A stretch of 46,031 nucleotides of DNA, from positions 1-46,031 of the forward strand of contig JAJEIE010000030.1 of assembly GCA_022827625.1 (NCBI GenBank). Reading direction: 5' to 3'. The position numbers and the translations under genes were made by a program. Of the stretch, positions 1-46,031 are shown one piece after another; position 1 is the stretch's first letter; every line of letters begins with the position of its first letter. Source of the stretch: Candidatus Poribacteria bacterium (GTDB taxonomy: Bacteria; Poribacteria; WGA-4E; WGA-3G). The notes below the pieces were generated by a model that was given only the letters and a program-made list of their open reading frames with translations, searched no databases and was not told the DNA's origin.

Positions 1-663
1 CTTCTCACCCGTGTTGAGTGTGAGAAAAGCGTCTTTCATGCCGGATTTGGTCTGGGAATAGACCAAATCCATTCCTTGTATTACATTGTCTGCGCCTACA
101 CTTTCACCCGTAGCAGGCAGCACTTCTTTCGAGGTATCATCGGTCGCGACATAAAGCCAATACGTGCCAACACGGTCGCGAAGGATTTGAAGATACCCGA
201 CGTTTCCTTTCCATTTCCGGTGCTGATGGAAAGCGAACCAACGCTTATCAAACTTGTTGAACTTTTCAGATACAGGATTCCATTGCCAAAAGGAAATACG
301 GACACGTCCCTCTTCAAGTTTGTAGCCTGATTGGAACTTCGCAGAATGGTAGCGTCCTTTGCGTTTGTATTTCGGTTTGCCCGTTCCCGCGATATTGAAA
401 AAGCGTTCCCATGCGATGTGCAGTCGGATAATCACAGCGTCAAGGGTATCGCGGGGTATCCATGCCCAGTGTTGCTTGCTTCGCTTCAACAACTTCGTCA
501 AGTGCGGTTGCAAGCGATAGCGTCCGGCATATTTACCATAAATGCGATAGTAGCGGTTCTCCAAGGCAAGAAAGTGGTTGTGGACATCGCAAAGGTCATC
601 GAGCATGTTGCCCAAACGCTTGTTCTTCGGATGTTCGCGTATCTGATATTTATAAGTTCTCAT
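1..663 (-). CDS. tnpB: TnpB-like nuclease (IS200/IS605 OrfB family), C-terminal part beyond window edge
   Basis: The frame is open from an ATG at 661-663 to the window edge without a stop, giving 221 residues of a longer protein. The N-terminus (MRTYKYQIREHPKN), the Tyr/Trp/Arg-rich middle and the segment ending SVGAD then GMKDAFLTL match the TnpB layout, in which the first RuvC motif reads roughly G-x-D-x-G. TnpB is the RNA-guided nuclease of IS200/IS605-type elements. No tnpA is visible. Oddity: fifteen codons separate Asp192 from the Gly expected just after it, and this stretch holds a perfect 11-bp inverted repeat (43-53 and 60-70). Family assignment is fairly sure; activity cannot be judged because the end is missing and RuvC-I may be disrupted. 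Confidence 0.82.
   Translation of the reverse strand, partial: MRTYKYQIREHPKNKRLGNMLDDLCDVHNHFLALENRYYRIYGKYAGRYRLQPHLTKLLKRSKQHWAWIPRDTLDAVIIRLHIAWERFFNIAGTGKPKYKRKGRYHSAKFQSGYKLEEGRVRISFWQWNPVSEKFNKFDKRWFAFHQHRKWKGNVGYLQILRDRVGTYWLYVATDDTSKEVLPATGESVGADNVIQGMDLVYSQTKSGMKDAFLTLNTGEK
43..70. repeat. Perfect 11-bp inverted repeat inside tnpB
   Basis: GGATTTGGTCT, a 6-nt spacer, then its exact reverse complement AGACCAAATCC. It lies in frame within the coding sequence, directly after the codon for the presumed first catalytic Asp of TnpB, and contributes most of an apparent 15-codon extra segment. Confidence 0.8.
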
Positions 664-667
664 AGAT

Positions 668-790
668 TTTCACGGTTCACGGCTTTAACCCCTACCAAGT
701 GGGTAGGCAGACACGTAACCTTGCGATTACGCTTGGTATGTCTGCCACCGTGATAGAAATAGTATAACATTTTTGACACTTTTTGTCAAG
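668..790 (-). mobile_element. Structured left-end region of the tnpB element
   Basis: Upstream of the tnpB start the DNA has nested inverted repeats: CCTACC/GGTAGG (691-707), GGCAGACA/TGTCTGCC (706-746) with an inner CGTAA/TTACG, an outer CACGGT/ACCGTG pair (671-676, 747-752), and TTGACA/TGTCAA at about 773-790. IS200/IS605 elements end in subterminal imperfect hairpins rather than terminal inverted repeats, so this is read as the element's left end. The exact boundary and target site cannot be set. Confidence 0.5.
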
Positions 791-853
791 GAAAAAGGAG
801 CGGGCTTTCCTCCCTAACCTCGGGGAATGCCATACGGGGAAGCCCACACGGGC

Positions 854-888
854 TTCATACCGTTGATTCGCATTCATACCGTTGATTC
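854..888 (+). repeat. Two-copy tandem repeat, 19-bp period
   Basis: TTCATACCGTTGATTC occurs at 854-869 and again at 873-888, just upstream of the next gene. Role unknown. Confidence 0.7.
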
Positions 889-915
889 AGGATTGGGGCT
901 CCAGCCCGAAGATTG

Positions 916-1395
916 ATGACTCAACCAATTCGCGGAACAGTTGCCCGAGTGTTAAATACACGAGAAATAGCAATAAATTTTGGAACTGAGCATGGGATAA
1001 CTGTCGGCATGTATTTTGATGTGATGGATGCCGGAGAATCAGATATACTTGACCCTAATACAAAGGAAATGTTAGGTTCTATTGAGCGTCCAAAAATCAG
1101 AATGAAGATTACGCACATTGAAGAAAAATTGTCTGTAGCTTCTACATACAAATCAGAATGCGTGAACGTTGGGGGAACTGGCACTAAATATTCTGCGGTC
1201 TTGAAGGATGCTTTGAGTAACACTTCATTACCTCTTACGCCTCCTCGTTGGGTAAAACAGTATGAGACTTTAGAGAATACAGAGGAAACCCCAGCACCAC
1301 TTGATGAAAAAGATAGCAGGGTAAAAACAGGCGATCCTGTCGTTCAAGTTTTTGAAGCAGACGAAACAGAACAGGAAGACACTAAACCGTCCTGA
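916..1395 (+). CDS. Hypothetical protein with FlgT C-terminal-like domain
   Basis: A 159-residue protein. Its first ~80 residues (GTVARVLNTREIAINFGTEH, then GMYFDVMD, DPNTKEMLGSIE and VTHI-EEKLSVA-like segments) resemble the small beta domain at the C-terminus of FlgT and related cell-surface proteins: 'N-G-x-x-x-G-I-x-x-G-M-x-F-x-V' followed by 'D-P-x-T-x-E-x-L-G'. The rest is hydrophilic and Thr/Glu/Asp-rich. There is no signal peptide and no clear Shine-Dalgarno. I chose the ATG at 916 over an in-frame TTG one codon earlier. The gene stands alone between a transposon end and a PhyH gene. No flagellar genes are present, so the domain does not imply motility. Function unknown. Confidence 0.6.
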   Translation: MTQPIRGTVARVLNTREIAINFGTEHGITVGMYFDVMDAGESDILDPNTKEMLGSIERPKIRMKITHIEEKLSVASTYKSECVNVGGTGTKYSAVLKDALSNTSLPLTPPRWVKQYETLENTEETPAPLDEKDSRVKTGDPVVQVFEADETEQEDTKPS

Positions 1396-1486
1396 TGTGT
1401 TTCTGAAAATTTCACGGAGGCCCACTGTCCATTTTCATAAGTTAATTAATTCCGGACTCTGATACGAAAACACAGGAGAAAAACCA

Positions 1487-2362
1487 ATGCTACACACAAA
1501 CAAAGCAGCAATTGACATGGACTGGCACCCACTCTCTGACGAAGAGATACGCCATTTTGATGACACAGGCTACCTCATCGTCCGAAATGTGCTGGATTCG
1601 GATACCATCGACAAACTCATTGAAGCAAGCGACCGGTTGATGGTAAGCGACCGACGCGAGAACCGCCAACACAACTCCAACAACCGATACGATAGCTTCC
1701 GAAACTGCATCTCCATTGACGATGCCTTCATTCCACTGCTCACACAGAAGACGATTCTCCCTGTTGTCGTCCAACTCCTCGGTGCACACCTGCAACTGAT
1801 GACCTCACACCTGATATACAAACACCCAGATCCACCGGACACACCCGATACCGCCCGCGCACCGGGATGGCACCGCGACTACGGCATGGCAACAAAAACA
1901 CACGGCAACAAGCTACCACGCATTCTGCTAAAATGTGCCTACTATTTCACCGATCTGAGTGAACCCAATTCCGGCGCAACGCTTGTCGCTCCCGGTAGCA
2001 ATCATCTCCTTGAACGGATTCCCATTCCAGAAGGACACACAGATCCAGAAAATGCACTCGAACCGAGTTTAAAACCCGGAGATTGTCTGCTGTTTGAGAA
2101 TCGTATCTTTCATGCGGGGGGTGCGAACTTAACCGACCAGACCCGTAAAGGTGTGATGTTCGGCTACGGTTACCGTTGGGTGATGCCGATGGATTATCGG
2201 ACCCAAGAACAGAACTTGTTGGACAAACTATCACCACTCGAGCAGTATCTGGTCGGTGAACCTTTTAAGAAAACGAAAGAGTATCATCCGGGCGGTGGTG
2301 AAAGTCCACTCGCATCGTGGTGCGAACAACACGGTGCTCCAGCGGTGAGACCTACCTATTAG
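1487..2362 (+). CDS. Phytanoyl-CoA dioxygenase (PhyH) family Fe(II)/2-oxoglutarate oxygenase
   Basis: A 291-residue protein with the PhyH double-stranded beta-helix layout. It opens with the usual 'F-x-x-x-G-Y-L-I-V-R-N-V-L' segment (residues ~24-36). The iron facial triad appears intact: His129 and Asp131 in GWHRDYG and His209 in RIFHAGG, with Arg220 placed to bind 2-oxoglutarate. Such proteins hydroxylate small substrates using O2 and 2-oxoglutarate; the substrate here cannot be read from sequence, and a true phytanoyl-CoA role is not implied. AGGAG lies ~10 bases before the ATG. It converges with the next PhyH gene, with a palindromic repeat between them. Confidence 0.88.
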   Translation: MLHTNKAAIDMDWHPLSDEEIRHFDDTGYLIVRNVLDSDTIDKLIEASDRLMVSDRRENRQHNSNNRYDSFRNCISIDDAFIPLLTQKTILPVVVQLLGAHLQLMTSHLIYKHPDPPDTPDTARAPGWHRDYGMATKTHGNKLPRILLKCAYYFTDLSEPNSGATLVAPGSNHLLERIPIPEGHTDPENALEPSLKPGDCLLFENRIFHAGGANLTDQTRKGVMFGYGYRWVMPMDYRTQEQNLLDKLSPLEQYLVGEPFKKTKEYHPGGGESPLASWCEQHGAPAVRPTY

Positions 2363-2382
2363 CGAAAAAACAATAACCCATC

Positions 2383-2407
2383 TGTAGGAGGGATTTCCTA
2401 ATCCCGA
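2383..2407 (+). repeat. REP-like palindromic repeat (family GTAGG...AATCCC)
   Basis: GTAGGAGGGATT, TCCT loop, AATCCCGAC. The GGGATT/AATCCC arms pair perfectly. Related copies lie at 9314-9338 (inside a gene), 17026-17056 and 33159-33185. It sits between two convergent genes and could also act as a transcript-end hairpin, but lacks a T-run. Confidence 0.7.
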
Positions 2408-2414
2408 CTTCTGT

Positions 2415-3224
2415 TTACGTCAACCTAATAACATCCTTTTTAACGATCTCCTTCGTGTCAAAGTGACCCGCCTGGGAGATGAGTTCCAACGTTTCCGGTG
2501 ACAATCGTCCTCTAACCTCCTCCGACACCCGACTCTCACCACGATGCTGTGGTCTGTAGCGTAAGGTTAGGACACAACGGTACCGATCTTTCGGTTTCCA
2601 AGGCAGCGCACCGTGCGTCAAGAGTTCAGAGATAATCACGAAATCTCCCGCTTTCGGCGTGATGTTAACAACCCCTTCTGGCACATCAGCGGCATCCTTA
2701 ATCTTCCCACTGTGATAGAGGTGTTCAGGACGATCGAAAACAGTTTTGTGTGTGCCGGGAACAACCAGCAACCCACCATCTCCGGGGTTCACATCGTACA
2801 GATACGGAAAGACGACAAAATCGTCACAAAAGATGCGACCGTTTCGGACCTCATAACGATTGGCATGCCATCCAAAATCCTCTCGCGCGCAATGCAAGCG
2901 TAAGCCTTCCGCCGATTCCGATACCCCTGCCCGATCCGCAATCATCGTTCCACGGAACAGTTGTGGTCTGTTATTCGTCAACTCCTTGATGATTGGCCAG
3001 GTAGCTCGGTGCAGTGTGAGTGCTTCTAAGGGTTTCGCAAAGGCAAAACCGTTTGGAAGGTTTTTTTCGCTGGAGTCAAATCCGGGAGGGAGTTTCTCGG
3101 TAGGGGTATTGATATATTCCTCTGCTGCTGCTTGTGCCGCTCTCAACTCTGCGTCGCTCATAACATTCTTTAGGTGAAGGTATCCTGTAACATCAAAAAG
3201 ATAACGCTGTTCAGGGGTCATCAT
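2415..3224 (-). CDS. PhyH-family protein with atypical metal-site motif
   Basis: A 269-residue protein of the phytanoyl-CoA dioxygenase fold, starting with RYLFDVTGYLHLKNV, the family's N-terminal signature. The central strand DVNPGDGGLLVVPGTHK and the distal LLTHGALPW (His204), followed by basic residues (Arg214/Arg216), are as expected. However, where the family has H-x-D, this protein reads GWHANRYEVRNG (His120, Ala, Asn122), so the canonical acidic iron ligand is missing or moved. It may belong to a divergent PhyH subfamily with a different ligand set, or may not be an iron oxygenase. AAGGA lies before the start. Two adjacent ATGs make the start uncertain by one codon. Confidence 0.82.
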   Translation of the reverse strand: MMTPEQRYLFDVTGYLHLKNVMSDAELRAAQAAAEEYINTPTEKLPPGFDSSEKNLPNGFAFAKPLEALTLHRATWPIIKELTNNRPQLFRGTMIADRAGVSESAEGLRLHCAREDFGWHANRYEVRNGRIFCDDFVVFPYLYDVNPGDGGLLVVPGTHKTVFDRPEHLYHSGKIKDAADVPEGVVNITPKAGDFVIISELLTHGALPWKPKDRYRCVLTLRYRPQHRGESRVSEEVRGRLSPETLELISQAGHFDTKEIVKKDVIRLT

Positions 3225-3316
3225 AATATCTTATTCCTTATTCATGATAGTCTGCCAATTGTTCAAAGAGGATTCATAGGTGGTAGATCCAAGGGGTCTT
3301 AGATAAAATTTTCAGG

Positions 3317-3384
3317 TTCGTAGTAGGGTGATTCATCACCCGTTCCGTCCCGTGAACGCGCAATGAATTGCGCTACTACAAACT
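3317..3384. repeat. Dispersed palindromic repeat (GTAGTAGGG...CTACTAC type)
   Basis: Starts with TTCGTAGTAGGG and ends with GCGCTACTACAAAC, so the two outer ends are complementary. Two inner hairpins are visible (GGGTGATTCATCACCC and GCGCAATGAATTGCGC). Relatives lie at 20552-20612, 33716-33885 and 44083-44115. Confidence 0.7.
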
Positions 3385-3429
3385 AAAATTACGAACCATC
3401 TTCAACTATTTAATACCAAGTGCTGATTT

Positions 3430-4698
3430 TTAAGATTCTGGAGTTTCCCATACGGGCCAGTCGGTCTCTTGTAGCTGCTTGAATAACCTATCAAAGGTTT
3501 CGCTACCGTCATCTTCCCACTCATCCAGACGCACACCCGGGGCATAAGATTCGTCTACCCCTTGCTTCATGAGGCGTTCTGCCTGTTGTAGGTTGCGGTA
3601 GTAGTGCTTCACGCCACCCGGTAGCGTGATAACAGAGATATGCCGTTTCCATTCCGGTTCAGACGTTTGGGAATAGTGTTTCAGAGCATCATCGTCCAAC
3701 GCAACACCCAAACCGACCCCTTCCGGCACCTGCATGAACCCGCGCTGGACTTTGTGAGGTGTAACAATCAAGTCATCTTCATAAGCGTGACTGGCGGTTA
3801 CACCGGGCAAGGTCGCCGTCGGCATCACTGCCCCCAAATGACACGCAAATGCAGCTGTGATACCGGTGCCGACATACTGCAGCAGGATTGGCGTGTTCGC
3901 CGCAGCAAAAGCCCACCCCGATGCCAACGCACTCTTGACGCTCTCATGGCTGCACAGTGCCCCGTCAAAATCACCCGACCGCAGCCCAATCCAAGGACCA
4001 GAGGGTTGACGCGATGCCCCTTCTCGGATAACACCGATCCCGTGCAGATAAAACGGGATCCGAATCTCTTGATGGAGCCGTCGCCAACCTTCTACATCAT
4101 ACGCGAAGATTGGTTCCTCAAGACCTTTGACAACCGGAATTTTCTCCAATTCTCGCAGGATAGGGAGTGCCTTCTCAACATTGATAAGCGAACCGTTGAA
4201 ATCAAACTCCACACGAAAGTCGGGAGGCGCGACCGCTTGAATTGCTTTTGACTGCTCAACGACATCATAGAAGGCACGTGCCTTGCACTTGAGACCGCGG
4301 TATCCGCGTTCAGCGGCGACTTGAACTTCGGCAGCAGTGTCTTCAGGAGACATACACGGCATCCACCACCCCATCGCAACCCAATCCCGAACCTGTTGTC
4401 CCATCAGTTTCCACGCAGGCAAACCGAGGTGTTTTCCCATCAGGTCGTAGCACGCCATATCGAGGTTAAAACGCCCTTCACCCATGACGTGGTCGAACGG
4501 ATTTGTGCCGAGATAGGTGTCCAAGACCTCTTGATCAAAAGGGGGACCTGGATTTTCTCCGAGTCCGACGAGACCGGTATCGGTATAAAACTTGTAGACC
4601 GTGACCAACTCCGTCATCGCAAAATGGTAGTATTGTTTGCGGATCCGTTCTTCGTAAGGCACACGCAACGGAATCGCTTCAATCTCGGTAATTTTCAT
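3430..4698 (-). CDS. Mandelate racemase/muconate lactonizing enzyme family protein (enolase superfamily)
   Basis: A 422-residue protein with the N-terminal capping domain (ITEIEAIPLRVPY) and the TIM-barrel catalytic domain of the enolase superfamily. The K-x-K motif that usually abstracts the proton is at Lys137-Cys-Lys139. Metal ligands are suggested by Asp166 (VEFDFNG) and Glu195 (GLEEPIF); the third ligand is not clear. Members act on acid sugars or related carboxylates as dehydratases or racemases. The gene starts 12 bp after the zinc dehydrogenase stop, so the two form an operon. A joint role in oxidising and dehydrating a sugar acid is a reasonable inference, but the substrate is unknown. 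Confidence 0.85.
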   Translation of the reverse strand: MKITEIEAIPLRVPYEERIRKQYYHFAMTELVTVYKFYTDTGLVGLGENPGPPFDQEVLDTYLGTNPFDHVMGEGRFNLDMACYDLMGKHLGLPAWKLMGQQVRDWVAMGWWMPCMSPEDTAAEVQVAAERGYRGLKCKARAFYDVVEQSKAIQAVAPPDFRVEFDFNGSLINVEKALPILRELEKIPVVKGLEEPIFAYDVEGWRRLHQEIRIPFYLHGIGVIREGASRQPSGPWIGLRSGDFDGALCSHESVKSALASGWAFAAANTPILLQYVGTGITAAFACHLGAVMPTATLPGVTASHAYEDDLIVTPHKVQRGFMQVPEGVGLGVALDDDALKHYSQTSEPEWKRHISVITLPGGVKHYYRNLQQAERLMKQGVDESYAPGVRLDEWEDDGSETFDRLFKQLQETDWPVWETPES

Positions 4699-4710
4699 CT
4701 GTTCCCGCCT

Positions 4711-5784
4711 TCACGGTACCAACTGTACCTTAATCGAATCCGACCCTTTCTGAACCATCTCAAACCCTGTGAGATAATCCTCCAACGGCAATTGATGCGT
4801 CACAATATGACTCACATCAATCAAACCGCGATGGATATAATCAATCGCCAACGGATACGCATACGGACCCAGGTGCGAGCCGTGGATGTTCAACTCTTTT
4901 GTGTCTCCGATGATCGTCCAATCCACAGTTACCGGTTCCCGCATGACGCTGAATTCTACAAACGTGCCAGCCTTTCGGATCATGTGCAATCCCTGTTCAA
5001 CCGCCTTCGGATGTCCCGTCGCCTCAATATAGACATCACACCCATAGCCTTCCGTCAAATCTAACACCGCCTGCACAGCATCCGTTTCCGATGGATTAAT
5101 CCCGATATCCGCTCCCAACTTCTTAGCAACCGCCAACCGGTTTGGCATCAGGTCAACAGCGATAAGCACCCCTGGGCTTTTCAATTTTGCCGCGCCAATC
5201 ATACCCAGTCCAAGTGTGCCTGCTCCCGCAACTACGACGACATCTCCGAATTCGATATTTCCACGTTGCACGGCGTGAATAGAGCAGGCGAGCGGTTCAA
5301 TCACCGCTGCACTCGCTGTCGGAATGTCAGCAGGTACTTTGTAGACAAGCGAACGCGCAGGGAACTTCATATAGTCCGCCATCCCGCCGTTGACAACCGG
5401 TTGAAATCCGTAGATATTGTGGACTTGGCAGAGCCAATACTTCCCCGTTCGGCAGTAGCGGCACTCCCAACACGGGACGATCTGCTCAGCAATGGCAGTA
5501 TCACCTATCTGAAGCTCATACTTCTCACCCGCGCCTTCACCGAGTTCCACGACCTCACCGATGAATTCGTGTCCAGCGATAACGGGTGCTTCTACATAAG
5601 GTTTGCGATGTTCATCTCCCCAGAAAAGTGGCGCGCCTGTCCAGCATTTGATATCGCTGGCACAGATACCGCAGGCGTTTACCTTAATAACAACTTCGCC
5701 GGGACCCGCCTCCGGCATCGGGACCTCTTCAAGACGGTAATCCCACGGTTCACGACACATAATCGCCCGCATCGTTTTCGACAT
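4711..5784 (-). CDS. Zinc-dependent medium-chain alcohol/polyol dehydrogenase
   Basis: A 357-residue MDR-superfamily enzyme. The catalytic zinc site is seen at Cys41 (GICASD) and His72-Glu73 (GHEF). The structural zinc lobe has four cysteines at ~105, 108, 111 and 119 (PCWECRYCRTGKYWLC). A Rossmann nucleotide-binding motif (VVVAGAGTLGLGMIG) follows near residue 180. This arrangement fits sorbitol/threonine dehydrogenase-like NAD(P)-dependent oxidation of a secondary alcohol. It is the first gene of a two-gene operon with the downstream enolase-superfamily protein, pointing to sugar or sugar-acid catabolism. Exact substrate unknown. Confidence 0.9.
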   Translation of the reverse strand: MSKTMRAIMCREPWDYRLEEVPMPEAGPGEVVIKVNACGICASDIKCWTGAPLFWGDEHRKPYVEAPVIAGHEFIGEVVELGEGAGEKYELQIGDTAIAEQIVPCWECRYCRTGKYWLCQVHNIYGFQPVVNGGMADYMKFPARSLVYKVPADIPTASAAVIEPLACSIHAVQRGNIEFGDVVVVAGAGTLGLGMIGAAKLKSPGVLIAVDLMPNRLAVAKKLGADIGINPSETDAVQAVLDLTEGYGCDVYIEATGHPKAVEQGLHMIRKAGTFVEFSVMREPVTVDWTIIGDTKELNIHGSHLGPYAYPLAIDYIHRGLIDVSHIVTHQLPLEDYLTGFEMVQKGSDSIKVQLVP

Positions 5785-5810
5785 TCAGATACTCCTTATC
5801 CTGCAAATCC

Positions 5811-5985
5811 TAAAATCCAGAGTGGTCTAAAGTTGTAAAGTGTGCTAAAGTTTGGTAAAGTTGCGAAGTTGTGAAGTGTGCTAAAGTCTGTAAAGTTGTG
5901 AAGAGGTGTTTGGTTAACCAAAAGTCTCTTGCAACTTTGAACTTTCAAACTTTGAACTTTCAAACTTTCTTGTGCTAACTGCCGA
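5811..5985. repeat. Low-complexity degenerate short repeats
   Basis: The 5' half repeats variants of 'GTGCTAAAGT-TTGTAAAGTTG-TGAAGT'; the 3' half repeats 'AACTTTGAACTTTCA'. The halves are partly complementary and separated by GGTTAACC, so an imperfect long hairpin is possible. The small open frame through it has no family features and is treated as noncoding. Confidence 0.6.
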
Positions 5986-5991
5986 CGGCTA

Positions 5992-6501
5992 TTAGTGGTG
6001 TAAGATATGATAGGCGGCAATGCCCAGCGAGACGTGAACGTTCAGCGATGCACCCGCCCCGTACATCGGTAGGAAGATGACCCTATCGCAAGCAGCAAGC
6101 GTCCGCTTTGTTACGCCATGATCCTCATGTCCCACGATCAGACAGACTTTATCAGGATAGTCCACCGCATCGTAACGGATGGATTGCGCCGTGATTTCCA
6201 AAGCGTAACTCGTGTAACCCTCCGCTTTAAGCGATACGATCGCGTCCGCCGCCTGCTCTACATACCGCCAGTGAACACGTCGGTGCTTGCCTCGCGCGAC
6301 TTTACGAACAAGTGGATGCGGCGGTTGCGCACTAATACCCGTCAAGATGAGTTCTTTCACACGGCACGCATCGGCGATCCGAAACGCAGAACCGACATTC
6401 ACCGGGTCTTGCACGTCTTGGAGAATAAAAATCAGTTCTCTCTCTGACGGTCTCACCTGCTTCAGAAAGTCTTTAAGCGGTTTGCCGCGAAGCTGTTTCA
6501 T
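5992..6501 (-). CDS. SpoU/TrmH-family RNA 2'-O-methyltransferase
   Basis: A 169-residue SPOUT methyltransferase. Motif 1 (DPVNVGSAFRIADAC, ~residues 32-46, with the conserved Asn and Arg), motif 2 (LIVGHEDHGV) and the knot-forming motif 3 (FLPMYGAGASLNVHVSLGIA) are all present. These bind S-adenosylmethionine in the trefoil knot and methylate a ribose in tRNA or rRNA. There is no extra N-terminal RNA-binding domain; the length fits the minimal tRNA-type members. It begins 7 bp after the aldo-keto reductase stop, so both are probably co-transcribed, although no functional link is obvious. The target RNA is not predictable. Confidence 0.9.
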   Translation of the reverse strand: MKQLRGKPLKDFLKQVRPSERELIFILQDVQDPVNVGSAFRIADACRVKELILTGISAQPPHPLVRKVARGKHRRVHWRYVEQAADAIVSLKAEGYTSYALEITAQSIRYDAVDYPDKVCLIVGHEDHGVTKRTLAACDRVIFLPMYGAGASLNVHVSLGIAAYHILHH

Positions 6502-6508
6502 CTAAACT

Positions 6509-7285
6509 TTAAGCCGCTCTGCTCTGTATCAGACGGCGTCTCGCGCTCGCACGTGCAAGCCCAACATCCAATGTGATATGCGGATAATCGCTAATACCGA
6601 GGTTGATGGCGTGTGCTGTTTCGAGATTGAAACCCCATTCGATCCATTCCGGCATAGCCGCCTCTGGAATATTACCCGCGACGATAACCTTCATAATACT
6701 AATACCCTTACCGAGGTTGTATGCGCGTTGGATATATTCCAGATGCCGATCAAACCGACCGCCTTCTAACATCCTGCCCTCTTTATTCGCCGTCGTCAGA
6801 ATAACGTCAAGTTCGGGGTGGTCAATCACGGCATCCATGACAGGACCTGTGTAGATGTGCGTCGAGCAGCCAATAACCCGGATTTTACCAGCAGCTTTTG
6901 CCTCCCGAAACGCATCCAGCGCACCTTCCCGCGATACCAAGTCTTCTGGCGAGGCGATACCATGCAAGAGTAAAACATCTAAGTAATCCGTTTGCATCTC
7001 CTGAAGGGAACGCGTAATGCTCGCCTTGGCACCCTCATAATCCTTCGCACCGGTCTTCGTTTGAATGACGACTTCTCCCCTGTTAATTTGGCGGACTGCC
7101 TCGCCGAGGTGCGGTTGACTCCCATAGCCTTCAGCGGTATCCCAGAAGGTAATCCCTTCGTCAAGTGCCTTCAACATCAGTTTGCCACCCGCCTCATAAC
7201 TTTCACAGGTATTGTTAAGATGCCCTGCACCCAAGCAGAGACGTGAGATCTCCAAACCCGTTTCTCCATAAACTAAATATTCCAT
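6509..7285 (-). CDS. Aldo/keto reductase
   Basis: A 258-residue (beta/alpha)8 NADPH-dependent oxidoreductase. The catalytic tetrad is complete: Asp49 (FWDTAEGYG), Tyr54, Lys77 (IQTKTG) and His108 (LLLHGI). The start was set at the ATG at 7285 because GGAGG lies 5 bases upstream; a GTG four codons earlier overlaps that ribosome site. It reduces aldehydes or ketones; substrate unknown. First gene of a two-gene unit with the SpoU methylase. Its promoter must lie in the ~200-bp divergent gap shared with the nagA-like operon. The protein is on the short side for the family. Confidence 0.9.
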   Translation of the reverse strand: MEYLVYGETGLEISRLCLGAGHLNNTCESYEAGGKLMLKALDEGITFWDTAEGYGSQPHLGEAVRQINRGEVVIQTKTGAKDYEGAKASITRSLQEMQTDYLDVLLLHGIASPEDLVSREGALDAFREAKAAGKIRVIGCSTHIYTGPVMDAVIDHPELDVILTTANKEGRMLEGGRFDRHLEYIQRAYNLGKGISIMKVIVAGNIPEAAMPEWIEWGFNLETAHAINLGISDYPHITLDVGLARASARRRLIQSRAA

Positions 7286-7482
7286 TTTGTCCTCCACGTC
7301 CAGATGTAGTCTAAGAAAGTCCGACTATGATTCTCCAAACCGGTTGAAATCTCTTTTGATATACTTTAACCGAACTCTACTGAACAATGCAACCTTTTTC
7401 TTGGCAACAAATCGGTTTTCAGGTATCATAAGGGTAAATATACAAATCGTTAAGACTTTTCATCCCAAAATTACACCCAAAC

Positions 7483-8625
7483 ATGAAGCTCAACGGACAA
7501 ACCCTTTTTAATGATACCCTTGTCGAAATCGTCTTTGCCGACACACGCGTTCAGGAGATCCATGAAGTCTCCGCCACTGACAGTACAACTTATGTCGCAC
7601 CGGCATTGATAGACATTCAGGTAAACGGCTTTGCCGGTTTTGACCTCAATGTCGCTACCGTTACATCGGAAGACGTGCGTGCGATGGTGCGCGCCCTCTG
7701 GGAAGTCGGCACCGGATTTTTATGCCCGACGGTTGTGACGGGTTCCTTCGATCGGATTTGTAACTCACTACACGCTATTACAGAAGCATCTAAAGCAGAC
7801 GCGTTAGTTGCCCACTCCATGCTCGGCATCCACCTTGAAGGACCCTATATCTCTGCGGAGGATGGACCGCGCGGGGCACACCCGTTGGAACACGTCAGAG
7901 ATCCAGATTGGGACGAATTCCAGCGATGGCAGGACATCGCCGAAGGGGAAATCACCATCGTGACCCTCGCTCCCGAAAAACAGGGTGCGATTCCGTTCAT
8001 CGAAAAACTGGTGGCAGAGGGGATGGTCGTCGCGCTCGGACATACGAATGCCGTCGCAACCGACATCCAAGCGGCGATTGATGCCGGTGCAAGACTCTCC
8101 ACACATCTCGGCAACGGTGCACACGCTTTAATTCGACGGCATCCAAACTACATTTGGGAGCAACTCGGTGCCGATGAACTCTGGGCAAGCCTGATTGTGG
8201 ATGGACATCACCTACCGCCCTCCGTCGCCAAGTCGATGATGCGTGCGAAGACCCTCGACCGATGCGTCCTCGTCAGTGATGCGGTGGCTCTGGCAGGCAT
8301 GGAACCCGGTATCTATGAGTTCGCTGAGAAATCTGTAGAATTGACCGTCGACCGATGTGTCCGCTTGGTCGGCACCGAATATCTCGCAGGTTCCGCCATC
8401 GAATTGGCGCGCGGTATCGAAAACAGCGTCCGATTCGTAGGCATATCGCTTGAAGAAGCCGTCTCACTCGCCACACTACAACCGATGTATCTGCTGGACG
8501 CGAAGGCACACGTAGAAACACAGACGGATTTGATTCTCTTTGAATGGGATGAATCACGGTGTGAAATCAATCTAATAGCGACAATCGTCAACAACGAATT
8601 AGTTTACCACGCGGAGACGGAATGA
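7483..8625 (+). CDS. nagA: N-acetylglucosamine-6-phosphate deacetylase-like amidohydrolase
   Basis: A 380-residue amidohydrolase with NagA landmarks: PALIDIQVNG near residue 40 (NagA typically has I-D-x-Q-x-N-G here), HLEGPYIS with metal ligand Glu119, ALGHTNA (His187), STHLGNGAH (His208), VDGHHLPP and VSDAVALAG with the general acid/base Asp266. NagA removes acetate from GlcNAc-6-phosphate in amino-sugar recycling. The usual STHLFNAM reads STHLGNGAH here. It ends in an ATGA overlap with the TPR gene, so translation is coupled, a context with no obvious amino-sugar logic. No clear Shine-Dalgarno. Gene symbol is by similarity; substrate could differ. Confidence 0.82.
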   Translation: MKLNGQTLFNDTLVEIVFADTRVQEIHEVSATDSTTYVAPALIDIQVNGFAGFDLNVATVTSEDVRAMVRALWEVGTGFLCPTVVTGSFDRICNSLHAITEASKADALVAHSMLGIHLEGPYISAEDGPRGAHPLEHVRDPDWDEFQRWQDIAEGEITIVTLAPEKQGAIPFIEKLVAEGMVVALGHTNAVATDIQAAIDAGARLSTHLGNGAHALIRRHPNYIWEQLGADELWASLIVDGHHLPPSVAKSMMRAKTLDRCVLVSDAVALAGMEPGIYEFAEKSVELTVDRCVRLVGTEYLAGSAIELARGIENSVRFVGISLEEAVSLATLQPMYLLDAKAHVETQTDLILFEWDESRCEINLIATIVNNELVYHAETE

Positions 8626-10226
8626 TGTCACAGCGATCGGTGCGTCATAATAGCACCTGCATAAGAAAAGTCTGGGTCGTAGGAAGCCTTTTCGTCTTCT
8701 GTTTTGTGGCATCCCTTGCAGCACAGCAAACTAACGACGCACAGTCCGAACACTACGCGCGTGGGATGCGCGCAATTCAGTTAGGACTGTACGATGAAGC
8801 GGTTGACGCCTTTCAGCAGGTCTTGAAATTAAATCCACAAAACGCTGAAGCGTACTGTCAACTCGGTGCTGTTTACACATTGAAAGAAAAGACCAATGAT
8901 GCTTTGGCAGCATACCTTCACGCCCTGGAATTGCCCGCATCTTCACAGACACACGGCGTTGCACACGTCTGTCTGGCGCGAATTTACCATTCGCAAGGCA
9001 GGTTCGTAGATGCTGAAAACCACGCGCAACACGCCACCACCATGTTACCGAAGAACGCTGAAGCCTTTTTTCGTCTCGCCGATACATACCTACAACGCGG
9101 AAAATTCGACTTAGCGCAACAAGCGTATCAACAAGCACTGACACTTGATGCGAATCTTGCGCCGGTCTATCAAGGCTTAGGAAAAATCGCGTTTCTCCAG
9201 AACAGGTTGACGGAAGCCGTGCAATATTACCAAAAAGCCCTCACTCTCTCACCCTATCACGCCGAAACCTACTACAACCTCGCACTCGTCCATCGACGTT
9301 TAGGACAGCGTTCCGTAGGAGGGGTTTCTAACCCCGATGCCCCACAGCACATAGCAGAAGCAAAAAGCCTCATCGCCTCCTTTCAAGAAGTAAAAGCCTA
9401 CAACGAACAGACGAATCGATACCGTAGACACCTGTTGGAAGAACCGACTGCCTTAGAGCCACGGGTTAAGTTGGCAGCGGCGCACTTTGAGATTGGAAAC
9501 CATCAAGAAGCGATACGTGCCTATCAAAGCGCAACAGCACTACATCCAGATGCCCCGGCACTCTACCACAATCTCGGTGGACTTTACATACAGATGGGGC
9601 AGTTTCCAGAAGCGGTCAAGGCGTTTCAACGACTTATTCAACTTGACGATACCGACGCTGAAGCATACCTTAACCTCGGTTGGCTCTACGCACGCCTCCG
9701 TAAATTCACCGACGCACAGACCTACCTACAAACCGCAATTCAGAAAGACAATCACCTGACACCCGCCTATTACGGACTCGCAGAAGTCTACGTGCAACAA
9801 CGCCAGTTTGCTGAAGCAACCGCTGTTTATCGGCAATTAGCAGAAGCAAATCCGAATGATGCCACACCCTGGGTACGGTTAGGCGTGCTACACCTTAAAC
9901 AGCAACAGGTCTCAGACGCTATCGCCGCCTTTACGCAAGCGATTATAGTGGACGAGAATTCGGCAGACGCACATAACAACCTCGCCTGGCTTTATGCAAC
10001 ACAGGGGAAAGAACTCCCGCGCGCCGTTGAACTGGCAGAACGCGCCGTCGTATTAGACGCGAATGCCTCCCGCTTGGATACCCTCGCCTTCGTATATTAT
10101 CGTCACGGTGCCTATCCAGAGGCGGAACAGGCTATCTTACGCGCGATTACCTTGGAACCGGATAACGCCGCTTACAAGACCCGTCTGAATGAAATTCAGC
10201 AGGCAATGGAGGATACCGAAAAGTAA
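8622..10226 (+). CDS. Secreted tetratricopeptide-repeat protein
   Basis: A 534-residue protein with a signal peptide (hydrophobic core VWVVGSLFVFCFVASLAA, residues ~18-35), then about a dozen TPR units (e.g. AEAYCQLGAVY, AEAFFRLADTY, AETYYNLALVH, ADAHNNLAWLY). TPRs form a superhelical protein-binding scaffold, presumably in the periplasm. It overlaps the nagA-like stop by four bases and the CRTAC1 start by one base, so the three genes form a tightly coupled operon. TPR and CRTAC1/UnbV pairs recur in environmental bacteria. Residues ~230-240 (SVGGVSNPDA) are encoded by an in-frame copy of the REP-like palindrome and fall in a linker between repeats. Confidence 0.9.
   Translation: MMSQRSVRHNSTCIRKVWVVGSLFVFCFVASLAAQQTNDAQSEHYARGMRAIQLGLYDEAVDAFQQVLKLNPQNAEAYCQLGAVYTLKEKTNDALAAYLHALELPASSQTHGVAHVCLARIYHSQGRFVDAENHAQHATTMLPKNAEAFFRLADTYLQRGKFDLAQQAYQQALTLDANLAPVYQGLGKIAFLQNRLTEAVQYYQKALTLSPYHAETYYNLALVHRRLGQRSVGGVSNPDAPQHIAEAKSLIASFQEVKAYNEQTNRYRRHLLEEPTALEPRVKLAAAHFEIGNHQEAIRAYQSATALHPDAPALYHNLGGLYIQMGQFPEAVKAFQRLIQLDDTDAEAYLNLGWLYARLRKFTDAQTYLQTAIQKDNHLTPAYYGLAEVYVQQRQFAEATAVYRQLAEANPNDATPWVRLGVLHLKQQQVSDAIAAFTQAIIVDENSADAHNNLAWLYATQGKELPRAVELAERAVVLDANASRLDTLAFVYYRHGAYPEAEQAILRAITLEPDNAAYKTRLNEIQQAMEDTEK
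9314..9338 (+). repeat. REP-like palindrome inserted in frame in the TPR gene
   Basis: CGTAGGAGGGGTT, TCT loop, AACCCCGAT: same design as the intergenic copy at 2383-2407. It is translated as part of a spacer between TPR units and does not break the frame. Confidence 0.75.
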
Positions 10227-11908
10227 TGATAGTGTCCACTGTACGCTCTGGCAAAATCGCTTTACCCCTCCTTTTTAGCGTCGTCTGTGCAATACTCAGC
10301 ACATCGGCAGGATACGCTGTTACCTTTGTTGAAGTGGCTGCAGAATCCGGTATCGACTTCAAACACACAGACGGTGAGAGCGGTAAACGCCTATTTAACG
10401 AACAATACGGGTCGGGTGGCGGTCTCTTTGACTACAATAATGACGGCTATCTCGACATCTACCTTATCAATGCCCGTCCACAGGGAGAGCAAGCGGACAC
10501 GCCACTGCCTACCAACGTCCTCTATCACAACAACGGCGACGGTTCATTTACAGATGTTACCCATCTCGCAGGTGTTGGGGATACCGGCTACGGGGTTGGC
10601 GCAACGACTGGCGACTACGATAATGACGGTGACCTGGATCTCTACGTGACCAACTTCGGACCCAACGTTCTCTATCGGAACAACGGAGACGGCACTTTCA
10701 CAGACGTTGCCGAGACAGCACAAGTCGCAGATGCAGGGTGGGGGACAAGCTGCGCATTCGCCGATTTTGATAATGACGGACACTTGGAACTCTATGTAAC
10801 CAATTACGCAAACTATACCCTCGATGCCCATAAAACGTGTTATCGACACGACATCCCAGTCTATTGCGGTCCCAGTTCGTATCCACCGCAGCCAGACGTG
10901 TTTTATCACAACAACCGGAACGGCACTTTTACGGATTTAACCCAACAGAGCGGCCTGCTAAGTATCCCCGCAGCGCACGGTCTCGGCGTTGCCATTGGAG
11001 ACACCGACAACGATGGCGATCCCGACATCTACATCGCCAACGATCAAGATTTCAACTTCCTTTTTGAAAATCGCGGGGACGGCACCTTTGAAGAAATTGG
11101 ATTGCTCTCTGGCGTGAGTTGCAGCGACACGGGGAAAGCAGAGGCAGGCATGGGGGTCGCCTTCGCAGATTACGACAACGATGGCAAGTTGGATCTCACG
11201 GTCAGCAACTTTCAGAACGAAACGAACACCCTCTATCGCAATGAAGGTGGAAACTTTTTTATTGATACCACAATTATCGCCGGCATCGCTGAACATACGC
11301 ACCGGTACCTCGGTTGGGGCATCGGCTTTCTCGACTACGATAACGACGGCTACAAAGATATCTTCGTCGCAAATGGACATACAATGGATAACATCGCTGA
11401 AGTTGATCGTTCCACGACAACCCCGCAACAGAGCCGACTCTTTCGGAACTTAGGCAATGGGGAGTTTGCGGATGTCACGGCACAGGTGGGTGAAGGCTTC
11501 GCACTGCGGAAAACAAGTCGCGCCGCTGCTTTTGGGGACTACGACAACGACGGCGACATCGATATCCTCGTCACGAACTGGAATCAGACGGTTGATCTGC
11601 TAAGAAACGACGGTGGAAACCAAAACAATTGGATACAGGTGCAAGCAATCGGCACGAAAAGCAATCGTTCCGCGATTGGGGCGCGCGTCAAAGTTGTTGC
11701 GGGTGAACTGACGCAGTATGCAGAGATCAAGAGCAGTGGGAGTTATCTCGCATTCAGCGACTTACGCGCCCATTTCGGAGTGAACGATGCTGAAAACGTA
11801 GATTTGCTGGAGATTCGTTGGCAAAGTGGGATCGTTGACAGGGCGACCAACCTTCCGGTGAATCAACGGTTCATCGCAATTGAGGGTGAAAAAATTGCGT
11901 CTGAATAA
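10226..11908 (+). CDS. CRTAC1/UnbV family protein with FG-GAP/VCBS repeats and ASPIC domain
   Basis: A 560-residue protein with an N-terminal signal peptide (ALPLLFSVVCAILSTSAGYA). The body has at least seven calcium-binding D-x-D-N-D-G loops (DYNNDGYLD, DYDNDGDLD, DFDNDGHLE, DTDNDGDPD, DYDNDGKLD, DYDNDGYKD, DYDNDGDID), as in integrin-like FG-GAP propellers. The last ~100 residues (NWIQVQAIGTKSNRSAIGAR... and HFGVNDAENVDLLEIRWQSG) are the ASPIC/UnbV domain. Such proteins are secreted or surface-exposed with unsettled roles, possibly adhesion or carbohydrate binding. The ATG overlaps the TPR stop by one base, strongly suggesting a joint function. Confidence 0.92.
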   Translation: MIVSTVRSGKIALPLLFSVVCAILSTSAGYAVTFVEVAAESGIDFKHTDGESGKRLFNEQYGSGGGLFDYNNDGYLDIYLINARPQGEQADTPLPTNVLYHNNGDGSFTDVTHLAGVGDTGYGVGATTGDYDNDGDLDLYVTNFGPNVLYRNNGDGTFTDVAETAQVADAGWGTSCAFADFDNDGHLELYVTNYANYTLDAHKTCYRHDIPVYCGPSSYPPQPDVFYHNNRNGTFTDLTQQSGLLSIPAAHGLGVAIGDTDNDGDPDIYIANDQDFNFLFENRGDGTFEEIGLLSGVSCSDTGKAEAGMGVAFADYDNDGKLDLTVSNFQNETNTLYRNEGGNFFIDTTIIAGIAEHTHRYLGWGIGFLDYDNDGYKDIFVANGHTMDNIAEVDRSTTTPQQSRLFRNLGNGEFADVTAQVGEGFALRKTSRAAAFGDYDNDGDIDILVTNWNQTVDLLRNDGGNQNNWIQVQAIGTKSNRSAIGARVKVVAGELTQYAEIKSSGSYLAFSDLRAHFGVNDAENVDLLEIRWQSGIVDRATNLPVNQRFIAIEGEKIASE

Positions 11909-11924
11909 AAATGTTATTTTTTTC

Positions 11925-11953
11925 TTGACGAAAAAAGTAAATTATTGTATTAA
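11925..11953 (+). promoter_or_regulatory. Sigma-70-like promoter for the LamG genes
   Basis: TTGACG at 11925-11930 and TATTAA at 11948-11953 are separated by 17 bases in an AT-rich stretch right after the CRTAC1 stop. The first LamG start is ~265 bases downstream, implying a long leader. Confidence 0.5.
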
Positions 11954-11975
11954 TGTATTAATCAAGACAATAGTT

Positions 11976-12033
11976 AAACCTACGGGAACTCCTTTACAGC
12001 ATACCACACACCAAAAGGAGTAGCCCATAGGTT
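11976..12033 (+). promoter_or_regulatory. Long hairpin in the LamG leader
   Basis: AACCTACGGGAACTCCTTT pairs with AAAGGAGTAGCCCATAGGTT across an ~18-nt loop, with about 18 base pairs and one or two mismatches. It lies between the predicted promoter and the LamG start. No known riboswitch consensus was recognised. Confidence 0.55.
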
Positions 12034-12216
12034 CAGGGCGCAAAATATTTCAAGTGCTAATACCTACTTAATCGGCAACTTGCGTTATTGGAATTGCAAC
12101 TGTTCCCAAGGAGGCATTCCTATCTTGCGTCTGTTTATTTAGTCAAATTTGTTTGGAAAAGGTTCGTTAAAATCTTTTATTATCGGCCAAAACTCACTAA
12201 AGGAGGAAAGTTTAAA

Positions 12217-13062
12217 GTGAAATTGTTCATTTCAATACTCACTATCGCTGTATTTGCGATTTGTATAACAACGTCTGCGTCTGCAGACCTAAATGATGGC
12301 GTCGTCGCTGCCTGGACCTTTGACGATGGCAAAGTAACGGATTCTATTGGTGATGCACACGGTGAACTTTTTAAGGGAGCGACAATCACCAATGATGGTA
12401 GATTCGGCAAGGCATTGGATGTTGATGGGAATCAAGATTCACGGGCAGATATCGAGTTCAACCCCGGTCTCGAATCAGTTATTGAGGGAGCACATACTGT
12501 CTCCTATTGGCTTTTTGTCCGAGAGGGTAGAGATCACTCCGGCGTTTGGAAAGGCGAAATGGTCGGTTGGGGTGCAAACTTCACCTTCCGGATGGTGACG
12601 ACCAGCAGCAACAATATGACATGGGGAACATGCAGTGGTGGCGCCGAAAACTGGTTCGCGACGGTTGGTGCTATTGAACCCGATACATGGCTCCATGTCT
12701 GTCAGACAGTGGACGGGACGGAAGCCACCGCTTATGTGGCAAGAGATGGCAAGAAACCCGAGATCCCGAACAGTGCTGAAGGGAACCCGAAAGCTTCAGC
12801 GGAACCTTACGAACTGTTCCCAGATCGTCCATTGGAACTCGGTGCAGGTCGGGGTATTGGTGGTAATGCTGGAAACGATACGTTCCTTGATGGCATCATA
12901 GACGATGTTATCATCTGGGATCGCGCCCTCTCCGAAGATGAGGTCGCCGATCTTGCAAGCGGCGAACGTCCAGATAAAGCACTTGCAGTCAAGGCGGAGG
13001 GCAAACTCACCACGTCGTGGGGGAAGGTCAAATCCTATCACCACCGCGATAATCGACGCTAA
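12217..13062 (+). CDS. Secreted LamG-domain protein (tandem copy 1)
   Basis: A 281-residue protein starting at a GTG preceded by AGGAGG at 12201; this start gives the same length as its neighbour, supporting the choice over upstream starts. Signal peptide MKLFISILTIAVFAICITTS...ASA, then a concanavalin-A/LamG beta-sandwich (GVVAAWTFDDGKVTDSIGD... to FLDGIIDDVIIWDRALSEDE). Such domains bind carbohydrate or mediate adhesion. Two Cys residues lie mid-domain. The C-terminus (residues ~258-272) reads KAEGKLTTSWGKVK and resembles the ends of the TolB-like proteins at 26-44 kb. It is followed by a basic tail. Substrate unknown. Confidence 0.88.
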   Translation: MKLFISILTIAVFAICITTSASADLNDGVVAAWTFDDGKVTDSIGDAHGELFKGATITNDGRFGKALDVDGNQDSRADIEFNPGLESVIEGAHTVSYWLFVREGRDHSGVWKGEMVGWGANFTFRMVTTSSNNMTWGTCSGGAENWFATVGAIEPDTWLHVCQTVDGTEATAYVARDGKKPEIPNSAEGNPKASAEPYELFPDRPLELGAGRGIGGNAGNDTFLDGIIDDVIIWDRALSEDEVADLASGERPDKALAVKAEGKLTTSWGKVKSYHHRDNRR

Positions 13063-13113
13063 GCCTAATTGAGAATCTAAAAATAGAGCGTGAAACAGTA
13101 AGGAGCTTTTATC

Positions 13114-13959
13114 ATGAAACACATTGGTCTGCTTTTCATTTTAGCACTTATGGTATTCGCTACCAACAGTTACGCCGAACTCGCAGACGGTCTCATCTCT
13201 GTTTGGAATTTTGATGATGGCTCAGCAAACGATTCTATCGGCAGTAACGACGGGGCATTTATGAACGGTGCCAGCACTGTAGATGCCGAATTCGGTATGG
13301 CACTTAACCTTGATAATCCTGAGAATCCAGCAACGGGTGAGAACACCGGACAATACGTCGAAGTCCCCTCATCCGCGAGCCTTGAACAAGAAGACGGTGT
13401 TTTCTCTGTCTCGTTGTGGGCCTACGTCAGAACCGGTGGTGGCAGAGACCATGCCGCGATGTTCTGGAAAGGTGAAAAGGTCGGTTGGGGTGCCCTTTTC
13501 ATGGTTCGGATGTGTACCACAAACGCTACCAACATGACCTGGGGCAGCTGCTGGGAAGGCACGGAAGGTTGGTTCGCTACGGATAATGTTTACGCCGAAG
13601 AGGAGTGGGTTCACCTCGCTTACGTTGCCGATGGTACAGAAGCAAAGGCGTATGTAACCTCCTCTGTTACCGGCGATACCGTGATCCCTACGAGCGCACA
13701 AGAAAACCCGAAACCGATTACGCCACCGTTGTTCACATTCGCAGACCATCCCGTTGAAATCGGGGTCGGACGGCAGGTCGGGGGCAACCTTGGAAACGAC
13801 AACTGGCTTGATGCTATGATTGATGAGGTCTACTTCTGGGATCGTGCACTCTCTGAAGACGAAGTCCGAGATCTCGCTGGTGGCGCCCTTGTCGGAGCGG
13901 TCAGTGTCGAAGCGCAAGGCAAACTCGCTACCACATGGGCACACATCAAGAAACCCTAA
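13114..13959 (+). CDS. Secreted LamG-domain protein (tandem copy 2)
   Basis: A 281-residue paralogue of the preceding gene, 51 bp downstream and with its own TAAGGAG ribosome site. Signal peptide MKHIGLLFILALMVFATNSYA, LamG sandwich starting DGLISVWNFDDGSANDSIGS and closing with WLDAMIDEVYFWDRALSEDE. The same ending is present: EAQGKLATTWAHIKKP. Local duplication is clear from matched architecture and shared segments (GWGA, NMTWG). A strong terminator follows, so the two LamG genes likely form one transcription unit. Probable exported carbohydrate-binding or structural protein. Confidence 0.9.
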   Translation: MKHIGLLFILALMVFATNSYAELADGLISVWNFDDGSANDSIGSNDGAFMNGASTVDAEFGMALNLDNPENPATGENTGQYVEVPSSASLEQEDGVFSVSLWAYVRTGGGRDHAAMFWKGEKVGWGALFMVRMCTTNATNMTWGSCWEGTEGWFATDNVYAEEEWVHLAYVADGTEAKAYVTSSVTGDTVIPTSAQENPKPITPPLFTFADHPVEIGVGRQVGGNLGNDNWLDAMIDEVYFWDRALSEDEVRDLAGGALVGAVSVEAQGKLATTWAHIKKP

Positions 13960-13977
13960 GCACTATCAACCCGAAAT

Positions 13978-14013
13978 AAAAGGCTCCGGATTTCATGAAT
14001 CCAGAGCCTTTTT
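13978..14013 (+). terminator. Rho-independent terminator after the LamG pair
   Basis: AAAAGGCTCCGGATT, TCATG loop, AATCCAGAGCCTTTTT: a strong GC-containing stem with one mismatch and a T-run, 20 bp after the second LamG stop. Confidence 0.88.
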
Positions 14014-14049
14014 GCTTATGAAGTCCTACAACATCGGAGGGAATACGCC

Positions 14050-14436
14050 ATGGAAGGTTATTACGGCATTGGGGAAGTTTTCGTCAAAGTTGAAAACCTT
14101 GAACGCGCAGCGGAATTCTATCGGGACCTGCTCGGATTTGAGGTCGTCGAACGCAACAACCGGCAGCTTTACATCTACTTAGAAAATGGACATCTCGTCC
14201 TTAAGGAAGCCGGGAGCCCCGGGCACGATGCAGGCGGACCGATGCACTTCGCCTTTGTGACAAGCACCGAACGGATTGAACAACTCGTTGAACAATTCGC
14301 GCCTTTACCTTACCGGACTCGCGGCCCTTTTGACTTTGATGACCCACGCGGTAAATGCAGGGCTTTTTTTATTTTCGATCCAGACGGAAACGAAATTGAG
14401 TTTAATGACCTCTACTGTCCAGACAACTCAATTTAG
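14050..14436 (+). CDS. VOC-family (glyoxalase/dioxygenase fold) protein
   Basis: A 128-residue single-module vicinal-oxygen-chelate protein. The N-terminal half has VFVKVENLERAAEFYRDLLGFEVVER, split here as the family's V-x-x-L-x-x-A-x-x-F-Y and LGFEV signatures; the C-terminal half has FFIFDPDGNEIEF. Candidate metal ligands are His in MHFAF and Glu in NEIEF; the usual first His is not obvious, so metal binding is uncertain. VOC members include glyoxalases, dioxygenases and resistance proteins. GGAGGG lies just before the start. Its stop is 15 bp before the PhyH gene, so both are probably co-expressed, which suggests a small oxidative pathway of unknown substrate. Confidence 0.85.
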   Translation: MEGYYGIGEVFVKVENLERAAEFYRDLLGFEVVERNNRQLYIYLENGHLVLKEAGSPGHDAGGPMHFAFVTSTERIEQLVEQFAPLPYRTRGPFDFDDPRGKCRAFFIFDPDGNEIEFNDLYCPDNSI

Positions 14437-14451
14437 TGGAGGAAACTGAAA

Positions 14452-15246
14452 ATGCTAACCGCTTCAGAGATTAACGCCTTTGTTGAAAACGGCTACATCA
14501 TTCGCCAGAACGCGCTTTCTGAAACCGACATCCAGACCTACCGAAATGCGATTGACCGGATTCTCCATAAATGCCGTGTTGAAGGCCTACACGCCAATCA
14601 CCTCCGTTATATAGATGGAGAACGCGACGATATCTGGGGGGTCAATAACATTTTTCATCCAAGTATCCGTGAACAAGCACTCGTCAACGCACTTGCACAC
14701 CCAGAGATATTGGATGTGATCGAAGCACTTATTGGCAAAAGACTTAGGTATCATCTCTGCACCTTGCTCGTCAGCGCTGAGCGGAAACCGTATCACATCA
14801 ATTGGCATCGGGATTCCGCACCCGATGGAGAAGTGCCGCGTGAAACGCTTCTCAGTCGCCTCAGAAGCCACGTACAACTCAACGGTGCCCTTTATGACGA
14901 TGAAACCCTCTACATCGTCCCCGGTAGCCACCGGCGAGAACTCACGGACGCTGAACGTACTGTTCTGCAACAAACGCCGAAAGCAGCGATGCCCAACCAA
15001 CTCACGGTGAAGTTGGAACCCGGAGATATTGTCTTCTACAACTCAAGTCTGCTGCATAAAGGCTATAATATCGCCGGTGCGAAACGGCAGACACTGCACT
15101 ATGCGGTTGTTGTCGCGCCACCTCAGACCAAACCTGCCAATCCAGAAAGTCCAACGAGTCAGGAGTGGCTCAACGAACCGACGTTTTTGGATAGGCTCCC
15201 ACCGCGGCTTAAGCCGTTGTTTGACAATTGGTTGAAATATGGTTGA
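14452..15246 (+). CDS. Phytanoyl-CoA dioxygenase (PhyH) family oxygenase
   Basis: A 264-residue PhyH-fold protein beginning INAFVENGYIIRQNAL. The iron site looks complete: H-x-D in NWHRDSA (residues ~118-121) and the distal His in SLLHKGYN, followed by KRQTLHY with the Arg expected for 2-oxoglutarate. VPGSHRREL is the typical strand before the distal His. GGAGG precedes the ATG. It is the second gene of an operon with the VOC protein. Third PhyH-type gene in the window and not close in sequence to the others, so this is a diverse family rather than a recent duplication. Substrate unknown. Confidence 0.9.
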   Translation: MLTASEINAFVENGYIIRQNALSETDIQTYRNAIDRILHKCRVEGLHANHLRYIDGERDDIWGVNNIFHPSIREQALVNALAHPEILDVIEALIGKRLRYHLCTLLVSAERKPYHINWHRDSAPDGEVPRETLLSRLRSHVQLNGALYDDETLYIVPGSHRRELTDAERTVLQQTPKAAMPNQLTVKLEPGDIVFYNSSLLHKGYNIAGAKRQTLHYAVVVAPPQTKPANPESPTSQEWLNEPTFLDRLPPRLKPLFDNWLKYG

Positions 15247-15296
15247 TATGTTATAGACATGTCGCGCCACTAAGGCTGCTATGGAATTATGAAAAT

Positions 15297-15354
15297 ATGT
15301 TGATATTCAACATCTCGAAATTCCCTCCTGATAAGGGGGGTTAGGGGGGTTGGG
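15297..15354. repeat. Palindrome and G-rich tract between convergent genes
   Basis: ATGTTGATATTCAACAT (15297-15313) is a perfect 7+3+7 palindrome. It is followed by CCCTCCTGATAAGGGGGG and a run of G-tracts (GGGGGG, GGGGGG, GGG). Could mark transcript ends of the two convergent genes or form a G-quadruplex. Confidence 0.5.
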
Positions 15355-15374
15355 TACTCTGAGTGGACAAAGTT

Positions 15375-16133
15375 CTAATCTTTATGACAAATCATCGCCG
15401 TGATCCAACAGAATCGTTTGAGGAAAGGGAAGCATTTGAGGAGAACGGCATCCACCACCTTAAGGATACCAAAGGTCCACCTATAAAACAGCGGGATAGA
15501 GATGCCTTTCTGCCAGAACAGCGCACCGACTGCGGAGAGATGAAATTCACGATGCTCCAATCCCTCAAACTCAGCACCGACTGCCGCAACATCGTGGAGT
15601 GAAAAGTAGTGCAACTTGCCGGAGTACCTCAAAAATGCTTTGCGATAGAGCCATACCGCTGGATGGTGTCGCATATTTTCGATGAAAATTGCTTTTCCAC
15701 CCGGCTTTAGTACGCGATAACACTCTTGGGCGGTCCGCGTGTGGTCTGTAAACACCAGCACGGATTTTGAGATAATAAAGTCGAAGGTATTGTCTGGGAA
15801 GGCGAGATGCATCGCATCCATGAGCGCGAATTCAACCGACTCGGCGACATCATGTTCCGCTGCGCGTGCCCTCGCCTCAGTGAGTCGAAAGGGGAGTAAG
15901 TCTATCCCGACGACAGATGCCCCGCGTTTCGCCAATAGCGTCGCAGTTCCACCCGTGCCGGTGCCTAATTCCAATACTTTTTTCCCTTCCAACTCCCCCA
16001 TTTTCGGAAGAATGTACGCAAAGATGGGAAGATAGAAATCTTCCCACCAGAGCAAAAGATCTGCTTCAACACTATCCGAACGACTGGCAGATCGCTGCCC
16101 TTTAAGTGTCAACATATTTTTGGATTTTAGCAT
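15375..16133 (-). CDS. Class I SAM-dependent methyltransferase
   Basis: About 252 residues from the likely start (an in-frame frame extends further upstream; an ATG at 16115 is also possible, and no strong ribosome site separates them). Motif I VLELGTGTGGTATLL binds S-adenosylmethionine, followed by acidic VVGIDLLPFRL, then FALMDAMHLAFPDNTFDFIISKS and YRVLKPGGKAIFIEN, all typical of Methyltransf_11 proteins. The C-terminal ~80 residues are hydrophobic and basic, perhaps membrane-associated. Convergent with the PhyH gene and 6-7 bases beyond the end of the IolE-like gene's coding region on the same strand. Substrate unknown. Confidence 0.85.
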   Translation of the reverse strand: MLKSKNMLTLKGQRSASRSDSVEADLLLWWEDFYLPIFAYILPKMGELEGKKVLELGTGTGGTATLLAKRGASVVGIDLLPFRLTEARARAAEHDVAESVEFALMDAMHLAFPDNTFDFIISKSVLVFTDHTRTAQECYRVLKPGGKAIFIENMRHHPAVWLYRKAFLRYSGKLHYFSLHDVAAVGAEFEGLEHREFHLSAVGALFWQKGISIPLFYRWTFGILKVVDAVLLKCFPFLKRFCWITAMICHKD

Positions 16134-16244
16134 AAAAAGCGCGCAGCTTGAAACGAAGTGGAAAGCGGGTCTACGGGAAGGTGCTTTCAATCCCTTGGGG
16201 AAACACCCAAGCAAAAACCCCACCTCAACGAACCGCAAGGAAAG

Positions 16245-17006
16245 TTAAGAAATTTTTCCCATCTTTCTTAGATTTGTGATGCAGCGTTCGGCACATTCAA
16301 TCGGGGGATAGGCGTAACTTTCCTGCTCCACGATATACCACTCAGTACCGCCGACAGTCTCACAGGCGTGAAACACAGCCTCCCAAGGGATGTCCCCTTC
16401 ACCGACGTTTGCCCTATCATTCGTGGCGGAATATTCCTTAAGATGCACCAGTTTCGCTCTGCCTGCGTAGCGTTCGATATACGCCACAGGATCGGCACCC
16501 GCACGAAGGGCGTGACCGATGTCAATCTGCATCACGACATCGTCGCGGGTATTGCTACCGAATATATCCCACGGGATTTCACCGTCCAGCGATTCAAATT
16601 CACCCGTGTGGTTGTGGTAGCCAGTAGCCATCCCTTGGTCAGCGATTTTTTCAGCGATGTCGTTGAAGAGTTTTGCCGTGTCGCGCCACGCTTGTCCTGA
16701 ACTCCGGTATTCTTCGGATAACCCCGGTACAATGAGATACGGATTGCCGAGCACCTTGTTGAATTCAACGGTTTTGGTGAGTGCGTCACCGAGAAGTGTG
16801 TTGATACCCGTATGTGTCCCGGCGACTTTCAGTCCGAGATCCTCACACATATCGCGCAATTCCTCGGCAGTCCGATCATAGTAACCCGCAAACTCAACGC
16901 CTTCATAGCCCATCTGTGCAACTGCTTGCAGCGTTAAAGATAAATCGCCAGCACAATCGTCTCTGACGGAATACAGTTGTAACGCAATCGGGATTCTATC
17001 ACTCAT
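16245..17006 (-). CDS. Sugar phosphate isomerase/epimerase (xylose isomerase-like TIM barrel)
   Basis: A 253-residue AP_endonuc_2/IolE-like TIM barrel. The N-terminus (IALQLYSVRDD) is the family signature. Metal-site candidates are Glu38 (GYEGVEFAGY), His in YHNHTGEFE, Asp in QIDIGHA, and a late Glu in WYIVEQES. AGGAGG lies 6-7 bases before the ATG. It follows the Gfo/Idh/MocA dehydrogenase by ~54 bp, a pairing common in inositol and oxidised-sugar catabolism, so an oxidation-isomerisation pathway for a cyclitol or sugar is inferred. The gap between the two genes contains a REP-like palindrome. Confidence 0.9.
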   Translation of the reverse strand: MSDRIPIALQLYSVRDDCAGDLSLTLQAVAQMGYEGVEFAGYYDRTAEELRDMCEDLGLKVAGTHTGINTLLGDALTKTVEFNKVLGNPYLIVPGLSEEYRSSGQAWRDTAKLFNDIAEKIADQGMATGYHNHTGEFESLDGEIPWDIFGSNTRDDVVMQIDIGHALRAGADPVAYIERYAGRAKLVHLKEYSATNDRANVGEGDIPWEAVFHACETVGGTEWYIVEQESYAYPPIECAERCITNLRKMGKIS

Positions 17007-17025
17007 AAGGTCCTCCTAACGTTTT

Positions 17026-17056
17026 TAGGCGCGGTTTGAAACCAACCACGCCTACA
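17026..17056 (-). repeat. REP-like palindrome between operon genes
   Basis: Read on the minus strand: GTAGGCGTGGTT, a loop, then AAACCGCGCCTA. Same GTAGG-N-GNGGTT / AACC design as the copies at 2383, 9314 and 33159. Its hairpin would lie in the mRNA between the two dehydrogenase/isomerase genes. Confidence 0.65.
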
Positions 17057-17060
17057 ATAT

Positions 17061-18080
17061 TTACGACACCGGCAGGTTCACGACCTGCCCGCTATCTGCC
17101 GAGACGAGCCCCGCTTCGAGGATTTCTTGCGCATCCCGACTGACTTTGGCGTTACAGAGACCTTCAATTGGTTCACCCGTTTCCAAACAGTGAATGAAGT
17201 ATTCCGCAGCGTTGCGTCTCCCTTCTGGGAGTGCTTCAGGTGTTATCACTTCAGCATCACCCCCTGCCGGATGGAGATGGACCTCGTTTCCGCTGACCAT
17301 CAAAGCACCTTCCGTCCCATAAACCACTGGGTTCGGCGTAACATAGCCGACCTTTTGTGTCCAAGACGCTTCCGTGATGCCGAAAGCGTTTCCGTACTTC
17401 ATAACGATAACGGCGTTATCATCGGGAACCGGATAATCTTTGACGAAGGTACCACGGAAAGCCGTCACCTGTTGCGGCAAACCGAGGAGATATGCACACA
17501 TATCGGCACAATAACAGCAGTAATCCATCAACGCACCCGCACCATTCTTCTCTTCATCGTAGAGCCATTCGTAGAAGTAGCGGGAGCAACCGATCTCCAT
17601 CGGTCCGTTATGTGCAGAACGCCATTTGAAATAGAAAATGTCTCCAATGCGTCCGTCTTTGATGAGATCCATTGCGGTATTAAGTGTTGGACTCCACGCC
17701 GTGGGCCAATTCACCATGAGTTGGATACCGGCACTCTCTGCAGCAGCCAGCATCTCATCGGCTTGTGAAAGGCGTGCAGCCATCGGCTTTTCAGATACGA
17801 CATGCGTACCTTTTGCCGCCGCAGCCGCAACAATATCTGCACCGGCGTTGTTCTCCGCAGCTGCTTGGACGATGTCCAATTCCTCTTTTTCTAACAACTC
17901 TTGCCAAGAGTCGTAGACCTTCTCAACACCCGATTCCTCACTGAATTGTGCGCGTAACTCTGCATTGACATCGCCCGCTGCAACGATTTCAACGTTCGGG
18001 TGTGCCTTCCAATGACGGAGTTCACCCCACACATGGTCATGCACCAGAGATGCGAAGCCAACGCGATACGTTTTTGACAT
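17061..18080 (-). CDS. Gfo/Idh/MocA-family oxidoreductase
   Basis: A 339-residue NAD(P)-dependent sugar dehydrogenase. The N-terminal Rossmann domain begins YRVGFASLVHDHVWG (the usual G-x-G-x-x-G is relaxed here). It has the invariant EKPMA with catalytic Lys98 and the substrate-domain segment GAGALMDYCCYCADMCAYLLG. Ribosome site AGGAGG precedes the ATG. Members oxidise or reduce sugars, inositols or related ring compounds. It leads an operon with the IolE-like isomerase. Unusual: a cluster of Cys residues (DYCCYCADMC) where the family often has small hydrophobics and a catalytic His/Asp pair. Confidence 0.9.
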   Translation of the reverse strand: MSKTYRVGFASLVHDHVWGELRHWKAHPNVEIVAAGDVNAELRAQFSEESGVEKVYDSWQELLEKEELDIVQAAAENNAGADIVAAAAAKGTHVVSEKPMAARLSQADEMLAAAESAGIQLMVNWPTAWSPTLNTAMDLIKDGRIGDIFYFKWRSAHNGPMEIGCSRYFYEWLYDEEKNGAGALMDYCCYCADMCAYLLGLPQQVTAFRGTFVKDYPVPDDNAVIVMKYGNAFGITEASWTQKVGYVTPNPVVYGTEGALMVSGNEVHLHPAGGDAEVITPEALPEGRRNAAEYFIHCLETGEPIEGLCNAKVSRDAQEILEAGLVSADSGQVVNLPVS

Positions 18081-18259
18081 TAATAATGCCTCCTATTGGT
18101 GCTCTGTATTAGCACATAGTATTTGGACGTTGAAAAAAACCATCTAATCTATAAGTTTACTAAACTTTGGACAATTTCCAAGAATTATAGGACGAAGGTT
18201 GATGTCAACAAAACCCTTAAATTCTCTGTTAATCTTTATTTTTTCTACACATGCTGCTG

Positions 18260-18910
18260 TCAATACCACATATAACTGATTTTAAATCTTATATAGTAGT
18301 TTAATATCTTTCCATTAATACTATTGACAGGCTGATCCCTCAAAGTGAATAGTGTAGCCAAGAAATCACCAGGATTCAAATCGTCAGCGTAAAAGTCATA
18401 ATAGCCAAAATCCAAACTTATTTTTCCAGTCCAACCTTTTTTCCATTCATACCCAGTACCAATACTGCCAATATATCCGTCAGCCGCGTCATAAAAGGTC
18501 TCTGGTAAATTATCTGAGTAATATGAGGAGGCACCTAAAAATGCATCAAAAAATAAGGATGGTGCTGTGCTCTTGTGAAAAAATGTTAAACCATAGCCAG
18601 CTCCGATAATCTTCCCCATTTGCGCACGCATTGAAACAAGAAACTGGTCAGTAATTCCGTAGCCAACACTAAGATTGGCTGTTGGATATGCTATAGCACT
18701 AATTTTGTCGTGATAAACCACCCTCGGCTGAAAGTCTTTTTGATATCCTCCAAGACTTCTGTTCATGCTAACAGTCCAGTCCTGATCAGCAACACCTGTT
18801 ACCATATTAGCACCTACATCTATAAAAGGACCTCTGCGACCACTACAACCGGTTGCTAATAACACTACAATTAATGAAACAATTAATATGTATATATTAG
18901 CCTTAATCAT
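18260..18910 (-). CDS. Orphan lipoprotein, probable small outer-membrane beta-barrel
   Basis: A 216-residue protein starting at the ATG at 18910 (AAAGAGAAC upstream). It opens with a lipoprotein signal peptide (IYILIVSLIVVLLATGC; lipid-accepting Cys ~22). The body alternates Gly, aromatic and polar residues in strand-like stretches (NLSVGYGITDQFLVSMRAQMG, split by turns) and ends YYIRFKISYMWY, with the aromatic C-terminus common in outer-membrane beta proteins. I recognise no named family. The gene and flanks (18.1-19.0 kb) are visibly AT-richer than the neighbours, which could mean horizontal acquisition. It is separated from genes on both sides by over 100 bp. Confidence 0.65.
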   Translation of the reverse strand: MIKANIYILIVSLIVVLLATGCSGRRGPFIDVGANMVTGVADQDWTVSMNRSLGGYQKDFQPRVVYHDKISAIAYPTANLSVGYGITDQFLVSMRAQMGKIIGAGYGLTFFHKSTAPSLFFDAFLGASSYYSDNLPETFYDAADGYIGSIGTGYEWKKGWTGKISLDFGYYDFYADDLNPGDFLATLFTLRDQPVNSINGKILNYYIRFKISYMWY

Positions 18911-19044
18911 TATAACGTTCTCTTTACTTAGGGTGCACAGGTTTCCGTCCCAGCGCAGGACATAATTGTGTCCGTTTAACAAGGTTGGTAAACCTAACCA
19001 GCAAAGAAGTTACGTAAGTTCGATTTAACATCCTCAAAATTCGT

Positions 19045-20097
19045 TTATTCTTCAGCTCGAACTGCAATTTTAATCGCCGTTTCACCATTGATACGGTAGT
19101 CCCCATTAAGTGCGTGAAAACCGTCTCCAACCTGTGAGAGTGGCAGCTGATGGCTAATCATATCCGCGAACGGAAGTTCGCTCTGTTCAAGGAGCGGCAA
19201 ACCGCGAACAAAGTGCTCATAACTGCTTCCCCAGATCGCCTCGACCCGAAGGTTTTTGCGCATCAGCAACTGGTTAATGTTGAAGTCAATAGACCCCATA
19301 TCCACAAAGTGACCAACCTCAACAAAAGTGCCGCTACGGCGAGTATACCCCAATCCTTCAGGCGTGGCTGGCAGGAAACCTGCGCATTCAAAAACAACAT
19401 CCGCCCCTTCTTTGCGCGGGGTTTCCGCTTTCACCAGTTCCGTCCGCTCTTCGACAGAGGGAACCTTCTCAATGTCGATTGTTACGTCGGCACCGAGCCG
19501 TTTCGCGAGTTCCAAACGTCCAGCAGGACCACCAACCATAATCGCTTTTGCAGCACCGCTCAATTTCGCACAGGCGAGTGTCACAAGCCCGATGGCACCT
19601 GAACCCTGCACAACAACCGTATCGCCGAGTTTTATCTGTCCGCGCATTGCCGCATGAACACCGACAGTAAAAGGTTCTGTGAGGACCGCCACCTCAGGCG
19701 ACGCGTTGGTTTTTATAAAACAGGTATTCGGATGAACGAGGTACATATAATCGGCGAACCCGCCGCGAAAATGCGGTGCCTCGTCCGGATTCCACTGGAA
19801 CCCATAAGCACCGTAACTTGTTCCGGGCGCGAAGATAATTCTATCTCCTTCTTTAATCGGGTTTCCGACATAATCCGTCTCAACCCCTTCACCAAGTGCC
19901 TCAATGATACCGACGTTTTCGTGTCCCAGCAGCACTTCCTCTTGGAAACCGTTCTGCCAGTTATGCAAGTCGGTTCCGCAGATACCCGCTAACTCCTGAC
20001 GGAGCAGCACTGTGTTAGGTTCGGGATCGGGGACTGGATATTCACGAATCTCAAAATCTTGACCGTGCGCGACCACGGCTCTCCCTGTCCGACTCAT
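19045..20097 (-). CDS. Zinc-binding alcohol dehydrogenase lacking the structural zinc lobe
   Basis: A 350-residue medium-chain dehydrogenase. Catalytic zinc residues are Cys40 (AGICGTD) and His59-Glu60 (LLGHEN). The Rossmann motif VVVQGSGAIGLVTLACAKL lies near residue 160. Unlike the dehydrogenase at 4711, the segment where the four structural-zinc Cys should sit (~85-115) reads FAPGTSYGAYGFQWNPDEAP and contains no Cys. Such variants exist in the MDR superfamily, so it is likely still an enzyme, acting on an unknown alcohol or sugar. It appears to be monocistronic. Confidence 0.88.
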   Translation of the reverse strand: MSRTGRAVVAHGQDFEIREYPVPDPEPNTVLLRQELAGICGTDLHNWQNGFQEEVLLGHENVGIIEALGEGVETDYVGNPIKEGDRIIFAPGTSYGAYGFQWNPDEAPHFRGGFADYMYLVHPNTCFIKTNASPEVAVLTEPFTVGVHAAMRGQIKLGDTVVVQGSGAIGLVTLACAKLSGAAKAIMVGGPAGRLELAKRLGADVTIDIEKVPSVEERTELVKAETPRKEGADVVFECAGFLPATPEGLGYTRRSGTFVEVGHFVDMGSIDFNINQLLMRKNLRVEAIWGSSYEHFVRGLPLLEQSELPFADMISHQLPLSQVGDGFHALNGDYRINGETAIKIAVRAEE

Positions 20098-20163
20098 AGA
20101 TCTTCCTCTCGTAAGTTTGGGACACCTCTAGCACATCTACAAATATCCCATATTGACTCTCGT

Positions 20164-20451
20164 TCAGATGTATTTCCTCTTGTTTCGCGAGGAAATAATC
20201 ACGATAGCAACAATAGCAACAACCGTAATTGGCAGCCAGAACGCTTCAAAGATCTCCCAGAAAAAGTTGAATCCGATCCAGAGCAGGACTTCAATCCCGA
20301 CAATGGATGCCGTCTTACCCCACGGGAAATTTGCGTTGTACTGTTTCTTCAACCGACTGGCATATAGCCACGAAACGACCAATGTCCCAACAATAGCCAC
20401 GAAGAACAGGAGATTTACAAGCCCTTGAATGCTGTTTAAAATGCCTAACAT
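20164..20451 (-). CDS. Small integral membrane protein
   Basis: 95 residues with a convincing AAGGAG ribosome site. Predicted membrane helices are ~10-31 (GLVNLLFFVAIVGTLVVSWLY), ~48-62 (TASIVGIEVLLWIGFNFF) and ~68-85 (AFWLPITVVAIVAIVII), the last followed by a basic tail (SSRNKRKYI) expected on the cytoplasmic side. No family recognised. It lies on the same strand as the dehydrogenase downstream, 66 bp away. Confidence 0.65.
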   Translation of the reverse strand: MLGILNSIQGLVNLLFFVAIVGTLVVSWLYASRLKKQYNANFPWGKTASIVGIEVLLWIGFNFFWEIFEAFWLPITVVAIVAIVIISSRNKRKYI

Positions 20452-20551
20452 GAGAATTTGACTCCTTTTAAGTTTTTCTTGCTATTATAGAGACACGCTA
20501 TCTGAAAAAGATAGTAAAAACCCGTCCAGTCCCACAAACTAACAGTCTTCT

Positions 20552-20612
20552 GTTTGTAGTAGGGCAATTCTGCGGCGTACTCGCCCAAATGCGAAGTGCA
20601 TTATTGCCCGTC
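20552..20612 (+). repeat. Dispersed repeat (GTAGTAGGGCAATT...TTATTGCCCG)
   Basis: Nearly identical to 33795-33851, including the core GCGGCGTACTCGCCCAAATG. Outer arms GGGCAAT/ATTGCCC pair. A CACAAACTAACAG fragment just before it is shared with 33405 and 44023. Confidence 0.75.
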
Positions 20613-20651
20613 AATTACCGAATCATTTTCTGAAACTTCGTACAGTTTGTG

Positions 20652-21536
20652 CTACAGGGAACTTATCCGCTCTGGACAACTGTAGACCGCCATACTTTTC
20701 CCGCGCATGAAACCGACTAACGTGAGATTGCCTTCCGCTGCGAGGTCAACGGCGAGTGTAGATGCAGCGGAAACAGCAACAACGATCGGGATACGGGCAA
20801 AAAGTGCTTTCTGGACGATTTCAAAGCTCGCCCGACCACTCACCATCAAAATATGCCGTTCAAGTGGCAAAAGATCCGTCAACAGGGCATGCCCTATCAC
20901 TTTATCAACGGCGTTGTGTCTGCCTATGTCTTCCCTGACAATCAGGAGTTCACCCGTCTCGTCAAACAACCCAGCAGCGTGAAGGCCACCCGTCTTTTCA
21001 AAAACAGATTGCGCTGCTTTTAACCGGTCATTGAGTTGATAAAAGACGGATTGATGGATGTGCAACCCTGAGTTCAGAGGTGGCACTTGGTGTTTAACAG
21101 ATTCAATCGTCATCTTGCCACAGAGACCGCAGCTGGCATTCGCGTGGAAATTCCGTTGCCAACCCGATTGTGTCTCAAGGTCAAGTGCTTCCGTGAGGTG
21201 GACGTTGACAATGTTCTGCAGCGCCGAGAAACCCGTGGGCTGCTCTTCAGAAATCTCCTCATCACAATACGCAATAATTGCGATGTCATTACAAGAAGTT
21301 ATGAGGCTTTCTGTGTAGAGAAACCCCGCCGCCAATTCAAAATCGTGTCCTGGCGTCCGCATGACAACGATTAAGCTTTGTTGCCCCACCCGGACCTCGA
21401 GCGGTTCTTCGACAACCAACTCGTCTTCGACATGGGTCGGTTCGGCATAAGCCCAGCGTGTAATAAGTTTTGTGGATGTCGGTTGCATTTTTTTATTATT
21501 AAATCTGAGCTGCTGCGTCAGATGCCCTTGCAGCAT
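20652..21536 (-). CDS. fdhD: Formate dehydrogenase accessory sulfurtransferase FdhD
   Basis: A 294-residue FdhD/NarQ-family protein. The sulfur-carrying C-x-x-C lies in ASCGLCGKMTIES (mid-protein). Other signatures are RTPGHDFELAAGFLYTE, REDIGRHNAVDKVIG and the C-terminal LVSGRASFEIVQKALFARIP-like segment ending MRGKSMAVYSCPERI. FdhD passes sulfur from a cysteine desulfurase to the molybdenum cofactor of formate dehydrogenases. No formate dehydrogenase lies nearby, so its client is encoded elsewhere. The start is uncertain: an ATG at 21488 (MQPTS) is equally plausible and neither has a clear ribosome site. Confidence 0.93.
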   Translation of the reverse strand: MLQGHLTQQLRFNNKKMQPTSTKLITRWAYAEPTHVEDELVVEEPLEVRVGQQSLIVVMRTPGHDFELAAGFLYTESLITSCNDIAIIAYCDEEISEEQPTGFSALQNIVNVHLTEALDLETQSGWQRNFHANASCGLCGKMTIESVKHQVPPLNSGLHIHQSVFYQLNDRLKAAQSVFEKTGGLHAAGLFDETGELLIVREDIGRHNAVDKVIGHALLTDLLPLERHILMVSGRASFEIVQKALFARIPIVVAVSAASTLAVDLAAEGNLTLVGFMRGKSMAVYSCPERISSL

Positions 21537-21628
21537 TCTAATTGTTAAGAAACCTTTTATAACCTAAAGAAGGGCTTTTAACAATTCTTGGGACACCCAG
21601 CCAAGGAACGATCGTTAGAAAAACAAAC

Positions 21629-23722
21629 TCATTGGACACTCACAGTTGCCAATCCATTGGCAGTCGCTATCCATGCTCTATTATTTGCCACAACAAGAGA
21701 CTGAATTGTTAATTCACCCGATACGATTTGAGGGGTCGTCGTATCCTGCCATGCGCCAGACCGTGTGTGGTGTGTGTAAAACAGATCGTTCGTTGCTATC
21801 CACAACACCAATGGCACTTCGGGTGTAGGCGGTAGCGGTTGCGTTTCTTCCTCCACTATCATTTCAGGGAAGAATTCGGATTCCGACGGATCTTCTATTT
21901 CCACGATTTCCTCCGGCACTATGTCAGTCTCTTCCGCAAAGGGTGCCTCGACCGCTTCTTCAATAGCAGCTTCCTCAACAACAGGCGAAGTATCAAGAGT
22001 TCCCCGAATATAAATGTTCTTCAATTTGTTTTCATCGTCTACGCCGGTGTGGAGCGTCGTCGATTTCCCGTTCCGACCATCTAAATCCGCCCGGAAATAA
22101 CCGTTGGACTTCTCATCAACATTGAACCATGTAAAGAGGAGCTGCTCGGCTGCGGTCTCAATCCCGACGATTGTCATACCTTCTCGAATTGCTGTCGAAT
22201 GGTACGTATACCACTCTTCTATTTCTCGATCAAATGTCCCAATCACACCATCTTCCGAGACACACCAAACCCTCTCAGGTGTCAGGACCAACGTCTCAAG
22301 ATCGTCTGCTGGCAGTTGGCTGTTCGGAACGTTGTAGACAAGAGGCGGATCAAGACTCTCGCGAATCCGGCGGATAGCACCGATACCGGTTGCAAACCAG
22401 ATTTCTGTTTCGTCCATCTTGATATCCCTGACCCAAGCGGGGAAGCCATCAATGGGTGAATACGCCTGAATTTCGCCGGTTAACCTGTTGTAATGGATCG
22501 CGCCTTGCGAACGCGTGCCGATCCACACCTCTTGTGCGTTGACGGCGATGGCTCTAACATCTGGAACCGTTTCGACAGCACTATTAATAAGTTGCGGGAT
22601 ATCTTCGATAGGTATCCATTTATCATACGCAGTCTCAAACAGCATAATACCTTCCGCAGTGCCGATCCACAACTTTGTTTCATCATTGACAATAGCCTGT
22701 ATTTGGTTGGCTGGCAGTCCGTCTGCGTCTGTGTAAACCGTCCATCGCGTCCGGTCAAGAATCTGTTTCGCCCGTTCCTTCACGGTCTCATCTATGCTTG
22801 ACTCGTAGATGAGACTCGCTTCACTCGCAGCCGCTGAGATCTGACCAAGTTTTAAATTAACCTCAGCGCGGATAAGGCGCGCCTCATAAACCCACTCGCT
22901 TATCGGGTAGCGCACAAGAAATCCCTGTAAAGTGTGAAGCGCATCTTCTAACCGACCCGTTTCTGCTTGGAGTTTTCCTATCAGGAAAAACGCCTTTTCG
23001 TGTTTGGACCTGTCCGGATACGCTGCAATCGCTGATTCAAGGATCGGCAGCCCTGCAGCCGCATCCGCCAACTGTTCAACGAGTAAGAATCCGGTAATAT
23101 AACTCAATTCGGGAACGGATGGGTGTTCTGGATAATGGGTCAGGATTAACTGATAGTTATCCACGGCTTCAGCATACGCGTCATTGGCGAGTGCGGTATC
23201 GCCGAACTCCTGAAAGAACGGCACAAGGTCATAATTGGCGGCATCGAGGATCGCCACAGAGCGGAAGCGTTCCAACGCGCTGGCAGTGTCGTCCGCTGCT
23301 TTGTGAAGCAAGCCGAGTTGATAGTGCGCAGCGGGGTACTTTGGGAGTTCCTCAATAGCGGCTTCAAAACGCCCTTTCGCTTCTTCGGGGAGTCCTAACT
23401 CCAAGAGCATGCGTCCATTGCGGAAATACTTCGCAGCGGTTCGATCCGGAACGTGTGTGGTATCTGACGTGAAATCAAGGCTATAACCTGTCACGGGCAG
23501 CCGTAGCACCTGTCCATTATATTCAATTTCAAAATGGGTTTCAGTGCCACCGCGCCAAATACCGGTGAGTCTATCGCCGTTCTCTCCATCTACGACGACG
23601 TACTGCTGACTATAAACAGAGGACTGACAGATGAATAGAGCAACTGATATTATTAGCACGAATAGACGATAAGTTTTCTGTTTTTTCGTTTGTGTCTTTT
23701 TTCTAAAGGTCTGATGCAACAT
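21629..23722 (-). CDS. Exported TPR and two-component-regulator-propeller-like protein
   Basis: A 697-residue protein with a signal peptide (LFVLIISVALFICQSSVYS, ~20-38). Residues ~95-315 are TPR-type helices (AAKYFRNGRMLLELGLPEEA, YPAAHYQLGLLHKAADDTAS). From ~325 a beta-propeller begins with Reg_prop-type blades (WTVYTDADGLPANQIQAI, KLWIGTAEGIMLF, EVWIGTRSQGAIHY, EIWFATGIGAIRRI, RVWCVSEDGVIGTF) and ends with LWIATNDLFY and AWIATANGLATV. An acidic, Glu/Pro-rich linker (~585-640) interrupts the last blades. There is no kinase domain. Periplasmic or surface scaffold; ligand unknown. Confidence 0.82.
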   Translation of the reverse strand: MLHQTFRKKTQTKKQKTYRLFVLIISVALFICQSSVYSQQYVVVDGENGDRLTGIWRGGTETHFEIEYNGQVLRLPVTGYSLDFTSDTTHVPDRTAAKYFRNGRMLLELGLPEEAKGRFEAAIEELPKYPAAHYQLGLLHKAADDTASALERFRSVAILDAANYDLVPFFQEFGDTALANDAYAEAVDNYQLILTHYPEHPSVPELSYITGFLLVEQLADAAAGLPILESAIAAYPDRSKHEKAFFLIGKLQAETGRLEDALHTLQGFLVRYPISEWVYEARLIRAEVNLKLGQISAAASEASLIYESSIDETVKERAKQILDRTRWTVYTDADGLPANQIQAIVNDETKLWIGTAEGIMLFETAYDKWIPIEDIPQLINSAVETVPDVRAIAVNAQEVWIGTRSQGAIHYNRLTGEIQAYSPIDGFPAWVRDIKMDETEIWFATGIGAIRRIRESLDPPLVYNVPNSQLPADDLETLVLTPERVWCVSEDGVIGTFDREIEEWYTYHSTAIREGMTIVGIETAAEQLLFTWFNVDEKSNGYFRADLDGRNGKSTTLHTGVDDENKLKNIYIRGTLDTSPVVEEAAIEEAVEAPFAEETDIVPEEIVEIEDPSESEFFPEMIVEEETQPLPPTPEVPLVLWIATNDLFYTHHTRSGAWQDTTTPQIVSGELTIQSLVVANNRAWIATANGLATVSVQ

Positions 23723-23847
23723 AATTTACCTTCAAAATATAGGTTAATAGTTATAGATTTATAATACCAGAAACACGGTGAAATGTCAAGCATATCACCA
23801 AACGTCGCTTGATACCAAAGCTGCTATCGGTTATAATAATACCTGTC

Positions 23848-26232
23848 ATGAACCAAACCACACTCCCGATTACAGAACTAAAGGAAACATTTCAGGATGC
23901 GATCACAAAGGGTCCCGTCGTGATTGTCGCACCGACCGGCAGCGGCAAATCGACGCAAATTCCGCCGTGGTGCGCAGCGTTATCCGATGCGTCTGTGTTA
24001 GTCGTTGAACCGAGACGCGTCGCATGCCGCTCACTCGCACGGTGGGTCGCACAACAACACGGCGAACCGTTGGGACAGTCGATCGGCTATACCGTCCGCT
24101 TTGAGGACGTTAGCGACAATGCGCGAACCCGCATCCGTTTTGTCACACCCGGTGTCGCCTTACGATACGCCGCGGGACCGGAATTGGATCAATACGGCAC
24201 CATCATTCTGGACGAATTCCACGAGCGCGGTGTAGAGGTAGACCTATTTCTCGCCATTTGCCGAAAGAAGCGGCGCGACGCGAGGCTTGTTATTATGTCT
24301 GCCACGTTAGCCGCACAACAACTCGCCCGCGCCATCGGCGGACAGGTACTCCGTGCCGAGGGGCGCGTCTATCCCGTTGAAGTGCGTTATCTCGGCGGCA
24401 CAGTCGTGCCGACTGCCCACGACTTAGTGGAACGCGTGGAGAAAGGGATCAAGCGCGCCCTCAAAGAGACCGACGGAAATATTCTGGTCTTCCTACCTGG
24501 AAAAGGTGAAATTAGGGACTGCCAAGATGAATTGCGCAGGATGCGGAACGTTGAACTCCTCCCACTGCACGCAGACCTACCACCCGGTGCACAGGACTTA
24601 GCATTTGACCCAAAATCGCAACGCCGTCGCGTCATCCTCGCCACCAACGTGGCAGAAACGTCCATCACACTTCCCGGCATCACTGCCGTCGTAGATGCAG
24701 GCTTAGTCCGTCAGCGTATCCATCAAAATCGGCGTATCGCCCTCGCACTGCGTCCGATTTCTCAAGCCTCCGCCGAACAACGCCGCGGACGTGCCGGCCG
24801 CCTTGGACCCGGCATCTGCTACAGACTCTGGGAAGAGCACGCACAACTTGAACAGGAGACACCGCCAGAAATTCAGCGGGAGGACCTGACGCAATTCGTG
24901 CTGACTGTCGCGTCAACCGGCTACCGTCCACAAGACCTGACGTTTCTTGATGAACCCCCAGATTTCGCTGTCGTACGCGCACAGACTGAATTGAAAAGTT
25001 GGGGTGTACTCTCTGACGACGGCACACTGACAACGGCGGGGGCAAAGATTTGTGCATTACCTGTAAATCCGCTTCACGCCCGTTTGCTTGTTAAAGCCCC
25101 ACCCCCGCTCCGACGCGATCTCGTGGACTTGATTGCCACGCTGGAACGTCCTGCCCCGTTATGGCGGCGCATGAATGATCTATCAACAGAACGCCAAGAC
25201 ACCGTTCAGAAAGCCCGGCAAAAAGACCTATATCGCGATGGTTGCGACGCAACAACAGCAATCCGAACGTTGCGCGCTGGCGATGAAAAACGGCATCATC
25301 TCCACAAAACCGCACTCGCCGAATGCCGTAGAATCGCGACGCAGCTCAGAGAATTCTTCGCGTTGCCACCCGTGATGAAAGACAAAACACCCCTGCAACC
25401 CAATCGTGCTGAATTGATTGCGCATCTTCTCCGTGAATGGGACGCTTGTGCTTATGTCCGAAGACGAAGAGGCAAAGGCTGGGGAAATGGGCAGGAAGAG
25501 GTCTTACTCGACGCTGATTCACTCCTACCCGACGAGCGGCACGCTGCCCTTATCCTGGACACAGTCGGCATCGCGAAAAGCACACGCGTCCAACTAATGG
25601 GACGCACGGCTATACCTTGCACCTTTGAGGACTTAGTAGAGGCAGGTATCGGCACCTCCCAACTCGCCACACCCAGACGCGAAGGCGAGGACATCGTTGC
25701 AGAGGTCGTAACCGAATATGCGGGACGGGAAATCGGACGCAAACGTCGCCCGCTCAAGGGGGTATTGTTGAGAGAAGCGTTAGCATCTCTCATTCTCTCT
25801 GGATCGCTGTTTCCGAATGTTGGTGAAGCTCTCACACGAGCAGTTGATGCTTGGCGGCTGTACTGCGCGCTCAACCCCGACGTACAAACATCGGAAACAA
25901 CGGCGTTAACACCGCACGCGTGGTTAGTCTCACAGCTCACCACGTTAGGCGTAGAGGCTGCCGAAGAGTGGCAACTCCTCTCTGCCGAAGATTTAACATT
26001 TACTGAGATAGACCCTGGCACTATTGCAGAGATTGAGGCGCAATATCCAAAAGAATTCTCCATCAACGGTGCGAAATTCGACGTGGAATACAACCCTTCC
26101 CAAAAATTGGTTACCTTACGCTGGCAGCGCGGTATCCGTCAACCGGCGTTGACTGCAGTATTATTGCCACGCTGGAACAACTGGAAAGTGCAACTTGACC
26201 TCCGTGGACAGGTCCGAACGGTACGTCCTTAG
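23848..26232 (+). CDS. hrpB: ATP-dependent RNA helicase HrpB
   Basis: A 794-residue DExH-box helicase. Motif I APTGSGKST (28-36), motif II DEFH with ERG after it (122-128), motif III SATL (151-154), motif V TNVAETSITLPG and motif VI QRRGRAGR are all present, followed by the HA2/ratchet region and the HrpB C-terminal domain, including the late segment VLLPRWNNWKVQLDLRGQ. The DEFH box and length suit HrpB rather than HrpA. It unwinds RNA using ATP; its cellular role is poorly defined in the family. The start is set at the ATG at 23848 rather than a TTG 13 codons upstream. The 3' end overlaps the convergent TolB-like gene by four bases. Confidence 0.93.
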   Translation: MNQTTLPITELKETFQDAITKGPVVIVAPTGSGKSTQIPPWCAALSDASVLVVEPRRVACRSLARWVAQQHGEPLGQSIGYTVRFEDVSDNARTRIRFVTPGVALRYAAGPELDQYGTIILDEFHERGVEVDLFLAICRKKRRDARLVIMSATLAAQQLARAIGGQVLRAEGRVYPVEVRYLGGTVVPTAHDLVERVEKGIKRALKETDGNILVFLPGKGEIRDCQDELRRMRNVELLPLHADLPPGAQDLAFDPKSQRRRVILATNVAETSITLPGITAVVDAGLVRQRIHQNRRIALALRPISQASAEQRRGRAGRLGPGICYRLWEEHAQLEQETPPEIQREDLTQFVLTVASTGYRPQDLTFLDEPPDFAVVRAQTELKSWGVLSDDGTLTTAGAKICALPVNPLHARLLVKAPPPLRRDLVDLIATLERPAPLWRRMNDLSTERQDTVQKARQKDLYRDGCDATTAIRTLRAGDEKRHHLHKTALAECRRIATQLREFFALPPVMKDKTPLQPNRAELIAHLLREWDACAYVRRRRGKGWGNGQEEVLLDADSLLPDERHAALILDTVGIAKSTRVQLMGRTAIPCTFEDLVEAGIGTSQLATPRREGEDIVAEVVTEYAGREIGRKRRPLKGVLLREALASLILSGSLFPNVGEALTRAVDAWRLYCALNPDVQTSETTALTPHAWLVSQLTTLGVEAAEEWQLLSAEDLTFTEIDPGTIAEIEAQYPKEFSINGAKFDVEYNPSQKLVTLRWQRGIRQPALTAVLLPRWNNWKVQLDLRGQVRTVRP

Positions 26233-27191
26233 TCGGCTTTGATTTCACCCCAGAGCGTTGTTATCAAATCTGGTTGCGGCATGACGGGCAGGTTAATTGG
26301 ATTGAACCAAGACGGCGTAATGTTCATGCCACGGTGTGTGAGCTCTTTTTTTTTCCCGGTATGGACATCAATCACGACGATTTGACGATCCCCATCTACC
26401 GGTTCTTCCGTGTAAACAATTTTATCGCCTTCAGGTGACCATGCTGGACTAAAGGTACCGAGTGTGGCTTTCCCAATCTGCTTCAAACGGCCCCCATCCC
26501 GATTCGCGACGAAAAGTCCATCTTTATCAATCCCTACACCCCACTTGTACCAAGTAAAGGCGAGTCTCTCACCGTCCGGTGACCATGCTGGCGAATACAT
26601 CCACGGTGATTCTTTGGGTAGAAACGCTCGTACCGCACCCGAACTGAGCGTAAGAATGCGGATGCCACGGCTACCTTCCACATCGTCAACAAAAGCGATT
26701 TCAGTTCCATCGGGGGACCACGACGGATTCCCGCCACGCCGGTCTGCCGAAGCGACCTGTTTTACATCTCTCCCGTGTATCGTTGCCGTTTGGATGCTCC
26801 ATTGGGGCAACTCTGCGTGGAACACAATCCTTTCGCCATCCGGTGCCCACGCCGGTTCGATCCTCTTTGCCGTATCCCTAAAAACTTTCCGCAGCCGCCT
26901 CCCATCCGCATCCATCACATAGAGATCCATCACACCATCCCGATCGGAGACAAACAGAATCTCCTCACGAGTCGGTGACCAGACGGGGCTGACATCGAGG
27001 CCTTGGTTTCGGGTGAGTCGGGACTGATGACTTCCATCGGGGTTCATAACATAGATATCCCAATTCCCACTGCGATTCGATGAGAACGCGATTTTCTCGG
27101 TTTTCGGTGTCCTTGCGTCAACCGGGTAAGCACTTGCAAACACGAATATCAAACTCACACAACATAGAAAGAAAAAACTTTTACTTTTCAT
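26229..27191 (-). CDS. Secreted TolB-like (PD40) beta-propeller protein, paralogue A
   Basis: A 320-residue protein starting at the ATG at 27191 (GGAGAAG upstream). Signal peptide FFFLCCVSLIFVFASA, then WD40-like PD40 blades marked by repeated IYVMNPDGSHQSRLT, SPVWSPTREEILFVSDRDG, EPAWAPDGERIVF, NPSWSPDGTEIAFV, SPAWSPDGERLAFTW and SPAWSPEGDKIVY. It ends SWFNPINLPVMPQPDLITTLWGEIKAD (quoted in parts: LPVMPQP and LITTLWGEIK), the tail shared by its paralogues. Despite resemblance to TolB there is no Tol-Pal context; it is the last gene of a five-gene run with three lipoproteins. Probably periplasmic or surface-located. Ligand unknown. Confidence 0.88.
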   Translation of the reverse strand: MKSKSFFFLCCVSLIFVFASAYPVDARTPKTEKIAFSSNRSGNWDIYVMNPDGSHQSRLTRNQGLDVSPVWSPTREEILFVSDRDGVMDLYVMDADGRRLRKVFRDTAKRIEPAWAPDGERIVFHAELPQWSIQTATIHGRDVKQVASADRRGGNPSWSPDGTEIAFVDDVEGSRGIRILTLSSGAVRAFLPKESPWMYSPAWSPDGERLAFTWYKWGVGIDKDGLFVANRDGGRLKQIGKATLGTFSPAWSPEGDKIVYTEEPVDGDRQIVVIDVHTGKKKELTHRGMNITPSWFNPINLPVMPQPDLITTLWGEIKAD

Positions 27192-27226
27192 CAAATTCTT
27201 CTCCTATTACTGATGTTCACAAAAAA

Positions 27227-28210
27227 TTAGTCTCGCGTTTTCAGCTTGCCCCACACTGTTGTGAGCAGATGGGGTTGTGGCTGAACGGGCAATGCATACG
27301 CCGGGTCAAACCAATCGGCGAAAAAGTTGATACCTTTGCCTGTGAGTTTCTTCGGCTCACCGCCGTTCAAATCCACTGTGTAGATGTGCCGATTCTTACT
27401 TTTAATATCAATATCGTATCGTTCATAAACAAGCGCATTGCCATTTGGAGACCAATCCGGATAATCGGTCGAAAATCCAGCAAGCGGTTGAACAATTCGC
27501 TCAGTCTCGCTGCCGTCATCATTCATAATATAAATTGACGAGTTGCCACCTTCAAACCAAGAAAAAACAATCTTGTCGCCCGATGGTGACCACCTCGGAG
27601 AACCCACAGATATTCCGACTACATTCCCAAATAGCACCTCTTTTTGACCAGTTAGTAAATCAAATATGTGAATTCTGGAAGTTGTATTCTCTGGTCTTAA
27701 GGGTGCATCAAAAACTATTTTTGTCCCGTCAGCAGACCAGTTGGAATAGCCATCAAAGTCCCCTACGGGGGCGACTCGCTTTTCGTTCTTTTTTCCCAAT
27801 GATGCAACGTAAAGTTCCCTCACTGCATCCGATCGGATGTAAGAAATCTGTCTCCCATCGGGTGACCATGCTGGGGCAAATCTTGATTTGAAATCATTAA
27901 ATACCTTCTCCACATTCGCACCGTCTGCGTCCATAAGGTAAAGGTTAAACACCCCGTCTCGATTAGAAGCAAAGAGAATTTGTTTTCCCATAGGGGACCA
28001 AGCAGGTTGCAAATCGGATGCTTCGTGTCGTGTTAAGTTTGTCTGTCCTGTCCCATCCGGGTTCATAATATAGATTTCGTTATTGCCATCTCGGTTTGAT
28101 GTAAACACGATTTTTTGACTTTTCGGAGCATTGGCGAAAATCGGATAAATACTCGCAAATGTAAGTATCAAACTAAAACTATAGAAAACAAAAAAGCGTG
28201 TAATTTTCAT
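27227..28210 (-). CDS. Secreted TolB-like (PD40) beta-propeller protein, paralogue B
   Basis: A 327-residue paralogue. Signal peptide ITRFFVFYSFSLILTFASI, then IVFTSNRDGNNEIYIMNPDG and blades QPAWSPMGKQILFASNRDG, APAWSPDGRQISYI, YSNWSADGTKIVFDA, SPRWSPSGDKIVFSW and YPDWSPNGNALVYE. C-terminal tail ADWFDPAYALPV then PQPHLLTTVWGKLKTRD. AAGGAG precedes the ATG. It follows the lipoprotein at 28251 by 40 bp and precedes paralogue A by 35 bp, so it lies inside a putative five-gene operon. Confidence 0.9.
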   Translation of the reverse strand: MKITRFFVFYSFSLILTFASIYPIFANAPKSQKIVFTSNRDGNNEIYIMNPDGTGQTNLTRHEASDLQPAWSPMGKQILFASNRDGVFNLYLMDADGANVEKVFNDFKSRFAPAWSPDGRQISYIRSDAVRELYVASLGKKNEKRVAPVGDFDGYSNWSADGTKIVFDAPLRPENTTSRIHIFDLLTGQKEVLFGNVVGISVGSPRWSPSGDKIVFSWFEGGNSSIYIMNDDGSETERIVQPLAGFSTDYPDWSPNGNALVYERYDIDIKSKNRHIYTVDLNGGEPKKLTGKGINFFADWFDPAYALPVQPQPHLLTTVWGKLKTRD

Positions 28211-28250
28211 AAGATTCTCCTTATGGTGTGACCTATTGGTCTATACACCT

Positions 28251-29183
28251 TTACTCAATCCGTTTAAAGGTGCATCGGAGTCCACCCATTCGCACCCAAC
28301 CGTTTGGCGTTAGTTCCACTTTCCCGTAGAGGACCAAATAGAGCCTATCATCTGTCACTGTAATGCCCGGCATTAAGAGAGCAGTCTCCTGTCGGCGAGC
28401 GGGCCGCACCGGCGGTCCTGTCATACGTCTATTACGTCTCGCCCCATCTATCGGTGTGATATTCCGTCTCGCAGCGATCTTTCTTTCCCGTTCCTTAGCA
28501 GTCCTCCACTTTACCGGTTCAGAACCGAATAGGAACTCAACCATCTCCGGTCCCGTCCGCCGATTAAAACTAATAAACGGAAATGGATCATCGCCGTATT
28601 GCTTAGTGGTGATGTAACACTGCCCGGTCGCACTCTTACTGCCGTTGTTGCTGTTATAGTAATATGAGCTGCGGTCCTCGAAAAATTCAAGCGTGAGATT
28701 TTGGCGTGTAGAGGCGACGAGCGCGGCTTTTGCTGCCAATATCTGTTGACTCGATTTTTCATCGGTTACTTCAATACGCGGCAAACGCCTCACATTTTCC
28801 GTGGTGGTCTGTTCATCTGTTTCCGAATTTGACGAATTCGGTGCTTCCACTTGTTCAGGGGCAGTAGGTGCTGCTGCCTTGTCCGCGGCACTTTTAGAAA
28901 GTTGCTGCAGAAAAGAAGTCGCCGATTTCAACGCCTGCTGAGGTGTAGACTTTCGCTCCCCTGCGTCAATGCTCCCTTCTTCAACCTCTAAGCCGACGTA
29001 CTGCCACTTACCAACAAGTAGATCCTTCACTGCCTGCTTGACCTTTTCAGGATTTTGTCTCTGGCGTGCCTCGTTATAAGCCGCAATCAGACGAAGCCGT
29101 TCCTGTTGTGTTTCCTGTGGTGTTAGGGTCCCGCAGCTTGTGAATACTATCGTTAGGATACCGAAAACCGTTAGCATTTTCAC
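28251..29183 (-). CDS. Lipoprotein of an unrecognised family (third of three paralogues)
   Basis: 310 residues from a GTG with AGGAGGG 8 bases upstream. Lipoprotein signal KMLTVFGILTIVFTSC (Cys17), then a charged helical stretch (QQERLRLIAAYNEARQRQNP). The folded core shared with the two upstream genes follows: GKWQYVGLEVEEGS, NLTLEFFEDRSSYYY, YGDDPFPFISFNRRTGPEM and, at the end, DRLYLVLYGKVELTPNGWV...RCTFKRIE. It is longer than its siblings because of a Ser/Ala/Glu-rich linker (~residues 95-140) and a basic insert (ERERKIAARRN, RRNRRMTGPPVRPARR). The beta-rich core hints at a lipocalin-like sheet, but I cannot name a family. Confidence 0.75.
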   Translation of the reverse strand: MKMLTVFGILTIVFTSCGTLTPQETQQERLRLIAAYNEARQRQNPEKVKQAVKDLLVGKWQYVGLEVEEGSIDAGERKSTPQQALKSATSFLQQLSKSAADKAAAPTAPEQVEAPNSSNSETDEQTTTENVRRLPRIEVTDEKSSQQILAAKAALVASTRQNLTLEFFEDRSSYYYNSNNGSKSATGQCYITTKQYGDDPFPFISFNRRTGPEMVEFLFGSEPVKWRTAKERERKIAARRNITPIDGARRNRRMTGPPVRPARRQETALLMPGITVTDDRLYLVLYGKVELTPNGWVRMGGLRCTFKRIE

Positions 29184-29197
29184 CCCTCATCCCTCCT

Positions 29198-29827
29198 TTA
29201 CTTAATTCGCTTGAAAGTACAGCGGACACCTCTGCTTTGCGCCCATCCGTTCGGTGTTAATTCCATCACACCAAACAGGGTTAAGTACAACCTATCCGCT
29301 GTGACCGAAACACCCAGCCAATTCCATGGAACTAACTGTTTAGAAGCATCATCTGGTGTATCACGGACATTCGGTGGCACACCGGAAATGAATTCAGGAA
29401 AACGCTCACCTGTATCCCGAAAAACTCGCAGATATGGAAGCAGCTCATCACCGTAACGTTCCGCAGTGATTTTGAAACTTCCCGTTACCTCCGTGCGTCC
29501 ATTTACCCCGCGATATCGGCGGTAGACATTTTGATCTATAAAAAATTCGAGTGTAAGATTTTTACGAGCCGTCGCGTTGAGTTCATACTTTAATGCTGCC
29601 AGTTCTTCACTCAAATCGCCTTCAGCAACCTCTATGTCCACAAATTGCCACGTGCCAAGGAGTTTCTGGGTTAGATCGTCTTGCATTGGCCGTGGATCGG
29701 TCTTTCGACGGGCATCCTCATGTGCCGCTCGCAATCTCTCGCGCTCGCTTTGCATTTCCTGGTATTTCGCACTCGTACAACCAGCAAAAACCAGAATCAG
29801 CAGACTAAAAACCGTTAATACCTTCAC
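29198..29827 (-). CDS. Lipoprotein of an unrecognised family (second of three paralogues)
   Basis: 209 residues from a GTG that overlaps the previous stop as GTGA. Lipoprotein signal KVLTVFSLLILVFAGC (Cys17) followed by a coiled-coil-like segment (YQEMQSERERLRAAHEDARR). Core landmarks: LLGTWQFVDIEVAEGD, NLTLEFFIDQNVYRRYRG, ERYGDELLPYLRVFRDTGE and ADRLYLTLFGVMELTPNGWA with the terminal CTFKRIK. Most compact member of the trio. Likely anchored to a membrane facing the periplasm. Co-translated with its neighbours. Confidence 0.78.
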   Translation of the reverse strand: MKVLTVFSLLILVFAGCTSAKYQEMQSERERLRAAHEDARRKTDPRPMQDDLTQKLLGTWQFVDIEVAEGDLSEELAALKYELNATARKNLTLEFFIDQNVYRRYRGVNGRTEVTGSFKITAERYGDELLPYLRVFRDTGERFPEFISGVPPNVRDTPDDASKQLVPWNWLGVSVTADRLYLTLFGVMELTPNGWAQSRGVRCTFKRIK

Positions 29828-30465
29828 TCCTCAACCCTCCCAAAGTAACAATGCATCCCACCACTTTGTACCCACCCAGTGGGACCTAACTGCATCTTGC
29901 CGTGCATCGTGAGATACAACCTGTCTTCTGTAACCGAAACACTGATCTCTTTCGCCGTTGAAACACTTTGTGCGCTTGAGAATCCAGAGGAGCCCGCTGA
30001 TTTGCTACTCGGATTTACAGCGAAAAGGAGCTGGGACATCTCGGGACCCGAGCGCCTAAGAAATCGGATAAACGGAAAGGGTTCATCGCCGTAACGGATG
30101 ATGAAAACGTAAAATTGACCGAAAATTTCCGTAGCACCGTTTTTGCCTCGGTAGTGGTAGATATCTTTCTCCTCAAAGAATTCAAGTGTAAGATTTTTCA
30201 GATCCAGAGCGCGCAGCGCGGCTCTGGTTTTTGCGACATCTTCAACAGCAACACCCTCCTCGACTTCAAGGTTTAGGAATTTCCATTTTCCGAGGAGTGT
30301 ATCGGTTATACCAGTTTTGACTTTGAGTTCACTGTGTTCTTCACGGAGGTCTTCGTAGTTCTTGAGGAGCTGATCGCGCTCTGCCTGCATTTTTTGATAT
30401 TCCGCACTGGTACAGCCTGAAAGTATCAAAACCCAGATACCAAAGATAGTTAAGATTTTCACCAC
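29824..30465 (-). CDS. Lipoprotein of an unrecognised family (first of three paralogues)
   Basis: 213 residues; two adjacent GTGs (30465 or 30462) are possible starts, both behind AAGGAG. Lipoprotein signal VKILTIFGIWVLILSGC with Cys18 in a classical lipobox, then a heptad-like charged helix (YQKMQAERDQLLKNYEDLRE). The core reads LLGKWKFLNLEVEEGV, NLTLEFFEEKDIYHYRG, IRYGDEPFPFIRFLRRSGPEM and DRLYLTMHGKMQLGPTGWV. It is the first gene of the lipoprotein-TolB operon, with a conserved upstream element at 30552-30600. Function unknown; tandem triplication and coiled coils suggest they may assemble together. Confidence 0.78.
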   Translation of the reverse strand: MVKILTIFGIWVLILSGCTSAEYQKMQAERDQLLKNYEDLREEHSELKVKTGITDTLLGKWKFLNLEVEEGVAVEDVAKTRAALRALDLKNLTLEFFEEKDIYHYRGKNGATEIFGQFYVFIIRYGDEPFPFIRFLRRSGPEMSQLLFAVNPSSKSAGSSGFSSAQSVSTAKEISVSVTEDRLYLTMHGKMQLGPTGWVQSGGMHCYFGRVEE

Positions 30466-30551
30466 TCTTTCTCCTTATCACCAATCTCACCAGTATTATA
30501 CCAAGCCCCTATTTAAATAGCAAACGCTGAGGCGCGGGGACGGGGTCATTT

Positions 30552-30600
30552 TAGGAATTAAGACGCGATTCTACGATGGAAAGGATGCATAATTTTAAAA
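30552..30600 (-). promoter_or_regulatory. Conserved upstream element, copy 1 (lipoprotein/TolB operon)
   Basis: On the minus strand: AAAATTATGCATCCTTT, then after the usual ~21-base gap GTCTTAATTCC, about 90-115 bases before the first lipoprotein start. Weakest of the six copies (ATGCAT instead of ATGCAC). Confidence 0.5.
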
Positions 30601-30629
30601 AACCAAACAACTCTGACACATTCGCGACT

Positions 30630-33101
30630 TTAGAACGCAAGCGTCAATCCAAAATAGACGATCCGTGGCAGTTGCGGTGCGTCAAACACTTCACGCTCAA
30701 TGCCGACTTCTTGACCTTGTACGTCAAGTGTCGCCTCTTCAAAAATGAACCGTATCTCATTTTTTCGGTTGTATGCATTCAGAATATCAAGAAAACCTCC
30801 CACTTGCAAGCCCCAAACGTTCCATTTATGGCTTATCCGTAGGTCCAATTTATGATAGGGTGCAAGTTCGGTGCTTAATTGTTCATCAGCACTCGCCAAA
30901 AGTGGGTTCAATCCACGCGTTACTGGGTCCTGGATGAGAACGACGGAGCTGATGGGAACTTCGGAGGTGCCGCTGAGATATTGCCACTTCGCGCCAATTT
31001 CAAAATTCGGCGTGAAACTGTAGTTGGCGACGACACTCACAATGTGCGTGTTATCAAACAGATACGGCTGATAGGCAGCATCGGATCTCTCGCGCCGCTC
31101 GGCATGTGTGTAACTATATGAGATCCAGCCGAAGAATTTATCTGGAATCCGATGCCGCAAGAATACCTCCGCACCCCCAACGTATCCTGTCCCTTGATTG
31201 AGATAGTTCGATACTTCATCGGGTGTTACCAGTTTCTGTGCGTCTTTGTAATAGGTAGCAAATTTGAGTTCGGTCCGTGATGAGAGTGGATACTCTAATT
31301 CCATAATATAGTGCCGTGTGAGACTCGATGCCAATGCTCGGTTGCCGTCTTCTGCTAATAGGTGAGAGGGTTGTGGACTCTGTTCATAGTGTCCGTAGGC
31401 GAAGCGGAGATTAGCACTGTTTGGCAGCTGGAAACTCACGCTCCCCCGAGGTTGGATAGAGACCTGCTCAATCACATTCAAATAGTCGAAACGAACACCG
31501 AGCGCCACCGACAAAAACGAAAGTGGATCGTAGCGTGCTTGTATATATCCCTCAGCCCTATAAAAATCGTGTCCAAATTCGTCGTATATCTCTTCAACAC
31601 TGCGTTCCGTAACCTCATAAGTCCCATCATCCAGTGTGACCACTGTAACTGAATCTTCATTTGCCTCTGCATATTCAAGGACTTCCGGCAGTTCCGCCGG
31701 ATCCTCCACCTCACTTGTTACGTATTCTGGAAACCTGCCATCCTCAAAACTGTTCGCGGGACTAAATGAAAAGAGGAAACCCGGTTCAAATTGAAACTTC
31801 GGTGTTAACCGATAGGATACATCTCCCCGAAGCGTCCAGACCGGAACGTTAACCTTTACATCGTAGTGCCCATAGTCAGCAGAATAAGTCCATTCCCCCT
31901 CGGGATTCTGAGAAAACCGCTCCCTGACCGGCACTTCAAATGCAATAGTGAGGAAATTGAAGGCACGTGTCAAGGATAGATGCGAGGCGAGATTTTCGGT
32001 GAAGCCCGAACGGAGATGGATACCTTGCCCATCAAAACCGTTTTTGAAAAGAGCAGAGACGCTTGCCCTTTCAATATCCGCAGGCACTGTTTCACCTTCA
32101 ATTTCGATGTCTTCTTCCACAATCTTAAAATGATCAGTTGCAGCGAAAGCGTTGAGCGTGAGACGATGTTTTTCACCGAGAGGATAAGCAAATTTGAGTT
32201 GATAATCTGAAAAGTAGGGCAGCTGCTGTTGGCGTCCCGTCTGGCTTTCATAAATCGGTCCAGTTTCGTCTTCAAGGGTAACTGCACCGACAACGAGATC
32301 TAAGTAACTCCGCCGTCCAGAAGCAGAGATGTACCCCTTATCCCCGATTCTGGCTTCAAGCAACCCTTCAGAGTAGAGAATATTCAGGTTAAATTTTCCA
32401 TCTAATCGCTCGTTAATGTTGTCGCGCGCTTGGATGTCAAGCACGGCTTGTGAATCCAGTCCGAATTCGGCACCGTAGCCCCCGGCATAGATGTCAATTT
32501 TTTCAAGTGTTTCCGAACTCACCGTTGAAAGTAAACCGCCCCAGTGAAAAGGGTAACCGAGAGGCGTTCTGTCGAGATAGTAGAGATTCGAGCCGGGTTC
32601 ACTGCCGCGGATGTAGAGAACACCGAAGTAGTCGTTTGGAATGCCGATGCCTGGAAGGGTCATGAGTCCCTTGAGGGTATCGTTAAGCGTCCCGGGGATA
32701 CGGAGAAGTTCACTGCCTCGGATTTCTGTGCGGCTCACGGTCGACGGAAGGCGTTTTCCTTCTACAATAATGGTCTCCAGCTTAGCTGCTACACCGAGAT
32801 GGATTTTCACTTCGGTGGTGTCCCCGCTGTTAATTTCAACGGAAACTTCTGTCGGTGCTGTTTCAGTGGGATGCGTGACGATAAAAGTATATGTGCCTTC
32901 AAGGAGTTCTGTGAAGCGGAAGGTACCGTTTTTATCGGTTTTTTGATTTTGATCGGTTTCGAGAATACGAACATCGGCATTTGCAAGAGGCCTTCCGGTG
33001 CTGCGTTGATAGACGGTTCCTTGAATATCACCTGTTTGTGCTAAAGCAGGCAGGGGTATCGCGATAAACACAAACAGGATTATGATGAATTGTAGCTTCA
33101 T
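30630..33101 (-). CDS. TonB-dependent outer-membrane receptor
   Basis: 823 residues. Signal peptide LQFIIILFVFIAIPLPALA, a carboxypeptidase-regulatory-like beta domain (~22-105: GDIQGTVYQRSTGRPLANADV, GTFRFTELLEGTYTF), a TonB-box-like ETIIVEG near 110, the plug domain (SELLRIPGTLNDTLKGLMTLPG; YIRGSEPGSNLYYLDRTPL) and a 22-strand-type barrel ending in VYFGLTLAF with the terminal Phe recognised by the outer-membrane assembly machinery. It imports a ligand using TonB energy. The SusD partner typical of glycan systems is absent. Its leader holds a MITE-like element and a conserved regulatory element. Confidence 0.92.
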   Translation of the reverse strand: MKLQFIIILFVFIAIPLPALAQTGDIQGTVYQRSTGRPLANADVRILETDQNQKTDKNGTFRFTELLEGTYTFIVTHPTETAPTEVSVEINSGDTTEVKIHLGVAAKLETIIVEGKRLPSTVSRTEIRGSELLRIPGTLNDTLKGLMTLPGIGIPNDYFGVLYIRGSEPGSNLYYLDRTPLGYPFHWGGLLSTVSSETLEKIDIYAGGYGAEFGLDSQAVLDIQARDNINERLDGKFNLNILYSEGLLEARIGDKGYISASGRRSYLDLVVGAVTLEDETGPIYESQTGRQQQLPYFSDYQLKFAYPLGEKHRLTLNAFAATDHFKIVEEDIEIEGETVPADIERASVSALFKNGFDGQGIHLRSGFTENLASHLSLTRAFNFLTIAFEVPVRERFSQNPEGEWTYSADYGHYDVKVNVPVWTLRGDVSYRLTPKFQFEPGFLFSFSPANSFEDGRFPEYVTSEVEDPAELPEVLEYAEANEDSVTVVTLDDGTYEVTERSVEEIYDEFGHDFYRAEGYIQARYDPLSFLSVALGVRFDYLNVIEQVSIQPRGSVSFQLPNSANLRFAYGHYEQSPQPSHLLAEDGNRALASSLTRHYIMELEYPLSSRTELKFATYYKDAQKLVTPDEVSNYLNQGTGYVGGAEVFLRHRIPDKFFGWISYSYTHAERRERSDAAYQPYLFDNTHIVSVVANYSFTPNFEIGAKWQYLSGTSEVPISSVVLIQDPVTRGLNPLLASADEQLSTELAPYHKLDLRISHKWNVWGLQVGGFLDILNAYNRKNEIRFIFEEATLDVQGQEVGIEREVFDAPQLPRIVYFGLTLAF

Positions 33102-33137
33102 TCAGGTGTTTTGCCCTCCGTTTCGGACGTTCGTTAA

Positions 33138-33228
33138 TAGGACTTACGCAATTCCCTGGTAGGTGCGGTTTCTAACCGCACCGATCGCCTGATAAATAGC
33201 GGAATTTCGCAATTTTGCGTAAGCCCTG
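33138..33228. mobile_element. MITE-like element in the TonB receptor leader
   Basis: Starts TAGGACTTACGCAATTCC and ends GGAATTTCGCAA...TTGCGTAAGCCCT, so the ends form near-perfect inverted repeats. It is ~91 bp, has no gene, and contains a nested REP-like palindrome GTAGGTGCGGTT/AACCGCACC at 33159-33185. A related element lies at 33520-33571. Confidence 0.6.
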
Positions 33229-33229
33229 T

Positions 33230-33308
33230 TAAATTTAAAACGTTACGCTATTGTTCCGTTATTGAAGATACAGCTTTAAGGCGAAAAGGGTGCATAATCT
33301 GAATTTTC
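33230..33308 (-). promoter_or_regulatory. Conserved upstream element, copy 2 (TonB receptor)
   Basis: Minus strand: CAGATTATGCACCCTTTTCG, TATCTTCAATAACGGAACAA, and TTTTAAATTTAACAGG ~60 bases from ATTATGCAC. Aligns almost column for column with copy 6 (43841-43920). The GTAACG before the final block is a possible -10. Confidence 0.6.
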
Positions 33309-33404
33309 ACCTGAAAAACGGCAAATTTCTTGAAACTATCCTTCAACGGCTTAGCTGTAATTATAGAGTAAAGTCAATAATTTCTTGGACATCCCGATTG
33401 TAGC

Positions 33405-33423
33405 GCAAACTGTTAGTTTGCGA
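33405..33423. repeat. Palindrome CGCAAACT-GTT-AGTTTGCG
   Basis: Perfect 8+3+8 palindrome; the same design recurs at 44023-44041 as CACAAACT-GTT-AGTTTGTG. Part of the 33.1-33.9 kb intergenic region, which contains repeats but no supported gene. Confidence 0.7.
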
Positions 33424-33519
33424 GTTCTCCACCCCTGCACAAACTAAAAGTTTATGCCACGAAGGTCCACTTATTTTTCGGTTTTACTATAAGACATAAT
33501 CTTATTTTTTTATTTTTTT

Positions 33520-33571
33520 GGACTTACACATTTCCCTTATCAGGGGACTTATGGACTTTTTGCGTAAGTCC
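33520..33571. mobile_element. Second MITE-like palindromic element
   Basis: GGACTTACACATTTCCC at one end and TTTTTGCGTAAGTCC at the other: GGACTTAC/GTAAGTCC inverted ends similar to the element at 33138-33228. The interior has CCTTATCAGGGG. Noncoding. Confidence 0.5.
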
Positions 33572-33633
33572 TAACAATTCAACGCCCAATTGGATTTTTC
33601 AGTTGACATAAAGTCTATGCTTACCAGTACGCG

Positions 33634-33672
33634 AAAAAGCCGAACGTCCGTCAAGCACACGCTCGGCTTCTT
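33634..33672 (-). terminator. Rho-independent terminator (minus strand)
   Basis: On the minus strand AAGCCGAGCGT, a loop, ACGTTCGGCTT followed by TTT: an 11-bp stem with one G-T pair and a T-run. It lies ~260 bp beyond the NHL gene stop and probably ends the DUF1800-DUF1501-NHL transcript. Confidence 0.7.
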
Positions 33673-33715
33673 TGTATCTCTGAACTTTCCAATGTAAAAT
33701 CATAGGTAAACCCGG

Positions 33716-33885
33716 TTCGTAGTAGGGAAACCATTCATTGCCCGTCGTTAGCCTACGAACGTGCGATAAATCACACTACTACGAGCCATCCGTTTGTAGT
33801 AGGGCAATTCTGCGGCGTACTTGCCCAAATGCAAAGTGCATTATTGCCCGTTTCTGACGTGCGATAAATCACACTACTACAAACC
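33716..33885 (+). repeat. Two adjacent copies of the GTAGTAGGG dispersed repeat
   Basis: Copy one (33716-33784) and copy two (33791-33885) both run from TCGTAGTAGGG or TTGTAGTAGGG to GTGCGATAAATCACACTACTAC. The second contains the GCGGCGTAC core also found at 20552-20612 and 44083-44115. Confidence 0.75.
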
Positions 33886-33929
33886 CACCTAAAATTCAAA
33901 ATGGATAGAACACCATAGTCGTCTAAATG

Positions 33930-34943
33930 TTATTCCTGATGCAACGTAACCGACCGACGCGGTGGACTAAATTGCTGCGGTGTCAACGGCACCGCCATAT
34001 TCCGATACACCTGCACCCGATAGGCTCCGAAGTCCGGCACAAACATCAACCCATCGTCGCTGACGGCGACGGATTTGGGTGAACGCAGGTATTTCTGCGG
34101 TTCCAGGTCCGCCATGTCGCGCATCCGATTTGGACTGCCGTTTGTCATCATATAAGCCAGTGACACCTTTGACAGTGTAGCGTCTCCGAGGAATTTCTGC
34201 ACATACCGTCCTTCTTCGTTGAAGAGTTGGATGCGATTGTTTCCACGGTCAGCAACATAGATATCACCGTTCAAATCAACGTCAATACCGGCGGGACGAT
34301 TGAGTTCGCCGTTGCCGCTGCCAGACCTACCGAATTCAAAAAGGAACTCCCCTTCGGCATTGAACTTCTGTACCCGGTCATTTCGCCAATCCGAAACGTA
34401 GACATCACCAAGTTCGTCCACAGCGACACCCCACGGCATGTTGAATTCACCCTCACCCTCACCGTAGCTGCCCCACTGCAAAAGAAACTTACCATCCTTG
34501 GTGAACTTCTGTACCCGATGGCTCAAACTGTCAGCAATGTAAAGATTTTCGTCGGGATCAAACGCCATACCCGAAGGTCCGTTGAGCTGCCCGGGTTCAG
34601 TGCCGTGTTCCCCCCATGTGCCGATGTGTTCACTGTCCTTGTTAAAGGCAACAATCCGATGTAAGTATTCATCAGACACATAGATATTCTCTTCACTATC
34701 GGCGGTAATCGTCACGGGCCACGTGAATTGACCGTCACCTTGTCCATAGCCGCCCATTGTACCGAGGTCTTCATCCTCAACGGTATATTTTCGGATCATT
34801 GCCGTGCCGTCGTTGCGGCACATGATATATAAACGTCCCTCTTTTCCGACCGCAATGTCAACCGGAAAGTTGGTTGTCCGCCGCATGCTCAGGGTCTTGT
34901 GAAATGGATACCCGGCACGCAGCAAGCCGTAAGGTCTGCCCAT
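33930..34943 (-). CDS. NHL-repeat beta-propeller protein
   Basis: 337 residues from the ATG at 34943, chosen because AGGAGG lies 5 bases upstream (the frame extends 25 codons further). At least five NHL blades are visible: FPVDIAVGKEGRLYIMCR, WPVTITADSEENIYVSDEYLHRI, GPSGMAFDPDENLYIADSLSHRV, MPWGVAVDELGDVYVSDWRNDRV and RPAGIDVDLNGDIYVADRGNNRI, then SPKSVAVSDDGLMFVPDFGAYRV. Each blade is ~47 residues. No signal peptide is evident at the chosen start. NHL propellers bind proteins, RNA or small ligands. Third gene after DUF1800 and DUF1501, 171 bp downstream, with a hairpin in the gap. Confidence 0.9.
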   Translation of the reverse strand: MGRPYGLLRAGYPFHKTLSMRRTTNFPVDIAVGKEGRLYIMCRNDGTAMIRKYTVEDEDLGTMGGYGQGDGQFTWPVTITADSEENIYVSDEYLHRIVAFNKDSEHIGTWGEHGTEPGQLNGPSGMAFDPDENLYIADSLSHRVQKFTKDGKFLLQWGSYGEGEGEFNMPWGVAVDELGDVYVSDWRNDRVQKFNAEGEFLFEFGRSGSGNGELNRPAGIDVDLNGDIYVADRGNNRIQLFNEEGRYVQKFLGDATLSKVSLAYMMTNGSPNRMRDMADLEPQKYLRSPKSVAVSDDGLMFVPDFGAYRVQVYRNMAVPLTPQQFSPPRRSVTLHQE

Positions 34944-35064
34944 CATAACCTCCTGTTTTTCTAACGATTGCTTCTGGACGCTGCGTCCGTTGTTCTTGCG
35001 ATTTTCGTCTAACTTCACTATTAATGGTGCTAACAGCCATCTATTGCTTGTCTTTGACGGACAT

Positions 35065-35087
35065 CTTCAAGAACAACGTTCTTGAAG
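35065..35087. repeat. Perfect 10-bp stem hairpin
   Basis: CTTCAAGAAC, AAC loop, GTTCTTGAAG, between the DUF1501 stop and the NHL start. No T-run, so a processing site or attenuator is as likely as a terminator. Confidence 0.65.
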
Positions 35088-35114
35088 CTCAGATTTAATC
35101 GTTAAAAATTATTC

Positions 35115-36248
35115 TTAGGAAAAAGGTTGGATCTGTTCAAAATTCCCACCGACGATGTGAGTCGGGTCTACACCCATCCACTGCTCCAGCAGTGTTCCGT
35201 AGATACCCCGGAAGTCAATGGTGTGCTCAAGGTCTTCACCGTGTGCCCAACGGGAGGGGTCAAGTGACGGATATTCGGAATAGAGTCCGCCTTTCACCCG
35301 ATCACCAATGATAAACGCACCACCGCCGGTGCCGTGGTCGGTTCCGCTGGCGTTGTCTCGGATACGTCTGCCGAATTCCGTGAAGACGTACATGACGACC
35401 TCTTCAGAGGCATCGTGCGCACGAAGGTCAGTGAAGAACGCTTGGATGGCTTCTGTAAGATCCTTCAGGAGCCGCGGATGGTTTGGTACCTCGTTGGCGT
35501 GGTTATCATACCCGCCGTGCTGCGTGTAAAAAATGCGTGTACCGAGGTCGGCGAAGTGAACGCGAGCGACATCCCGTAGGCTTTTCGCGATCGAACTTTG
35601 CGGGTATTCCACGTCAGACTGATACATTGCTGGTGCCTTCTTAAGTTCATCGGCACCCTTAATCACATCCAACCCTGTCTGGCTGAGGTAGTCCATTACG
35701 ATACCGCTGCCGATTGTACTGCTATACATCGCTTTGAAGATTTCAAGTGCCTTCGTCCGGTGTCCTTCATCGCCGATACTGGTCATCAGACCGTAGTTAT
35801 CCAAGTCGCCGACAGAGGTAACCGGGACACCCGAAAGGGCACAGGCACGTGGGAGACCTTGCCCAAAACTGACAGCCGTTAGAACGTTATGACTCTGCGG
35901 ATCGAGCTCCCGAACGAGTCTACCGACCCACCCTTCATCACCAATCTTCAGCGGTTCACAGGTGTGCCAAATATCCATTGCCCGGAAGTGCGAACGGTTT
36001 GAATCTGGGTAGCCTATACCTTGCACAACGGCGACATCGCCAGCATCAAACATCTCTTTTAGCGGTGCAGCACTCGGATTCCATCCCAAGGTATCGTCAT
36101 GGGGCATCACATCTTCGGCTTTGATGCCGACGACAGGTCGGGAATCGTGATAAATCCCTGCCGTGTACGGGATAAGCGTGTTCATAAAGTCGTTGCCGCC
36201 AGAGAGCTGCACAACGACAAGGACCGGGGGTTTCTTCGTAGTACTCAT
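35115..36248 (-). CDS. DUF1501 domain protein
   Basis: 377 residues, AGGAG before the ATG. Landmarks: VLVVVQLSGGNDFMNTLIPY, GYPDSNRSHFRAMDIWHTCEP, YTQHGGYDNHANE, VMYVFTEFGRRIRDNASGTDHGTGG. These are diagnostic of DUF1501, which has an alkaline-phosphatase/sulfatase-like fold; the conserved S-G-G-N-D, S-H-F and D-H-G segments are candidate metal or active-site residues. The typical Tat leader is absent. It follows DUF1800 by 18 bp; the pair is almost always adjacent in genomes, and the function is unknown. Confidence 0.93.
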   Translation of the reverse strand: MSTTKKPPVLVVVQLSGGNDFMNTLIPYTAGIYHDSRPVVGIKAEDVMPHDDTLGWNPSAAPLKEMFDAGDVAVVQGIGYPDSNRSHFRAMDIWHTCEPLKIGDEGWVGRLVRELDPQSHNVLTAVSFGQGLPRACALSGVPVTSVGDLDNYGLMTSIGDEGHRTKALEIFKAMYSSTIGSGIVMDYLSQTGLDVIKGADELKKAPAMYQSDVEYPQSSIAKSLRDVARVHFADLGTRIFYTQHGGYDNHANEVPNHPRLLKDLTEAIQAFFTDLRAHDASEEVVMYVFTEFGRRIRDNASGTDHGTGGGAFIIGDRVKGGLYSEYPSLDPSRWAHGEDLEHTIDFRGIYGTLLEQWMGVDPTHIVGGNFEQIQPFS

Positions 36249-36266
36249 GTCAATATCTCCTAAAGG

Positions 36267-37655
36267 TTAGCCAAGTTGATACTCTCTTGAAGCCACAATT
36301 AATTGGAGCATATTCACGACCTTGGTTTGATTCGTCGCTGCCGCGTCGTCATCTCCAAAATCGAGTTCACCACTCGCCTCTGCAAATTCGGTCAAATACT
36401 GCTTCGTGGTATCGCCTACCGGCAGTGGACCTACATAATCAAGGCATTGGTCAACAAATTCTTCAGCTGAGAGCGAGCTCCCATTAGATGCTTTCAGGCG
36501 GACAATCAGATCCTGAATACCAGGCTTGGACGCATCACTCACCTCACGAACGGCGAAGTTCACACGAGAGGTCAGCAGTCCACCATCAATCCACTCTTTA
36601 CCGGTGTGCCAACCTTCAACTGTGGGTGGATCGAGGAGTTTCTGCCCCATTAATTGGGTAGCACCCGCAAACTGTGCCGCTCCGGGTTGGGGAGATTGGA
36701 AAGTACCTACCAACTTCACGACGCCAAGGACGAGTTCCGTCGGACTCTTTACCTTCTTGAATTGCGCTTCTTTGAAGAAATCAGAATTGAAGAGGACCTC
36801 CAAGACATGCGCCAGATGCCCATCGGACTCCATAAACGCGTTTGCGAGCGTCTCAATGGCATCGGGGTCCTGCGGCGGGGTCACATTCCACGACGGCACT
36901 TGCGGCTCATCCGCCACGAAGAAGTTATAGAGGTGGCGGGAGACAAACCTTGCGCAAGCGGGTTGTTCAACGATGATGTCAATGATGTCATCGCCGTTGA
37001 AGTTTCCGGTGTGTCCCAAGAAGGTTTTCTCGCAGTCATCGTGTTCTTCTTCAACAAACATGAACGGCGGTGAGTAGTAACCGTGCGGATACAACGGAAT
37101 CGGTTGCCCGAATGTCCAGCCCGTAAAAGCGAGGGCGCAGTTTTTGATATCGTCCTCTGTGTAGTTACCAACACCTAACGAGAAAAGTTCAAGGAGTTCT
37201 CTGCCGTAATTTTCGTTGGGTTCACCTTTGCGATTTTCGTTGTTATCCAGCCAGAAGATCATCGCTGGGTCTTTGGAGAGTTCGAGCAGAATGTCCCGCA
37301 TCTTGCCCATACCGACCCGCCGAAGCATATCAATCTGGTCTGAAGACGCAAGGATATGCTGATTCTTGCCGAGTCCTGTCGCGAAGACATGGTGCCAGAA
37401 GAGTGCCATCTTCTCCTGAAGTGGGCATCTGCTGTTCAGCATCCGATAGATCCAGATACCGACATAGGCACCTTCGCCACCGAAGTAGCGTTCTAAAATA
37501 TCTTCATCAATAGGGGTTCCGCGTTCAGGATGGACGAGATCGTCAACAACGTTCTCGTAGCCTTTCTCGGCGTAGGCTTCCAACTCGGTGCGGGTTGCTC
37601 CAAACCCTGCGCGGCGCATGAGGTGCGCCATTAACGCAACATCGTTGTTCGACAT
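36267..37655 (-). CDS. DUF1800 domain protein
   Basis: 462 residues from the ATG at 37655, preceded by GGAGGTGAAC; the frame runs on upstream without a better ribosome site. Signatures: HLMRRAGFGATRTELEAYAE, EKMALFWHHVFATGLGK, DNNENRKGEPNENYGRELLELFSLG, GEDDIKNCALAFTGW-like segment and FKKVKSPTELVLGVVK. DUF1800 proteins occur with DUF1501 in many environmental and marine bacteria and are suggested to be exported, though no leader is seen here. Leads a probable operon with DUF1501 and perhaps the NHL gene. Confidence 0.93.
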   Translation of the reverse strand: MSNNDVALMAHLMRRAGFGATRTELEAYAEKGYENVVDDLVHPERGTPIDEDILERYFGGEGAYVGIWIYRMLNSRCPLQEKMALFWHHVFATGLGKNQHILASSDQIDMLRRVGMGKMRDILLELSKDPAMIFWLDNNENRKGEPNENYGRELLELFSLGVGNYTEDDIKNCALAFTGWTFGQPIPLYPHGYYSPPFMFVEEEHDDCEKTFLGHTGNFNGDDIIDIIVEQPACARFVSRHLYNFFVADEPQVPSWNVTPPQDPDAIETLANAFMESDGHLAHVLEVLFNSDFFKEAQFKKVKSPTELVLGVVKLVGTFQSPQPGAAQFAGATQLMGQKLLDPPTVEGWHTGKEWIDGGLLTSRVNFAVREVSDASKPGIQDLIVRLKASNGSSLSAEEFVDQCLDYVGPLPVGDTTKQYLTEFAEASGELDFGDDDAAATNQTKVVNMLQLIVASREYQLG

Positions 37656-37873
37656 GTTCACCTCCGATAGGTTCACGGTGAGGAGGGTCCTCACGTTAGT
37701 GACTTTCGATGGAATACCGTTTTCACGATAAGGTTCGTTCAATTATATTCGGAGAAATTACCGTAAGGTTACGCCTATCTTACAATTAAAGCAAAAAAAA
37801 TGTCAAGTTTTTTGTTTTTTCGCTGTCAGCCGTCAGCGGTCGGTTGTCGGTTTTAAGAAACTTCAAAATTTTT

Positions 37874-37950
37874 TTCATTTTATGCACATTTTCGACCCGA
37901 CCATTACGACTATAATAATTGGACTTTTTATGATATACTTTAAATTTAAC
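37874..37950 (+). promoter_or_regulatory. Conserved upstream element, copy 3, with extended -10 (TolB cluster)
   Basis: CATTTTATGCACATTTTCG, CTATAATAATTGGAC, and TGATATACTTTAAATTTAAC at the end. TGATATACT (37931-37939) looks like an extended -10 promoter ~83 bases before the first TolB gene. The spacing of ATTATGCAC-like to TTTAAATTTAA matches copies 2 and 6. The 37.66-38.02 kb gap otherwise shows a GCTGTCAGCCGTCAGC-type short repeat at ~37821. Confidence 0.6.
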
Positions 37951-38021
37951 AGAAAGGGAAAAAAAATAAGGTAAGGGCTAAACCCCCGTTAATATCAGGT
38001 GAGGCGGCAGGTGGTGTTCTG

Positions 38022-39023
38022 ATGCAGAGAAAATATCTATTTCTTTTTCTAATTGTTCCCTTAGTTCCCCTGCTTGTAGAGATCTTCCCCGTTTTTGCGA
38101 AAGCACCCAGCACGGCTAAGATCGTGTTTGGGGCAAATCGCGGGCAGGATCGCGACATCTACCTAATGAATCCCGATGGAACACAGCAAGTTAACATCAC
38201 CAACCATCCCGCCGATGACATCTCACCTGTCTTTTCACAAACTGGTGAACAGATTCTTTTTGCTTCTAATCGAGGGAATCCCGCGCCGAGAACTTGGGAT
38301 TTGTATCTTATGGACATTGACGGCGGAAATGTTCAGAAGGTATTCGCGAAACCTGCAATTAGAATAGCGCCAACATGGTCTCCAGATGGAAAACGAATTG
38401 CCTACCAGCGGATGGATCCTGGCGGACCCTTCATCTACATTGCTACAATGGATGAGAAAAAAGAAGAACGCGTGGCAATCGGTGCCGGTCCCGCATGGTC
38501 TCCAAACGGTACAGAGATCGCGTTTGTTAGTGGCGCGCCTGAACGCAAGCAGATTAGTATACTGAACCTCCACACACGAAAATCTAAAGTTCTCTTTCCT
38601 GCTAAACCGGTCCCCTCTTGGATACCGGCTTCTGTTGCTTGGTCTCCCACAGGTGACAGGATAGCGTTTTCGTGGCTCCATCGTGTGCCACTCAAGGACT
38701 TTCCTGAAACAGAAACCATATATTTTGTGAATCGCGATGGGACTGGGCTTTTGCAGGTTATTGATGAGGCCGGTCCCTGGGTTGTGTCTCCAGTTTGGTC
38801 GCCTCAAGGAGATGAGCTCCTTTATATGCGGCATGATGGAAAAGCTGAGTGGTCTTGGCAGATTTTCAGAACGGATTTAGTAGGCGGCCAACCGGAACAA
38901 CTCACTCATATTGGCATCTGGAATAGTCCAGCAGATTGGTTTGATCCAGCGTATGCATTGCAGGTTTCCCCACAACCGCAGTTGCTAACCACGACATGGG
39001 CAGACGTGAAAATTCAAGATTGA
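38022..39023 (+). CDS. Secreted TolB-like (PD40) beta-propeller protein, paralogue C
   Basis: 333 residues. Signal peptide KYLFLFLIVPLVPLLVEIFPVFA, then KIVFGANRGQDRDIYLMNPDG and blades SPVFSQTGEQILFASNRGN, APTWSPDGKRIAYQ, GPAWSPNGTEIAFVSG, SVAWSPTGDRIAFSW and SPVWSPQGDELLYM. Ends DWFDPAYALQVSPQPQLLTTTW (DWFDPAYALQV, then PQPQLLTTTWADVKIQD). First of five plus-strand paralogues separated by short gaps. Compared with the minus-strand pair it has longer inter-blade segments (PLKDFPETETIYFVNRDGTG). Ligand unknown; likely periplasmic or surface. Confidence 0.9.
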   Translation: MQRKYLFLFLIVPLVPLLVEIFPVFAKAPSTAKIVFGANRGQDRDIYLMNPDGTQQVNITNHPADDISPVFSQTGEQILFASNRGNPAPRTWDLYLMDIDGGNVQKVFAKPAIRIAPTWSPDGKRIAYQRMDPGGPFIYIATMDEKKEERVAIGAGPAWSPNGTEIAFVSGAPERKQISILNLHTRKSKVLFPAKPVPSWIPASVAWSPTGDRIAFSWLHRVPLKDFPETETIYFVNRDGTGLLQVIDEAGPWVVSPVWSPQGDELLYMRHDGKAEWSWQIFRTDLVGGQPEQLTHIGIWNSPADWFDPAYALQVSPQPQLLTTTWADVKIQD

Positions 39024-39080
39024 ATTGCTGCCACGCCCATCTTATCTCGCACGCAAATAAGAATACGAGGAGCTTCTAAA

Positions 39081-40103
39081 ATGATTAAGACCTATACCAG
39101 AGGTTTTTTCACGATATTTCCTCTATTTTTTTATCTTTTCAGCTTAATAGTATTGTCCGGAAATATATGTCTTGTTCCGGCAAAAGCACCAACAACATCT
39201 AAAATCGCGTTTGCGGCGACCCCAAACGGGAACTGGGATGTTTTGTTGATGAATCCTGATGGCACTCAGCCAGTAAACCTGACGAAGCATCCCGCAGCGG
39301 ATCACACACCGGTTTGGTCTCCAACGGGTGAACAGATTATTTTCTCTTCAGACCGCGATAGGTTTCCAGGGAGTATAGACCTCTACCTGATGGACCCGGA
39401 CGGTTCCAACGTGCGTCGAGTTTTCGGAAAATCAAAAGATAGAGCCGGTGCAACATGGTCGCCAGATGGAAAACAGATCGCTTATGTTTCTCTGGAGCGC
39501 GGGCAATTCGTTCTTTATATCGGCACAATAGATGGAAAAAAAGAAGAGCGCGTGGCATTCGGATCTGCGCCAGTATGGTCACCGGATGGGACAGTGATAG
39601 CCTTTAACGTCGGGTGGCCAGAACGTATGCGAATTAGTGTCTTGAATGTCGAAACACTTCGTCAAAAGTTTCTTTTCCCACCAGAACCACAACCTTCATG
39701 GATGGGAAAAATAACATGGTCTCCAAGTGGAGATAGGCTCGCCTTTTCATGGCTGCATCGTGAACCGTTAAAAGACTTCCTTGAAACCCAAACAATCTAT
39801 ACCGTGAACCGCGATGGTACCAGTCTTAAACAGATTGTCCCTGAGGCGGGCCTGCAAGCCCGTGCTCCGGTATGGTCGCCAGATGGGAGTGTTCTTCTCT
39901 ACCAACAGGTAATAATTAACAAAGCCCTGGAAAAAAAGGAGTGGCAAATTTTCAAAATTGACGCGTCCGGTGGCGAGTCTATTGAAGTGGGGCCTCCTGG
40001 GTGGTATAGTTTAGGGGATTGGTTCGATCCAACGTATGCGTTGCCGGTTTCATCACAACCGCATCTGCTAACAACAATATGGGGAGAAGTAAAAAAGAAA
40101 TAG
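39081..40103 (+). CDS. Secreted TolB-like (PD40) beta-propeller protein, paralogue D
   Basis: 340 residues, GAGGAGC before the ATG, 57 bp after paralogue C. Signal peptide core TIFPLFFYLFSLIVLSGNI. Blades: TPVWSPTGEQIIFSSDRDRF, GATWSPDGKQIAYVS, APVWSPDGTVIAFN, KITWSPSGDRLAFSW and APVWSPDGSVLLYQQ. Ends GDWFDPTYALPV and SQPHLLTTIWGEVKKK. Very close to paralogue E (41426), including VRRVFGKSK and PSWMGKITWSPSGDRLAFSWLH-type stretches, suggesting a recent duplication. Confidence 0.9.
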   Translation: MIKTYTRGFFTIFPLFFYLFSLIVLSGNICLVPAKAPTTSKIAFAATPNGNWDVLLMNPDGTQPVNLTKHPAADHTPVWSPTGEQIIFSSDRDRFPGSIDLYLMDPDGSNVRRVFGKSKDRAGATWSPDGKQIAYVSLERGQFVLYIGTIDGKKEERVAFGSAPVWSPDGTVIAFNVGWPERMRISVLNVETLRQKFLFPPEPQPSWMGKITWSPSGDRLAFSWLHREPLKDFLETQTIYTVNRDGTSLKQIVPEAGLQARAPVWSPDGSVLLYQQVIINKALEKKEWQIFKIDASGGESIEVGPPGWYSLGDWFDPTYALPVSSQPHLLTTIWGEVKKK

Positions 40104-40129
40104 TTCCTTAACCTTAAAAGTTCAATTTT

Positions 40130-40200
40130 TTTTAAATTATGCACACTTTTCCAACAAAATTGTGTCTTTAATAATCAATGAGATTGTGTTCCAGTAAGAT
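40130..40200 (+). promoter_or_regulatory. Conserved upstream element, copy 4 (paralogue F)
   Basis: TTTAAATTATGCACACTTTT, AAAATTGTGTCTTTAATAAT, then a possible -10 GATAAT near 40198. The middle block is nearly identical to copy 5. About 180-250 bases before the next start. The 40.10-40.38 kb gap holds nothing else recognisable. Confidence 0.55.
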
Positions 40201-40379
40201 AATTCATTTCTCGTTTCTGAAGTTCGATAAATCAAACGCCCACGAACCCAACCTAAAATTCAAATCGGGATGTTTCATATCCCACTTGGAGAAGAATAAC
40301 ATTGAGAAATTTCATCCCAGATGTAGTCGTGTTTCACCGCTACGTCTATCTGCTCTAATAAACGCTGGGAGGCGTAAAA

Positions 40380-41354
40380 ATGAAACGTCTGTTCAAATAT
40401 ACCCTATTAGGCACCCTATGGCTTCTCACTCTAATACTTCTACCCCTAAGCACGCACAGCGCGGATGTTGGATATATAGCTTTTTCGTCCTATAGAGGGG
40501 AGAACCGCGATATTTACATCATAGATACTGACGGGCAGAATCTCCAGAATCTAACGAACACTCCTAACATCGGTGAGTTAGATCCGACCTTTTCCCCCGA
40601 TGGGCGTTATATGGCTTACGCTGCCTATCATAATAGAAATTCAGATATCTATGTGTTGGATTTGGAAACACAGGCACGCAGACGATTGACCCACAACCTT
40701 AGCGAAGACACATCTCCTGCTTGGTCCCCTGACGGAAAATGGATTGCCTTTATTTCTAACCGACGTACCAGTTATGAGATTTACAAAATTAATGCCAAAG
40801 GTGGCAACCCTCAGCTCCTGACACCGCTGCGCGATAGAGACAGTTTCGCACCCGCATGGTCACCCGATAATCAATGGATTGCTTTCTTTTCTGTTGGTGA
40901 TCAAGTTGGCAATCACAACCCGCGCATCTATGTGGTGTCTTCCGACAAGAAACAGATGCATCAGCTTGCATCTGCCCTTAGGTCTGGTCCGACGTGGTCT
41001 CCTATTGGAGACAAGATTGCCTTTCCTGCTTCGAGCGGCGCGTGGACTTCTCATATTTACATCATGCGCGCCGATGGGGCTGATGTTCACCAATTAACGC
41101 ATGGTGTGAATTGGCACGGGGAGCCTGCTTGGTCTCCGAATGGACGATGGATCGCCTATACTTCAGGTGAACCTGTAAAAGGGGCTGCTAAAAGAGACCT
41201 CTATCTGATAGATGCGATCGGCGGAGCACCGCGTCAACTAACGACGCATCCGTCGGGCGGTAGAGATCCAGCGTGGGTCCCTGAACTGTTCTTCTCCGTT
41301 TCACCGAGTACAGAGAAGATGACAACGTTGTGGGGAAAAATTAAACAAGAATAG
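40380..41354 (+). CDS. Secreted TolB-like (PD40) beta-propeller protein, paralogue F (divergent)
   Basis: 324 residues, GGGAGGCG before the ATG. Signal peptide TLLGTLWLLTLILLPLSTHSA. Blades: DPTFSPDGRYMAYAAYHNRN, SPAWSPDGKWIAFISNRRTS, APAWSPDNQWIAFFS, GPTWSPIGDKIAFPASS and EPAWSPNGRWIAYTSG. Closest to generic TolB C-domains and the most divergent member: it lacks the WFDPA segment, but still ends VSPSTEKMTTLWGKIKQE. It sits between the near-twin paralogues D and E, so it was not produced by the same duplication. Confidence 0.9.
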   Translation: MKRLFKYTLLGTLWLLTLILLPLSTHSADVGYIAFSSYRGENRDIYIIDTDGQNLQNLTNTPNIGELDPTFSPDGRYMAYAAYHNRNSDIYVLDLETQARRRLTHNLSEDTSPAWSPDGKWIAFISNRRTSYEIYKINAKGGNPQLLTPLRDRDSFAPAWSPDNQWIAFFSVGDQVGNHNPRIYVVSSDKKQMHQLASALRSGPTWSPIGDKIAFPASSGAWTSHIYIMRADGADVHQLTHGVNWHGEPAWSPNGRWIAYTSGEPVKGAAKRDLYLIDAIGGAPRQLTTHPSGGRDPAWVPELFFSVSPSTEKMTTLWGKIKQE

Positions 41355-41425
41355 CGTGAAGGATTTCTGCCGGCACGCATATCCTTTTACTGTTGCTACA
41401 ATCAACAACGCGAGGTTCTTATAAA

Positions 41426-42448
41426 ATGTTTGATGCTAACGTGAAACGTTTTTTCAACAGACTCCTCTTAATTTTTTATATTATCAGTTTTCTGTTATTA
41501 TGCCAAACGATTGAGCGTATTTTTGCCAAGGCACCAGACACCGCGAAAATTGTGCTTTCAGCGACACCAAATGGTGATTGGGATATCCTATTGATGAATC
41601 CAGATGGATCCGAACAGACCAATCTTACCAACAATGCGGCACTGGATTATTATCCGGCTTGGTCTCCAACGGGTGAACAGATTCTTTTCTCCTCAGACCG
41701 CGATCGGTTTCAGGGGAGTTTAGACCTGTATTTGATGGATGCCGATGGTAGAAACGTGCGTCGAGTTTTCGGAAAATCTAAAGAAAGAGTGGCAGCGGTA
41801 TGGTCTCCAGATGGAACACAGATTGCGTATTGTGCTCGAGAGCAAGGGCAATCGGTGCTTTATATCGGCACAATAGATGGGAGAAAAGAAGAACGCGTGG
41901 CATTTGGATGTGGACCAGCGTGGTCGCCGGATGGTACAGAAATAGCATTTATTACCGGATTGCCTGGTATGCGGATCGCTATACTTAATGTTGAAACACA
42001 CCGCCAAAAGTTTCTCTTTCCTCCAGAGGCACAGCCTTCATGGATGGAGAAAGTAGCGTGGTCTCCGGCGGGAGACCGACTTGCTTTTTCGTGGCTGCAT
42101 CGTGTGCCGTTAAAAGACTTCCTTGAGACGCAGACGATTTATACCTTGAATCGTGATGGTGGCGATCTTAAGCAAATTGTCCCTGAGGCGGGTTTACGCG
42201 CAGTGAATCCGATGTGGTCTCCAGATGGAAGCGTTCTGTTTTATCAACAGTTAATAATGGATAAGGCATTGGCAAAAAAACGATGGCAAATCTTCAGAGT
42301 TGCTGCGATAGCTGGGGAACCGGTTGAAGTGGGACCCTCAGGGTGGTATAGTTTAGGTGATTGGTTTGATCCTGCTTTTGCATTACCAGTTTCACCGCAG
42401 CCGCAGTTGCTAACGACGATATGGGGCGAAGTGAAAAAGAATCCTTGA
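41426..42448 (+). CDS. Secreted TolB-like (PD40) beta-propeller protein, paralogue E
   Basis: 340 residues from the ATG at 41426 (MFDANVKRFF; GCGAGG upstream), preferred over an earlier in-frame start. Signal peptide LLLIFYIISFLLLCQTI. Blades: YPAWSPTGEQILFSSDRDRF, AAVWSPDGTQIAYCAR, GPAWSPDGTEIAFITG, KVAWSPAGDRLAFSW and NPMWSPDGSVLFYQQ. Ends GDWFDPAFALPV and PQPQLLTTIWGEVKKNP. Near-identical in layout to paralogue D. Confidence 0.9.
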   Translation: MFDANVKRFFNRLLLIFYIISFLLLCQTIERIFAKAPDTAKIVLSATPNGDWDILLMNPDGSEQTNLTNNAALDYYPAWSPTGEQILFSSDRDRFQGSLDLYLMDADGRNVRRVFGKSKERVAAVWSPDGTQIAYCAREQGQSVLYIGTIDGRKEERVAFGCGPAWSPDGTEIAFITGLPGMRIAILNVETHRQKFLFPPEAQPSWMEKVAWSPAGDRLAFSWLHRVPLKDFLETQTIYTLNRDGGDLKQIVPEAGLRAVNPMWSPDGSVLFYQQLIMDKALAKKRWQIFRVAAIAGEPVEVGPSGWYSLGDWFDPAFALPVSPQPQLLTTIWGEVKKNP

Positions 42449-42596
42449 AAACACTTTGATCTCAAAGCTGGAACAGAATAGACACGACTTATTAGATCAA
42501 TCAACGAAAGTCGTAAGTATTTTGAAAAGATATTCATAGGCACGATTCTACAAGTTGTTCTTTTGATGTTTGTTTCTAATTTTGGAGGTGATTTTC

Positions 42597-43574
42597 ATGG
42601 TTAGGGAACTTTTATTTTTGTTTTCCACTTACAGTTTGGTATCCCTATGCTGGACTTCCCCCGTTTTCGCTGAAGCTCCGGAAACCCCTAAGATCGCGTT
42701 TTGGGCAGACCGCGGAGGAACTCGCGATATCTATCTCATGAATCCAGATGGCACAGACCAAGTGAAAATAACCCAACATCACTCACAAAACATCACGCCG
42801 GTCTGGTCCCCAACGGGTGAACAGATCCTCTTCGTCTCTGACCGAGATGGGGTCTGGGACCTATACCTCATGGATCCAGATGGAACAAATGTTCAACGCG
42901 TTTTTGAGAAAGAGGCATTCAGAGCGGAGCCGACGTGGTCTCCCGATGGCGAACAGATTGCCTACTCGCGCATCATAAACGATGAACGAGTCGTCCACAT
43001 TGCCACGCTCGGTGAGCAAGTCGAGGAACGAATCGCAATTGGTGGTCCTGCTGCGTGGGCACCAGACGGAATGGAACTGGCGTTTCTCACGGGGTGGGCA
43101 GCGCAAAAGATGCAAATTACGCTCTTCAACTTGCACACCGGCAACCGGAAAAATCTTTTTCCACCTAAGGCGATACCCTCGTGGATGTCCAGCAGTGCGC
43201 GGTGGTCCCCTACTGGAGACAAGCTGGCTTTTTCTTGGCAGCATCAGGTGCCTCTTAAGGATTTTGTTGAGACAGAGACGATTTACACAATAAATCGCGA
43301 TGGGACAGGTCTTACCCAGATTATTGAGGAAGCGGGTCCCAGGGCAACGTCGCCGGTATGGTCTCCGCGTGGTGATGCACTGCTCTATAAACGCTCAGCG
43401 GGAAACAGGAGTTATCAAATCTTTAAAATGAGTTTAGATGGTGGGGAACCTGAACGACTGACGGATATTGGCTGGAATCATCTCGGAGATTGGTTTGATC
43501 CAGCGTATGCACTACCCGTTTCACCGCAACCGCAACTCCTAACCACAACATGGGCAGAAATGAAAAAGAAATAG
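42597..43574 (+). CDS. Secreted TolB-like (PD40) beta-propeller protein, paralogue G
   Basis: 325 residues from the ATG at 42597, chosen for the strong GGAGGTGATT site upstream. Signal peptide ELLFLFSTYSLVSLCWTSPVFA. Blades: TPVWSPTGEQILFVSDRDGV, EPTWSPDGEQIAYSR, PAAWAPDGMELAFLTG, SARWSPTGDKLAFSW and SPVWSPRGDALLYKR. Ends GDWFDPAYALPV and PQPQLLTTTWAEMKKK. Its N-terminal third is closer to paralogue C than to D/E. Last TolB-like gene of the array. Confidence 0.9.
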   Translation: MVRELLFLFSTYSLVSLCWTSPVFAEAPETPKIAFWADRGGTRDIYLMNPDGTDQVKITQHHSQNITPVWSPTGEQILFVSDRDGVWDLYLMDPDGTNVQRVFEKEAFRAEPTWSPDGEQIAYSRIINDERVVHIATLGEQVEERIAIGGPAAWAPDGMELAFLTGWAAQKMQITLFNLHTGNRKNLFPPKAIPSWMSSSARWSPTGDKLAFSWQHQVPLKDFVETETIYTINRDGTGLTQIIEEAGPRATSPVWSPRGDALLYKRSAGNRSYQIFKMSLDGGEPERLTDIGWNHLGDWFDPAYALPVSPQPQLLTTTWAEMKKK

Positions 43575-43720
43575 TCTGTCCCGATTCTCACACATCTCAG
43601 CATAAAGATGCCAACCTTCTATTTTGGTTGGATCATTAACCCCTCCTACTCCTCTACAGGAACGCTCTCCCGATCGCGACTCTCAACTGAGAACCGAAAA
43701 CTGAAAACTAATTTTACATT

Positions 43721-43770
43721 TTTTCAGATTATGCACAATTCCGCCGCAAAAATTGTGTCTTTAATAATAA
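43721..43770 (+). promoter_or_regulatory. Conserved upstream element, copy 5
   Basis: TTTTTCAGATTATGCACAAT, AAAAATTGTGTCTTTAATAA. Same core and spacing as copy 4 but with no clear -10 after it. Lies ~150 bp after paralogue G and ~410 bp before the WD40-dockerin start; may be a relic or belong to a leader. Confidence 0.5.
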
Positions 43771-43840
43771 AAGGAACTTTCTTCCTAAGCACGCTTAGGT
43801 CGAACATACGTTTTTTGGACAAAATTTGAATAAAAATAAG

Positions 43841-43920
43841 AAAAATCAGATTATGCACCTTTTTTTCCTTAAAATTACATCTTTAAATCACAGAACAATA
43901 AAGTAATGCTTTAAATTTAA
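43841..43920 (+). promoter_or_regulatory. Conserved upstream element, copy 6 (WD40-dockerin gene)
   Basis: AATCAGATTATGCACCTTTT, CATCTTTAAATCACAGAACA, and GTAATGCTTTAAATTTAAGG. Aligned with copy 2 over ~70 bases with the same spacing. The 43.57-44.18 kb gap contains this element, copy 5 and repeat fragments, but no gene I can support. Confidence 0.6.
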
Positions 43921-44016
43921 GGATTAAGCGTTAAGAAAATAAAAAATGATACACCGATATATCCTAAAAGGAGGCGGCGTTTCCTTCCTCGAATTATACG
44001 AAAAATATGTGAACTT

Positions 44017-44115
44017 ATGTACCACAAACTGTTAGTTTGTGTGTACGGTTGGAGAGCCCGCAAACTAACAGTTTTGCGGCGTACTCGCCCAGATGCGATG
44101 TGCATCGCGCTACGA
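44017..44115 (+). repeat. Composite of CACAAACTGTT palindrome and GCGGCGTACTCGCCC repeat
   Basis: Contains CACAAACT-GTT-AGTTTGTG (44023-44041), an inverted GCAAACTAACAGTTTTGC, and then GCGGCGTACTCGCCCAGATG, a partial copy of the repeat at 20552 and 33791. An open frame crosses it into the next gene but is not thought to be coding. Confidence 0.7.
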
Positions 44116-44178
44116 AAGAAGTGTCCAATTAATTATGGAATTCACTATAAACTCGAGGGTTTTCACGTCGAAGATTTG

Positions 44179-45765
44179 ATGAAAAGCGCAATCGTTAATC
44201 GAAAAAGTTTGGTAGTGATCTTAGGTATTGTGTTGATAGGCATTGGCGCGCAGGGCATTAACTACAGTGAAGCTGCCGACGCGTATCCACCGACCTCACG
44301 TATCATCCTACTCAAGGACGGAATTTCAATACTCTTTGTGCCACCACAAGGTCGAGGAACCGTTTATGCCGCAAAGAACTTCAGTACTGTTTCTCTCGAT
44401 TTAGTTCGCAACTCCAAATGGCAGCGGCGAGATGATTCAACGAGCCCCTGGGTTGATGTTCCTGATTCAGAAAGAGCTACCGGATTATACGGCTACGTAC
44501 TAACGCTTCCCGGTGAATATAGATGGGTGGGTGAACTGAACATCAATGGCACATGGGGAAAATACAGCAGCCGGAATCTGCTTGGGCTCGCGCAAGAAGG
44601 AACAGTAACGGACATTCCAGCAGAAACAGAAGGTGTCCCGAACGACCAACACAAACTGACCCTTGAGCGGCATACAAAAGGGGTCCTTGCCGTAACACTC
44701 TCTCCCGATGGGCGCACGTTAGCAAGCGGAGACTATGACGGGACGATTCGAGTGTGGGATGCGAAAACTGGAGAACACAAGCTGATACTCAGAGGGCATA
44801 CGGAAGGTGTTACTTGCCTATCACTCTCTCCCGATGGACGCACGTTAGCAAGTGGGAGCTGGGACCGGACGGTTCGGTTGTGGGATGCAGCAACCGGAGA
44901 ACACATACTCACTTTTAAAGGGCATAAGGATGGTGTTCGTTCCGTAGCGTTCTCGCCGGATGGGCGCACGTTAGCGAGTGGGAGTTATGACTATTCGATT
45001 CAGGTGTGGGATGCAGCAACCGGAGAACACATACTCACTTTTAAAGGGCATAGGCATTATGTTCGTTCCGCAGTGTTCTCGCCGGATGGGCGCATGTTAG
45101 CGAGTGGGAGTTATGACCGGACAGTTCGAGTGTGGGATGCAGAAACCGGAGAACCTCTGCAGACGCTCGAAGGGCATACGGATGGTGTCCTTACTGTGGC
45201 GTTCTCACCGGATGGTCGCACGTTAGCGAGCGGGGGTTATGACCGGACGATCCGGCTGTGGGATGCCAAAACCGGGCAACACCTACAGACGCTTGAGGGG
45301 CATACGCATGATGTCAATTCCGTAGCCTTCTCTCCCGATGGTCGCACATTAGTCAGTGGGGGTAATGACTATACGATCCAGATATATGACGACACGATTC
45401 GAGTGTGGGATGCAGAAACCGGAGAACCCCTACAGACGCTTAGAGGGCATAAGGCAGGTGTCACTTCCCTGGCTTTTTCCCAAGATGGTCGCACTCTGGC
45501 AAGTGGGAGTTGGGACCGGACAGTTCAGGTGTGGGAACTGACACCCACCACGCCTGCTGTCGAACCATCCCAACTCGGAGGCGATCTCAACGCCGACGGT
45601 GTCGTCAATGTCCAGGATCTCGTCCTCGTTGCATCGCAGTTTGGACAAACCGGGCAGAATGCAGGAGACATCAATAAAGATGGTGTCGTCAATATCCAAG
45701 ACTTGGTCTTAGTCGCAGGAGCGTTCAATGTTACTGTGTCGGCACCCGATGCCCATCCACAATAG
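44179..45765 (+). CDS. Secreted seven-bladed WD40 protein with C-terminal dockerin type I repeat
   Basis: 528 residues from the ATG at 44179, which gives a clean signal peptide ([18 protein letters not shown]). Residues ~35-145 form an uncharacterised N-terminal beta domain ([20 protein letters not shown]...). Seven WD40 blades follow with a 42-residue period (GH...[29 protein letters not shown] type), enough to close a propeller. The end has paired calcium-binding dockerin loops ([20 protein letters not shown] and [20 protein letters not shown]). Neighbouring blades are almost identical at DNA level, and blade six has a seven-residue extra segment (QIYDDTI). Dockerins dock to cohesins, none of which is in the window. 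Confidence 0.93.
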   Translation: [528 protein letters not shown]

Positions 45766-45793
45766 GTAAACAGACACCGTGTTTCGTCAAGTA

Positions 45794-45813
45794 CCCAAGT
45801 CTGAAGACTTGGG
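45794..45813. mobile_element. Right-end hairpin of a tnpB element
   Basis: CCCAAGTCT-GA-AGACTTGGG, a perfect 9-bp stem located 12 bp beyond the tnpB stop on the minus strand. This is where IS200/IS605 elements have their right-end hairpin and where the TnpB guide RNA scaffold ends. The element boundary would then lie just below ~45793, about 20-25 bp after the WD40-dockerin stop. Confidence 0.55.
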
Positions 45814-45825
45814 CTTGGTAGAGCA

Positions 45826-46031
45826 TTAGCTCCAACAAGCCAGTTGTAGCAACTGATTTCTCGTTTCATAAAGGATGGTATCCCATACCCCTCCACGAAG
45901 GGCGCAAGCCGCCCTGTGTAAAATGTTCAGAGCCGCATTGTGGTCGCGCTCCAGTTTCAAACCACAGGATTTACAATGGAACATGCGTTCAGACAACTTC
46001 AGTTTTACAGGCGATTTCTGACAGCATTCCG
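45826..46031 (-). CDS. tnpB: TnpB-like nuclease, C-terminal 67 residues (start beyond window)
   Basis: The minus strand is open from the window edge to a TAA at 45826-45828. It encodes the end of a zinc ribbon and the last RuvC motif: ECCQKSPVKLKLSERMFHCK, then SCGLKLERDHNAALNIL. This matches the TnpB pattern C-x-x-C ... C-x-x-C-G-x-x-x-D/E-R-D-x-N-A-A-x-N-I-L, where the Asp is catalytic. The tail after NIL (HRAACALRGGVWDTILYETR) is within family variation. Not the missing end of the 1-663 gene in this arrangement, as both are on the minus strand at opposite ends. Confidence 0.85.
   Translation of the reverse strand, partial: ECCQKSPVKLKLSERMFHCKSCGLKLERDHNAALNILHRAACALRGGVWDTILYETRNQLLQLACWS

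What the first reader, a model, noticed from the sequence alone, without database searches (positions are those of the whole stretch)
1..120. Palindrome-bearing 15-codon segment within the RuvC-I motif of TnpB
The family motif expected as G-A-D-x-G-M-K-D-A-F-L is split: GAD is followed by NVIQGMDLVYSQTKS before GMKDAFLTL. The extra DNA carries a perfect 11-bp inverted repeat and keeps the frame. This resembles in-frame palindromic insertions known from Rickettsia palindromic elements, but at a catalytic Asp. It may inactivate TnpB or mark a spreading micro-element.
Basis: partly seen in the sequence, partly recalled or inferred. Interest (0 to 1): 0.6.

Follow-up and report, generated by a model that had tools for sequence, protein, structure and literature searches.

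The report
Micro-element invading TnpB's catalytic motif
In sponge-dwelling Poribacteria a 45-letter piece of repetitive DNA that can fold into a hairpin has landed, in frame and at exactly the same codon beside a catalytic residue, in several separate copies of a DNA-cutting enzyme gene, and the same piece sits between genes elsewhere in these genomes.

Summary
Window 43-87 (minus strand) is a 45-nt element, AATGTAATACAAGG-nnn plus an 11-bp hairpin with a 6-nt loop, between the RuvC-I Asp codon (88-90) and GMKD of a TnpB cut by the contig end. It replaces the Phe codon TTC, so the net gain is 42 nt (14 codons). Empty alleles (GAD-F-GMKD) exist in the same genome and in complete chromosomes; the cleanest pair (two TnpB copies on one chromosome) has no other difference for 90 nt upstream and 164 nt downstream. 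The element is dispersed (36 of 38 genomes of this Candidatus Poribacteria genus), mostly outside genes, often in REP-like hairpins, and in each context where I found an empty counterpart it replaces a TTN triplet. Filled TnpBs: 23 places in 10 of 38 genomes, on backgrounds that do not form one clade; the insert never differs synonymously, while flanking codons differ in 32-43% of comparisons. Hairpin pairs covary. Best explanation: a non-autonomous mobile palindromic micro-element, like Rickettsia palindromic elements in habit, but 45 nt, triplet-replacing and recurrent at one catalytic codon. The mobilising enzyme and the effect on TnpB are unknown; AlphaFold was uninformative there.

The parts
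1..663 (-). N-terminal 221 codons of an IS200/IS605-type TnpB (RNA-guided endonuclease family), cut by the contig end
   Evidence: ORF; NCBIfam guided_TnpB E 5.5e-10, below the curated cut-off (partial protein); 89% and 86-88% identical copies at C22, C14, C41 of the same genome; full-length relatives match Pfam OrfB_IS605 and Cas12f1-like_TNB
43..87 (-). the 45-nt palindromic micro-element, translated as NVIQGMDLVYSQTKS
   Evidence: left part found 14 times exactly in the genome, each time 3 nt before a palindrome copy; ends defined against empty alleles
43..53 (.). palindrome arm 1 (3' arm in gene orientation)
   Evidence: covariation
60..70 (.). palindrome arm 2 (5' arm in gene orientation)
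   Evidence: covariation
71..87 (-). conserved unpaired left part AATGTAATACAAGGAAT of the element
   Evidence: first 14 positions invariant in all 15 copies of alignment A5; 14 of 14 exact own-genome occurrences lie next to the palindrome
88..90 (-). GAC codon of the RuvC-I Asp (G-A-D), directly before the insertion
   Evidence: D203 invariant in 22 of 22 aligned relatives, filled and empty; its role as the RuvC-I catalytic Asp follows from the TnpB family (recalled)
31..42 (-). GGC ATG AAA GAC (G-M-K-D), directly after the insertion; in empty copies it follows GAC-TTC/TTT

Best explanation
The segment is one copy of a non-autonomous mobile palindromic micro-element of a Poribacteria genus. 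Shown: the unit has fixed ends (AATG...AAATCC, 45 nt), a covarying hairpin, many dispersed copies, and in every context with a found empty counterpart it stands in place of a TTN triplet, net +42 nt. Shown: in TnpB it stands in place of the Phe codon between the RuvC-I Asp and GMKD, and filled and empty copies alternate on the TnpB trees. Inferred: it moves as a folded DNA strand by an enzyme acting in trans, is tolerated in tnpB because 42 is a multiple of three and the strand used has an open frame, and gained this position more than once (at least one G-type and one A-type founder), with later spread among tnpB copies by IS copying and recombination. Inferred: the 15 extra residues are translated; they most likely disturb or weaken DNA cleavage while leaving the rest of TnpB, including RNA binding, in place.
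For: Dispersed: 16 places in own genome, control 0; AATGTAATACAAGG in 36 of 38 genomes of the genus, and one single match each in 2 of the 59 other genomes searched, about what chance gives for a 14-mer (chance is my estimate). Empty/filled: C14, C41, C9 empty and C22, C23, C27, C28 filled in the own genome; on one complete chromosome (OX639973.1) two TnpB copies differ at the site only by the replacement, with 90 nt left and 164 nt right identical. TTN rule: GGTTCGG-TTT-CCTAACCGAACC (nearly all listed rows; exceptions one TTG, which still is TTN, and one ATT), CCCGAATTTA-TTC-GGG 3 of 4, CCCGAACAAG-TTC 4 of 4, CACACGCGCA-TTC 1 of 1, GTAGGGGTTGGG-TTA 1 of 1, self-nesting at GGA-TTT-AGTC, TnpB TTC/TTT in 110 of 113 (TAT in 3). 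Recurrence: label 'filled' needs 7 changes on the N-part tree and 5 on the C-part tree, at least 3 forced by starred branches in each; 23 filled places include one with the A-type insert typical of the dispersed copies (G030:C44) among otherwise G-type inserts. Insert 0 of 2010 same-residue codon comparisons differ, against 476 of 1474 left and 619 of 1455 right. Palindrome kept: 4 of 11 pairs with compensatory changes, 0 of 500 shuffles.
Against: No transposition was observed and no mobilising enzyme was identified. Beyond TTN the target contexts share no sequence I can see, so specificity is unexplained. Most contexts are themselves repeat families, so many dispersed copies may have spread with their host repeat rather than by their own movement. 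In TnpB 22 of 23 places carry the G-type, which is rare elsewhere (3 of 47 contexts), so many filled TnpBs may descend from one founder. C-part sequences are exchanged between TnpB families, which makes gene conversion possible. Tree support near the tips is mostly under 95.
Confidence: 0.72

Rival explanations
1. A single insertion in one tnpB, spread to other tnpB copies by gene conversion or recombination of the RuvC half, with no further insertions at this codon.
For: 22 of 23 filled places share the G-type insert, rare among dispersed copies. Family A and B TnpBs, deeply split in the N part, are intermixed in the C part, so exchange near the site happens. The two filled lineages in the own genome share an identical stretch of 141 nt.
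Against: For the filled copy of OX639973.1 the nearest empty copy matches 90 nt left and 164 nt right, while no other filled haplotype held matches more than 6 nt left together with its right side; for L064 and L175 the best other filled copy matches only 3 nt left. Tracts that short are not expected from ordinary homologous conversion. The A-type insert at G030:C44 needs a separate event or a later conversion of the insert itself.
Confidence: 0.2
2. A homing-like process specific for tnpB: an RNA-guided nuclease, perhaps TnpB itself, cuts empty tnpB next to TTC and the filled copy is used for repair.
For: TnpB is a homing-type enzyme in IS elements (recalled; PMC8612924 seen as search listing only). 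Loss of TTN would remove a TAM-like triplet. A TnpB-specific insert subtype exists.
Against: None of 53 IS right ends held is followed by a guide with the RuvC-I sequence. The same TTN replacement happens in REPs that have no link to TnpB. No co-converted flanks at OX639973.1.
Confidence: 0.05
3. A normal, selected feature of some TnpBs (a loop with its own function), whose DNA happens to resemble a repeat.
For: Same residues in TnpBs only about 45% identical over the N part; filled copies under purifying selection.
Against: The sequence is shared with non-coding copies; all nucleotides including synonymous sites are identical; the diverged G021 copy keeps the palindrome by paired changes while the peptide changes to GMNLIYPQIKF; empty sister copies exist.
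Confidence: 0.05
4. Assembly artefact at a contig end.
For: The window copy lies at a contig end.
Against: Same junctions inside complete single-contig genomes: G005, G010, G021, G028 and the main contig of G017.
Confidence: 0.01

Closest known systems
Rickettsia palindromic elements (RPEs; passages read in PMC10969869 and PMC4316617)
   Same: Short palindromic repeat found between genes and also inside coding genes in frame, encoding a peptide.
   Different: RPEs are about 100-150 nt, in about ten families and in many unrelated genes (as stated in the passages); this one is 45 nt, in Poribacteria, replaces a triplet, and the only in-gene target I established is one codon of tnpB.
REPs / RAYT (TnpA-REP) systems and BIMEs (PMC3733652, PMC8266576, PMC2817692: search listing only)
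   Same: Short hairpin repeats, mosaic and nested, in genomes that carry Y1 transposases (37 of 38 genomes).
   Different: The element has no GTAG foot (sequence); it sits inside such REPs. Y1 presence does not track it: G032 and G036 have Y1 genes but no copy, G012 has 14 copies and no Y1 found.
IS elements that target REPs, e.g. IS1397, IS621 (passages read in PMC1525189)
   Same: Site-specific insertion into palindromic REP sequences.
   Different: Those are full IS elements with a transposase; this is 45 nt without a gene and replaces three bases.
Mitochondrial byp elements and T4 gene 60 bypass (recalled, no call)
   Same: Hairpin-bearing insertions of similar size inside coding genes.
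   Different: No matching take-off and landing codons here (sequence), and the frame stays open without bypass.

Membership tests
Rickettsia palindromic elements | Palindromic repeat inserted in frame into a coding gene | tested here: met
Rickettsia palindromic elements | Length about 100-150 nt | tested here: not met
   45 nt, and 72 nt for the longer variant; RPE length from PMC4316617 passage
Rickettsia palindromic elements | Insertion into many unrelated genes | tested here: inconclusive
   Of 10 dispersed own-genome copies none clearly interrupts a gene; L030 lies in frame just before a Beta-lactamase (PF00144) domain. No genus-wide test in other genes was made.
Rickettsia palindromic elements | Sequence similarity to an RPE family | not tested
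   No RPE sequences were fetched
GTAG-REP mobilised by RAYT | GTAG (or similar) tetranucleotide at the hairpin foot | tested here: not met
   Sequence of 15 aligned copies has no GTAG
GTAG-REP mobilised by RAYT | Cognate RAYT gene flanked by the repeat | tested here: inconclusive
   None of 4 Y1 loci fetched carries the element; L025 and L167 have a Y1 gene within about 1 kb of a copy
Active TnpB RNA-guided nuclease | RuvC Asp, Glu, Asp and C-terminal zinc-ribbon/TNB domain | tested here: met
   D203, E302, D382 invariant in 22 of 22; Cas12f1-like_TNB in 3 of 3 proteins scanned, two filled and one empty. Window copy itself is cut before the C-terminal half.
Active TnpB RNA-guided nuclease | Intact RuvC-I geometry | tested here: inconclusive
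   AlphaFold pLDDT under 50 across RuvC-I in both filled (194-235) and empty (190-222) models
Active TnpB RNA-guided nuclease | RNA-guided DNA cleavage | not testable with these tools
   needs biochemistry
MITE derived from a transposon | Terminal inverted repeats and target duplication | tested here: not met
   Palindrome at one side only; empty/filled comparison shows replacement of TTN, no duplication

The most novel reading that the evidence does not exclude
A genus-specific, gene-less homing micro-element that specifically and repeatedly colonises the catalytic motif of RNA-guided nucleases of IS200/IS605 elements, turning them in one step into full-length proteins with an altered RuvC-I, and that moves by an undescribed triplet-replacing insertion (TTN out, 45 or 72 nt in).
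Probability: 0.25. Interest if true: 0.85.

Novelty: new variant of a known kind. Interest (0 to 1): 0.62.

Why it matters
It gives a clean natural system of filled and empty alleles, on the same chromosomes, for a tiny palindromic element that enters protein-coding DNA. Precise ends and a triplet-for-element swap point to a dedicated enzyme rather than random repeat growth, and the hosts are tractable by sequence alone. It also creates natural TnpB variants with 14 extra codons next to a catalytic Asp, which can be assayed directly for loss or change of RNA-guided cutting, and bears on the old question of how in-frame palindromic elements move and why genes tolerate them.

Tried and rejected
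A replacement catalytic Asp supplied by the insert (GMD): the G021 copy has GMN there, so it is not required, though that copy may be inactive. Translational bypass: codons 42 or 45 nt apart across the insert do not match (read from the sequence). Translation as a conserved functional peptide: see rivals. Rfam: no family over the element or its contexts in 6 sources (only two tRNAs in L026). IMG/VR viral contigs: 0 matches to the element pattern. Y1 transposase as the discriminating partner: present in 37 of 38 genomes including two without the element. Guide-RNA homing: no supporting guide among 53 right ends. AlphaFold comparison: uninformative at RuvC-I in both models, so no structure search was made. 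One search was a mis-spaced pattern of mine (0 hits even in the own genome) and is not evidence; one search repeats it correctly. One search failed in the script; one search replaces it. In some searches, 33 of 85 ORF hits were dropped before alignment: mostly antisense ORFs, plus L056 and two distant TnpBs (L010, L011); four partial own-genome copies were added, giving 56 rows. Literature: searches in the held open-access library listed nothing on this element; listings were cut at 8-15 titles, and subscription journals are mostly not held, so this is weak evidence of absence.

Full report
Observation. The minus-strand ORF at window 663..1 encodes the N-terminal part of a TnpB and contains GAD-NVIQGMDLVYSQTKS-GMKD. 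The DNA of the insert holds an 11-bp perfect inverted repeat with a 6-nt loop at 43-70. The full unit is 45 nt, window 43-87. The window copy is unique in the window. The ORF stops at the contig edge because the assembly breaks at this repeat: 141 nt are shared with the end of contig C22 and 133 nt with the ends of C27 and C28. Which N-terminal part belongs to which C-terminal part in this genome is therefore unknown; C27 carries a complete C-terminal half, C28 a TnpB frame of only 74 codons.

The organism.

Filled and empty alleles. In the own genome, relatives on C14, C41 and C9 read GCAGAC-TTC-GGY, whereas C22, C23, C27 and C28 read GCAGAC-[45 nt]-GGC. Across 38 genomes of the genus there are 113 empty-type places (pattern with a free middle codon; TTC or TTT in 110, TAT in 3) in 29 genomes, and 23 filled places in 10 genomes, four of which are the contig ends just named. 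On the complete chromosome OX639973.1 (G005) a filled and an empty copy differ by a few percent overall but not at all for 90 nt before and 164 nt after the site. The filled copy has an open frame of 403 codons. This is a clean replacement of TTC by the unit, and no assembly artefact.

A dispersed unit. The palindrome occurs at 16 places in the own genome at up to 3 mismatches, against 0 for the reversed control. Its left part AATGTAATACAAGG occurs 14 times exactly, each time 3 nt before a palindrome copy; 4 of the 14 are the TnpB contig ends and 10 are elsewhere. The two remaining palindromes carry a longer left part and belong to a 72-nt variant with the same two ends. The 14-mer is present in 36 of 38 genomes of the genus and once each in 2 of the other 59 genomes searched, which is about chance. 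The copies whose surroundings I read lie mostly in short or no open frames, often in loops or arms of REP-like hairpins, and sometimes inside another copy of themselves. One own-genome copy (L030) lies in frame 16 codons before a Beta-lactamase domain and may be leader or N-terminal extension.

A triplet-replacing insertion. For each context with a recognisable empty form the unit stands in place of a TTN: GGTTCGG-TTT-CCTAACCGAACC (27 of 38 genomes; of the rows listed one has TTG and one ATT in the middle, the rest TTT; the list was cut), CCCGAATTTA-TTC-GGG (3 of 4 in held loci), CCCGAACAAG-TTC (4 of 4), CACACGCGCA-TTC-GGCGTTG (1 of 1), GTAGGGGTTGGG-TTA (1 of 1), and itself at GGA-TTT-AGTC. 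For the GTTTTTGC context no empty form was found in held loci (none); one search shows similar strings with TTG, which is only suggestive. The bases on both sides of TTN are otherwise not alike between contexts.

Recurrence in tnpB. In an alignment of 56 TnpBs (14 filled, 42 empty) the filled label needs 7 changes on the tree of the part before the insertion and 5 on the tree of the part after it; starred branches alone force at least 3 in each. These counts cannot tell gains from losses, and exchange between TnpB copies is evident: the deep split of two families in the N part vanishes in the C part. Among 18 distinct filled haplotypes, 17 have no synonymous difference in the insert in 2010 codon comparisons, while the same comparison gives 476 of 1474 in the 45 nt before and 619 of 1455 in the 36 nt after. 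The insert is thus much younger than its surroundings, or is constantly renewed. One haplotype (G021) has a diverged insert in which the palindrome is kept by paired changes although the peptide alters. One TnpB (G030:C44) has the A-type insert usual elsewhere; the other 22 of 23 have G at that position, a type found in 3 of 47 non-TnpB contexts held (contexts chosen by my fetches, not at random). For the OX639973.1 copy no other filled haplotype held matches more than 6 nt on the left at its best, and for L064 and L175 only 3. I read this as several insertions plus spread among tnpB copies; the share of each is open.

Constraint. In 15 aligned copies (14 distinct) 4 of the 11 pairs show changes on both sides, with 0 of 500 shuffles as high, and sliding the partner removes the signal. 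Copies were chosen partly to include known variants, so this shows that paired change occurs, not how often. Filled TnpB pairs have dN/dS of 0.11 (L098 and L099, two genomes, dS 0.33), 0.18 (L152 and L151; L152 and L089), 0.27 (L151 and L089, dS 0.07) and 0.18 (L150 and L155); L153 and L154 are too alike to use. Empty pairs give 0.09-0.18. If the insertion predates these splits, filled TnpBs are still selected as proteins; if it is younger, the figure says nothing about the filled state.

Function of filled TnpB. The RuvC Asp, Glu and Asp are invariant in 22 of 22 relatives, and the Pfam OrfB_IS605 match starts later in filled (224, 213) than in empty (187) proteins. AlphaFold gave pLDDT under 50 across RuvC-I with or without the insert, so the structural effect is undecided. 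Disturbed cleavage is my expectation from the position next to the catalytic Asp, not a result.

What it is. The habit - short palindrome, intergenic and in-gene, in frame - is that of Rickettsia palindromic elements (PMC10969869 and PMC4316617, passages read), but the length differs and no sequence comparison with them was made. It is nested in GTAG-type REPs: in the G029 and G004 genomes Y1 genes lie among such REPs (places). It lacks a GTAG foot itself. I file it as a new variant of the known kind 'short mobile palindromic element', with an unknown mobilising enzyme.

Noticed in passing
L024, L027, L165-L168: A 72-nt relative with the same two ends but a longer, separately palindromic middle (TTGTCCCGCAAGTCCACACGCGACTTGCGCTAY) occupies the same REP contexts.
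   Followed up: partly
TnpB families: Two TnpB families only about 45% identical in the N-terminal part are intermixed in the RuvC half, which suggests swapping of N-terminal lobes.
   Followed up: partly
G029:C343:26755-27814 and G004:C72:52415-53313: Y1 transposase (RAYT-like) genes lie among several GTAG-REP copies GGTTCGGTTTCCTAACCGAACC.
   Followed up: no
L025 (G000:C24), element 1482-1526: A Y1 transposase gene lies about 1 kb from a copy of the element.
   Followed up: partly
L030:1460-1504: A copy lies in frame 16 codons before a Beta-lactamase (PF00144) domain in a 404-codon frame; leader or N-terminal extension.
   Followed up: partly
window 33162-33182: An unfilled REP palindrome GGTGCGG-TTT-CTAACCGCACC.
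   Followed up: no
window 1487-2362 and 2415-3224: Two neighbouring ORFs on opposite strands that look like phytanoyl-CoA dioxygenase relatives (recalled impression, no domain search).
   Followed up: no

Follow-up and report, generated by a model that had tools for sequence, protein, structure and literature searches.

Two-box elements of a Candidatus Poribacteria genome as probable promoters of a regulon under membrane-tethered, autoregulated ECF sigma factors

Six copies of a two-box DNA element present in the window, i.e. the whole contig C23 (46,031 nucleotides) of a Candidatus Poribacteria draft genome (5.02 Mb), and their relatives elsewhere in this genome are very probably promoters through which membrane-tethered ECF sigma factors control their own genes and a wider regulon. 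In the Poribacteria, uncultured symbionts of sponges, these sigma factors most likely constitute a large and hitherto undescribed family of membrane-anchored transcription factors; no description of ECF signalling in Poribacteria was found in the literature searched. The two half-sites were read as the -35 and -10 boxes of an ECF promoter because of their composition, spacing and targets. The identity of the element as a promoter is well supported, and its activity as such is predicted from sequence; the pairing of individual sigma factors with individual copies, sensing on the outside of the cell and proteolytic release are parts of a model that we infer.

All six copies reported in the preliminary description were found in place, with 9-mer starts at 30585 (-), 33290 (-), 37879 (+), 40136 (+), 43728 (+) and 43850 (+), and the two-box weight matrix returned exactly these six sites, in agreement with the earlier statement that the window holds no further copy. 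The copies at 30585 and 37879 read ATTATGCAT and TTTATGCAC, respectively. The described spacer of 20-21 bases to a second half resembling TCTTTAAT was likewise observed, TCTTTAAT itself being exact in two copies only. Each copy was supported by the sequence profile, the weight matrix and the mapping of downstream genes (Table 1), and all six point to genes of exported or envelope-type proteins, as had been proposed. The first copy (profile E 3e-10, weight-matrix score 50.8) is situated 128 bp before its gene and reads toward an operon of lipoproteins and PD40 propellers (30465-26229), whose first gene gave no match in the Pfam scan and is accompanied in the same operon by two similar lipoproteins and PD40 propellers. 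The nearest relative of the second copy was the promoter of a BNR-type sigma gene at C30:549512 (80% over 56 columns). The dockerin domain implied by the label given earlier to the WD40 gene was not seen among the 25 Pfam families listed. There were no sigma genes within the window itself.

Table 1. Candidate promoters and their predicted target genes in the window
Feature	Position	Strand	Details
Copy 1, ECF-type promoter	30547..30601	-	-35 TGCATCC 30583-30589; -10 CGTC 30562-30565
Copy 2, ECF-type promoter	33252..33306	-	-35 TGCACCC; -10 TATC 33267-33270; upstream of TonB-dependent receptor
Copy 3, ECF-type promoter	37871..37925	+	-35 TGCACAT; -10 CGAC 37907-37910; upstream of PD40 propeller genes 38022-40103
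Copy 4, ECF-type promoter	40128..40181	+	-35 TGCACAC; -10 TGTC 40163-40166; upstream of PD40 propeller genes 40380-43574
Copy 5, ECF-type promoter	43720..43774	+	-35 TGCACAA; -10 TGTC 43756-43759; distal of tandem pair before WD40 gene
Copy 6, ECF-type promoter	43842..43896	+	-35 TGCACCT; -10 CATC 43878-43881; proximal of tandem pair before WD40 gene
Copy 1 target: predicted lipoprotein, 213 aa	29824..30465	-	hydrophobic N-terminus with LSGC lipobox on visual inspection
Copy 2 target: TonB-dependent receptor with carboxypeptidase-regulatory-like domain	30630..33101	-	Pfam PF13620, PF07715, PF00593
Copy 3 target: exported PD40 beta-propeller protein	38022..39023	+	PF07676; followed by 39081-40103
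Copy 4 target: exported PD40 beta-propeller protein	40380..41354	+	PF07676; followed by 41393-42448 and 42570-43574
Target of copies 5 and 6: WD40 repeat protein	44017..45765	+	PF00400

Genome-wide, the 9-mer ATTATGCAC alone was unremarkable (13 one-mismatch matches against 8.9 expected), while the combination TTATGCAC-N17-25-TCTTTAA had 10 matches versus none for the reversed pattern; the tight pattern TGCAMSNTTT-N-TCTTTAAT, with 2 sites only, was too strict for use. A profile derived from 13 copies by sequence only gave 49 matches at E <=10, including 42 with E <0.1, and about 50 copies were estimated for the genome in total (5.0 Mb), a lower bound because 150 of 1684 first-look candidates were scored. 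The two-box weight matrix was applied to 689 kb of own-genome sequence fetched around matches and sigma genes and detected 52 sites, with 0 in the reversed control; this number does not represent genome density because of the way in which the sequence was picked. None of the 52 sites lay inside a gene, though 89% of the fetched sequence was called coding, and at 50 of them the first gene downstream was co-directional, mostly 60-360 bp away, as expected from the earlier proposal that the element points toward genes.

These figures bear directly on the reading of the element as a dispersed repeat or a fragment of a mobile element that is intergenic by chance, to which we assign practically no probability. 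It could draw on the high number of copies and on other dispersed repeats nearby, at 33690-33890; against it, orientation to genes is strict, only promoter-like positions are conserved between unrelated flanks, and the element is kept across species. Copies scattered without regard to gene starts or orientation, which the preliminary description had named as the mark of such a repeat, were not what the genome-wide search returned. The intergenic position and orientation of the sites ruled this candidate out. The separate dispersed repeat at 33690-33890 and around 20596 (GGGCAATAATGCACTT..GCAGAATTGCCCTACTACAAAC and CGATAAATCACACTACTAC) is unrelated to the element, and the 9-mer near-matches ATAATGCAC at 20596 and 33836 belong to it.

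Alignment of 43 own sites on their boxes revealed a T-tract, an A, ATTATGCA[C/A][C/G][C/T]TTT, a short variable stretch, AAAATTG, [C/T]GTCTTTAAT and an A-rich run. TGCA and TTT of the first box and TC of the second were almost invariant, and the latter TC was invariant across 90 sites from other Poribacteria. The distance from ATTATGCAC to GTC was 20 in 29 of 43 sites and 19 in 10, which, counted after a 7-base -35, corresponds to n17 and n16. ECF sigma factors typically recognise AAC at -35 and CGT at -10, and their own genes are generally autoregulated (PMC3426412). The element combines an AAC-like -35 with a CGT/CGTC-like -10 at about 16-17 bp, the -35 being CAC/CAA-like and not strictly AAC; in the window it is TGCAC or TGCAT versus the textbook AAC, the -10 boxes vary (CGTC, TGTC twice, TATC, CATC and CGAC), and the spacing is one base above typical in most copies. 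Each copy would be a full core promoter for RNA polymerase with an ECF-type sigma factor, in which an UP-like T-tract precedes the -35 (TGCA[C/A]C, then TTT) and the -10 ([C/T]GTC, within GTCTTTAAT). Transcription would be expected to start a few bases past the -10, where conservation ends.

Information content fell to about zero beyond ~17 nt after GTC, alike in the 43 own sites and the 90 from other Poribacteria. If the element were instead part of a cis-acting leader in the RNA, such as a riboswitch or thermosensor, as the possible imperfect ATTATGCAC/GTGTCTTTAAT pairing in some copies could suggest, this leader would go on where conservation halts abruptly; by inspection, the pairing is moreover broken in several copies (33290, 43850 and 37879). 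We regard this reading as extremely improbable, and with no Rfam match in the window and the pairing not kept, it was ruled out.

The same loss of conservation decides on the model proposed in the preliminary description, namely that the element is the operator of a class I transcription activator, situated near -62, and that the promoters downstream of it are of the sigma-70 type, with TTTAAATTTAA following their -10. As had been noted, TTTAAATTTAA occurs in three copies, and these are its only occurrences in the window (33229-33239, 37939-37949 and 43910-43920); it lies ~37 nt past the second half-site, is preceded by -10-like hexamers, and is found at the same distance past the -10 of the sigma gene promoter at C30:549512. 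However, it is missing in 39 of 43 own sites (present in 4) and in all 90 foreign ones, is present at 7 further places in the genome that lack the element, and falls where information is near zero. No conserved hexamer was detected downstream in the 133 sites (43 own and 90 other), and the half-sites are directional, with neither the palindrome nor the direct repeat typical of a dimer. An activator with a downstream -10 is very unlikely and was ruled out by the loss of conservation in own and foreign sites; TTTAAATTTAA may be a secondary feature of one promoter sub-group.

The targets fit the ECF promoter reading. The commonest was an ECF sigma gene, sigma factors making up 19 of 50 first genes. 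Among the 31 non-sigma first genes, 25 encode a hydrophobic N-terminus against a background of 37% (p 8e-7), which bears out the earlier expectation of enrichment before exported proteins, and members of the regulon include PD40, WD40, Kelch, LRR-dockerin, FG-GAP, TonB receptor, ABC permease and MacB/FtsX proteins. It should be mentioned that tandem elements (C33:165209 and C33:165391) also precede a gene for a sigma-54 activator protein of 334 aa, which points to a possible cascade with ECF factors acting above sigma-54 control.

The genome contained 43 matches to sigma region 2, and 24 proteins form one long sigma family with near-identical N-termini. The element is positioned directly upstream of 16 of the 24 paralogues, and 5 more are in an operon headed by it; 3 are without it. 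No primary-type sigma gene of this genome has the element. A search of a GTDB collection with the family profile returned 79 loci, all from Candidatus Poribacteria. When the own-genome matrix was run on 78 foreign sigma upstream regions, 43 scored >=32 within 500 bp and the others <=-0.6, with 0 matches on the reverse complement. A further 34 foreign loci with no site close by were examined; in 21 of them, a site heads the co-directional gene chain or lies within it, and several others run off the contig. The element therefore stands before the sigma gene or its operon in 21 of 24 own and 64 of 78 foreign members, the arrangement of an autoregulated ECF promoter. Across 85 genomes of the phylum, the element and many family members occurred together in 38 of 38 genomes of the genus and in 18 of 18 of genus g4; genera g2 and g3, with 1-3 family members, and other families had no element, one match excepted. 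Promoter variants also tracked sigma clades (17 changes for either box versus 30 for the -10 and 37 for the -35 in shuffles). This covariation is partly inherited linkage, because orthologous genes keep their upstream DNA, and is thus supportive, not proof.

These distributions need to be weighed against another ECF-based explanation, in which all copies are read by a small number of short canonical ECF sigma factors, or by a single one, which would switch on the long sigma genes as targets. One general consensus is indeed common to all copies, and outside the long family two short ECF genes, the only such sigma genes, have a clear element: one of 234 aa (C35) and one of 177 aa (site C15:57045) with a zf-HC2 anti-sigma-like partner. 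Yet the promoter variants follow clades of the long family, genomes with the element hold many paralogues with intact sigma2/sigma4, and genera with 1-3 members are without it, for which reasons we consider this explanation unlikely. Since the 177-aa factor and its partner carry the element, classical and fused systems may share promoters.

Under the preferred reading, the copies would be recognised by the Poribacteria-specific family itself, in which one polypeptide is predicted to combine sigma2/sigma4 with one membrane-spanning helix, a conserved segment next to the membrane and an outer domain that varies between members. Pfam domains PF04542 and PF08281 (sigma2 and sigma4) scored above cut-off in 20 of 20 long paralogues scanned, and sigma region 1 or 3 was not listed in them, the composition that defines ECF factors. 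The nearest solved structure to the sigma part was that of Bacillus subtilis SigW (PDB 5wuq, E 3.6e-34). Depending on the paralogue, sigma4 is followed by Kelch, BNR/sortilin, LRR, GHL15, M61 peptidase, redoxin, Ig-like or HTH domains, or by none that could be named. Hydropathy indicated one strong hydrophobic segment at ~217-250 in 18 of 23 own paralogues and no predicted transmembrane helix in 5 of 23; the conserved juxtamembrane segment RFQKPYSFEA...TIEIIDAP comes after it, and zf-HC2 was not found by Pfam in the ~28 residues between sigma4 and the helix. The positive-inside rule left the topology of the family ambiguous, and homology to exported proteins argues for an outside location of the C-terminal domain.

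Proteins resembling the outer domain of a sigma paralogue were encoded by 9 of 88 targets versus 4 of 409 other genes, as if the outer domains had been taken from regulated neighbours. At two loci, genes adjoining a sigma fusion (L070:3767-6166 and L070:1131-3683; L071:5579-6778 and L071:6824-7432) have products 57-61% identical to its C-terminal domain, M61 peptidase and HTH-like in nature, hinting at how sigma fusions arose. Other sigma fusions were also encountered. A 577-aa protein (L057:13070-14800, C20) has ECF sigma2/sigma4 fused in frame to an entire DnaN sliding clamp, with full-length one-frame matches in many genomes of the genus (38-89% identity), and a 403-aa protein (L068:5060-6268, C15) joins ECF sigma2/sigma4 and a tubulin/FtsZ GTPase domain; the motif upstream of both differs from the element and is ECF-like (TTTTTTTAAACC..CCTCTTTA).

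In the mechanism that we propose, the family sigma factors would turn on their own genes together with exported propeller, LRR, TonB-receptor and ABC-transporter genes. The outer domain would sense an external ligand, and the sigma part would either be freed by regulated proteolysis through a site-2 protease or be active while tethered. The genome encodes a site-2 protease of 569 aa, hence RsgI-like release is possible. We see about even chances for a broader, lineage-wide form of signalling, with dozens of one-protein receptors per genome, each driving its own promoter variant, and with outer domains captured from regulated exported proteins. If the proposed mechanism holds, a genome would contain many sigma factors that serve as transmembrane receptors themselves and need no anti-sigma factor of their own as a second protein, the element would list by its sequence alone the targets of each membrane receptor where genetics is unavailable, and the promoter/sigma variants may serve as independent gene switches.

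SigW, the best solved relative of the Poribacteria sigma part, is short and has its membrane anti-sigma factor as a distinct protein, unlike the fusions described here. ECF41 resembles the Poribacteria system in having a bipartite promoter before the sigma gene or operon and a C-terminal extension of the sigma factor (PMC3426412); its promoter is TGTCACA-n16+/-1-CGTC (PMC3426412), to be compared with TGCACNN-n17(16)-[C/T]GTC in Poribacteria. It differs in that its extension is a soluble regulatory domain and its -35 is TGTCACA versus TGCACCC here.

ECF52 (SCO4117), ECF48 and ECF53 were reported from Actinobacteria, with autoregulation suggested and proteolytic release proposed (PMC8999054, PMC5826349). 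They carry the ECF sigma domain, a transmembrane helix and an extracellular domain on one polypeptide, and the Poribacteria family likewise has a C-terminal helix (in the 18 own paralogues mentioned above) and a putative outer domain. However, the actinobacterial proteins have a zinc-finger anti-sigma domain, whereas none was detected between sigma4 and the helix in the Poribacteria family; ECF52 bears a proline-rich and carbohydrate-binding part in contrast to the Kelch, BNR, LRR or enzyme-like outer domains in Poribacteria, and this family is set further apart from the three groups by its number of paralogues, ~20 or more in the majority of genomes within the genus. In Clostridium thermocellum, SigI/RsgI are parallel autoregulated sigma systems with differing outer sensors that control exported proteins and involve cleavage by RseP (PMC12203970, PMC4711584). 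The likeness lies in several parallel autoregulated systems, each with its own outer domain and exported-protein targets, but there the sensor is located on a separate anti-sigma factor and SigI belongs to another sigma group, while in Poribacteria sensor and sigma form one chain. ECF52-type fused membrane sigma factors and SigI/RsgI are the closest known systems.
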